Shown here piece by piece: positions 1 through 33,937 of a stretch of DNA of 33,937 bases (position 1 is the stretch's first letter; the number at the start of each line of letters is the position of its first letter). A program made the translations under genes and the position numbers. The DNA lies in the NCBI RefSeq assembly GCF_900128465.1, contig NZ_LT635868.1:663597-697533 (forward strand), given 5' to 3'. Source of the DNA: Actinomyces bouchesdurhonensis. GTDB lineage: Bacteria > Actinomycetota > Actinomycetes > Actinomycetales > Actinomycetaceae. The notes below the pieces were generated by a model, which ran no database searches, was not told where the DNA came from, and worked only from the letters and a program-made list of their open reading frames with translations.

Positions 1-86
1 CCTCGCAGTCGCTGGGGCGTGCGGGCGCGGCTCGCGCGCTGGCGGATCTGGCCCTGGCACAGGTGAAGGAGGACGGCCATGAGTGA
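1..86 (+). CDS. murG: MurG, C-terminal end only (truncated by window start)
   Basis: The frame starting at base 3 is open and reads ...ARALADLALAQVKEDGHE then TGA at 84-86. This is the kind of Ala/Leu-rich helix that ends MurG, the membrane-associated transferase that converts lipid I to lipid II. It overlaps the murC start at 79 by 8 bases, which fits the conserved murG-murC order and translational coupling. Only about 27 codons are visible, so the call rests mainly on position. Confidence 0.6.
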   Translation, partial: SQSLGRAGAARALADLALAQVKEDGHE

Positions 87-1470
87 GCCAACGCTGCACG
101 ATCGTTTCCATTTGATCGGTATTGGTGGCGCGGGGATGAGTGTTGTCGCGGAGCTGTTGGCGTCGCGCGGGGCGCTCGTCGAGGGGTCTGACCGAGAGGA
201 TTCTGGTGTGCTCGAACATCTGCGTGCGGTCGGCGTGCGGGTGTTTGTCGGGCATGACGCCTCGCACGTGGATCCGTCGGCGGTCGTCGTGGTGTCCACG
301 GCGATTCGTGAGAGTAATCCGGAGTTGGCGGTGGCTCGCGAGCGTGGACAGCGTGTTATTCACCGCTCGCAGGCGTTGGCGTTGGCTGCGTCGGGTATGC
401 GTTTCGTGGGGGTGGCAGGTGCTCACGGCAAGACCTCGACGTCGGGTATGTTGGCGATCGCGTTGGCGCAGTGCGGGTTGGATCCGTCGGTTGCTGTGGG
501 TGGTGTGCTGCCGCAGTTGGGTACGGGCGCGCACCTGGGGACGGGTGACATTTTCGTCGCCGAGGCCGATGAGTCGGATGGGTCGTTCCTGAACTATTCT
601 CCGACCATTGAGATCGTGACGAACGTGGAGCCCGATCATCTGGATCGCTATCGTTCGCGCGAGGAGTTTGAACAGATTTTTGTGGAGTTCGCCAGGTGTA
701 TGGTGCCCGGTGGGCTGCTGGTGACGTGCGCGGAGGACGAGGGGGCTGTGCGCCTGGCTGCCGCGGCTCGAGCTGAGGGTCTGCGGGTCGTGACTTATGG
801 CCGCGCTGATCGTAGCCTGTGTGAGGCGGACGTAGTGATTTCGGATGTGCAGGTTGATGCTCGTTCCACGTGCGCGCACGTGGAGTGGGGGGATCGCAGC
901 GCTGATTTGGTTATGTCCGTGCCCGGTGAGCACAATGTGCTGAACGCAGCGGGTGCCTGGGTGGCTGGCATCGAGTGCGGCCTGGAGCCGCAGGCTGTTG
1001 CTGATGGGTTGGGCCGGTTTACGGGTGCGGCACGCCGCTTTGAGGCGCGTGGTCAGGTCGGTTCGCGTCGTCTCTTTGATGACTACGCGCATCATCCGAC
1101 CGAGGTGGTGGCTGCGATCCGCGAGGCTCGTGTTGTCGCCAGTGGGGGAGAGGTCACGGTTGTGTTCCAGCCGCATCTGTACTCGCGTACGCGCATTTTT
1201 GCCCAGCGTTTCGCCGATGCGTTGGCCGGGGCGGATCATGTTGTGCTGGCGGGGATTTACGGTGCGCGCGAGGATCCGCAACCCGGTGTCGATTCGACGC
1301 TGATTTCATCTCGCATTCCCGGGGCCGTGTATGTCGAGGACATGCACGAGGCAGCCCGTTTGGCCGCGTCCCTGACCCCCGAACACGGTGTGTGTGTGAC
1401 GATGGGTGCCGGTTCGATCACCAGGTGCGCGTCGGATGTCGTGGACGAGTGGAAGCGGATGGAGGCATGA
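79..1470 (+). CDS. murC: UDP-N-acetylmuramate--L-alanine ligase
   Basis: Cytoplasmic ATP-dependent ligase that adds L-alanine to UDP-MurNAc, the first step of the peptidoglycan stem peptide. The 463-residue length is normal for MurC. Visible features are the N-terminal UDP-binding loop GIGGAGMS (about residues 14-21), the ATP loop GAHGKTS (114-120), the Mur-ligase signature EADESDGSF (162-170), NVEPDHLDRY (182-191) and a C-terminal domain with DDYAHHPTEV. The ATG at 79 follows an AAGGAGG-type ribosome site and overlaps murG. Its stop overlaps the ftsQ start (ATGA), so the genes are probably co-translated. Confidence 0.97.
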   Translation: MSEPTLHDRFHLIGIGGAGMSVVAELLASRGALVEGSDREDSGVLEHLRAVGVRVFVGHDASHVDPSAVVVVSTAIRESNPELAVARERGQRVIHRSQALALAASGMRFVGVAGAHGKTSTSGMLAIALAQCGLDPSVAVGGVLPQLGTGAHLGTGDIFVAEADESDGSFLNYSPTIEIVTNVEPDHLDRYRSREEFEQIFVEFARCMVPGGLLVTCAEDEGAVRLAAAARAEGLRVVTYGRADRSLCEADVVISDVQVDARSTCAHVEWGDRSADLVMSVPGEHNVLNAAGAWVAGIECGLEPQAVADGLGRFTGAARRFEARGQVGSRRLFDDYAHHPTEVVAAIREARVVASGGEVTVVFQPHLYSRTRIFAQRFADALAGADHVVLAGIYGAREDPQPGVDSTLISSRIPGAVYVEDMHEAARLAASLTPEHGVCVTMGAGSITRCASDVVDEWKRMEA

Positions 1471-2543
1471 GGCCTCCGTCTCCGAGGCGTCCGGGGGGAC
1501 GGCGGGTTCAGTCTTCTGAGGAGCGTGCCTCTGATGAGGTATCTGCTGCGGGAGAAGTCGGGGATGTGTCGTCGGGGCGGCTTCGGTCCCCAGATGGGGA
1601 GCGCGTCGTGTCTCGGGGTGTGCAGCGCAGCGCGAGGAGGCGTTCTGGTGGCGGTGAGTCGCGGCGTGCCAATGTGCGTTCATCGGCGCGTGATCGTGTG
1701 ACGGGTGTTTCCGAGGATGGGAGGGAGGGCGCTGTCTCTTCTTCCGTTGAGCGTCGGCGTGAGCGCGCGTCCTTGGCGAGACCAATCGCAGCCGCTGATG
1801 CTGCTGCTCTGCTGGGCGGAGTTGACGCCACGGACTTGGGTGATCGTCTGCGTGAACGTTCGCGTGCACGCCGGCTGCTCGTGTTGCGGCGCATCGCTTG
1901 GACCGTGGTCACGGCGGCACTCGTGGGAGGGGCGACGTGGGTGGTGTTCTTTTCGTCGCTGTTCGCGCTCTCGACCACGAGCATTCAGGTTTCGGGCGAG
2001 GATGGGGCGCTTGTTACGGTTGAGTCGGTCCGTTCCTCGGTGGCGGGATTTGAGGGGGTTCCTCTGACGCGCCTGAATACGCAGGCGGTTGCCCGCGCGG
2101 TTGAGTCGAATGTTGCAGTGAAGTCTGCATCGGTGTCTCGCCGATGGCCGACGAGCTTGAGGGTGTCGGTGTCGATGCGTGCGGGTATGGCAGTTGAGGC
2201 ATCGTCGGGTTCCTATTGGCTGGTTGACGACCAGGGTGTTGCCTTTGAGAGGCTCGGCAGTGCGGGGGGCTATCCGCTTCTCACGCTGTCCGAGGACCGG
2301 GCGACGGGGGCCTCTGATGTTGCCTCCGTCTTGGGGGCGTTGGATGAGTCGACACGCTCGCAGGTGTCGGCGATTACCTCTACCGGGACGCAGGTGACGT
2401 TTACGCTGCGTGGGGGGCAGACTGTCAAGTGGGGAACGAACGAGGATGCTCCTCAAAAAGCGCGGGTTCTTGCTACGTTGCTTGCCAACGTGACGGCGAC
2501 GACATACGACGTGTCGTCTCCGAATCACCCTGTGACCAGTTAA
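1467..2543 (+). CDS. ftsQ: Cell division protein FtsQ/DivIB
   Basis: Bitopic divisome protein linking early and late division proteins. The start is the ATG at 1467, which overlaps the murC stop (ATGA). A longer reading from 1392 lies inside murC and was discarded. The 358-residue product has a long Arg/Ser-rich cytoplasmic tail (about residues 1-140), one membrane helix around residues 145-170 (LLVLRRIAWTVVTAALVGG), then the POTRA region (FALSTTSIQVSGEDG) and the FtsQ domain with VARAVESNVAVKSASVSRRWP. The position between murC and ftsZ is classic. The basic tail is long but such tails are common in actinobacteria. Confidence 0.93.
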   Translation: MRPPSPRRPGGRRVQSSEERASDEVSAAGEVGDVSSGRLRSPDGERVVSRGVQRSARRRSGGGESRRANVRSSARDRVTGVSEDGREGAVSSSVERRRERASLARPIAAADAAALLGGVDATDLGDRLRERSRARRLLVLRRIAWTVVTAALVGGATWVVFFSSLFALSTTSIQVSGEDGALVTVESVRSSVAGFEGVPLTRLNTQAVARAVESNVAVKSASVSRRWPTSLRVSVSMRAGMAVEASSGSYWLVDDQGVAFERLGSAGGYPLLTLSEDRATGASDVASVLGALDESTRSQVSAITSTGTQVTFTLRGGQTVKWGTNEDAPQKARVLATLLANVTATTYDVSSPNHPVTS

Positions 2544-2569
2544 GCCTTCCTCTTCGTCCGCGTGTTGGC

Positions 2570-2598
2570 TTGAATGAACGCACGCGGACCCCTAATTT
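2570..2598 (+). promoter_or_regulatory. Candidate promoter for ftsZ
   Basis: TTGAAT (2570-2575), 17-base spacer, TAATTT (2593-2598), in the 127-base gap between ftsQ and ftsZ. This would give ftsZ its own transcript in addition to read-through from the mur genes. Prediction from hexamers and spacing only. Confidence 0.45.
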
Positions 2599-2624
2599 CT
2601 TTTCGACACGAAGCACATTAAACA

Positions 2625-2646
2625 TCAACCTTCAACTAAAGGTTGA
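2625..2646 (+). repeat. Inverted repeat in the ftsZ leader
   Basis: TCAACCTT, a 6-base loop, then AAGGTTGA, a perfect 8-bp inverted repeat ending 24 bases before the ftsZ ATG and just upstream of its AAGGGAG ribosome site. It could be an operator or an RNA hairpin. It is too short and U-poor for a terminator. Confidence 0.5.
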
Positions 2647-2670
2647 GGGTCTGATGCAAGGGAGACATCC

Positions 2671-3924
2671 ATGGCGACACCGCAAAACCACCTGGCAGTG
2701 ATCAAGGTCGTCGGCGTCGGCGGCGGCGGAGTCAACGCCGTGAACCGAATGATCGAAGTAGGCCTGAAGGGCGTTGAGTTCATTGCCGTTAACACCGACG
2801 CGCAGGCTCTACTCATGTCCGATGCTGAGACGAAGCTGGACATTGGCCGCGAACTGACGCACGGCCTCGGCGCCGGAGCGGATCCTGCCGTCGGTCGCAA
2901 GGCAGCAGAGGACCATATCGAAGAGATTGCTGCCGCGCTTGACGGCGCGGACATGGTCTTCGTGACCGCCGGTGAGGGTGGCGGCACGGGTACCGGTGCG
3001 GCTCCTGTCGTCGCACGCGTCGCCCGCGAAGCCGGCGCTCTGACGGTGGGAGTTGTGACTCGTCCGTTCTCCTTCGAGGGTAACCGCCGTGCGGCCCAAG
3101 CTGAGGGCGGTGTGACCACGCTGCGCGAAGAGGTCGATACCCTCATCGTTATTCCCAATGATCGACTCCTGGAAATCTCTGACGTGAGTATCTCGGTGCT
3201 CGATGCCTTCCGTGCCGCGGATCAGGTTCTGCTCTCCGGTGTTCAGGGCATCACTGAGCTGATCACCACCCCGGGTCTGATCAACGTTGACTTCAACGAT
3301 GTCAAGTCCGTCATGAAGGACGCTGGCTCGGCTCTCATGGGCATCGGCGCGGCCACCGGTGAGGATCGCGCGCTGCGAGCGGTTGAGAGCGCTATCTCCT
3401 CCCCGCTGCTCGAGGCCTCGATCGACGGCGCTCACGGCGTGCTCATGTTCTTCCAGGGCGGCTCCGATGTCAGCCTGCGTGAGGTCTTCGCATCCTCGCA
3501 GCTGGTGCGCGAGGCCGTCCATCCCGAGGCGAACATCATCTTCGGTGTTGTCGTTGACGATACCCTCGGTGATGAGATCCGCGTGACGGTCATCGCGGCC
3601 GGCTTTGATGATGTCGCGGAGGCCGCGCCGGCGCACCCGGCTGTGTCTCGTGTTTCCGCTCCCGTCGCTCAGAAACGCCCCGCCGCGCCCGAAGCCAAGG
3701 CGCCCGCTGCCGAGACGACGCGCCTGAGTCAGGTGTCTACTCGTCGCCCCCAGCACCGTCTGGATGTTGCTGCCCCGGTGCGTGAGACCGCTCCGGCTGC
3801 CGCTGAAGCGCCTGCCGCTGTCGAATACGAGGAAGCCGCCTCTGAGCACTCCTTCGAAGTGCCTCGCATCTACCCTGAGGCCCCCGAGAAGGAAGAGTTG
3901 GATATTCCTCCGTTCCTGCGCTGA
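2671..3924 (+). CDS. ftsZ: Cell division protein FtsZ
   Basis: Tubulin-like GTPase that forms the Z ring. The 417 residues include the N-terminal [13 protein letters not shown] (about 15-27), the GTP-binding tubulin signature [12 protein letters not shown] (101-112), the synergy-loop region [15 protein letters not shown], a variable Ala/Pro-rich linker from about residue 318, and the C-terminal peptide DIPPFLR used to bind SepF and other partners. The AAGGGAG ribosome site is well placed before ATG 2671. The stop TGA shares its last base with the pgeF ATG, so pgeF is likely coupled. sepF lies close downstream, matching the actinobacterial use of SepF as the FtsZ membrane anchor. Confidence 0.99.
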
Positions 3925-4682
3925 TGACAATGTCGCTATGGGCTGGTGCCCGGGTCCACCTCACCGTGGTGGACCCGGGCACCAGTGCGCTCGCTGGCAA
4001 CGTGGGTTTGCATGTCGGGGATCAAACGGAGCTTGTGCGTGCGCGCCGGGCAGCCTTGGCGGATGTGCTGGGCCGTGACATCGTATGGATGAATCAGACG
4101 CATTCGACTGTTGTCGAGGTTATAACTTCCGTCGAGGGGGTGCCAACGGCGGCAAGCACGGCGAGGGCGCTTGACCATCGCGCGCCAGGCCAGTGGGGTC
4201 CTGTCGAGGCCGACGGTATCATCATCGATGCCCGCGGCTGGGAGGAAGCTCCTGCGCTCGCTGTCCTCACCGCTGACTGTCTGCCCGTCGTATTTTCCGC
4301 AGCGGGTGGAAGGGTCGTTGCCGCCGTTCACGCGGGCCGTCGTGGGCTTCTTGGGGGTATTCTCATGCGGACGGTTGACCTGATCCGAGCGCGCGTAGAT
4401 GGATCGATCGATGCGCTGATAGGACCCGCTATCTGTGGGAGCTGTTACGAAGTCCCGTCCGACATGGTTCGCCAGAGCGAGGAGATCATGCCGGGAATCG
4501 GTAGTCAGACCTCCTGGGGGACGCCCTCCCTTGACTTGCCCCGCGCCGCGGCATCGCAGCTGCGCGAACGGGGTGTGCGTGTAGACAGTGACTCCCGCTG
4601 TACGTTGGAAACGCCCACGCTATTCTCCTATCGTCGCGACAGAGAATGTGGTCGTCAAGCGCTCGTCATTGCTCCCGCCTGA
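3924..4682 (+). CDS. pgeF: Peptidoglycan editing factor PgeF (laccase-domain/YfiH family)
   Basis: Family formerly called polyphenol oxidase or YfiH. PgeF hydrolyses wrongly incorporated residues from cytoplasmic peptidoglycan precursors, with a metal-dependent Cys-His-His site. The site motifs are visible: NQTHS (His), LTADCLPVVF (Cys) and AVHAGRRG (His), plus IGPAICGSCYEV and the C-terminal SYRRDRECGRQ. The 252-residue length is normal. The ATG overlaps the ftsZ stop by one base. In many actinobacteria a yggS (PLP homeostasis) gene follows; here it is absent. Confidence 0.9.
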   Translation: MTMSLWAGARVHLTVVDPGTSALAGNVGLHVGDQTELVRARRAALADVLGRDIVWMNQTHSTVVEVITSVEGVPTAASTARALDHRAPGQWGPVEADGIIIDARGWEEAPALAVLTADCLPVVFSAAGGRVVAAVHAGRRGLLGGILMRTVDLIRARVDGSIDALIGPAICGSCYEVPSDMVRQSEEIMPGIGSQTSWGTPSLDLPRAAASQLRERGVRVDSDSRCTLETPTLFSYRRDRECGRQALVIAPA

Positions 4683-4860
4683 GCGCGTAGGGGTGGCCTC
4701 TCACGGGTCGTGTCGCGTGGCGTCGCCTGGGCTTCGCCATCTTGCAGCTTGTTCGTGACGTCCATCGCCGGAGTGCTCCTTGCGACGCGCCGAGTCAGCT
4801 GCGCCTCCTGACCGTCAAGCGCCTGTAGCTTGTGGCTATGCATCGCCTGAAGGAGGAATG

Positions 4861-5316
4861 ATGAGCGATTCGTTCGGTGCGCGCGCACGCAAGTTCATGG
4901 GTTGGTACTCGTCCGAGGAGCCCGTTGATGAGTTCGAAGAGTTTGACGAGGTGGAAGAGGTAGCACCTGTGGCTGACATCACGCCTGTGTCCCGTCCAAC
5001 GCTGACCGCCATTCGACGCGAGGATCCTGTCGAGGATCTCACTCGCATCATGACGATCCATCCCACCGCGTACTCCGATGCGGTGACCATTGGTGAGGCA
5101 TTCCGCGATGGTATCCCGGTCATCATTAACCTCACCGATATGGGTGAAGAGGAAGCGCGCCGCCTCGTCGACTTCGCTGCCGGCTTGACCTTTGGGCTAC
5201 GCGGAGTCATTGAGCGTGTCACTGCTCGCGTCTTCCTGCTTTCCCCGGCCACGGTGGAGGTCACTGGAGAAACCTCCTCGTCGGCGCGACGGGGTTCCCT
5301 CTACAATCAGGGTTGA
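4861..5316 (+). CDS. sepF: Cell division protein SepF
   Basis: Membrane anchor and stabiliser of the FtsZ ring, essential in several actinobacteria that lack FtsA. The start is ATG 4861, 4 bases after AGGAGG (4851-4856); ATG 4858 is too close and an upstream reading from 4780 has no ribosome site. The 151-residue product has an N-terminal segment with an amphipathic character ([15 protein letters not shown]), an acidic linker ([12 protein letters not shown]) and the SepF domain (about 60-140: [48 protein letters not shown]). Its stop overlaps the yggT TTG start. Confidence 0.96.
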
Positions 5317-5636
5317 GCTTCGTTGTGATCGTTGTGAGTTGGGTTGCGTGGGGGCTGAGTGTTCTCATCAACCTGTACATGATGGTGCTCTTTGCGCGCG
5401 TCATTCTGGACTGGGTTCAGTTGTTCGCGCGCGGATGGCGCCCTCGAGGGATTGGTCTCGTTCTTGCGAATGTCCTTTATGCGCTGACCGATCCTCCGAT
5501 TCGCTGGTTTGGGCGCTTTGTTCCGCCGCTACGTCTGGGCGGCGGAATGTCGATTGATGTCGGTTTTATGCTGTTATTTCTGGTGCTTATGATTGCGCAG
5601 CGTTTCGTCCGTTTTCTCTTTTTTATTAGCCAGTAG
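5313..5636 (+). CDS. yggT: YggT family integral membrane protein
   Basis: Small membrane protein of 107 residues with two hydrophobic blocks, around residues 3-32 ([20 protein letters not shown]) and 83-104 ([17 protein letters not shown]), separated by the typical YggT loop [20 protein letters not shown]. The most upstream start is TTG 5313, overlapping the sepF stop (TTGA), which suggests coupling; a GTG a few codons later is an alternative. YggT genes sit between sepF and divIVA in many Gram-positives. The exact role is not settled, but a function in division or envelope organisation is likely from context. Confidence 0.88.
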
Positions 5637-5693
5637 ACATTAAATTAAAGCATGAGAGGTCGCACATAAATCGCGGTTGCACCGTGATCAATG

Positions 5694-5721
5694 TTGCTAG
5701 TGTGACAATATCGGTTATTAT
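5694..5721 (+). promoter_or_regulatory. Candidate promoter for divIVA
   Basis: TTGCTA (5694-5699), 16-base spacer, TATTAT (5716-5721), in a distinctly AT-rich 173-base gap between yggT and divIVA. It would give divIVA its own transcript with a leader of about 80 bases. Hexamer-based prediction. Confidence 0.45.
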
Positions 5722-5809
5722 TTTTGTGACGTGATCACGGGCGGCCTTCCCGGTCGTCCAGGCATGCGGGAATCCGCGTGTCCAATCGAAACGACCGAGA
5801 GGCGAAGCA

Positions 5810-6382
5810 ATGGCCCTGCTCACTACCGAGGATGTCCTCAACAAGAAGTTCCAGTACGTCAAGTTCCGCGAGGGATACGACCAGGATGAGGTTGATGAGT
5901 TCCTCGATGAGGTTGTCTCCACCATCTACTCCCTGCAGATGGAGAACCAGGAGCTGAAGGAGAAGCTCGAGGCCGCGGAGCGCCGCGTTGCAGAGCTCTC
6001 CAACTCTGATTTCAGCCCAGCCGAGGCCCCGGCGGCCCCTGTCGCCGAGACCCCCGCACCTGCGGCTCCCGCCCTGACCGGCTCTCAAGATGCCGAATCC
6101 GCGACTTCTATGCTGGCACTCGCCCAGCGCGTCCACGACGAGTACGTGCGCGACGGCGAAGAGCAGAGTGCGAAGATCATCGCCGAGGCCAACGCCGAGC
6201 GCGACACGATCATCGCTGATGCTCAGAAGCAGAAAGACTCGCTGCTCAACCAGCTCGAGCAGGAGCGCGAACTGCTGGAGAACAAGATCAACGGTCTGCG
6301 TACCTTCGAGGCCGAGTACCGCTCGAACCTGCGCAGCCACCTCGAATCCCTCCTCAACGAGGTCGGCAACGGCGAGAACTGA
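5810..6382 (+). CDS. divIVA: DivIVA / Wag31 polar growth scaffold
   Basis: Coiled-coil scaffold that binds negatively curved membrane at poles and septa and directs wall synthesis. The N-terminal DivIVA domain is clear (MALLTTEDVLNKKFQYVKF, then GYDQDEVDEFLDEVV). A coiled coil (about 40-65) is followed by a Pro/Ala-rich linker (about 68-95) and a second long charged coiled coil (about 98-185). At 190 residues it is shorter than the usual actinobacterial Wag31 but complete. A ribosome site (GAGAGGCG) precedes ATG 5810. Confidence 0.96.
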   Translation: MALLTTEDVLNKKFQYVKFREGYDQDEVDEFLDEVVSTIYSLQMENQELKEKLEAAERRVAELSNSDFSPAEAPAAPVAETPAPAAPALTGSQDAESATSMLALAQRVHDEYVRDGEEQSAKIIAEANAERDTIIADAQKQKDSLLNQLEQERELLENKINGLRTFEAEYRSNLRSHLESLLNEVGNGEN

Positions 6383-6393
6383 TCGCACACTTG

Positions 6394-6436
6394 GCGGTGG
6401 CGGCGCACTTCGTGGTGCGCCGCCACCGCTCATTTA
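6394..6436 (+). terminator. Terminator-like hairpin after divIVA
   Basis: A perfect 15-bp GC-rich stem (6394-6408 with 6415-6429) with a 6-base loop TTCGTG, then TCATTT. It starts 11 bases after the divIVA stop and ends 19 bases before the lspA ATG. The T tract is weak, so termination may be partial. Confidence 0.75.
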
Positions 6437-6448
6437 AGATAGGGAACC

Positions 6449-6952
6449 ATGGCTGACTCCTCCCATCCGATCCGCACCCGTTCGACGTGGATGTGGGCCG
6501 CCCTCGTGTGTGCGGTGGCGATTATTAGCGACCAAGCGTCGAAGATGTGGGCGCGATCTGCCCTCGATGCCTCAGAGCCGGTTCCCCTGATCGGGCGGTG
6601 GCTGTCGCTTCGACTCGTCCACAACTCGGGTGCTGCTTTTTCTTTCGCGGCTGGTAACACCTGGATCCTGACGATTTTCACCGTCGTGGTTGTCGGCGCG
6701 CTCGTGGTGCTCGCTCGTCGCGTCCAGCGCCCGTCGACGCTGCTGTCAATCGCCCTGCTCACAGGGGGTGCCATCGGAAATCTTATCGACCGTCTCAGTG
6801 CCGAACCCGGCTTCGGTATCGGCCACGTCACTGACTTCATCGCTTACGGTACCTGGTTCGTCGGGAATGTCGCGGACATTTGGATCGTTCTGGGGGCGCC
6901 GCTGCTCGCCTATACGCTCTCCCGTGAACCTTCGAAGGGAGAGAAGCAGTGA
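6449..6952 (+). CDS. lspA: Lipoprotein signal peptidase (signal peptidase II)
   Basis: Integral membrane aspartyl protease that cleaves prolipoprotein signal peptides below the lipid-modified Cys. The 167 residues have four hydrophobic segments (about 14-32, 72-88, 97-112, 137-157). Family motifs are DQASK (28-32), HNSGAAFSF (58-66), IGNLIDRL with catalytic Asp114, and VADIW with catalytic Asp143. Its stop overlaps the next gene's GTG start (GTGA). The lspA-rluD pair after divIVA is common in Gram-positives. Confidence 0.96.
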
Positions 6953-7866
6953 GCTCGCGTATGCTTCCCGTTCCGGATGCCCTCGTGGGTGAACGGGTGG
7001 ACGCCGCACTGGCTCGTATGCTCGGCCTGTCGCGCTCGCGCTGCGCGGAGCTGGCGGGGGAGGGGCACGTCCTCATTAACGGCGTTGCTGCGGGGAAGTC
7101 GGATCGCCTCGGCGCCCTCGACATTATTGAGGTGACGATCCCGGAGCCTGAGAATAAGCCGACCCCGGTCACCGATATGACGATCCTGTATGACGACGAG
7201 GACATCGTCGTCGTCGATAAGCCCGTCGGTGTCGCCGCCCACACGGGACCCGGATGGGCGGGGCCCACGGTTCTGGGCAACCTCGAAGCAGCTGGCTTTC
7301 GGATCACCAGCTACGGGCCTCCCGAGCGCCAGGGCATCGTTCACCGCCTCGACGTAGGAACCTCTGGGGTGATGATGGTCGCCAAATCAGAGTTGGCTTA
7401 CTCGGTCATGAAACGCGCCTTCAAAGAGCGCACGATCGAGAAGGTGTATCACGCGGTGGTGGCCGGACACCTTGACCCCGCTTCAGGCACCATTGACGCG
7501 CCGATCGGTCGCCACCCGTCGCGCGAGTGGCGCATGGCTGTGATCGACGGCGGGAAGCGCGCCGTCACCCATTACGACACGCTTGAACTCATGGCGGGCG
7601 CTCAACTCACCGAGGTGCACCTTGAGACGGGGCGCACCCACCAGATTCGTGTCCATATGGCTGCCGTCGGCCATCCCTGTGTCGGCGACACCTTCTACGG
7701 TGCGGACCCCACCCAGGCTGAGCGCCTGGGGCTCACCCGCCAGTGGCTCCACGCCGTGCGCCTGGGCTTTGCGCACCCGCGCACGGGTATGCCGATGAGC
7801 GTGTCCAGCCCCTACCCGGCCGACCTTCAGGCCGCCCTGGAGACGCTGCGCCACCCCCGCGACTGA
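6949..7866 (+). CDS. rluD: RluD-family 23S rRNA pseudouridine synthase
   Basis: RluA/RluD-type enzyme that converts specific uridines in large-subunit rRNA to pseudouridine. The 305 residues contain an N-terminal S4 RNA-binding domain (about 13-70: [19 protein letters not shown]), then the catalytic domain with [18 protein letters not shown] (catalytic Asp135) and the late motifs [14 protein letters not shown] and [11 protein letters not shown]. The start is GTG 6949, overlapping lspA, preceded by GGGAGAAG. The precise target uridine cannot be read from sequence, so the symbol denotes the family. Confidence 0.93.
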
Positions 7867-7974
7867 CGCGGGGAAGTGGGCCCGCGCAACCCGGCCACGG
7901 CCTCGTCGGTGAGCCGTGAGCTGAACGACCGTGCGCCCCCGGGAGTCGCGCGGCCCCAGCTGGGCCCAGGACAG

Positions 7975-7980
7975 TAGAAT
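7975..7980 (+). promoter_or_regulatory. -10 box giving a probable leaderless dnaE mRNA
   Basis: TAGAAT at 7975-7980 lies 6 bases before the dnaE ATG at 7987, so transcription would start at or next to the start codon. No Shine-Dalgarno sequence precedes the ATG at normal spacing. No good -35 is visible. Leaderless genes are frequent in actinobacteria. Confidence 0.55.
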
Positions 7981-7986
7981 CGACGC

Positions 7987-10900
7987 ATGGCTGATTCCTT
8001 CGTGCACCTCCACAATCACTCCGAGTATTCGATGCTCGACGGGGCTGCGAAGACGAAAGCCATGGCGCAAGAGGCGGCGCGCCTGGGGCAACCCGCGATC
8101 GGCCTGACTGATCACGGCTACCTTTTCGGTGCCTACGATTTCTACACGAACTGCAAGAACGCCGGGGTTAAACCCATCATCGGCCTGGAAGCCTATGTGA
8201 CGCCCGGGACCTCGCGTTTTGATCGACAGAAGGTCCTATGGGGCGAGCCGTGGCAGCGCGCCGATGACGTGAGCGCGGGTGGCTCCTATAATCACCTGAC
8301 CCTTATCGCCTACAACACGACGGGCATGCTCAACTTGTTCCGCTTGGGTTCGTATGCCTCGACGGACGGTCAGTTCGGCAAGTGGCCGCGCGCCGACAAG
8401 GAACTGCTCGCTCAGTTTCACGAGGGACTCATCGTGTTCACGGGATGCCCCTCGGGTGCCGTGCAGACGCGACTGCGCTTGGGGCAGTGGGACGAGGCCG
8501 TGGCTGAGGCCGCGGAACTGCGCGACATTTTCGGGGCGGACAACTTCTACGTCGAGGTCATGGACCATGGCATCGACATCGAGCGACGCACCCACCAGCA
8601 GGTCCTCGAGATCGCCAAGCTTATGAACGCGCCCCTCGTGGCCACCAACGACGCGCACTACGTCAAGCGCGACGACCGCAAGATCCAGGACGCCCTCCTG
8701 TGCATCAACTCGGGTTCGCGCATCAACGACCCCGACCGTTTCAAGTTCGACGGCGACGGCTACTACATCCGCCCCTCCGATGAGATGCGTTCGCTGTGGA
8801 GCGAGCTGCCTGGCGCCTGCGACTCGACCCTCGAGATTGCGCAGCGCTGCGACGTGCACTTTACGACCACGAAGGAGGGCGCGAACTACATGCCCGACTT
8901 CCCGGTCCCCGAGGGCGAGGATAAGACCTCGTGGTTCATCAAGGAGGTCGAGCGAGGCCTGCGTGACCGTTTCCCGAACGGCATTCCTGACGCCGTGCGC
9001 AAGCAGGCCCAGTACGAGGAAGACGTCATTATTTCGATGGGATTCCCCGGCTACTTCCTCACCGTCGCCGACTACATCAACTGGGCGAAGTCCCAGGGCA
9101 TCCGCGTGGGACCCGGTCGTGGCTCGGGCGCGGGGTCGATGGTCGCCTACGCCATGAAGATCACCGAGCTCAACCCCCTCGACCACGGCCTGATCTTCGA
9201 GCGATTCCTTAACCCCGAGCGAATCTCGATGCCCGACTTCGACGTCGACTTCGATGAACGCAGGCGCGACGAGGTCATCGCCTACGTGAAGCGCAAGTAC
9301 GGTGAGGACCGCATCAGCCAGGTCGTCACCTACGGCACGATTAAGACCAAGCAGGCCCTGAAGGACTCCGCGCGCATCCTCGGCAAGGACTTCAAGGTCG
9401 GCGAGCAGCTGACCAAGGCGCTGCCCCCCGCGATTATGGGCAAGGACATCACGGTCCACGGCATCTTCGACGAGAAGGACAAGCGCTACGCCGAGGCCTC
9501 GGAGTTCCGTAAGTTCTACGAGGAGAACCCGGACACGCACGAGGTCGTCCAGTATGCGCTCGGCCTGGAGGGACTCACCCGCCAGTGGGGCGTGCATGCG
9601 TGTGCGGTCATCATGAGCTCCCATACGCTCACCGACATCATCCCGATCATGAAGCGCCCGCAGGACGGAGCGATCATCACGCAGTTCGACTACCCGACGT
9701 GTGAGACGCTGGGTCTGCTCAAGATGGACTTCCTGGGCCTGCGTAACCTCACGGTCGTGTCGGATGCGCTTCAGAACATTGCGCTTAACGGCAAGCCGGA
9801 CCCGGACCTCGATCACCTGGCCTTCGACGATAAGAAGACGTATGAGCTGCTGGGACGCGGCGAGACCCTGGGCGTCTTCCAGCTCGATGGTGGTGGCATG
9901 CGCGACCTCCTCAAGCTCATGAAGCCCGACAACTTCGAAGACATCTCCGCCGTCGGCGCCCTGTACCGCCCGGGTCCCATGGGCGCGAACTCGCACACGA
10001 ACTACGCGCTGCGTAAGAACGGACGTCAGGAGATTACGCCCATCCACCCGGAGCTGGAAGAACCGCTCAAAGACATTCTGGGCACGACCTTCGGCTTGAT
10101 CGTGTATCAGGAGCAGGTCATGCAGATCGCTCAGAAGTTAGCGGGATACTCGCTGGGCCAGGCGGACATCCTGCGTAAGGCGATGGGTAAGAAGAAGAAG
10201 GAGGTCCTGGACCAGCAGTTCAAGGGCTTCCGTCAGGGCATGGTCGACAACGGCTACTCCGAGGAGTCGATCAAGGCCCTGTGGGACGTCGTCGTGCCTT
10301 TCTCCGCCTACGCCTTCAACAAGGCTCACTCGGCGGCCTACGGCCTTGTCTCTTACTGGACGGCGTTCCTCAAGGCGAACTACCCGACCGAGTACATGGC
10401 GGCTTTGCTGACTTCGACGAAGGACAACAAGGATCGTCGTGCCCTCTATCTGGCGGAGTGCCGCCACATGGACATTACGGTCCTGCCCCCGGACGTGAAT
10501 GCGTCGATGGGTAACTTCGCCCCTGATGGAGAAGCGATTCGCTTTGGCCTGAATGCCATCCAGAACGTGGGCGGCCCAGTCGTCGAAGCGATCGTTTCGA
10601 CCCGCACCGAGAAGGGGCGCTTCTCCTCGTTCCAGGACTTCCTGGACAAGGTCCCGCAGGTGGTGTGCAACAAGCGCACGATCCAGTCCCTGATCCGTGC
10701 CGGCGCCTTCGACTCGATGGGGCACACGCGCCGCGCTCTCCTGGCTCGCTGCGACGAGGCCGTGGACGCGATCATCGACGTCAAGCGCAACGAGGCGATC
10801 GGGCAGTTCGACCTTTTCGGCTCGCTTGGGGAGGAAGAAGATTCAGGGTCGGGCCTCACGATCGATATTCCCGATCTGCCCGAGTTCGATCGTAAGACGA

Positions 10901-11529
10901 AGCTGGCCGCTGAACGTGAGATGCTGGGCCTATACGTCTCTGATCATCCGCTGCGTGGGGTGGAGGCTGCGTTGGCTCGCCACCAGGACTATGAGATCGC
11001 GCAGGTCGTGGGTTCGGAAGAGGCGATGGCGGATCGCGTCGTGAAGATCGCCGGCCTGGTGTCGGGGGTGACCACGAAGGTGACGAAGCAGGGTAACGCG
11101 TGGGCGATTGCGACGATCGAGGATCTGTCGGGTTCGGTGGATGTTCTCTTTTTCCCGCGCTCCTATGAGTCGATTCAGACTTACCTGGCTCAGGACATTA
11201 TTGTCCAGATCGAAGGAAAAGTGAACGTGCGTGAGGAGGGGATGACCATTTACGGCCAGTCGATGACCCTTCTCGATCTGTCGGGCGGGGCTGACCAGCC
11301 TCTGGACCTGCGTTTGTCGGCTGCACGCTGCACGCCTGAACTCCTCACGGACTTGCGCGGTGTCCTTGAATCTTTCCCGGGAGGTTCACCGGTGCGTCTG
11401 CACCTGACGGAGCCAGGGCGCGTCACTGTCGTCGAACTGGACCCGAAGCTGCGTGTTGAACAAACCAGTGCTTTCTTCAGCCATATCAAGGCGGTTGTGG
11501 GCGCAGGTGGGGTGGTTACTAGCGCCTAG
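7987..11529 (+). CDS. dnaE: DNA polymerase III alpha subunit
   Basis: Replicative polymerase catalytic subunit, 1180 residues, normal for DnaE1. Order of domains: PHP domain (about 1-280; FVHLHNHSEYSMLDG, GLTDHGYLFG, TNDAHYV), palm with GPGRGSGAGSMVAYA and the metal-binding Asp motif MPDFDVDFDE (Asp417, Asp419), fingers (GRGETLGVFQLDGGGMRD, ALYRPGPMG, AFNKAHSAAYG), the helix-hairpin-helix region, an OB fold (about 1020-1090) and a C-terminal domain. The start is fixed by homology at MADSFVHLHNH. The gene has its own apparent promoter and no usable ribosome site. It faces the convergent S4 gene. Confidence 0.98.
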   Translation: MADSFVHLHNHSEYSMLDGAAKTKAMAQEAARLGQPAIGLTDHGYLFGAYDFYTNCKNAGVKPIIGLEAYVTPGTSRFDRQKVLWGEPWQRADDVSAGGSYNHLTLIAYNTTGMLNLFRLGSYASTDGQFGKWPRADKELLAQFHEGLIVFTGCPSGAVQTRLRLGQWDEAVAEAAELRDIFGADNFYVEVMDHGIDIERRTHQQVLEIAKLMNAPLVATNDAHYVKRDDRKIQDALLCINSGSRINDPDRFKFDGDGYYIRPSDEMRSLWSELPGACDSTLEIAQRCDVHFTTTKEGANYMPDFPVPEGEDKTSWFIKEVERGLRDRFPNGIPDAVRKQAQYEEDVIISMGFPGYFLTVADYINWAKSQGIRVGPGRGSGAGSMVAYAMKITELNPLDHGLIFERFLNPERISMPDFDVDFDERRRDEVIAYVKRKYGEDRISQVVTYGTIKTKQALKDSARILGKDFKVGEQLTKALPPAIMGKDITVHGIFDEKDKRYAEASEFRKFYEENPDTHEVVQYALGLEGLTRQWGVHACAVIMSSHTLTDIIPIMKRPQDGAIITQFDYPTCETLGLLKMDFLGLRNLTVVSDALQNIALNGKPDPDLDHLAFDDKKTYELLGRGETLGVFQLDGGGMRDLLKLMKPDNFEDISAVGALYRPGPMGANSHTNYALRKNGRQEITPIHPELEEPLKDILGTTFGLIVYQEQVMQIAQKLAGYSLGQADILRKAMGKKKKEVLDQQFKGFRQGMVDNGYSEESIKALWDVVVPFSAYAFNKAHSAAYGLVSYWTAFLKANYPTEYMAALLTSTKDNKDRRALYLAECRHMDITVLPPDVNASMGNFAPDGEAIRFGLNAIQNVGGPVVEAIVSTRTEKGRFSSFQDFLDKVPQVVCNKRTIQSLIRAGAFDSMGHTRRALLARCDEAVDAIIDVKRNEAIGQFDLFGSLGEEEDSGSGLTIDIPDLPEFDRKTKLAAEREMLGLYVSDHPLRGVEAALARHQDYEIAQVVGSEEAMADRVVKIAGLVSGVTTKVTKQGNAWAIATIEDLSGSVDVLFFPRSYESIQTYLAQDIIVQIEGKVNVREEGMTIYGQSMTLLDLSGGADQPLDLRLSAARCTPELLTDLRGVLESFPGGSPVRLHLTEPGRVTVVELDPKLRVEQTSAFFSHIKAVVGAGGVVTSA

Positions 11530-11557
11530 GTGCGTTTCCCTGTGATGTACCTATCGC

Positions 11558-11821
11558 TCATGGGCGGGGGAATGCGGCGTTGTTGGTGTCTGATGAGGCG
11601 GATCCGACGATGGCTGCTGCCCGGCCCCAAGGCGCGTCGACCTCGACCAGGTCGCCTGCGCTTAGGTGGTGGCCTCGGCGCGTTTCTCGCACGCCGTTGA
11701 CGCTCACGTCCCCGTCCTGAATGAGTGCGCGGGCCTGCGCGCCGTCTTCCGCGAGGGAGGCAAGTTTGACGAATTGGCCGAGCTTAATTTGCCCGCGCAC
11801 GGGAATCGTGGGGGTCGTCAT
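11558..11821 (-). CDS. Small RNA-binding S4-domain protein
   Basis: An 87-residue protein that is almost only an S4 domain: IKLGQFVKLASLAEDGAQAR, IQDGDVSVNGVRETRRGHHL, SAGDLVEVD. This is the YaaA/YbcJ type of stand-alone S4 protein, expected to bind structured RNA, perhaps in ribosome assembly; the target is unknown. The start is the ATG at 11821 (minus strand), preceded by AAAGGA; a longer in-frame extension to 11965 overlaps the divergent gene and lacks support. It is divergent from the unrecognised gene at 11914 and convergent with dnaE. Confidence 0.88.
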   Translation of the reverse strand: MTTPTIPVRGQIKLGQFVKLASLAEDGAQARALIQDGDVSVNGVRETRRGHHLSAGDLVEVDAPWGRAAAIVGSASSDTNNAAFPRP

Positions 11822-11872
11822 GAGGGGTCCTTTCGCTGGTGGGGGCTGTGTGGAGCGCGAGCGCGCGTTTGA

Positions 11873-11901
11873 ACAGTATCCTTGGTGTCGAAGACAGACA
11901 A
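11873..11901 (-). promoter_or_regulatory. Candidate minus-strand promoter for the S4 gene
   Basis: Read on the minus strand: TTGTCT (11901-11896), 17-base spacer, TACTGT (11878-11873), about 50 bases upstream of the S4-protein ATG. It lies in the short divergent region shared with the gene at 11914. Confidence 0.45.
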
Positions 11902-11913
11902 TAAGGAGGAGCG

Positions 11914-12561
11914 GTGAGCGCTCACAACGACGATATTGATGCGGAGTTCCAGTCGCTGGTCGCATCGCTGGGGGAGACCGTGCCGTCGGCTTCGTCTCTG
12001 CCTGCGCGTGACCTGGACGATACGCCTGTTGACGAGTCGCTGCACCTGGAGGGGGGGCGCCTGTCGGTCGCGCTGGTGCTCGCGCCGATTGCGTACCCCG
12101 AGGCCTTGCACTCGCTGTTGGCGTTGTCGGGCATCCGCGAATCTATCGTGCGTCTCAAACCTTGGACTGCTGTGTGGCTGCGTGTTGAGACGACCCCGAC
12201 GGACGAGGAGGAGCTTGATGCTCTCCTGACGGGCCAGCGTCCGATGCCGGATGCGGTCGATCGTGTCGCGCGGGCCGTGTCGCGCCTGTCCAAGTACGGG
12301 TCGGTTGCCCTCATGAGTTGGCTCGTGGAGGGCGATGGCGTTGAGCCGGGTGTGTCTGGCCGTATTTCTGCGCAGCGTTACGTGGGCGGAGAGCCGGAGG
12401 AAGCGATTCCTGCGGGGCTGCTCCTCGGGGCGATGCCGGCGGCCACTGAGGATCTGCTGCTTGGGCGTACGACGCCGTGCGACTACTCGGATTCGGTGAG
12501 TGCCGATGGGACGCGCAGGGGGGGCGGTCCCTTCGGTTGGTTCCGTCGCAAGTCCTCATGA
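11914..12561 (+). CDS. Hypothetical protein, 215 aa, upstream of priA
   Basis: I do not recognise this family. The start is GTG 11914 behind a strong AAGGAGGA. The product looks cytoplasmic and acidic in its first 60 residues (NDDIDAEFQSLVASLGETVP), then holds a mixed alpha/beta core (LSVALVLAPIAYPEALHSLL, PWTAVWLRVETTPTDEEELD) and ends in a basic tail GPFGWFRRKSS. There is no signal peptide or membrane helix. Its stop overlaps the priA start (ATGA), so translation is probably coupled. Size, composition and neighbourhood suggest a conserved actinobacterial protein, but no function can be given. Confidence 0.8.
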   Translation: MSAHNDDIDAEFQSLVASLGETVPSASSLPARDLDDTPVDESLHLEGGRLSVALVLAPIAYPEALHSLLALSGIRESIVRLKPWTAVWLRVETTPTDEEELDALLTGQRPMPDAVDRVARAVSRLSKYGSVALMSWLVEGDGVEPGVSGRISAQRYVGGEPEEAIPAGLLLGAMPAATEDLLLGRTTPCDYSDSVSADGTRRGGGPFGWFRRKSS

Positions 12562-13280
12562 GCGTTCTTGAACTGCTGCCAGCCGTCGATGTGACGGGCG
12601 GGCAGGCGGTGCGCCTGTCTGGCGGATCGGTGGATTGCGGCTCGTGGGGTAGTCCCCTCGATGTCGCCCGTTCTTTTTACGAGGCGGGGGCGCGTTGGGT
12701 GCACCTGGTGGACCTTGATCTGGCGTTCGGTCGCGGTGATAATGCTGAGCTTCTTGCCCGGGTTATCAGTGATGTTCCAGTCGCGGTTGAGCTGTCGGGA
12801 GGTATCACCAGTCGAGCGGCGATCGAAGCCGGATTGGAGATGGGACCCGCGCGCGTCAATATTGCCACGCAGGCACTTCGCAACATCGACGCGGTGTGTG
12901 AGGCGATCGAGTGTTTCGGTGAGCGCGTCGCTGTTTGCCTGGATGTGCGCGGCGATCGGCTGGCTGCGCGCGGAGGTGACGGCGAGGGGGCAAACGTCTG
13001 GGGGGTGCTGCGTCTCCTGAACGAGGTTGGGGTGGCTCGCCTGGTCGTGACTGACGTGATGCGTGATGGGCAGATGAACGGCTCGAATCTGGAGCTGGTT
13101 GCCCGCATTGCTGGCTCGACGAACGCGCGAGTCATTGCTTCGGGCGGTATCAACTCACTCGCTGACATTGAGGCGTTGCGTGCGCTCGATATTGAGGGTG
13201 CGATCGTCGGTAAAGCGCTCTACCGGGGCGCCTTCACGCTGGCCGATGCGATGGTGGTTGCCGGTCATGAGGAGCGGTGA
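12558..13280 (+). CDS. priA: Phosphoribosyl isomerase A (PriA; HisA, likely dual HisA/TrpF)
   Basis: A (beta/alpha)8-barrel isomerase that converts ProFAR to PRFAR in histidine synthesis. In actinobacteria the same enzyme often also isomerises phosphoribosyl anthranilate for tryptophan. The 240 residues show LLPAVDVTGGQAVRL (with the N-terminal catalytic Asp), VHLVDLDLAFG, VELSGGI, and VVTDVMRDGQMNGSN with the second catalytic Asp, plus the phosphate-binding ASGGI and GAIVGKALY. The start is ATG 12558, overlapping the previous stop. No other his or trp gene is in the window. Dual function is inferred from phylum, not from sequence alone. Confidence 0.92.
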   Translation: MSVLELLPAVDVTGGQAVRLSGGSVDCGSWGSPLDVARSFYEAGARWVHLVDLDLAFGRGDNAELLARVISDVPVAVELSGGITSRAAIEAGLEMGPARVNIATQALRNIDAVCEAIECFGERVAVCLDVRGDRLAARGGDGEGANVWGVLRLLNEVGVARLVVTDVMRDGQMNGSNLELVARIAGSTNARVIASGGINSLADIEALRALDIEGAIVGKALYRGAFTLADAMVVAGHEER

Positions 13281-14038
13281 TGGGTGCCCGTCTGTCCGAG
13301 GAGCAAAAGAATCGTTTGGCTAGGCGCCTGTCGATGATGAGTCCCGACCGTGCCGACGTGGGTCAGGGGCTGCCCTGCACGACTCGCGCACTCGCGTTGG
13401 GGCGGGGCGCTGACGGCGGAGCCGCGCGACTTCAGGCCCTTGTGGATGCGCTTGCAGTCGAGCGCGTCATCGTCCCCGTTGATGTTGAACCAGATCCTCG
13501 TGTGACGGGAGTTCATGCGGGCGACAATGAGCATGCTCCCACCGACTTCGTGCGCGTACTCACTCCCGCGGGTGAGGCGCTTGCGATCTATTCATCGGCG
13601 CAGGCTCTGTCCGCACATCGCCCCGGTGACCGTCCGATGGCCTTGAGTGTTCGCACGATCTGCTTGACGGCACTGGTCGAGACCAGTGGGCGCATCGTCA
13701 TGAACCCGGGTACCGACGCCGTAGTGTTGCCGCGCCCGGCCGTCGCGGCCCTCGCGCAGGGCGACACGTGGTTGCCCGCGTGGCGTGATACGGCCTTGCG
13801 CGACCAACTCGTGGCTGAGGCCGGCGCAGTTTGTCCCGCAATCGTCGATCTGTCGGTCGTCTATGCGGGCGACGGCTTGATACGTGTCGTCGTATCCGTG
13901 GACCGCGCCTCCTATGCGGATGGGGCAGATGCCTCGGCGATGAAGGCTGCGCTTTCCCAGGCGCTGTCCCAGATCGGGGCCAGTCCACGTCTGATTGCCT
14001 CGGCAGACCGCGTCGAGATTGCACCCGTGCTGCGCTGA
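13280..14038 (+). CDS. SseB-family protein
   Basis: A 252-residue protein resembling the SseB-domain proteins encoded next to hisA/priA in actinobacteria. The N-terminal half has ARLQALVDALAVERVIVPVD (about 50-70) and the SseB-like block TDFVRVLTPAGEALAIYSSA, then GRIVMNPGTDAVVLPRPAVAAL. The C-terminal half (about 165-252) reads like a second alpha/beta domain. The ATG at 13280 sits 5 bases after GGAG; GTG 13277 directly before it is an alternative. It overlaps the priA stop by one base. The cellular role of these proteins is poorly known. Confidence 0.8.
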   Translation: MGARLSEEQKNRLARRLSMMSPDRADVGQGLPCTTRALALGRGADGGAARLQALVDALAVERVIVPVDVEPDPRVTGVHAGDNEHAPTDFVRVLTPAGEALAIYSSAQALSAHRPGDRPMALSVRTICLTALVETSGRIVMNPGTDAVVLPRPAVAALAQGDTWLPAWRDTALRDQLVAEAGAVCPAIVDLSVVYAGDGLIRVVVSVDRASYADGADASAMKAALSQALSQIGASPRLIASADRVEIAPVLR

Positions 14039-14180
14039 AGACGCCGATGGTTGACCTGCCCTGGGCGCCGGTTGTCGATGTGTCCAGCGCGCTCGGGGAC
14101 CAGTTCGTCTCGGTCCGATCAGCGTGTCATCGTGAGTGAGGAGGGCAATGCTTTCCGATATGGCGTGTTCCTGTTGATTC

Positions 14181-14189
14181 TGGTAGTGT
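14181..14189 (+). promoter_or_regulatory. Candidate extended -10 promoter for infC-rpmI-rplT
   Basis: TGGTAGTGT at 14181-14189 combines an extended -10 TGN with TAGTGT. The -35 region is poor. Starting near 14196, it would give a leader of about 210 bases before infC. Confidence 0.35.
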
Positions 14190-14407
14190 GGGTTTGACCG
14201 TCTGGGCGAACGCCCGGAACGCAAGCGGAGAAATCCCACCTGGATACCCGCCTCTCGCCTGAGAGGATGCCGCCCGCAGGGCGAAGCGCAGGGGATCGGG
14301 TTTGGCGGTCGACACGCGTGTGTGTTGACTCCTTGGAAGCCTCCGTACGCGTCGCGTATCGGAGGCTTTTCGCTGCGCGCATAAGGATTCTGTGGAAGGA
14401 GCCGCTC
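14190..14407 (+). promoter_or_regulatory. Structured infC 5' leader (candidate cis-regulatory RNA)
   Basis: This gene-free leader contains successive possible hairpins: GTGGG (about 14187-14191) pairing with CCCAC near 14237 around an inner GGGC-GAAC-GCCC stem; CCTCTC-GCCT-GAGAGG around 14250-14265; CGCCC-GCA-GGGCG around 14269-14282; and a final terminator-like stem at 14337-14368. Autogenous or attenuation control of the infC-rpmI-rplT operon is known in other bacteria. Regulation here is inferred from position and structure. Confidence 0.5.
14337..14370 (+). terminator. Terminator/attenuator hairpin before infC
   Basis: AAGCCTCCG (14337-14345) pairs perfectly with CGGAGGCTT (14360-14368); an inner TACGC/GCGTA stem extends it, and TTTT follows at 14367-14370. 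It ends 26 bases before the infC ribosome site, the layout of a transcription attenuator. Confidence 0.65.
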
Positions 14408-15046
14408 ATCAGCGAGACTCGCATCAATGAGCGTATTCGAGTCCCCGAGGTTCGCCTTGTGGGACCCGGAGGTGAACAGGTAGGCGTCGTCCGAGTTGAG
14501 GATGCGCTGCGTCTGGCCGAAGAGGCCGGGCTTGACCTGGTTGAGGTTGCGCCGAACGCTAAACCGCCCGTCGCAAAGCTCATGGATTACGGCAAGTACA
14601 AGTACGAGGCCGCCCAGAAGGCGCGTGATGCTCGCCGTAATCAGGCGAACACGCAGCTAAAGGAAATCCGCTTCCGACTCAAGATCGACGATCATGACTT
14701 CGGCGTCAAGAAGGGCCACGTAGAGCGCTTCCTGTCTGCCGGCGACAAGGTCAAGGTCATGATCATGTTCCGCGGTCGAGAGCAGTCTCGTCCCGAGGCC
14801 GGCGTTCGCCTCCTGCAGCGTCTCGCCGAGGAGATCGGTGAGCTCGCTACCGTCGAGTCGATGCCCCGTCAGGACGGGCGCAACATGACGATGGTGCTGG
14901 CTCCCACCAAGCGTAAGGCCGACGCCCTGACTGAGCAGCGCAAGCGCCGCGAAGCCGAGCGTGCTGAGCGCCGGGGCAAGCGCGCGGAGCGCGCCAGTAA
15001 GGACCAGGCCCGAGTGGCAGCCGACAAAGCTGCCGAACAGGACTGA
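14408..15046 (+). CDS. infC: Translation initiation factor IF-3, probable ATC start
   Basis: IF-3 binds the 30S subunit and polices start-codon choice. The best start is ATC at 14408: AAGGAG (14396-14401) precedes it by 6 bases and the reading begins [18 protein letters not shown], the normal IF-3 N terminus. ATG or GTG starts further up lie in the structured leader and add unrelated residues. A non-canonical start is the known autoregulatory device of infC (AUU in E. coli). The 212 residues include [36 protein letters not shown] and [16 protein letters not shown], then a basic Glu/Arg/Lys-rich tail. rpmI and rplT follow in the classic operon. Confidence 0.95.
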
Positions 15047-15082
15047 CGGCGATAGTAATCGCCTCACAACGAAGGAATAGAA

Positions 15083-15277
15083 ATGCCGAAGAACAAGACT
15101 CATTCCGGTGCTAAGAAGCGCTTCCGCACGACTGGCTCGGGCAAGATCATGCGTGAGCAGGCCGGCGCCCGCCACCTGCTGGAGCACAAGTCCAGCCGCA
15201 AGACCCGCCGCCTGGCGACCGACCAGGTCCTGGAGACCGCCGACGTTAAGCGCGTCAAGCGTCTGCTGGGCAAGTGA
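15083..15277 (+). CDS. rpmI: 50S ribosomal protein L35
   Basis: Small basic ribosomal protein of 64 residues, full length for L35: [20 protein letters not shown] at the N terminus and [14 protein letters not shown] in the middle, ending KRVKRLLGK. Ribosome site AAGGAA precedes ATG 15083. It lies 36 bases after infC and 27 bases before rplT, in the conserved infC-rpmI-rplT operon. Confidence 0.97.
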
Positions 15278-15304
15278 GTTCGAGTTAGAGGAGAACAATA
15301 GAAA

Positions 15305-15685
15305 ATGGCACGTGTTAAGCGTTCTGTCAACGCCAAGAAGAAGCGTCGTACTGTACTCGAACAGGCCTCCGGCTACCGTGGCCAGCGCTCGCGCATGTAC
15401 CGTAAGGCCAAGGAGCAGGTCACTCACTCCTTCGTCTACTCCTACCGCGACCGCAAGGCCAAGAAGGGTGACTTCCGCCGCCTGTGGATCCAGCGCATCA
15501 ACGCCGCGTCCCGCGCCCAGGGGCTGACCTACAACCGCCTCATCCAGGGCCTGAACTTGGCTGGCGTTGAGGTTGATCGCCGTATGCTGGCCGAGCTGGC
15601 CGTGAACGACCTTAACGCGTTCAACGCGCTGGTGAAGGTCGCCAAGGACGCGCTGCCCGCCGACGTCAACGCCCCCAAGGCCTGA
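15305..15685 (+). CDS. rplT: 50S ribosomal protein L20
   Basis: Early-assembly 23S rRNA-binding protein of 126 residues, normal length. It starts [20 protein letters not shown] and contains [32 protein letters not shown] and [20 protein letters not shown]. The ribosome site AGAGGAGAA precedes ATG 15305. L20 represses its own operon in some bacteria; no L20-type decoy site could be confirmed here. Confidence 0.98.
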
Positions 15686-15688
15686 TTG

Positions 15689-16537
15689 GTGAGTTCTTTT
15701 CCCGAGCGCCTGACCCTTCTCGATAATCCCCGCGCCGACCGCGTGCGCAGGGTGTCGGGTCTGGTCGGGCGCTCGGCGCGTTTGCGTTCGGGCCTGATGC
15801 TCGTGGAGGGGCCTCAGGCCGTGCGTGAACTCGCGCGTTTCCGTCCCGGCGCTGTCCGTGACGTGTACGTGCGTGAGGATGCGTGGGACACCCACGCTGA
15901 CGTCGTGGAGGCGGCGCGGTGCGCGACTCGTTGGGTGCACCCCGTCACGAACGAGGTCTCGGCGGTACTCTCGCGTGATTCGCAGGGTGTGTGCGCGGTG
16001 GCGTCCCATGACGCCCTCGTGCGTGAACTGCCGGAGCCGAGCGTGGGGGAGACACTCGTTGTGCTCGCCCAGGGACGTGACCCCGGCAACGTCGGCACGA
16101 TCATTCGCACGGCTGACGCCTTTGGAGCCTCGGGTGTCATTACTGTTGCGGGCACAGTGGAAGCGACGAACCCGAAGGTCGTGCGCGCCAGCGCCGGCTC
16201 GGTGTTCCATGTTCCCGTGTGCGTCGTGCCATCTTTTGAGGAGGTTCGCTTCCTCGTGCACGGCCGCGGTGCCGCCCTGCTGGGGACCAGCGGCGGTGCC
16301 GGATCCGTCGACTTGGCGCAGATGCTCGTGCAGGGCGTCTCCGTACGCTCGCGTCTCTCGCAGTCCCACGCGTGGGTGTTCGGCAACGAGGCGACGGGGT
16401 TGTCGGGGGCGCAGATGCGCCTGTGCGATGCCCTTGTCTCGATTCCGATGAGTGGTGACGCTGAATCGCTCAACGTCGCGAGCGCGGCGACAGCGTGCCT
16501 TTTCGCATCTCAGACAGTGCGAGGAATGGCGCTCTGA
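15689..16537 (+). CDS. SpoU/TrmH-family RNA 2'-O-methyltransferase
   Basis: SPOUT-class enzyme that methylates ribose in rRNA or tRNA. The 282 residues have an N-terminal substrate-binding region (RVRRVSGLVGRSARLRSG, LMLVEGPQAVREL) and the catalytic trefoil-knot domain with GRDPGNVGTIIRTADAFGAS, FGNEATGLS and SIPMSGDAESLNVASAATA, the three SpoU motifs. The start is GTG 15689, three bases after the rplT stop; TTG 15686 is an alternative. Placement after rplT is common in actinobacteria. The exact target nucleotide is unknown. Confidence 0.93.
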   Translation: MSSFPERLTLLDNPRADRVRRVSGLVGRSARLRSGLMLVEGPQAVRELARFRPGAVRDVYVREDAWDTHADVVEAARCATRWVHPVTNEVSAVLSRDSQGVCAVASHDALVRELPEPSVGETLVVLAQGRDPGNVGTIIRTADAFGASGVITVAGTVEATNPKVVRASAGSVFHVPVCVVPSFEEVRFLVHGRGAALLGTSGGAGSVDLAQMLVQGVSVRSRLSQSHAWVFGNEATGLSGAQMRLCDALVSIPMSGDAESLNVASAATACLFASQTVRGMAL

Positions 16538-16572
16538 GTGTCGTCATCACGGCGCACTGTGGCGCGCGAGAC

Positions 16573-16578
16573 TAGTCT
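16573..16578 (+). promoter_or_regulatory. -10 box giving a probable leaderless thiL mRNA
   Basis: TAGTCT at 16573-16578 is 7 bases before ATG 16586, so the transcript would begin at the start codon. No Shine-Dalgarno sequence is placed for this ATG. The arrangement mirrors the one before dnaE. Confidence 0.5.
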
Positions 16579-16585
16579 GGATGAC

Positions 16586-17581
16586 ATGAAGTTAGCCGAC
16601 CTGTCCGAGGCACAATTAGTCTCCTACTTCCGCGATTATTTTCCTGTCGGTGAGCGCACCCTTATCGGTATCGGTGACGACTGCGCGCAGATCGCGGCGC
16701 CCGAGGGGTCATTCATCGTGACGACGGATGTTATGGTGGAGGATCAGCACTTCCACCTGTCGTGGTCCACTGGTTACGAAGTTGGAGCGCGTGTCGCTGC
16801 TCAGAATCTGGCGGACATTGATGCGATGGGCGGCAGGCCGACGGGTCTCGTGGCCTCGGTCGTGGCTCCTCGGCAGATGGATGCGGACGTGTTCCTCGAC
16901 GTTGTTCGAGGCTTGGGGGATCGGGCGCGCCAGGTCGGCGCGGGCGTCGTGGGAGGGGATCTGAGCGCGGGGGAGAAGCTCACGATCTCCGTGACTGCCT
17001 TCGGGTACTGCCCGGGTCCGGTCGTGAGCCGCGACGGCGCTCTACCTGGTGATGTGATTGCCGTCAGCGGCACGCTTGGTTTCTCCTACGCGGGCCTGGA
17101 CTTGCTCGCGGGTGGGCATGTCGATCCTCGCGCCCGGGGCGTTGGCCAGTTGGGTGAGCTTGAACCCTTCGTGCGTACCTACCGTGCGCCCGATCCTCCT
17201 CTTGGATCCGGTGTTGCAGCTGCGAGCGCGGGGGCACGAGCCATGATGGATCTGTCGGATGGACCCGCTGCCGACGCCGCGCGCATTTCGAGGGCCTCGG
17301 GCGTCGTGATCGAATTCGACCGGCCCGCGATCGAGCGCGAGGCCTGGCGGTTGCAGGCGCCGGCTCTTATCTGCCGAGCCGATCCCGTGAAGTGGGTACT
17401 CCAGGGAGGAGAGGAACACGGCATGATTGCTGCTTTCCCGCCGGATGTACGACTACCGGAGGGATTTCGAGTGATTGGCCAAACCCGCGCATGCGAGTCG
17501 GGCGAGGAATCCTGTGCAATGTTCGATGGGGAGATCCTGCGCGGTGCGTGGGATCATTTCTCCTCCGATTCCGTAGACTAG
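16586..17581 (+). CDS. thiL: Thiamine-monophosphate kinase
   Basis: Phosphorylates thiamine monophosphate to the diphosphate cofactor. The 331 residues carry the ThiL/PurM-type fold motifs GIGDDCAQI (Mg-ATP binding), TTDVMVEDQHF, AAQNLADIDAMGGRPTG, GGDLSAGEKLTISVTAFG and MDLSDGPAADAARIS. I chose ATG 16586 because MKLADLSEAQLVSYFR matches the family N terminus and a -10 box sits right before it; a GTG at 16538 just after the methyltransferase stop would add 16 residues with no homology support. No other thiamine gene is in the window. Confidence 0.93.
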   Translation: MKLADLSEAQLVSYFRDYFPVGERTLIGIGDDCAQIAAPEGSFIVTTDVMVEDQHFHLSWSTGYEVGARVAAQNLADIDAMGGRPTGLVASVVAPRQMDADVFLDVVRGLGDRARQVGAGVVGGDLSAGEKLTISVTAFGYCPGPVVSRDGALPGDVIAVSGTLGFSYAGLDLLAGGHVDPRARGVGQLGELEPFVRTYRAPDPPLGSGVAAASAGARAMMDLSDGPAADAARISRASGVVIEFDRPAIEREAWRLQAPALICRADPVKWVLQGGEEHGMIAAFPPDVRLPEGFRVIGQTRACESGEESCAMFDGEILRGAWDHFSSDSVD

Positions 17582-17585
17582 TGTG

Positions 17586-17666
17586 ATGTGGACCGCTGAT
17601 GGTGTCTCCGGGTTGTCCGGGAGGCGTGGCGGTACAGCTACCAACGAATGGAGAACGTCACGATGA
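17586..17666 (+). CDS. Possible 26-aa leader peptide after thiL
   Basis: A short open frame, MWTADGVSGLSGRRGGTATN followed by EWRTSR, begins 6 bases after TAGACT (17574-17579), a possible -10 box overlapping the thiL stop. It ends in an ATGA overlap with the next small frame. The same leaderless geometry is seen before dnaE and thiL. There is no homology and no codon-use proof, so it may be chance. Confidence 0.25.
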   Translation: MWTADGVSGLSGRRGGTATNEWRTSR

Positions 17667-17854
17667 CCGCGTCGACTGAGGGGACCCAGGCCTCGTCCCG
17701 TCCGATGTCGCGCCTTGCGCGTAAGCTCGCTGAAACCTCTGAGGAAGTTCCGGCCACCGCCGGCTTGTCTCTCCCGTGTCTGCGCGGTGACGCTGCGGTG
17801 CCGCCGACCAAGGGGCTGCCGGTCGTCACCCATGAGGAGGGTGCACAGGGGTGA
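17663..17854 (+). CDS. Possible small protein, 63 aa
   Basis: Begins at ATG 17663 with GGAGAA (17650-17655) 7 bases upstream and overlaps the preceding tiny frame by ATGA. The sequence (MTASTEGTQASSRPMSRLAR at the N terminus, then KLAETSEEVPATAGLSLPCL) shows no signal peptide or membrane helix, one Cys and a Pro-containing tail. I do not recognise it. The ribosome site and overlap favour a gene; the short length is the main doubt. Confidence 0.4.
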   Translation: MTASTEGTQASSRPMSRLARKLAETSEEVPATAGLSLPCLRGDAAVPPTKGLPVVTHEEGAQG

Positions 17855-17990
17855 CACCACGATGTGGTGACCTAGCGATAGGGGGCGATCGTCGATCGCG
17901 TCTCCTTCTGGTCCGAGGCCACAGACACCCGGCTGTGGCTTAAGCGTTGACGCGGAGTGCTCGCCATCTCGATCACCGATCGGTCGATGG
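17855..17990. other. Cluster of four short hairpins in a gene-free stretch
   Basis: Between the small frame and the first paralog lie CACCAC-GAT-GTGGTG (17855-17869), GCGATC-GTC-GATCGC (17885-17899), GCCACAG...CTGTGGC (17918-17939) and CCATC...GATGG enclosing the 10-bp palindrome ACCGATCGGT (about 17964-17990). The third may act as a weak terminator. They may form a structured RNA. The rest of 17991-18050 shows nothing. Confidence 0.4.
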
Positions 17991-18050
17991 CTCTCAGTCT
18001 TTCTGCCCGACCATGGCAATATAACTTGTCATAGTCATAACTGATTAACG

Positions 18051-18078
18051 TTGACTGGTGCATATGGCTGTGTTACTA
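18051..18078 (+). promoter_or_regulatory. Promoter of membrane paralog 1
   Basis: TTGACT (18051-18056), 16-base spacer, TACTAG (18073-18078). The TTGACT -35 recurs before paralogs 2, 3, 4 and 6. The TTG of this -35 also opens the reading frame, which shows that the longest frame is not the real gene start. Confidence 0.55.
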
Positions 18079-18164
18079 GTTTCCCTGTTGTGGTAATCGC
18101 TTGTCGAGGAAGTCTCTGGTGGATTATCCGAGACATCACCGACGGACGCCGTGAGGAGCGAGCA

Positions 18165-19409
18165 ATGAATGCTGCAAGTGATGACTTGACCGGGAGCGCG
18201 ATCCGTCCGATAGCTATTGGCATGGATGGCGATCCCGTCCCCGATCCGCCGACGTTGTCATCGAGTGTGCCAGGCATGTCCGCCCCGCTGTCGGCTTGTA
18301 CATACAGCCCTGGACAGGGCCAGTTTCCGATGGGTGAGCCGATTGCGATGGCACCGGCGATGGCTGGGGGAGTTCAGCCCTTAGTCACTGCGGTCTCCCA
18401 GCGTCCGCGCAAGCGCGCCAACCCCATTTTTTTCGCTGCCCTGTTCCTCGTTGTACTCGCGGTGGTAGCAGTTGGCAGCTTCGTCCTTGCGAACTCAATG
18501 CGTACACCCGAAGCGCAGGTGCGCCGTTACCTGGACTACCTCGCACAAGGGAACGCCAGCGCTGCCACAGCGATGGTTGATCCAGGTGTGGCCAACGATG
18601 AACGCGTCTTTTTAACGGACGAGGTCATGGCCTCGGCAACCTCGCTGCTGCAGGTCGAAGATGTCGTTGACAGGGATGAGGGGCGCACATCGAAGAAACA
18701 CACCGTAAACGCCACAGTGACGGTCGGCGATGTCCATTTTACCTTCCCCTTTGAAGTCCAAGAAAGCAAACCGACACTGGGAATCATCAAGAACTGGACG
18801 ATCCAAAACGCCCTAGTCGTTCCCATCGCCGTCAGGATTAAGAATGTGTCGACGTTTAGCATCGGCGGCGTGACGGCGCCCGTCAGTGATGACAATTATT
18901 TCCCATACACGTCCCCGATCTACATGCTGTATCCAGGGGTCTACACGGTGAGTGCCGCCGACCCGGGGGATTATATCGAAGCCGACCCGGTCATCTTCAA
19001 GGCCGCGAGAGACGAGTACAAGTTCGGTGCCGACCCGCTTCGGTATGTGACGGTCGATACATCATACAGTGATTCGTTGCTTGCAGCTGCGGTCGACGCG
19101 ATGGTCGCGCAGACCACGTCGTGCGCCACGCCTCCGGAGAATCTCGATACGGTGTGTCCCTTCGGGCTGCAGCGAACAGATTTGACCATTCTTGAGGTTA
19201 AGCAGATGCCGTCCACGGCGAAACAGTGGGATGACGACCCATCCGAGTTCCACGATTACGCCTTCTTTAAGGTGCAACAGGGGGCCGGGACTCCGATCTA
19301 CACCCTGAAGTCAACTGTGTACGCGACGTTGAAGTTTGACGAAAACGGAAAGATGGTGGTCGATTCTGCTGGTAAGCCTCAGTTCTGGCTGAGGTACGAG
19401 GTAGAATAG
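18165..19409 (+). CDS. Membrane-anchored paralog 1 (TcaA/YvbJ-like architecture, function unknown)
   Basis: First of six related proteins in the window, 414 residues. ATG 18165 follows GAGGAG by 6 bases. Layout: polar, Pro-rich N-terminal tail (1-80), basic stop RPRKR, one membrane helix (about 88-109), then the family block RTPEAQVRRYLDYLAQGNAS and a VDPGVANDERVFLTDEVMAS segment. The outer domain has MLYPGVYTVSAADPGDY, the invariant pair Cys320-x10-Cys331, and ends DSAGKPQFWLRYEVE. By the positive-inside rule the C terminus is outside. It is the most divergent of the first four copies. The likeness to TcaA/YvbJ-type proteins (helix, NTF2-like and YPGxY modules) is an impression and needs a profile search. 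Confidence 0.88.
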   Translation: MNAASDDLTGSAIRPIAIGMDGDPVPDPPTLSSSVPGMSAPLSACTYSPGQGQFPMGEPIAMAPAMAGGVQPLVTAVSQRPRKRANPIFFAALFLVVLAVVAVGSFVLANSMRTPEAQVRRYLDYLAQGNASAATAMVDPGVANDERVFLTDEVMASATSLLQVEDVVDRDEGRTSKKHTVNATVTVGDVHFTFPFEVQESKPTLGIIKNWTIQNALVVPIAVRIKNVSTFSIGGVTAPVSDDNYFPYTSPIYMLYPGVYTVSAADPGDYIEADPVIFKAARDEYKFGADPLRYVTVDTSYSDSLLAAAVDAMVAQTTSCATPPENLDTVCPFGLQRTDLTILEVKQMPSTAKQWDDDPSEFHDYAFFKVQQGAGTPIYTLKSTVYATLKFDENGKMVVDSAGKPQFWLRYEVE

Positions 19410-19422
19410 GTTTGACGCTCTG

Positions 19423-19455
19423 ACACTCCCCGATCGTGTGACGGTCGGGGAATGT
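19423..19455 (+). terminator. Terminator after paralog 1
   Basis: CCCCGATCGT-GTG-ACGGTCGGGG (core 19428-19450), a 10-bp stem with one T-G wobble, extended by partial ACA/TGT pairing. It starts about 14 bases after the stop. The T tract is weak. Confidence 0.65.
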
Positions 19456-19460
19456 CTCGT

Positions 19461-20133
19461 ATCCGCTTTGTGACCCGGCTTTGACTCTTTCCCACTGGCG
19501 TGTGATCATAGGCACGTCTTTTTGACCGGTGGTCGGTATCGCCTCGTTTGTCGCCCGATGTCGACGCCGGAGTTTTTGTGCATCGTGAGGAGCGAGTCGT
19601 GAATACTGACAACAACGAAACCATCGGCGCCGATATACCTGTGCCATCCCCAACGACGGTTGGTCCTACTCCCGGCGCCGCCTCTGTCGTTACTTCTGGT
19701 GCCGGCCCTGTTCCGGGTCCTGGTGCCGCCCCTGTTCCGGGTCCTGGTGTGGCGCCCGCTGCGGGGGTGTCGTTTGCTCCCGTCTCGCCACGCGCTAAGA
19801 AGCGAGTGAAGCTGATTGGCGCCCTGGTGGGTGTTCTCGTGGTGCTGGTGATCGCTGGCGTGGTGGCGATCAAGGTTGTTAATAGTTCGCGCACGCCCGA
19901 GGCCGAGGTGCGCAGGTACCTGGATCTGCTGGCTTCTGGTCAGGCCAGTGCGGCGACGGCCATGGTGGATCCGGGTGTGAATAACGACCAGCGTACCTTC
20001 CTGACTGACGACGTGATGGCCTCGGCGAGTTCGCTGCTGGTCATCGAGGACGTGGTTGCCGACAAGAACGAGGGTTCCGACACGCGCACGGTGACCGCCA
20101 CCATGCAGGTCAACGGCGAACGCTTCACCCACG
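19461..20133 (+). repeat. Long near-identical direct repeat, copy A
   Basis: This block (promoter, leader, N-terminal tail, membrane helix and first outer domain of paralog 2) is repeated at 20852-21548 with a single 24-base insertion and, by eye, about three base changes. Identity stops abruptly at CGCTTCACCCACG. Confidence 0.93.
19481..19509 (+). promoter_or_regulatory. Promoter of membrane paralog 2
   Basis: TTGACT (19481-19486), 17-base spacer, GATCAT (19504-19509). It aligns with the promoter of paralog 4 (TTGACT-N17-GATACT), including an upstream TATCCGCT-type block and a downstream GGCACG. Confidence 0.55.
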
Positions 20134-20789
20134 ACTTCACCGTGACGATGGGGAAGTCGACGTTGGGCGTTCTGAATAACTGGACAGTGAAGGACTCTCT
20201 TGCCGCGCAAGTGAGCGTTGATGCTGAAGGGTACACTCAGTTCACCGTCGGTGGCACGAGCGCCGATGTGTCCTCGGCGGTCCGCAGTGGCAAGGACGAC
20301 GCCTACCTCTTCTACCCCGGCGTCTACACGTTCACGCCAGTCGCGCCGAACGAGTATGCAAACTCTAACCCGGAGACGGTGTCGGTCCTCGATGATGGTT
20401 TGGGTGACAACAGCGCCGTTGTGACGCTGAAGGCCACCTATAACGCAAAGTTGACAGCAGCAGCGATAGCGGCAGGACAGCAGAGTGTTGACTCCTGCAC
20501 GTCCATCCCAGGCAACCAGAACTCTTCATGCCCATTCGCGATCCAGAGTGATGCGGTCACCGAGGTGACGGGGTTCATGCCTAAAGCGCTGGCACCAGTG
20601 TCCGACGACCAGCCGACAGTATTCCGGGCGTCTGTCATCTTCACAGCGACATACTCCAACAAGTACTACATGGCAGGCACACGAGACGTGGAGGCCAATG
20701 TGGAGATTCGCGCGCAGCTGGATGACGACAAGGTGCTCAAACTGGACAAGGACGGCAATCCCGAGTTCACGGTGAGCTTTACCCGCTGA
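19599..20789 (+). CDS. Membrane-anchored paralog 2
   Basis: A 396-residue family member. GTG 19599 lies 6 bases after GAGGAG, the same spacing as its relatives; an ATG further up (19548) lacks a ribosome site. The N-terminal tail is rich in Pro, Gly, Ala and Val with a repeated PVPGPG(A/V)AP octamer (37-53), followed by RAKKR, one helix (about 72-92, LIGALVGVLVVLVIAGVVAI) and RTPEAEVRRYLDLLASGQAS. The distal part has LFYPGVYTFTPVAPNEY and the SC-TSIPGNQNSS-C pair. Residues up to about 178 are almost identical to paralog 3; the rest is closer to paralog 4 (shared SIPGNQNS, QSDAVT). Own promoter and terminator. Function unknown. Confidence 0.9.
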   Translation: MNTDNNETIGADIPVPSPTTVGPTPGAASVVTSGAGPVPGPGAAPVPGPGVAPAAGVSFAPVSPRAKKRVKLIGALVGVLVVLVIAGVVAIKVVNSSRTPEAEVRRYLDLLASGQASAATAMVDPGVNNDQRTFLTDDVMASASSLLVIEDVVADKNEGSDTRTVTATMQVNGERFTHDFTVTMGKSTLGVLNNWTVKDSLAAQVSVDAEGYTQFTVGGTSADVSSAVRSGKDDAYLFYPGVYTFTPVAPNEYANSNPETVSVLDDGLGDNSAVVTLKATYNAKLTAAAIAAGQQSVDSCTSIPGNQNSSCPFAIQSDAVTEVTGFMPKALAPVSDDQPTVFRASVIFTATYSNKYYMAGTRDVEANVEIRAQLDDDKVLKLDKDGNPEFTVSFTR

Positions 20790-20816
20790 GGCAGTGTCTG
20801 TGCGTTTCTAATCCGT

Positions 20817-20850
20817 GATGGTGCCCTCGGCCTAACACGGGGGCACCATC
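20817..20850 (+). terminator. Terminator after paralog 2
   Basis: GATGGTGCCC (20817-20826) pairs perfectly with GGGCACCATC (20841-20850) over a 14-base loop. It starts 27 bases after the stop and is followed by the conserved TATCCGCTTT block of the next promoter region. Confidence 0.7.
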
Positions 20851-20851
20851 T

Positions 20852-21548
20852 ATCCGCTTTGTGACCCGGCTTTGACTCTTTCCCACTGGCGTGTGATCAT
20901 AGGCACGTCTTTTTGACCGGTGGTCGGTATCGCCTCGTTTGTCGCCCGATGTTGACGCCGGAGTTTTTGTGCATCGTGAGGAGCGAGTCGTGAATACTGA
21001 CAACAACGAAACCATCGGCGCCGATATACCTGTGCCATCCCCAACGACGGTTGGTCCTACTCCCGGCGCCGCCTCTGTCGTTACTTCTGGTGCCGGCCCT
21101 GTTCCGGGTCCTGGTACCGCCCCTGTTCCGGGTCCTGGTACCGCCCCTGTTCCGGGTCCTGGTGTGGCGCCCGCTGCGGGGGTGTCGTTCGCTCCCGTCT
21201 CGCCACGCGCTAAGAAGCGAGTGAAGCTGATTGGCGCCCTGGTGGGTGTTCTCGTGGTGCTGGTGATCGCTGGCGTGGTGGCGATCAAGGTTGTTAATAG
21301 TTCGCGCACGCCCGAGGCCGAGGTGCGCAGGTACCTGGATCTGCTGGCTTCTGGTCAGGCCAGTGCGGCGACGGCCATGGTGGATCCGGGTGTGAATAAC
21401 GACCAGCGTACCTTCCTGACTGACGACGTGATGGCCTCGGCGAGTTCGCTGCTGGTCATCGAGGACGTGGTTGCCGACAAGAACGAGGGTTCCGACACGC
21501 GCACGGTGACCGCCACCATGCAGGTCAACGGCGAACGCTTCACCCACG
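20852..21548 (+). repeat. Long near-identical direct repeat, copy B
   Basis: Second copy of the block at 19461-20133, covering the promoter and first half of paralog 3. It carries one extra 24-base unit in the PVPGPG-coding stretch. After 21548 the two genes are clearly different. Confidence 0.93.
20872..20900 (+). promoter_or_regulatory. Promoter of membrane paralog 3
   Basis: TTGACT (20872-20877), 17-base spacer, GATCAT (20895-20900). Identical to the promoter of paralog 2 because it lies inside the duplicated block. Confidence 0.55.
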
Positions 21549-22213
21549 CGTTTCGGGTCACCTCCGGTCAAGCAACGATGGGAATCCTTGATAACTGGAA
21601 GATTCGGGACTCGCTGGCAGTGCCTGTGACCGTCGACGGCGACGGCATCGATCAATTTTCTGTCGGTGACACTAAGGCCTCTATCGACAAGGCAAGCTTC
21701 TACATGGAGGGGCGTTCCTTCCTCTTCTATCCGGGCGCATACAATTTCACGCCCGTCGCGCCCAACGAGTACGTTGACACGACTCCCGTCGCCGTCTCCG
21801 TGCTTGACGACGTTCGCACTGCGGGCGGCGATGGCAGGAGTGACGTGACCTTCAAAGCAACCTACAACGACAAGCTTGAAGCCGCCGCTCTCGAAGCGGC
21901 TCAGGCGCTCGTTGAATCGTGTGGGACCTATCCGGGCAACCAGGGTGACGACTGCTCGTCCCTGATTCAGGGAGAAAACGTCACCGCTATTTCCATCAAG
22001 GAAATGCCAACATCTCTCGAGTCCTACAGCTTCGATCCAACGTCATTTTCTGGGGGCGTGACGTACACGGTCACGACAGGGGAGGGAGCACTGTTCCCCG
22101 GAACTCGGGACGTCGGCCTGACGGTGAAGGTCGACGCGCGTTTCAATGACGACGGAGTGATGATGATGACCGCTGACGGTAAGCCGGACTTTAGAGTGTC
22201 CTTCGCCTTCTAG
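20990..22213 (+). CDS. Membrane-anchored paralog 3 (chimeric copy)
   Basis: A 407-residue member starting at GTG 20990, 6 bases after GAGGAG. The N-terminal half is a copy of paralog 2 with one extra PVPGPGTA octamer. The helix is about 80-100. From GERFTHAF on the sequence departs: VTSGQATMGILDNWKIRDSL, LFYPGAYNFTPVAPNEY, SC-GTYPGNQGDD-C, and the end TADGKPDFRVSFAF. So the membrane-proximal part is conserved and the distal part is replaced. This is best explained by duplication followed by recombination. Own promoter and a very strong terminator. Function unknown. Confidence 0.9.
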   Translation: MNTDNNETIGADIPVPSPTTVGPTPGAASVVTSGAGPVPGPGTAPVPGPGTAPVPGPGVAPAAGVSFAPVSPRAKKRVKLIGALVGVLVVLVIAGVVAIKVVNSSRTPEAEVRRYLDLLASGQASAATAMVDPGVNNDQRTFLTDDVMASASSLLVIEDVVADKNEGSDTRTVTATMQVNGERFTHAFRVTSGQATMGILDNWKIRDSLAVPVTVDGDGIDQFSVGDTKASIDKASFYMEGRSFLFYPGAYNFTPVAPNEYVDTTPVAVSVLDDVRTAGGDGRSDVTFKATYNDKLEAAALEAAQALVESCGTYPGNQGDDCSSLIQGENVTAISIKEMPTSLESYSFDPTSFSGGVTYTVTTGEGALFPGTRDVGLTVKVDARFNDDGVMMMTADGKPDFRVSFAF

Positions 22214-22236
22214 CGTCGTTAGCGAGCACCCTATAC

Positions 22237-22274
22237 ACGTGTTGCCCGTCCGCGTCTGCGGACGGGCAACACGT
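22237..22274 (+). terminator. Strong terminator after paralog 3
   Basis: A perfect 17-bp stem (22237-22253 with 22258-22274) and a GTCT loop, 23 bases after the stop codon. The T tract is missing, which is common in high-GC actinobacteria. Confidence 0.8.
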
Positions 22275-22294
22275 ATCCGCTCCGTGATCGTTCT

Positions 22295-22323
22295 TTGACT
22301 GACCGCGCGCACAGCGTGATACT
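22295..22323 (+). promoter_or_regulatory. Promoter of membrane paralog 4
   Basis: TTGACT (22295-22300), 17-base spacer, GATACT (22318-22323), the best of the family promoters. The upstream TATCCGCTCCGTGATC resembles the block before paralogs 2 and 3. Confidence 0.6.
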
Positions 22324-22408
22324 GGGCACGCCAAAGCGGCTGGATGACGGGCACGCGGAACGCGTCTCGCTCCCGGCTGCGGATTGTCAACGTTGTGAGG
22401 AGCACATG

Positions 22409-23542
22409 ATGGGCACTGAGAAGAATGAAGCGAACGCGGCACCGATACCCGCACCGCCCGCAACCCCAGAGGTTCCGGCTCCACCGACGTCCGCTGGGGC
22501 AGGCGTGTCGCCCACGCCTGCCCCTGGCCGGGGCAAGAAGCGAGCGATGGTGATCGGAACCCTCGTTGGTGTCCTCGTGGTGCTGGTGATCGCTGGCGTG
22601 GCGGCGATCAAGGTTGTCAATAGCTCTCGTACCCCCGAGGCCGAGGTGCGCAGGTACCTGGATCTGCTGGCTTCTGGAAAGGCCAGTGCGGCGACCGCCA
22701 TGGTTGATCCGGGCGTGCCGGACGACCAGCGTGTCTTCCTGACCGACGACGTCATGGCCTCGTCCCAATCACTGCTCGTTGTCGAAGAAGTGGTGGCCGA
22801 CAAGAATGAGGATCTCCAGACGCGTCAGGTTTCGGCCACCGTACAGGTCAACGGGGAACGCTTCACCCACGCCTTCACCGTCACCAAGGACAAGCCGACG
22901 ATGGGCGTCCTGAATAACTGGACGGTGAAGAACTCACTGGCTGCTCCGGTCAGCGTCGACGCACAGGGATACACCCAGTTCACCGTCGGTGGTGTGAGCG
23001 CCGATGCCCCTCGAGAGTTTGTCGCCGACAAGTCGGCCACCTACCTCTTCTACCCCGGCGTCTACACGTTCACGCCCGTCGCCCCGAGCGAATACGTGAA
23101 CGTTAACACCAAGACCGTTACCGTCCTCGATGGCGTCCACGGTAGGTTCGCCAACCATGCCGATGCCGCTGATGTTTCCCTAGAAGCGACCTACAGCGAT
23201 AAGCTGAAGGAGGCGGCGCTTGAATCCGCAAAGGAATTCCTGAACTCCTGTGCGTCCATCCCAGGCAACCAAAATTCTAACTGCCCATCCGCCCTCCAAA
23301 GCGACGCGGTCACCGCGATCTCCGTCAAGATAATGCCCACAACGATGGAGCCGATGGACATCGACCCGGGGGTCTTCCAAGGACCAGTCACTTTCGCGGT
23401 GACGTACTCCGACAAGTCCACCACACCGGGCACGCGCGACGTCGACACAACGGTGGTCGTCAACGTCCAATTCAGCAACGATGGGCTACTCAAGCTCACG
23501 TCGGATGGTAAGCCTGACTTCTGGGTTGGTGTATCCCGGTGA
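22409..23542 (+). CDS. Membrane-anchored paralog 4
   Basis: A 377-residue member, the shortest, because its Pro/Ala-rich tail is only about 45 residues. ATG 22409 is 6 bases after GAGGAG; ATG 22406 is too close, and a longer frame from 22295 begins inside the promoter. Basic RGKKR, helix about 47-67, then RTPEAEVRRYLDLLASGKAS, VDPGVPDDQRVFLTDDVMAS, LNNWTVKNSLAAPVSVDAQG, LFYPGVYTFTPVAPSEY, SC-ASIPGNQNSN-C and the end SDGKPDFWVGVSR. Its distal domain is the nearest relative of that in paralog 2. Function unknown. Confidence 0.9.
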   Translation: MGTEKNEANAAPIPAPPATPEVPAPPTSAGAGVSPTPAPGRGKKRAMVIGTLVGVLVVLVIAGVAAIKVVNSSRTPEAEVRRYLDLLASGKASAATAMVDPGVPDDQRVFLTDDVMASSQSLLVVEEVVADKNEDLQTRQVSATVQVNGERFTHAFTVTKDKPTMGVLNNWTVKNSLAAPVSVDAQGYTQFTVGGVSADAPREFVADKSATYLFYPGVYTFTPVAPSEYVNVNTKTVTVLDGVHGRFANHADAADVSLEATYSDKLKEAALESAKEFLNSCASIPGNQNSNCPSALQSDAVTAISVKIMPTTMEPMDIDPGVFQGPVTFAVTYSDKSTTPGTRDVDTTVVVNVQFSNDGLLKLTSDGKPDFWVGVSR

Positions 23543-23633
23543 AGCCATCGTCACCCTCCGACCCGTGACGGCGTCCGCGCTGGGTGTTCTCCTCGAACAG
23601 ATCCATGGCGTGAGAGCCGGTGTCACACGCAGG

Positions 23634-23662
23634 TTGAATCGAATTTTTGCATGTGAGAAAAT
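23634..23662 (+). promoter_or_regulatory. Promoter of membrane paralog 5
   Basis: TTGAAT (23634-23639), 17-base spacer, GAAAAT (23657-23662), within an AT-rich patch of the 201-base gap between paralogs 4 and 5. A weak CGTCAC/GTGACG stem (23549-23570) just after paralog 4 may end the previous transcript. Confidence 0.45.
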
Positions 23663-23743
23663 TAGCGGGTTTTGTAACCGACAGGCACACCACAGTGCCC
23701 GTTCGCGGGCGCGTGACGGAGACTATCACAGTGAGGAGCATCG

Positions 23744-25003
23744 ATGACACAGAACAGCGATGACACTATCCACGGTCTGACGCCTCCTCCCGCCCCCGAC
23801 GGGGGTTCCGGCGCACCTGCAGAGGCCTTCGAACAGACAATGCTCACGCTGCCCATCGACGCCCCTCCCGCCCCTGAACCGACCGCCGCGGGTCTCCCGC
23901 CTGTACCCGAGGTCGGCATTGACACTCCGCCTGCCCCGCACGCGAGTCCATCCCCCGTGTCCCAGCCCGGATCGGCGCTCGCCTTCACTCCCATGTCGCA
24001 GGCGAGTCGCCGTCGGATGAAGCAAAGCGTGATCGTGATCGCGATCCTGGCGGTGATCGGCGGCGTGAGTGCTCTCAGCATCATGTTCGCGAACTGGACG
24101 CGTACCCCAGAGGCCACGGTCCGCCAGTACCTGGACTATCTGGCCGCCGGCAATGCCGATGCGGCGACAGCGATGGCAGATCCGGGTTTAGCCAATGAGC
24201 AGCGCGGGTTCCTGACGAACGCGGTCATGGCCTCGGCCAACTCCCGGATCGTCGTTGAAGACGTTGTCGCCGCGCCGTACGGGGGCAACAAGGTCACCAC
24301 CGTCACCGCCACGATGCAGCTTGACGGAGAACGCTTCACCTATTCCTTCGGTGTGACCGCCGCGAAGCCTACGTTGGGCCTGCTGAAAAACTGGAAGATG
24401 CAAAACGCCCTGGTTGCGCGCGTGAATATTACCGGCAAGAAGGTTTCCTACTTCACGGTCGGCGGGGCGAAAGGGTCGATCAATATCGGGGCTCTCTCGG
24501 GCGGCTCGGACTACGTGTTCTACCCGGGGGTCTATACTTTCACTCCAGCTGACATTGGCGACTACATTGACGCTGCACCCGTAACGGCGCGTGTGAAGGC
24601 AGATATGGCCGCAACCAGCAGGGGGGTCGCCAGCACCAGCGTGACGTTGACGGGTGCGTACAACGATGCGTTGGCCTCGGCGGCACTGGATGCTGCCATT
24701 GCTCTGACAAACTCCTGCGCGACCGCCCCCGGCAACACCAACAAGGCATGTCCTCTGAAGGTGCAATCCACTGATCTGTCGGTGCTGGAGGTCGCGAGCT
24801 TGCCCACGTCGTTGCAGCCCGATCCGTTCTGGGATCGCACGTACACGGGTCGGGCAACATTTCGGATCAAGGGTTCGGGGCGCAATAGTAAGGTCGAGGA
24901 CATTGAACGGACGTTCACGGTGAACGTCAAGGCGGAGGATAGCGGTACGCTTATTCTCGATTCGTCGGGCAAGCCGCAGTTCAAAGTGACCTTCGACTGG
25001 TAA
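23744..25003 (+). CDS. Membrane-anchored paralog 5
   Basis: A 419-residue member. ATG 23744 follows GTGAGGAGCATCG. It has the longest Pro/Ala-rich tail (1-88), then SRRRMK, helix about 95-115, RTPEATVRQYLDYLAAGNAD, ADPGLANEQRGFLTNAVMAS, ERFTYSFGVTAAKPTLGLLK, VFYPGVYTFTPADIGDY, SC-ATAPGNTNKA-C and the end SSGKPQFKVTFDW. It is more diverged than copies 2-4. It ends with a strong hairpin before the tetR-putA module. Function unknown. Confidence 0.9.
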   Translation: MTQNSDDTIHGLTPPPAPDGGSGAPAEAFEQTMLTLPIDAPPAPEPTAAGLPPVPEVGIDTPPAPHASPSPVSQPGSALAFTPMSQASRRRMKQSVIVIAILAVIGGVSALSIMFANWTRTPEATVRQYLDYLAAGNADAATAMADPGLANEQRGFLTNAVMASANSRIVVEDVVAAPYGGNKVTTVTATMQLDGERFTYSFGVTAAKPTLGLLKNWKMQNALVARVNITGKKVSYFTVGGAKGSINIGALSGGSDYVFYPGVYTFTPADIGDYIDAAPVTARVKADMAATSRGVASTSVTLTGAYNDALASAALDAAIALTNSCATAPGNTNKACPLKVQSTDLSVLEVASLPTSLQPDPFWDRTYTGRATFRIKGSGRNSKVEDIERTFTVNVKAEDSGTLILDSSGKPQFKVTFDW

Positions 25004-25008
25004 CAGGT

Positions 25009-25050
25009 GGGTGGTGTGGGGCTAATGCCTCACACCACCCCTGTTTCTTC
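25009..25050 (+). terminator. Strong terminator after paralog 5
   Basis: A 14-bp stem (25009-25022 with 25027-25040, one G-T wobble) with a TAAT loop, followed by CTGTTTCTTC. It begins 6 bases after the stop codon. Confidence 0.85.
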
Positions 25051-25069
25051 ATGGTTGTTCTCCAACGTG

Positions 25070-25098
25070 GTGGCAAGCAGTCGGAGGCGCGCTATGAT
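25070..25098 (+). promoter_or_regulatory. Promoter of the TetR-family gene
   Basis: GTGGCA (25070-25075), 17-base spacer, TATGAT (25093-25098). The predicted transcript starts near 25105, just before a GTGT-N-ACAC-like site at 25114-25122. Confidence 0.5.
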
Positions 25099-25113
25099 GG
25101 GTTGTTGGTAACT

Positions 25114-25122
25114 CTGTCACAC
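25114..25122. promoter_or_regulatory. Candidate TetR operator 1 (CTGTCACAC)
   Basis: Matches the pattern GTGT-N-ACAC except for its first base. It lies between the tetR -10 box and its ATG, where binding would repress the gene. Two similar sites flank the putA promoter. Confidence 0.4.
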
Positions 25123-25141
25123 TGAAAATGGAGCAGCCCAC

Positions 25142-25786
25142 ATGAGCAATGATGCACAGGTCACAAGTGCGCGTAGACCCGGTCGACCCAAAGCTGGAAG
25201 TGAGGATAAGAAGGCACGAATCCTTGCAGAAGCGTTGACCCTCTTTTCGACCCGGGGCTTTGCCGCTACCTCCCTGGCAGACATTGCTCGAGCATCGGAT
25301 ATTTCCAAAGCTGGGCTGCTGCACCACTACTCCTCCAAGGACCAGCTGTTGGCAGCCGTCCTGGAAGAGCGTGATCGTCGCACGATGAGCCGTTTGCCCG
25401 GAGAGGGCGCCGGAGCAGAGGCTGCGCTCGATGCATGGGTGGAGATGGTGGCCCATAATCAACGGCATCCCGATGGTGTCGCTCTGTATACAGCGATGTC
25501 AGCGTCCGTTATCGATGTGGAACATCAGGCCCATCCATGGTTCCGCCACCACTTGATGGCCGCGATTCAGTACCTGGGGGATTCTCTCGAACGGGGAAAA
25601 GTGACCGGCGAAGTGCGTGTGGATGCCCCGAGTGAGCAGATTGCACGCAAGCTCGTCGCGCTCTCGGATGGTCTGCAGGTGCAGTGGCTCTGCTCGCGTG
25701 CCGATGGTCGGTGTGACGTGGACATGCATTCGGTGACTGCGGGGGTTGTCGCTGACATTAAAGACCGGTGGTTGATTCGTTCGTAA
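25142..25786 (+). CDS. TetR-family transcriptional regulator (likely putA regulator)
   Basis: A 214-residue DNA-binding repressor type. After a basic arm (RRPGRPKAG) comes the TetR helix-turn-helix (about 26-72): ARILAEALTLFSTRGFAATS, LADIARASDISKAGLLHHYS, SKDQLL. The C-terminal ligand domain contains Trp and His residues and DGLQVQWLCSRADG; its inducer is unknown. ATG 25142 is preceded by a GGAG-containing stretch. It lies 272 bases upstream of putA in the same direction. PutA here lacks its own DNA-binding domain, so this protein is the natural candidate for proline-catabolism control. That link is inference. Confidence 0.93.
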   Translation: MSNDAQVTSARRPGRPKAGSEDKKARILAEALTLFSTRGFAATSLADIARASDISKAGLLHHYSSKDQLLAAVLEERDRRTMSRLPGEGAGAEAALDAWVEMVAHNQRHPDGVALYTAMSASVIDVEHQAHPWFRHHLMAAIQYLGDSLERGKVTGEVRVDAPSEQIARKLVALSDGLQVQWLCSRADGRCDVDMHSVTAGVVADIKDRWLIRS

Positions 25787-25791
25787 ACGAG

Positions 25792-25800
25792 GTGTGACAC
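25792..25800. promoter_or_regulatory. Candidate TetR operator 2 (GTGTGACAC)
   Basis: A perfect GTGT-N-ACAC site 6 bases after the tetR stop and just upstream of the putA -35 region. Confidence 0.45.
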
Positions 25801-25804
25801 TTCC

Positions 25805-25831
25805 TTGTAGAGACTAGCAAGAATGTATAAT
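25805..25831 (+). promoter_or_regulatory. Promoter of putA
   Basis: TTGTAG (25805-25810), 15-base spacer, consensus TATAAT (25826-25831). The start near 25838 would leave a leader of about 220 bases before the putA ATG. The short spacer suggests activation or repression. The leader shows no convincing long frame with a ribosome site. Confidence 0.55.
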
Positions 25832-25840
25832 GTATCACAC
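25832..25840. promoter_or_regulatory. Candidate TetR operator 3 (GTATCACAC)
   Basis: One mismatch from GTGT-N-ACAC. It abuts the -10 box and covers the predicted transcription start of putA. It is centred exactly 40 bases from operator 2, about four helical turns. Confidence 0.45.
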
Positions 25841-26058
25841 TGCGGTGATCTTTCTTGCTGCTTCGGCAGTGTTTAGGGCTTAGGTCCTTCGTTCGGTCGT
25901 GTTGCGGCCATGCGCCTGAGCTACAGGCAAGCCTCGCGCGCGTTAGTATAGACAAACCAGCATGCTTCACAATGTCGGGGGTTTGCCGAGCGTGCCCAGC
26001 GGCGGCGCTGCACGTGACGCGGAGGAGCCGACACTTTCTCACGCCTGGAGGTCTACGT

Positions 26059-29000
26059 ATGATGAACACCGCTGTTTCCACCCCGCCACTTCACGATGCC
26101 AACGCTCGACGATGCCCCGATGACCTATGGGCGCTGGGGGAGCTGGCTGTGGCCCGTGCCCGCCGCTGGGCAGACGAGTCAGCCCACGAGCCGACACCCC
26201 AATCGGCCAAGCTCCTTTCCCGCATCCTCTCCGATCCGGACGGTCTGACCTTCACCACCCGATTCGTCGATGACGTAGTGCGACCCGCGGATCTGGATGT
26301 GGCCAGCGCAGCCATGAAGCGGCTGTCTGCCGGACGCAAGAACTTCCTTCCTCCGGTTCTTGCAGCTGCGATGGGGCTCGGGGCGACCGCATCGCACCTG
26401 GCTCCCCACACTGTGACGACGGCGGCCCGCCGCGTGTTCCGCGAGATCGTTGGCGATCTCGTTGTCGACGCGACGGATAAGGGCCTCGGCCCGGCGCTCG
26501 CGCGCCTGCGCAAAGGTGGACACCGCCTGAACGTCAACCTCCTCGGCGAGGCCGTCCTCGGCGAGAAAGAAGCCGCTCATCGCCTGGCTGAGGTGTCTCG
26601 CCTCGTGACGCGAGACGATGTTGACTACGTTTCCATCAAGGTCTCCGCTGTAACAGGCCCGCACAACCCCTGGGGTTTCGAGGAGGTCGTCGCCCATGGT
26701 GTCCGTGCCCTATTGCCTCTCTACCGCCTCGCCCGCGATCACGGGACCTTCCTGAACCTCGACATGGAGGATTACAAGGACCTCGACCTGACGATCGCGG
26801 TGTTCACAGCCATCCTCGATCAGCCGGATATGCGCGGCTACGAGGCCGGTATCGTCCTGCAGGCCTACCTGCCCGACTCGCTCGGTGCGCTCCAGCGCCT
26901 CCATGAGTGGGCACGTCAGCGCGTCGATGCTGGTGGCTCGCGTATCAAAGTCCGTGTCGTCAAGGGCGCGAACCTGTCCATGGAGAGGGTGGACGCGCAG
27001 ATTCACGGCTGGGAGCTCACCACCTGGCCGTCGAAACAGGCGACCGACACGAACTACAAGCGCATGCTCAGTTGGGCGATGACACCTGAGCGTACCCGCG
27101 CGATCCGACTGGGTGTGGCCGGACAGAATATTTTCGACATTGCCTTCGCATACGAGCTGCGCGCTGCGCGCGGCGTCGAGGACAGCGTTGAGTTCGAGAT
27201 GCTCTCCGGTATGGCGACCGGCATCCAAGAGGTCGTACGCCGCGATGTCGGCTCTCTTCTTCTGTATGTCCCAGTCGTCAACCCCCGTGAGTTCGATGTT
27301 GCGATCTCCTACCTGGTGCGCCGCCTCGAAGAGAACGCCGCGCCTGAAAACTTCATGTCCGGCGTCTTTGACATCGCTTCCAATGAGGATGTGTTCGCTC
27401 GTGAGCGCGATCGTTTCCTTGCCGCGCTTTCCGACGTTGATCCGGACGCTTGCGTACCCGTTCCCAATCGCCGCCAGGACCGTCTTGCTGAACGCGAGGG
27501 GGGTGTTCCCGCCGAGCGGGGGAGTCTCGCCGAGCGCGCACATCGTCCCTTCGCTTCCGAGCCTGATTCTGATCCGGCCTTGGCTGCCAACCGGCAGTGG
27601 GCGCGCGACATTGCTGCGGCAATTCCGGCCTCGACGCGGGGTGTCGAGGCGGTGCGTGTCGGCGAGCAAGCCTTGGCTACGAACGAAGCGATTGATGCTC
27701 TCGTCGAGGCGAGCGCGCGCGCCGCGCACTCCTGGCAGGCTCTGACTCCTGAGGAGCGCGCCGCCGCCCTGCACCGTGTCGGCGATGTCCTGGCGGCGCG
27801 CCGAGGTGAGCTTATTGAGGTTGCGGGGTCTGAGGCTGGCAAGACCATCGATCAGGCCGACCCCGAGGTGAGTGAGGCCATCGACTTCTGCCACCACTAT
27901 GCGGGTGCCTCCTTGAAACTATCCGATGAAGCATACATGGTGGGGGCACGATTCGTGCCGGTCGACGTCACCGTCGTTGCATCCCCGTGGAACTTCCCCG
28001 TTGCCATTCCCGTGGGCGGTGTCGCTGCGGCGCTGGCGGCCGGTAGCGCGGTCATCCTCAAGCCCGCACCGCCGGCCAAACGCTGCGCCGCGGAACTCGT
28101 CGCTGCATTCCACGAGGCCGGGGTTCCCAAGGAGCTGGTAGCGCTGGCCCCGCTCGACGACGGTGACGTGTCGCGTTATCTCGTGACGCACGAGGGCGTT
28201 GGCCGCGTCGTCCTAACCGGCTCCTACGACACGGCGCGTCTCTTCCGTTCCTGGAAGCCTGACATGCACCTGTTGGGTGAGACCAGTGGCAAGAATGCCA
28301 TCATCGTCACTCCCTCTGCTGACCCTGATCTGGCGGTGCGTGACATTGTCCATTCGGCCTTCGCGCATGCGGGGCAGAAGTGCTCGGCTTCCTCCCTGCT
28401 GATCCTCGTGGGTTCGGCTGGACGCTCCGCTCGCATTGCGCGCCAGCTCGTGGATGCGACTGCCTCACTGCGCGTTGGGCTACCGGCATCCCTGGATTCC
28501 CAGGTCGGCCCAGTCGTTGTACCCGATGACGAGAAGGCCGTGCGCGGTCTGACGACCCTGGGTGAGGGCGAACACTGGGTGCTCAAGCCTCGCTACCTGG
28601 GCGATGGCTTGTGGACCCCGGGCATCCGCGCGGGCGTGGTACCCGGCAGCGAGTTCCATCTGACCGAATACTTCGCGCCAGTCCTCGGCGTCATGCGCGT
28701 TGATACTCTCGAGGAAGCTATCGAAGCTGTCAACCAGGTCGACTACGGTCTGACCTCCGGACTCCAGACCCTTGACACGGACGAGCTCGCGGCGTGGTTG
28801 GAGGGAATCGAAGCCGGCAACCTCTACGTCAATCGCGGCATCACGGGAGCGATCGTGCGTCGTCAGCCCTTCGGCGGATGGAAGCGTTCTGCGATCGGCT
28901 CGACCACGAAGGCTGGTGGTCCCTCGTACCTGTTGGGCTTGGGTGTCATCGAGGCGGTCCGCGACACTTCTGTTGGAATGCGCGCCAGTCAGCGTGCGCC

Positions 29001-29622
29001 GCTTGCGTCAGGTGTGCTCGCCTTGTGTGAGTCGGTGCGCGGGCAGCTTTCCGAGGCGGACATGACGGATCTGCGTCGCGCGCTTGCCGCCGATGCCGAC
29101 GCGTGGGCCTCCGATTACGGTGTCAACCGCGATGTCACCTCCTTGGCATGCGAGCGCAATATCTTGCGCTACCGTCCCACTCCTGTTCTCGTGCGTGCCG
29201 GGGGTGGAACCTCGCTGGTAGATACTGTGCGTGTCTTGGCGGCGGGTATCCTCGCGGGTGGGCCCATCGGCCTGTCCGTTGCCGATGACCTTCCGCTGCC
29301 GCTGCGTCAGTTCCTGGAGTCCGCGGGTGTTGACGTGAGTGTCGAGGACGACCACACGTGGAATGCACGCCTGGCAGGCGTAGCGACTTCGGGTGACCTG
29401 GGAGTGCGCGTTCGTATCCTCGGCCCGCGCGAAGAGACCTCGGAGCAGCGGTGGGTTCACGCGAGCCGCGCGAGCTGGGGCAGCCCCGATGTTGCCCTGT
29501 ACACGGGCGCCGTCACGCCGTGCCCGCACTCGGAGCTGGCGCCGTTCCTCCGTGAGCAGGCGGTTTCGATTACGAACCATCGTTTCGGGACACCGCTCGA
29601 CTTGGCAGCTCAGCTCCTGTAG
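26059..29622 (+). CDS. putA: Bifunctional proline dehydrogenase / L-glutamate-gamma-semialdehyde dehydrogenase
   Basis: Oxidises proline to glutamate in two steps, via FAD-dependent PRODH and NAD-dependent P5C dehydrogenase. ATG 26059 follows GGAGG by 7 bases; the longer frame from 25855 lies in the leader. In the 1187 residues, PRODH spans about 70-490 (FLNLDMEDYKDLDLT near 235, VLQAYLPDSL near 265, RVVKGANLSMERVD near 300). The aldehyde dehydrogenase spans about 510-985 (VVASPWNFPVAIPVGG, HLLGETSGKN with Glu741, HAGQKCSASS with catalytic Cys775). A further 200-residue C-terminal domain of unclear role follows. There is no N-terminal ribbon-helix-helix, so it is not a self-regulating PutA. 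Confidence 0.97.
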   Translation: MMNTAVSTPPLHDANARRCPDDLWALGELAVARARRWADESAHEPTPQSAKLLSRILSDPDGLTFTTRFVDDVVRPADLDVASAAMKRLSAGRKNFLPPVLAAAMGLGATASHLAPHTVTTAARRVFREIVGDLVVDATDKGLGPALARLRKGGHRLNVNLLGEAVLGEKEAAHRLAEVSRLVTRDDVDYVSIKVSAVTGPHNPWGFEEVVAHGVRALLPLYRLARDHGTFLNLDMEDYKDLDLTIAVFTAILDQPDMRGYEAGIVLQAYLPDSLGALQRLHEWARQRVDAGGSRIKVRVVKGANLSMERVDAQIHGWELTTWPSKQATDTNYKRMLSWAMTPERTRAIRLGVAGQNIFDIAFAYELRAARGVEDSVEFEMLSGMATGIQEVVRRDVGSLLLYVPVVNPREFDVAISYLVRRLEENAAPENFMSGVFDIASNEDVFARERDRFLAALSDVDPDACVPVPNRRQDRLAEREGGVPAERGSLAERAHRPFASEPDSDPALAANRQWARDIAAAIPASTRGVEAVRVGEQALATNEAIDALVEASARAAHSWQALTPEERAAALHRVGDVLAARRGELIEVAGSEAGKTIDQADPEVSEAIDFCHHYAGASLKLSDEAYMVGARFVPVDVTVVASPWNFPVAIPVGGVAAALAAGSAVILKPAPPAKRCAAELVAAFHEAGVPKELVALAPLDDGDVSRYLVTHEGVGRVVLTGSYDTARLFRSWKPDMHLLGETSGKNAIIVTPSADPDLAVRDIVHSAFAHAGQKCSASSLLILVGSAGRSARIARQLVDATASLRVGLPASLDSQVGPVVVPDDEKAVRGLTTLGEGEHWVLKPRYLGDGLWTPGIRAGVVPGSEFHLTEYFAPVLGVMRVDTLEEAIEAVNQVDYGLTSGLQTLDTDELAAWLEGIEAGNLYVNRGITGAIVRRQPFGGWKRSAIGSTTKAGGPSYLLGLGVIEAVRDTSVGMRASQRAPLASGVLALCESVRGQLSEADMTDLRRALAADADAWASDYGVNRDVTSLACERNILRYRPTPVLVRAGGGTSLVDTVRVLAAGILAGGPIGLSVADDLPLPLRQFLESAGVDVSVEDDHTWNARLAGVATSGDLGVRVRILGPREETSEQRWVHASRASWGSPDVALYTGAVTPCPHSELAPFLREQAVSITNHRFGTPLDLAAQLL

Positions 29623-29631
29623 CGATCGTGT

Positions 29632-29684
29632 CCCTCGCTGCCCGGTGGAATCTGTGCCCATGAGATTTTACCGGGCGGCGAGGG
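29632..29684 (+). terminator. Terminator after putA
   Basis: CCCTCGCTGCCCGGT (29632-29646) pairs with 29670-29684 over 15 bp with one T-G wobble; an inner AATCT/AGATT stem is possible. It starts 10 bases after the stop. Confidence 0.8.
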
Positions 29685-29744
29685 GTCATTCGTGCGGTTG
29701 TGGGGCTGGAGGAGCGGCGATTCAGGTGCCGCAACCCAGCTGTT

Positions 29745-29774
29745 TTGACTTTTCGTTATCACGGCGCTTAACGT
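29745..29774 (+). promoter_or_regulatory. Promoter of membrane paralog 6
   Basis: TTGACT (29745-29750) with TTAACG (29768-29773, spacer 17) or TAACGT (spacer 18). The -10 lies inside the palindrome TTAACGTTAA (29768-29777), possibly an operator. A TTAACGTT also precedes the -35 of paralog 1. Confidence 0.4.
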
Positions 29775-29860
29775 TAATCCTGTCTGGGTAACTATGTGGC
29801 GAGAATGTACTCGTTGGTTACGACACGGTGCACCGCCGCTCAAGACGTCAGGAGTGACAC

Positions 29861-31087
29861 GTGGGTACGAGTCAATACACCACCAACGGAGATTCGTTTG
29901 CGCGATTTGGAGGAGACATGTCGAGCCGTGGTACGTCATCGTACGACGGCAGTGTCAGTACGCAGGGTGCGCGTGTCCGCTTGTTAGAAGACGGAACCCT
30001 CGCGCAAGCTTCCCCTGGAGGTTTCGGCGGGAAGGATTTTGGTGCTTATCCGACATCTGCGCGCCACAAGCGCCGCTCGGTTGGCATGGTCATCGCCTTC
30101 ATCGTCGTGATCGTGCTCATCGGCGTGGGCGTGGTTGGGGTTGTTGTTGCCAGATCAATGCGCACTCCCGAGGCTCAGGTTCAGCGCTATCTCGATCTGT
30201 TGTCCAGCGGGCAGGCCAGTGCCGCCTCGAAGATGGTCGATCCTGGCATTCCCAGCGAGCAGCGCGCATTTTTGACGGACGAAGTCCTTGGAGCCACGCC
30301 CAACCGTTTGATCGTCGAGAAGATCGTCGACATGAATGAGGGCTCGTCGTCCTCTCTGCATCAGGTCAAGGCCACGATGAGCGTCAGAGGAGAGCGTTTT
30401 TCGCAGACCTTCCGGGTCGTGAAGAGGGCTCCAACGCTAGGTTTTTTCGATAACTGGGAGATTCGCGATCCCCTCATCACGAGGATCTACGTGACGGGAC
30501 GCAACGTGGAGGGCATGACCGTCGGCAATGTGCAAGCTACTGCTCCCCTGACGATCGATGGCAGTGTGCGGTGGGCTCTCCTGGCGTTCTATCCCGGCAC
30601 CTACAACCTGGAACCGGAATTGTCCAGCGAGTACGTCAAGGCTGATTCGGTTGAGGTCGTTGCGAAGGGAAACGACGGGCGTCCAGAGGGTTCTGAAGTG
30701 ATGGATGTTGTGGTGACGACCGAATACACCCAGGATATTCGTGAAGCGGCGCTCGCAGCAATTACGGAGAAAACTCACTCGTGCGTGACTCCTCCTGGGA
30801 ACCTTGATCGTGACTGTCCGGTTCCACTGCAGAGCCGCAATCTGGCGGTCCTGGAAGTTCAATTCGAGCCTGTCAGTGTCGAGACCGTGGACTATGAACC
30901 GAACAAGTTCCAGTCGGATCTCTCGTTTTTGATTCGTCCGAATACGTCGGGTGGTTCGCTCCGGTCAGTGCCGGCAGTCGCGATCGCGTCGCTGAGACTC
31001 GACGAATCGGCATCACTCATCCTTGACGCCGACGGTAAACCGACATTCGATGTGAGCATCGAAAAAACGGTTTCCACCGGGTGTTGA
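29861..31087 (+). CDS. Membrane-anchored paralog 6 (separated from the cluster by tetR-putA)
   Basis: A 408-residue member. GTG 29861 lies 6 bases after AGGAG, the family spacing; ATG 29918 (GGAGGAG very close) is an alternative. Its tail is Ser/Gly-rich rather than Pro-rich. Basic RHKRR, helix about 74-97, RTPEAQVQRYLDLLSSGQAS, VDPGIPSEQRAFLTDEVLGA, ERFSQTFRVVKRAPTLGFFD, AFYPGTYNLEPELSSEY, SC-VTPPGNLDRD-C and a DADGKPTFDVSIEK ending with an extra C-terminal TVSTGC. The C-x10-C context is closest to paralog 1. Function unknown. Confidence 0.88.
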   Translation: MGTSQYTTNGDSFARFGGDMSSRGTSSYDGSVSTQGARVRLLEDGTLAQASPGGFGGKDFGAYPTSARHKRRSVGMVIAFIVVIVLIGVGVVGVVVARSMRTPEAQVQRYLDLLSSGQASAASKMVDPGIPSEQRAFLTDEVLGATPNRLIVEKIVDMNEGSSSSLHQVKATMSVRGERFSQTFRVVKRAPTLGFFDNWEIRDPLITRIYVTGRNVEGMTVGNVQATAPLTIDGSVRWALLAFYPGTYNLEPELSSEYVKADSVEVVAKGNDGRPEGSEVMDVVVTTEYTQDIREAALAAITEKTHSCVTPPGNLDRDCPVPLQSRNLAVLEVQFEPVSVETVDYEPNKFQSDLSFLIRPNTSGGSLRSVPAVAIASLRLDESASLILDADGKPTFDVSIEKTVSTGC

Positions 31088-31325
31088 TCGGAGTGATCGT
31101 CTCCATGAATGATCGGCAGCACCGACGCCGATTCGCGTACCTGTGACTGCGGGAATCCGCGCAATGGGCGGCGGACGGTGTTGGTACCCGCACCGGGTGT
31201 GTGGGGTGTACGTGCCCCTACGATGAAACAACCAGTTTCAATACCGGCTGTCCCTCACGATTAGCCTGAAAAGTCGCCCCGCAACGTGTTGCTCGAGGCC
31301 CGGTCCCAGCATCGTCGGGGGAGGT

Positions 31326-31357
31326 ATCGGTGGCGCTGGCGCGATCGCGCCGCCGAT
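31326..31357. repeat. GC-rich hairpin
   Basis: ATCGGTGGCGC (31326-31336) pairs with GCGCCGCCGAT (31347-31357), with one wobble. The 14-bp perfect palindrome GGCGCGATCGCGCC (31338-31351) overlaps it, so two folds compete. Confidence 0.45.
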
Positions 31358-31508
31358 GGGGGTTGGCGGTGACGTGCGCTTGCGTCGTCCGTCATTGTGC
31401 TGGCGTGCTCGCGTCGTAGCGCCTCAGACGGAATGCGCCCCATCGGGAGGATTCCACCTGATCGGGGGCGTTCAACCCGTGCGGGAGCATGACGCCAGGG
31501 GTAGTGGT

Positions 31509-31584
31509 GGGGGTTTTGCAGCATTAGAAGCCTCCCTTCGGCGTGTCGCCGGCGTGTCGCGCTTCTAATGGTGCAATTCCCCCC
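31509..31584. repeat. Palindromic element, copy 1
   Basis: A 76-base unit bounded by GGGGGTTTTGCAGCATTAG and CTAATGGTGCAATTCCCCC, imperfect inverted ends. The inner arms CATTAGAAGC and GCTTCTAATG pair perfectly. The centre has a doubled CGGCGTGTCG. No transposase is nearby. Confidence 0.8.
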
Positions 31585-31770
31585 GTTTGGTGGCGGTGAG
31601 GCCGCGGTTCGGGGTGGTGAGGTCGCTGTTCGCGGGTATGTGGCGCCCACAGTGCAGACCACCTCGACGAACAATGGCTGGCATGGGCGTGATGGCCCAG
31701 ATGTTCTGTGATGCGGGCGACTCCGGGACGCAGTTCACCTCTGCGACTCCTCCGCACTCAGGGCTGGTTG

Positions 31771-31845
31771 GGGGGTTTTGCAGCATTAGGAGCCTCCCTT
31801 CGGCGTGTCGTCGGCGTGTCGTGCCTCTAATGGTGCAATTCCCCC
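31771..31845. repeat. Palindromic element, copy 2
   Basis: A 75-base copy with the same ends and the same doubled central CGGCGTGTCG. The inner arms carry changes relative to copy 1 (CATTAGGAGC opposite GCCTCTAATG). Its right flank GTTTACTGTCGGTGAGG is shared with copy 3. Confidence 0.8.
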
Positions 31846-31938
31846 GTTTACTGTCGGTGAGGTCGCGCCTCGGGGCGGTGTGGCGCCCCGGCGGGTAGTC
31901 CTGCACCGGTGAGGGAGCATGACGCCGGGGGTAGTGGT

Positions 31939-32013
31939 GGGGGTTTTGCAGCATTAGGAGTCTCCCTTCGGCGTGTCGTCGGCGTGTCGTGCCTCTAATG
32001 GTGCAATTCCCCC
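31939..32013. repeat. Palindromic element, copy 3
   Basis: A 75-base copy starting 168 bases after copy 2. It shares its left flank (GGGAGCATGACGCC, GGGGTAGTGGT) with copy 1 and its right flank with copy 2. The repeat units are therefore larger than the palindrome. Confidence 0.8.
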
Positions 32014-32050
32014 GTTTACTGTCGGTGAGGTCGCGCCTCGGGGCAGCGTG

Positions 32051-32128
32051 GCGCCCAAGTCGCAGACCACCTCGGTAACAAACGCCGACAATGGGGTGTC
32101 GTGGGCAAGGTGGTCTGCGTTGTGGGCG
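32051..32128. repeat. 78-bp inverted-repeat element
   Basis: GCGCCCA-AGT-CGCAGACCACCT (32051-32072) faces AGGTGGTCTGCG-TTG-TGGGCGC (32107-32128): 19 of 22 positions pair. The left arm recurs alone at about 31643-31664, so the element exists in a second, partial copy. Confidence 0.7.
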
Positions 32129-32226
32129 CAACGGCGCCTGACCTGGCGTGCCGCTCGCGAACCGCTGACAATGCGCGTTAACCCCGTGACACGCACGCCA
32201 ACCCCTAGAGATGCGCGTGGGCGTCG

Positions 32227-32339
32227 CCCACGCGCATACCATCGAACCCACGCGCATACCGTCGGACCCACGTGCGAAATGTCGGACCCACGCAAGGCTT
32301 AGAGGGGCCACGCGCGAGGTGTCGGGTCCACGTGTGTGG
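32227..32339. repeat. 20-bp tandem repeat array, about six units
   Basis: Units start CCCACG (variants GCCACG, TCCACG) at 32227, 32247, 32267, 32287, 32307 and 32327. The first two, CCCACGCGCATACCATCGAA and CCCACGCGCATACCGTCGGA, are nearly identical; later ones decay. The period is exactly 20, which is not a multiple of three and is about two helical turns. Confidence 0.8.
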
Positions 32340-32377
32340 GGAGGAGCGCAGGCAGCTAGCGCGCGCTCGGGGTGGTT

Positions 32378-32482
32378 TCGCATGCAATTCGATTGAGTGA
32401 ATTTTCAACAGTGTCCGCAAACGTTGCAATTCCAACAATATGGTTGCGCGGTGCGGCACAGTATCGGGGGAATTGCATGCGA
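32378..32482. repeat. 105-bp segment with 13-bp perfect inverted ends
   Basis: TCGCATGCAATTC (32378-32390) is the exact reverse complement of GAATTGCATGCGA (32470-32482). The inside is AT-richer than the surroundings. The right end reads GGGGGAATTGCA, the same 12 bases that form one end of the palindromic elements on the other strand. Looks like a miniature inverted-repeat element. Confidence 0.65.
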
Positions 32483-32654
32483 CATTCGCGGGATAGCTCG
32501 CCGGGCGGGAGTCATGCGCTGCCACCCATAGCACCGCCGGTAGCGCAGCCAGTGGCGTGCCAGCGGCCTGGCACGGTGGATACCGTCGCCGCAAACGACC
32601 TGCGCAAGCCCCATCGCGACAGATCAAGGGACCACGCACAGGCTCGCACTGAAA

Positions 32655-32860
32655 CAACCACCTCCAATACCGACTTTCCCGCACCAGCAAGCCGACAAGT
32701 CACCATAAACCAACACGCTTTGTCCATCCTCCACGTTGGTCCCAACCACCTCCAACACCGATTTTCCCGCATCAACAAGCCGAAAAGTCACCACAAACCA
32801 ACACGTTTTGTCCTTTAACCCCAAGTCGCCACATAACCAACACGTTTTGTCCTTTAACCC
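32655..32860. repeat. Minisatellite, 88-bp period, two and a half units
   Basis: Unit A (32655-32725) and unit B (32743-32813) both run from CAACCACCTCCAA(T/C)ACCGA through CCAACACG(C/T)TTTGTCC. A shortened third unit (32823-32852) keeps only the AAGTC...TTTTGTCC part; TCCTTTAACCC follows B and C. The period is 88 bases between A and B. Confidence 0.8.
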
Positions 32861-32940
32861 AGTTAATCCTCGAGATGAGGACGGCGGGAGGGGCGGCGTG
32901 CCTCTTGTTGGCACGAGAGGTTTCCTTGGAGCGACAGGGA

Positions 32941-32975
32941 AATAATAAACGCCCGCGACGACAGTCGCGGGCGTT
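32941..32975 (-). terminator. Terminator of rpmB (possibly two-way)
   Basis: A perfect 12-bp stem (32948-32959 with 32964-32975). Read on the minus strand, AACGCCCGCGAC-TGTC-GTCGCGGGCGTT is followed by TATTATT, a good rho-independent signal 34 bases after the rpmB stop. Confidence 0.85.
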
Positions 32976-33008
32976 GTTCCTCCGCCCGATGGGCGTCGGT
33001 TGTGTCCT

Positions 33009-33200
33009 TCAGATCGCGCGGGCGACCTTGTCAGACTTTAGGCACTTGGTGCACACGTTCAGACGCTTGGGCGTCCCATTGACAAGGGCGCGAACGCGCT
33101 GGATGTTCGGATTCCACCGGCGGTTGGTGCGAACGTGCGAGTGCGACACGCTCTTGCCGAAGCCGGGTCCCTTACCGCACACGTCACAAACGGCAGCCAC
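33009..33200 (-). CDS. rpmB: 50S ribosomal protein L28, zinc-binding (C+) form
   Basis: A 63-residue large-subunit protein: [20 protein letters not shown], then [15 protein letters not shown] and [13 protein letters not shown]. Two CxxC pairs (CDVC and CTKC) mark the zinc-containing C+ form; many actinobacteria also carry a zinc-free paralog elsewhere. The start is GTG at 33200 (minus strand) behind GAGGAGAA. It is a single-gene unit with its own promoter and terminator, divergent from the DAK2-domain gene, a conserved actinobacterial pairing. Confidence 0.96.
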
Positions 33201-33295
33201 GATGTTCTCCTCGGTATGTCTTCCAGTTCAGTCTTTGGCTCCCCGCGGTCGCGGGAAACGCATCCTTCGGTGCTTGAACCGAAGGCAACCATGAC

Positions 33296-33325
33296 AGAAT
33301 AGCGGATGATGCGCGCTTTCAACAA
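33296..33325 (-). promoter_or_regulatory. Promoter of rpmB
   Basis: On the minus strand TTGTTG (33325-33320), 18-base spacer, TATTCT (33301-33296). The leader of about 90 bases holds two hairpins: CCTTCGG...CCGAAGG (33264-33285) and CCCGC-GGTC-GCGGG (about 33242-33255). Confidence 0.5.
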
Positions 33326-33405
33326 GTCGCACGCTGTGCCGTTCATGTCAGGTCGCACACAGCGAGGGTCGTGAGGACAATTGTTAGGGGTTTGAAAGGG
33401 AAGCT

Positions 33406-33937
33406 ATGGAACTGAATGCATCGGTGATCATCGCGGCGTGCCGCGCGGGGGCCGAGGAGGCCACCAGGCTCGCGCCTTTCCTTGACGACCTGGACGGCTG
33501 GGATGGGGCGGACTGCGACACCGGCACGAATGCGGCAGCGACGATGGCCGCCCTGGCGGCCGCGATGGATTCCCTGGAGCCGCGCGCGCATCTGCGAGTC
33601 GCGCTCGAGGTGGCCGTGGAGACCCTGATCCGCATGGGCGTGGGGCACAGCAGCGTTGCCCTGGCCGCCCTGTTCGAGGCGTGGGCGGGGGTCCTGGGGG
33701 ACGCGGCGCAGGTGACGCCCCTGGTCCTGCGTCGGATGCTCGCCTCCTCCCTTGCGCCGTCCTCCGCCTTTATTGACTGGTCGGATGCGCTGGCGGAGAT
33801 GCTCGGCGGTGCGGTTCGTGAGCTTGCGGAGCTGGGGCCCACGCTGCCCGAGGCGGAGGACGTCTTCTCCCGCTTCTCCTCCCAGGCGCAGATCGGCCTC
33901 GTGGACGCGACGAACGAGGCGACGGGCAGGATCGACC
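33406..33937 (+). CDS. DAK2/DhaL-domain protein, N-terminal part (runs off the window)
   Basis: ATG 33406 follows AAAGGGA and the frame stays open to the last base (about 177 codons). The early block DGWDGADCDTGTNAAATM matches the nucleotide/Mg-binding loop of the DhaL/DAK2 family (usually DGDTGTN). The two Asp of D-x-D remain, with Cys in place of Gly. Later text is helical and Ala-rich (GHSSVALAALFEAWAGVLGD), as in DhaL helix bundles. In actinobacteria a DAK2 protein of the FakA/YloV type lies between rpmB and recG, which fits. Whether this one acts as a fatty-acid kinase is not shown. Confidence 0.8.
   Translation, partial: MELNASVIIAACRAGAEEATRLAPFLDDLDGWDGADCDTGTNAAATMAALAAAMDSLEPRAHLRVALEVAVETLIRMGVGHSSVALAALFEAWAGVLGDAAQVTPLVLRRMLASSLAPSSAFIDWSDALAEMLGGAVRELAELGPTLPEAEDVFSRFSSQAQIGLVDATNEATGRID

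Follow-up and report, generated by a model that had tools for sequence, protein, structure and literature searches.

Probable recurrent gene conversion of the 5' halves of two tandem paralogs in Actinomyces bouchesdurhonensis and a congener

Segmental concerted evolution is an already known process, the closest described cases being the homA/homB and babA/babB pairs of Helicobacter pylori. Work by Pride and Blaser from 2002 is cited in the babA/babB literature (PMC4552749). In homA/homB, one segment clusters by strain, as under concerted evolution, and another clusters by gene (PMC2795765). A report on babA and babB describes near-identical terminal regions, a divergent middle, and conversion chimeras that include the 5' region (PMC4552749). 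For tuf and other prokaryotic genes, long-lasting concerted evolution is described, and 22 of the 26 genes concerned encode members of stable complexes (PMC6053082).

The window analyzed here, a 33,937-nucleotide stretch of Actinomyces bouchesdurhonensis contig NZ_LT635868.1, contains two adjacent paralogs, p2 and p3, that can be set beside these systems. With homA/homB they share the split behavior of segments within a paralog pair; however, the homA/homB case concerns a 3' segment, strains of one species, and outer membrane proteins (PMC2795765), whereas that of p2/p3 concerns a segment from the promoter to domain 1, a comparison between species, and single-helix membrane proteins of an actinobacterium. 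The babA/babB pair likewise combines near-identical and divergent regions, with conversion that includes the 5' region, but the bab genes occupy separate loci and their exchange ties phase-variable CT repeats to expression (PMC4552749), whereas p2/p3 have no demonstrated switch. As in the tuf-type cases, paralogs are closer within a genome than orthologs are between genomes, and this recurs in several lineages (PMC6053082); in p2/p3, however, only the 5' half of an envelope protein gene is affected. No report of the p2/p3 case was found among the matches listed for the process and the genus; the protein family is nameless and so not searchable. The pair is a clean natural example in which conversion is limited to half of a gene and two species have the boundary in common; it would allow one to ask what maintains such a boundary, selection or mismatch of the sequences by itself.

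Gene array and extent of the p2/p3 block

The contig that carries the window is 755,718 bases long and belongs to a 2.3-Mb genome (G000; 30 contigs, 84% complete). Five tandem paralogs (p1 to p5) are located downstream of a gene that we take to be thiL-like and are followed by a TetR regulator gene and a proline dehydrogenase/aldehyde dehydrogenase gene (putA), beyond which a sixth paralog, p6, is found (Table 1). Downstream of p6, three copies of a 118- to 140-nt repeat (87% to 97% pairwise identity) occupy positions 31475 to 32056, and related sequence is present at the matching position of the congener G020. A two-copy 39-nt tandem repeat (32785 to 32860) adjoins a pair of 71-nt repeats (32655 and 32743).

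Table 1. Features of the p2/p3 array and of long-frame relatives (positions in the window unless a locus is named)
Feature	Position	Strand	Remarks
p1	18165..19409	+	Paralog outside the p2/p3 exchange; 94% amino acid identity to G020 ortholog, dS 0.13
Homogenized block, p2 copy	19460..20133	+	Promoter to inside domain 1
Promoter-like site of p2, TTGACT-17-GATCAT	19481..19509	+	Consensus match only; inside block
p2 coding sequence	19599..20789	+	GTG start, 396 amino acids; start picked by eye from ribosome-binding site
24-nt tandem repeat, proline-rich tail of p2	19696..19749	+	~2 units
Membrane helix of p2	19797..19886	+	Residues 67 to 96, AlphaFold2; presumably membrane spanning
First outer domain of p2, putatively NTF2-like	19887..20204	+	Residues ~97 to 202; contains breakpoint
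Distal half of p2	20134..20789	+	Ortholog of G020 p2; not homogenized with p3
Homogenized block, p3 copy	20851..21548	+	Promoter to inside domain 1
Promoter-like site of p3	20872..20900	+	Consensus match only; inside block
p3 coding sequence	20990..22213	+	GTG start
24-nt tandem repeat, tail of p3	21087..21163	+	~3 units
Distal half of p3	21549..22213	+	Orthologous to G020 p3 and G022 p3
p4, next paralog	22406..23542	+	79% amino acid identity to p2 over the helix-to-GERFTH part; own promoter-like site at 22295-22323
p5, more distant paralog	23744..25003	+	
p6, outlying paralog	29861..31087	+	
Long-frame relative, L073	1-2727	+	Outer module at frame end
Long-frame relative, L046	5572-8109	-	Outer module at frame end
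Long-frame relative, L047	2751-5723	+	Outer module at frame end

By global alignment, the two blocks differ at 3 of 674 sites (19562, 19725, and 19775; 99.6% identity) and by one 24-nt insertion in the p3 copy, which is one extra unit of the 24-nt tandem repeat. The final 358 bases of the block (19776 to 20133) are the same in p2 and p3. The first divergent position is 20134/21549, base 2 of the codon that follows GERFTH (GAC versus GCG), and beyond it the two genes are 40% to 78% identical per 50-nt interval. The preliminary description had reported, by eye, nearly identical blocks with a 24-base insertion and about three substitutions, and a sharp stop of identity inside the coding sequence at GERFTH; the alignment, in which identity ends within one codon, bears out both statements. 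Its block ends were also right, but its starts were each one base late.

The left end of the block lies just upstream of the promoter-like site, after a hairpin, recognized by eye, that differs between p2 and p3. The block contains the promoter-like site, the 5' leader, the start codon, the proline-rich tail, the membrane helix, and most of the first outer domain. As a set, the promoter-like sites (four found versus 2.2 ± 1.3 in shuffled sequences) are not clearly above chance. In the AlphaFold2 model of p2 (mean pLDDT, 78.5), a disordered tail (residues 1 to 67), a long helix (67 to 96), and an alpha+beta domain (~97 to 202) are followed by a beta domain (~203 to 282) and a helix plus sheet (283 to 396). 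The breakpoint, at residue 178/179, falls inside strand 174 to 184 of the first of these domains, and the exchanged unit is therefore no clean domain. The preliminary description had included the first outer domain in the copied part, which is only roughly true: the block holds most of that domain but not the whole of it.

Searches with the block gave two full matches in G000, each with a promoter-like site, and four partial ones, in p1, p4, p5, and p6; in G020 (99% complete, one contig), two full and five partial matches were found. No promoterless donor copy of the block was found in G000 (84% complete) or in G020.

Paralogs are closer than orthologs in the block only

The one-contig genome G020, from the same genus, keeps the gene order of the window at its locus L034. 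The levels of amino acid identity of the orthologs are 94% (p1), 79% (p2), 84% (p3), 84% (p4), and 80% (p6), and G020 also carries a p5-like gene (52% amino acid identity) and one extra paralog. Within G020, the p2 and p3 blocks differ at 5 of 674 aligned sites (99.3% identity) and by 48 nt in the repeat, whereas identity between the window and G020 is ~82% in all four cross-comparisons. For the window, this amounts to ~0.5% differing sites within the block versus 18% between species. The 139-nt upstream part behaves in the same way, with 1 of 139 sites differing within each genome and 19% to 20% between genomes. The right edge in G020 is at the same codon as in the window, after GAACGCTTCACCCACG, where GAG follows in p2 and GCC in p3; on the left, the block extends by another ~36 nt and enters the hairpin, one additional substitution being included. 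Past the right edge, p2 of the window is 76% identical at the amino acid level to p2 of G020, and p3 is 88% identical to p3, whereas p2 and p3 of the same genome are 47% and 45% identical. Higher identity within a genome than between species is thus confined to the block, where it includes synonymous and noncoding sites.

Trees were constructed with IQ-TREE from 22 of the 29 named family members, leaving out as distant or short G020_p0, W_p6 (W denoting the window), G020_p6, G019_c, G019_d, G004_c, and G005_c. Three further rows, the G012 fragment, G006, and G007, lie outside the named set; the structure alignment (A2) has 26 rows. Trees and dS values were computed for two segments, one running from the membrane helix to GERFTH and the other comprising the distal part; the tail and promoter are covered by the identity counts, and the comparison rests on one genome per species. 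In the helix-to-GERFTH tree, W_p2 groups with W_p3 (support, 100/98) and G020_p2 with G020_p3 (100/99), and the approximately unbiased (AU) test rejected the ortholog pairs W_p2 plus G020_p2 (P = 1.5e-9) and W_p3 plus G020_p3 (P = 1.7e-13). The clade of all four genes has support of 94/95, which the program left unstarred. The distal tree has the ortholog pairs instead (p2, 100/99; p3, 96/91), and there the paralog pairs were rejected both for the window (P = 5e-35) and for G020 (P = 2.6e-8). All six opposite groupings tested were rejected, the largest AU P value being 2.6e-8 and the smallest 2.8e-127.

For a common set of 120 block codons, dS between p2 and p3 was 0.010 in the window and 0.002 in G020, versus 0.42 and 0.40 between the species; the last homogenization in each lineage is thus recent relative to the species split. 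In the distal part, dS between the paralogs was 2.8 and 1.5 in the two genomes. The distal orthologs had dN/dS ratios of 0.25 (p2) and 0.16 (p3), which indicates constraint rather than diversification and speaks against antigenic variation; in one 40-codon segment of p2, dN was 0.25 and dS was 0.27.

Among the 609 variable sites from the membrane helix to the stop codon, the longest concordant run was 170 sites for p2/p3 of the window and 94 for p2/p3 of G020, compared with 12 to 25 in the other eight pairs tested. The p2/p3 identity block is not due to chance. The run-length permutation test applied to the ten pairs was a simple in-house version and not GENECONV. Low P values were also obtained for pairs with short runs (G020 p3/p4, 0.0008; window p3/p4, 0.004; G020 p2/p4, 0.005; G019 a/b, 0.007; G022 p3/p4, 0.007), which we attribute to conservation that varies along the gene, and we therefore place weight on the run lengths of 170 and 94 and on the trees.

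Origin of the pattern and competing explanations

Concerted evolution shows itself in higher identity within than between genomes, in conflicting trees for tract and remainder, and in homogenized silent and noncoding sites, all of which were found here. With a probability of roughly 0.86, the 5' halves of p2 and p3 have been recurrently homogenized by gene conversion while the distal halves stayed stable orthologs. On this reading, p2 and p3 would be old, distinct tandem paralogs whose 5' halves are repeatedly made alike by homologous recombination between the copies, the simplest route being nonreciprocal conversion, in which the direct repeats recombine and the event is resolved without a crossover. 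The exchange would stop at GERFTH since the sequence beyond, only ~55% alike, is probably too different to pair; tracts must then end near GERFTH, and the boundary, once made, could perpetuate itself without a site-specific enzyme. Mismatch of the distal halves would thus account for the same edge in two species, with no dedicated enzyme needed. The GERFTH word is largely common to the p2, p3, and p4 genes of both species, so the position of the true tract end is defined no more precisely than this word.

The gene conversion proposed in the preliminary description is strongly supported, and so is its recurrence: block and distal trees conflict, and G020 shows the pattern as well. Its statement that the distal domains of p2 and p3 differ also holds. 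Cassette-style domain swapping, which it had offered as well, is not borne out: each distal half pairs with its own ortholog in the other species, gene order is unchanged, and both halves evolve under constraint; to judge from the sequences, the exchanged part is the 5' half and not the distal domains.

Tandem direct repeats of ~674 nt are good substrates for unequal crossing-over, so that the block might be turned over by gain and loss of unit copies and not by nonreciprocal conversion. The number of family members per locus does vary (6 in the window, 7 in G020, 5 in G019, and 3 in G022, whose contig breaks off at this point), and crossing-over with later loss could yield the same end state. 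However, p1 to p4 and p6 of the window each have a single ortholog in G020, in unchanged order, and neither distal half has been lost, whereas crossing-over from one block to the other would remove one of these halves; we consider this route improbable. A single chimeric duplication, in which one gene received the 5' half of the other in one copying event, would suffice for the window alone. A copy made before the species split, however, should leave orthologs together or all four genes unresolved at species distance, and the AU test rejects the ortholog pairs; one made after the split would have to occur twice with the same right edge, which is recurrence. Unless G020 is misassembled, the comparison with that genome appears to have already refuted a single event, which we regard as very unlikely. 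Selection alone might be thought to keep the 5' halves alike, and the helix-to-GERFTH part is indeed the more conserved part in paralog comparisons. Purifying selection does not explain why synonymous sites and the 139-nt upstream part are nearly identical within genomes but differ at dS of ~0.40 and by 19% to 20%, respectively, between them, and as a sole cause it, too, seems already refuted, with next to no probability left.

Programmed cassette exchange or phase variation, with distal heads moved behind one expressed front half, would fit the common front, the private heads, and the repeats in the tail. Both copies are complete, however, with promoter-like sites of their own, and neither G000 nor G020 has a further full block; the distal halves are orthologous in the two species and constrained, and no recombinase was found among the 15 window proteins, a subset of the window's genes, scanned with Pfam. 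Such a system is highly improbable here. An assembly artefact might be suspected in a genome that is 84% complete and in 30 contigs, but the copies differ by three single-nucleotide polymorphisms and a 24-nt unit, have unique flanks, and are arranged alike in the one-contig congener, which makes it scarcely credible.

Recurrent conversion within each genome is probably not the whole history of the locus. Between the window and G020, dS was 0.13 for p1, 0.38 to 0.54 for p2, p3, p4, and p6, and 0.99 for p5, compared with 0.92 to 1.5 for the flanking thiL, tetR, and putA genes (thiL, 1.5; putA, 0.92). A neighboring gene, presumably RNA methyltransferase-like, had a dS of 0.51. The lower divergence of p1 to p4 and p6 than of thiL and putA complicates a purely within-genome account, and exchange between species has probably touched the array as well. 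From 18086, where the alignment starts, to ~19384, nucleotide identity is 92% to 100% per 100 nt, with one interval at 82%; it falls to 73% to 81% over the next five intervals and is about 70% to 87% before p1. A recent exchange between the two species is probable for this p1 region.

Protein anatomy and relatives in other genomes

In structure comparisons with VIA-align, domain 1 of p2 matched the N-terminal part of Enterococcus PBP2' (5dvy; Z 8.4, 3.2 Å, 97 residues aligned), which we take to be NTF2-like, and the S1C-NTF2 domain of RsgI9 (7sjy; Z 8.0, 2.5 Å, 91 aligned). Domain 2 matched a carboxypeptidase D chain in its C-terminal part (3mn8; Z 6.5, 2.2 Å, 71 aligned), which is presumably transthyretin-like, and domain 3 matched a putative aromatic ring hydroxylase (3b8l; Z 6.8, 3.8 Å, 97 aligned), which we assume to be NTF2-like. 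These Z values, middling according to the tool's own note, suggest a fold and not a function. Foldseek gave no match to the outer domains of p2 at E values up to 0.001 (best weak match, E = 1e-3 and TM = 0.18), and a profile search of the sequences of solved structures gave nothing below an E value of 0.2.

Scans with Pfam and NCBIfam produced no usable family name. The best Pfam hit among the 26 members scanned, a plant cysteine-rich domain (E = 0.001; three members), was taken for chance. The NCBIfam match of p4 to GltJ (E = 6.8e-5), rejected at 22 bits versus a cut-off of 450, extends over the tail and membrane segment. The Rv0361 family (NF051431; Rv0361_Cterm) weakly matched two of five window proteins, both below the cut-off of 37 (p2, E = 0.071 and 13.3 bits; p1, E = 0.15 and 12.2 bits). 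We assume a resemblance to TcaA/YvbJ-type envelope proteins; that family was not among the 22 Pfam families matched by the 26 members at E values up to 1. The array points to an envelope protein family of this bacterial family that has no Pfam name, whose function is only inferred, and that is expanded into arrays in four genomes.

Lys and Arg residues before the helix suggest that p2 and p3 are oriented with the N terminus inside and the C terminus outside. A common stem might then share expression and an inner partner, while the putative transthyretin-like and NTF2-like distal domains could give separate specificities for ligands or partners in the cell envelope. That the array is a selected receptor system of a common stem with private heads is a tentative and rather doubtful extension of the conversion reading. 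Under it, conversion upstream of GERFTH would be tolerated or favored, keeping promoter strength, inner tail, and membrane partner interchangeable, and conversion downstream would be selected against, each head keeping its own ligand. If so, the promoter segment of G019 would follow the same rule on a shorter stem.

The long block was seen in two species only, and a third, G019, has that short homogenized promoter segment. Over the hairpin, promoter, and start, its adjacent genes a and b are identical for 183 nt, with a right end other than that of p2/p3: the identity stops close to codon 6 counted from the likely ATG start, and one difference in the next 28 nt is followed by divergence. Genes a and b cluster in the helix-to-GERFTH tree (96/96), yet with a dS of 0.76 they are not nearly identical. 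In G022, p3 and p4 showed no homogenization (71% identity over 852 nt; dS, 0.84). No p1 or p2 was found in G022, in which the contig (L036) stops ~17 nt before the promoter-like TTTGACT of p3, as judged by eye. A short-read assembly might end in this way at a repeat.

Family matches at E values up to 0.001, many of them weak, were found in 87 of the 213 genomes of the taxonomic family; with at most eight candidates scored per genome, so that copy numbers from this survey are lower bounds, only G000, G020, G019, and G022 had at least three full-length members. Several other genomes have a much longer open frame (Table 1), in which, in the few that were read, a stretch rich in hydrophobic segments is followed by a proline-rich linker and the outer module. 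Elsewhere in G020 (L049, 3979 to 6562), adjacent open frames have stretches of 234 to 278 nt in common, with 90% to 92% identity, in the vicinity of a hydrophobic segment; this locus may be another array with homogenized fronts.
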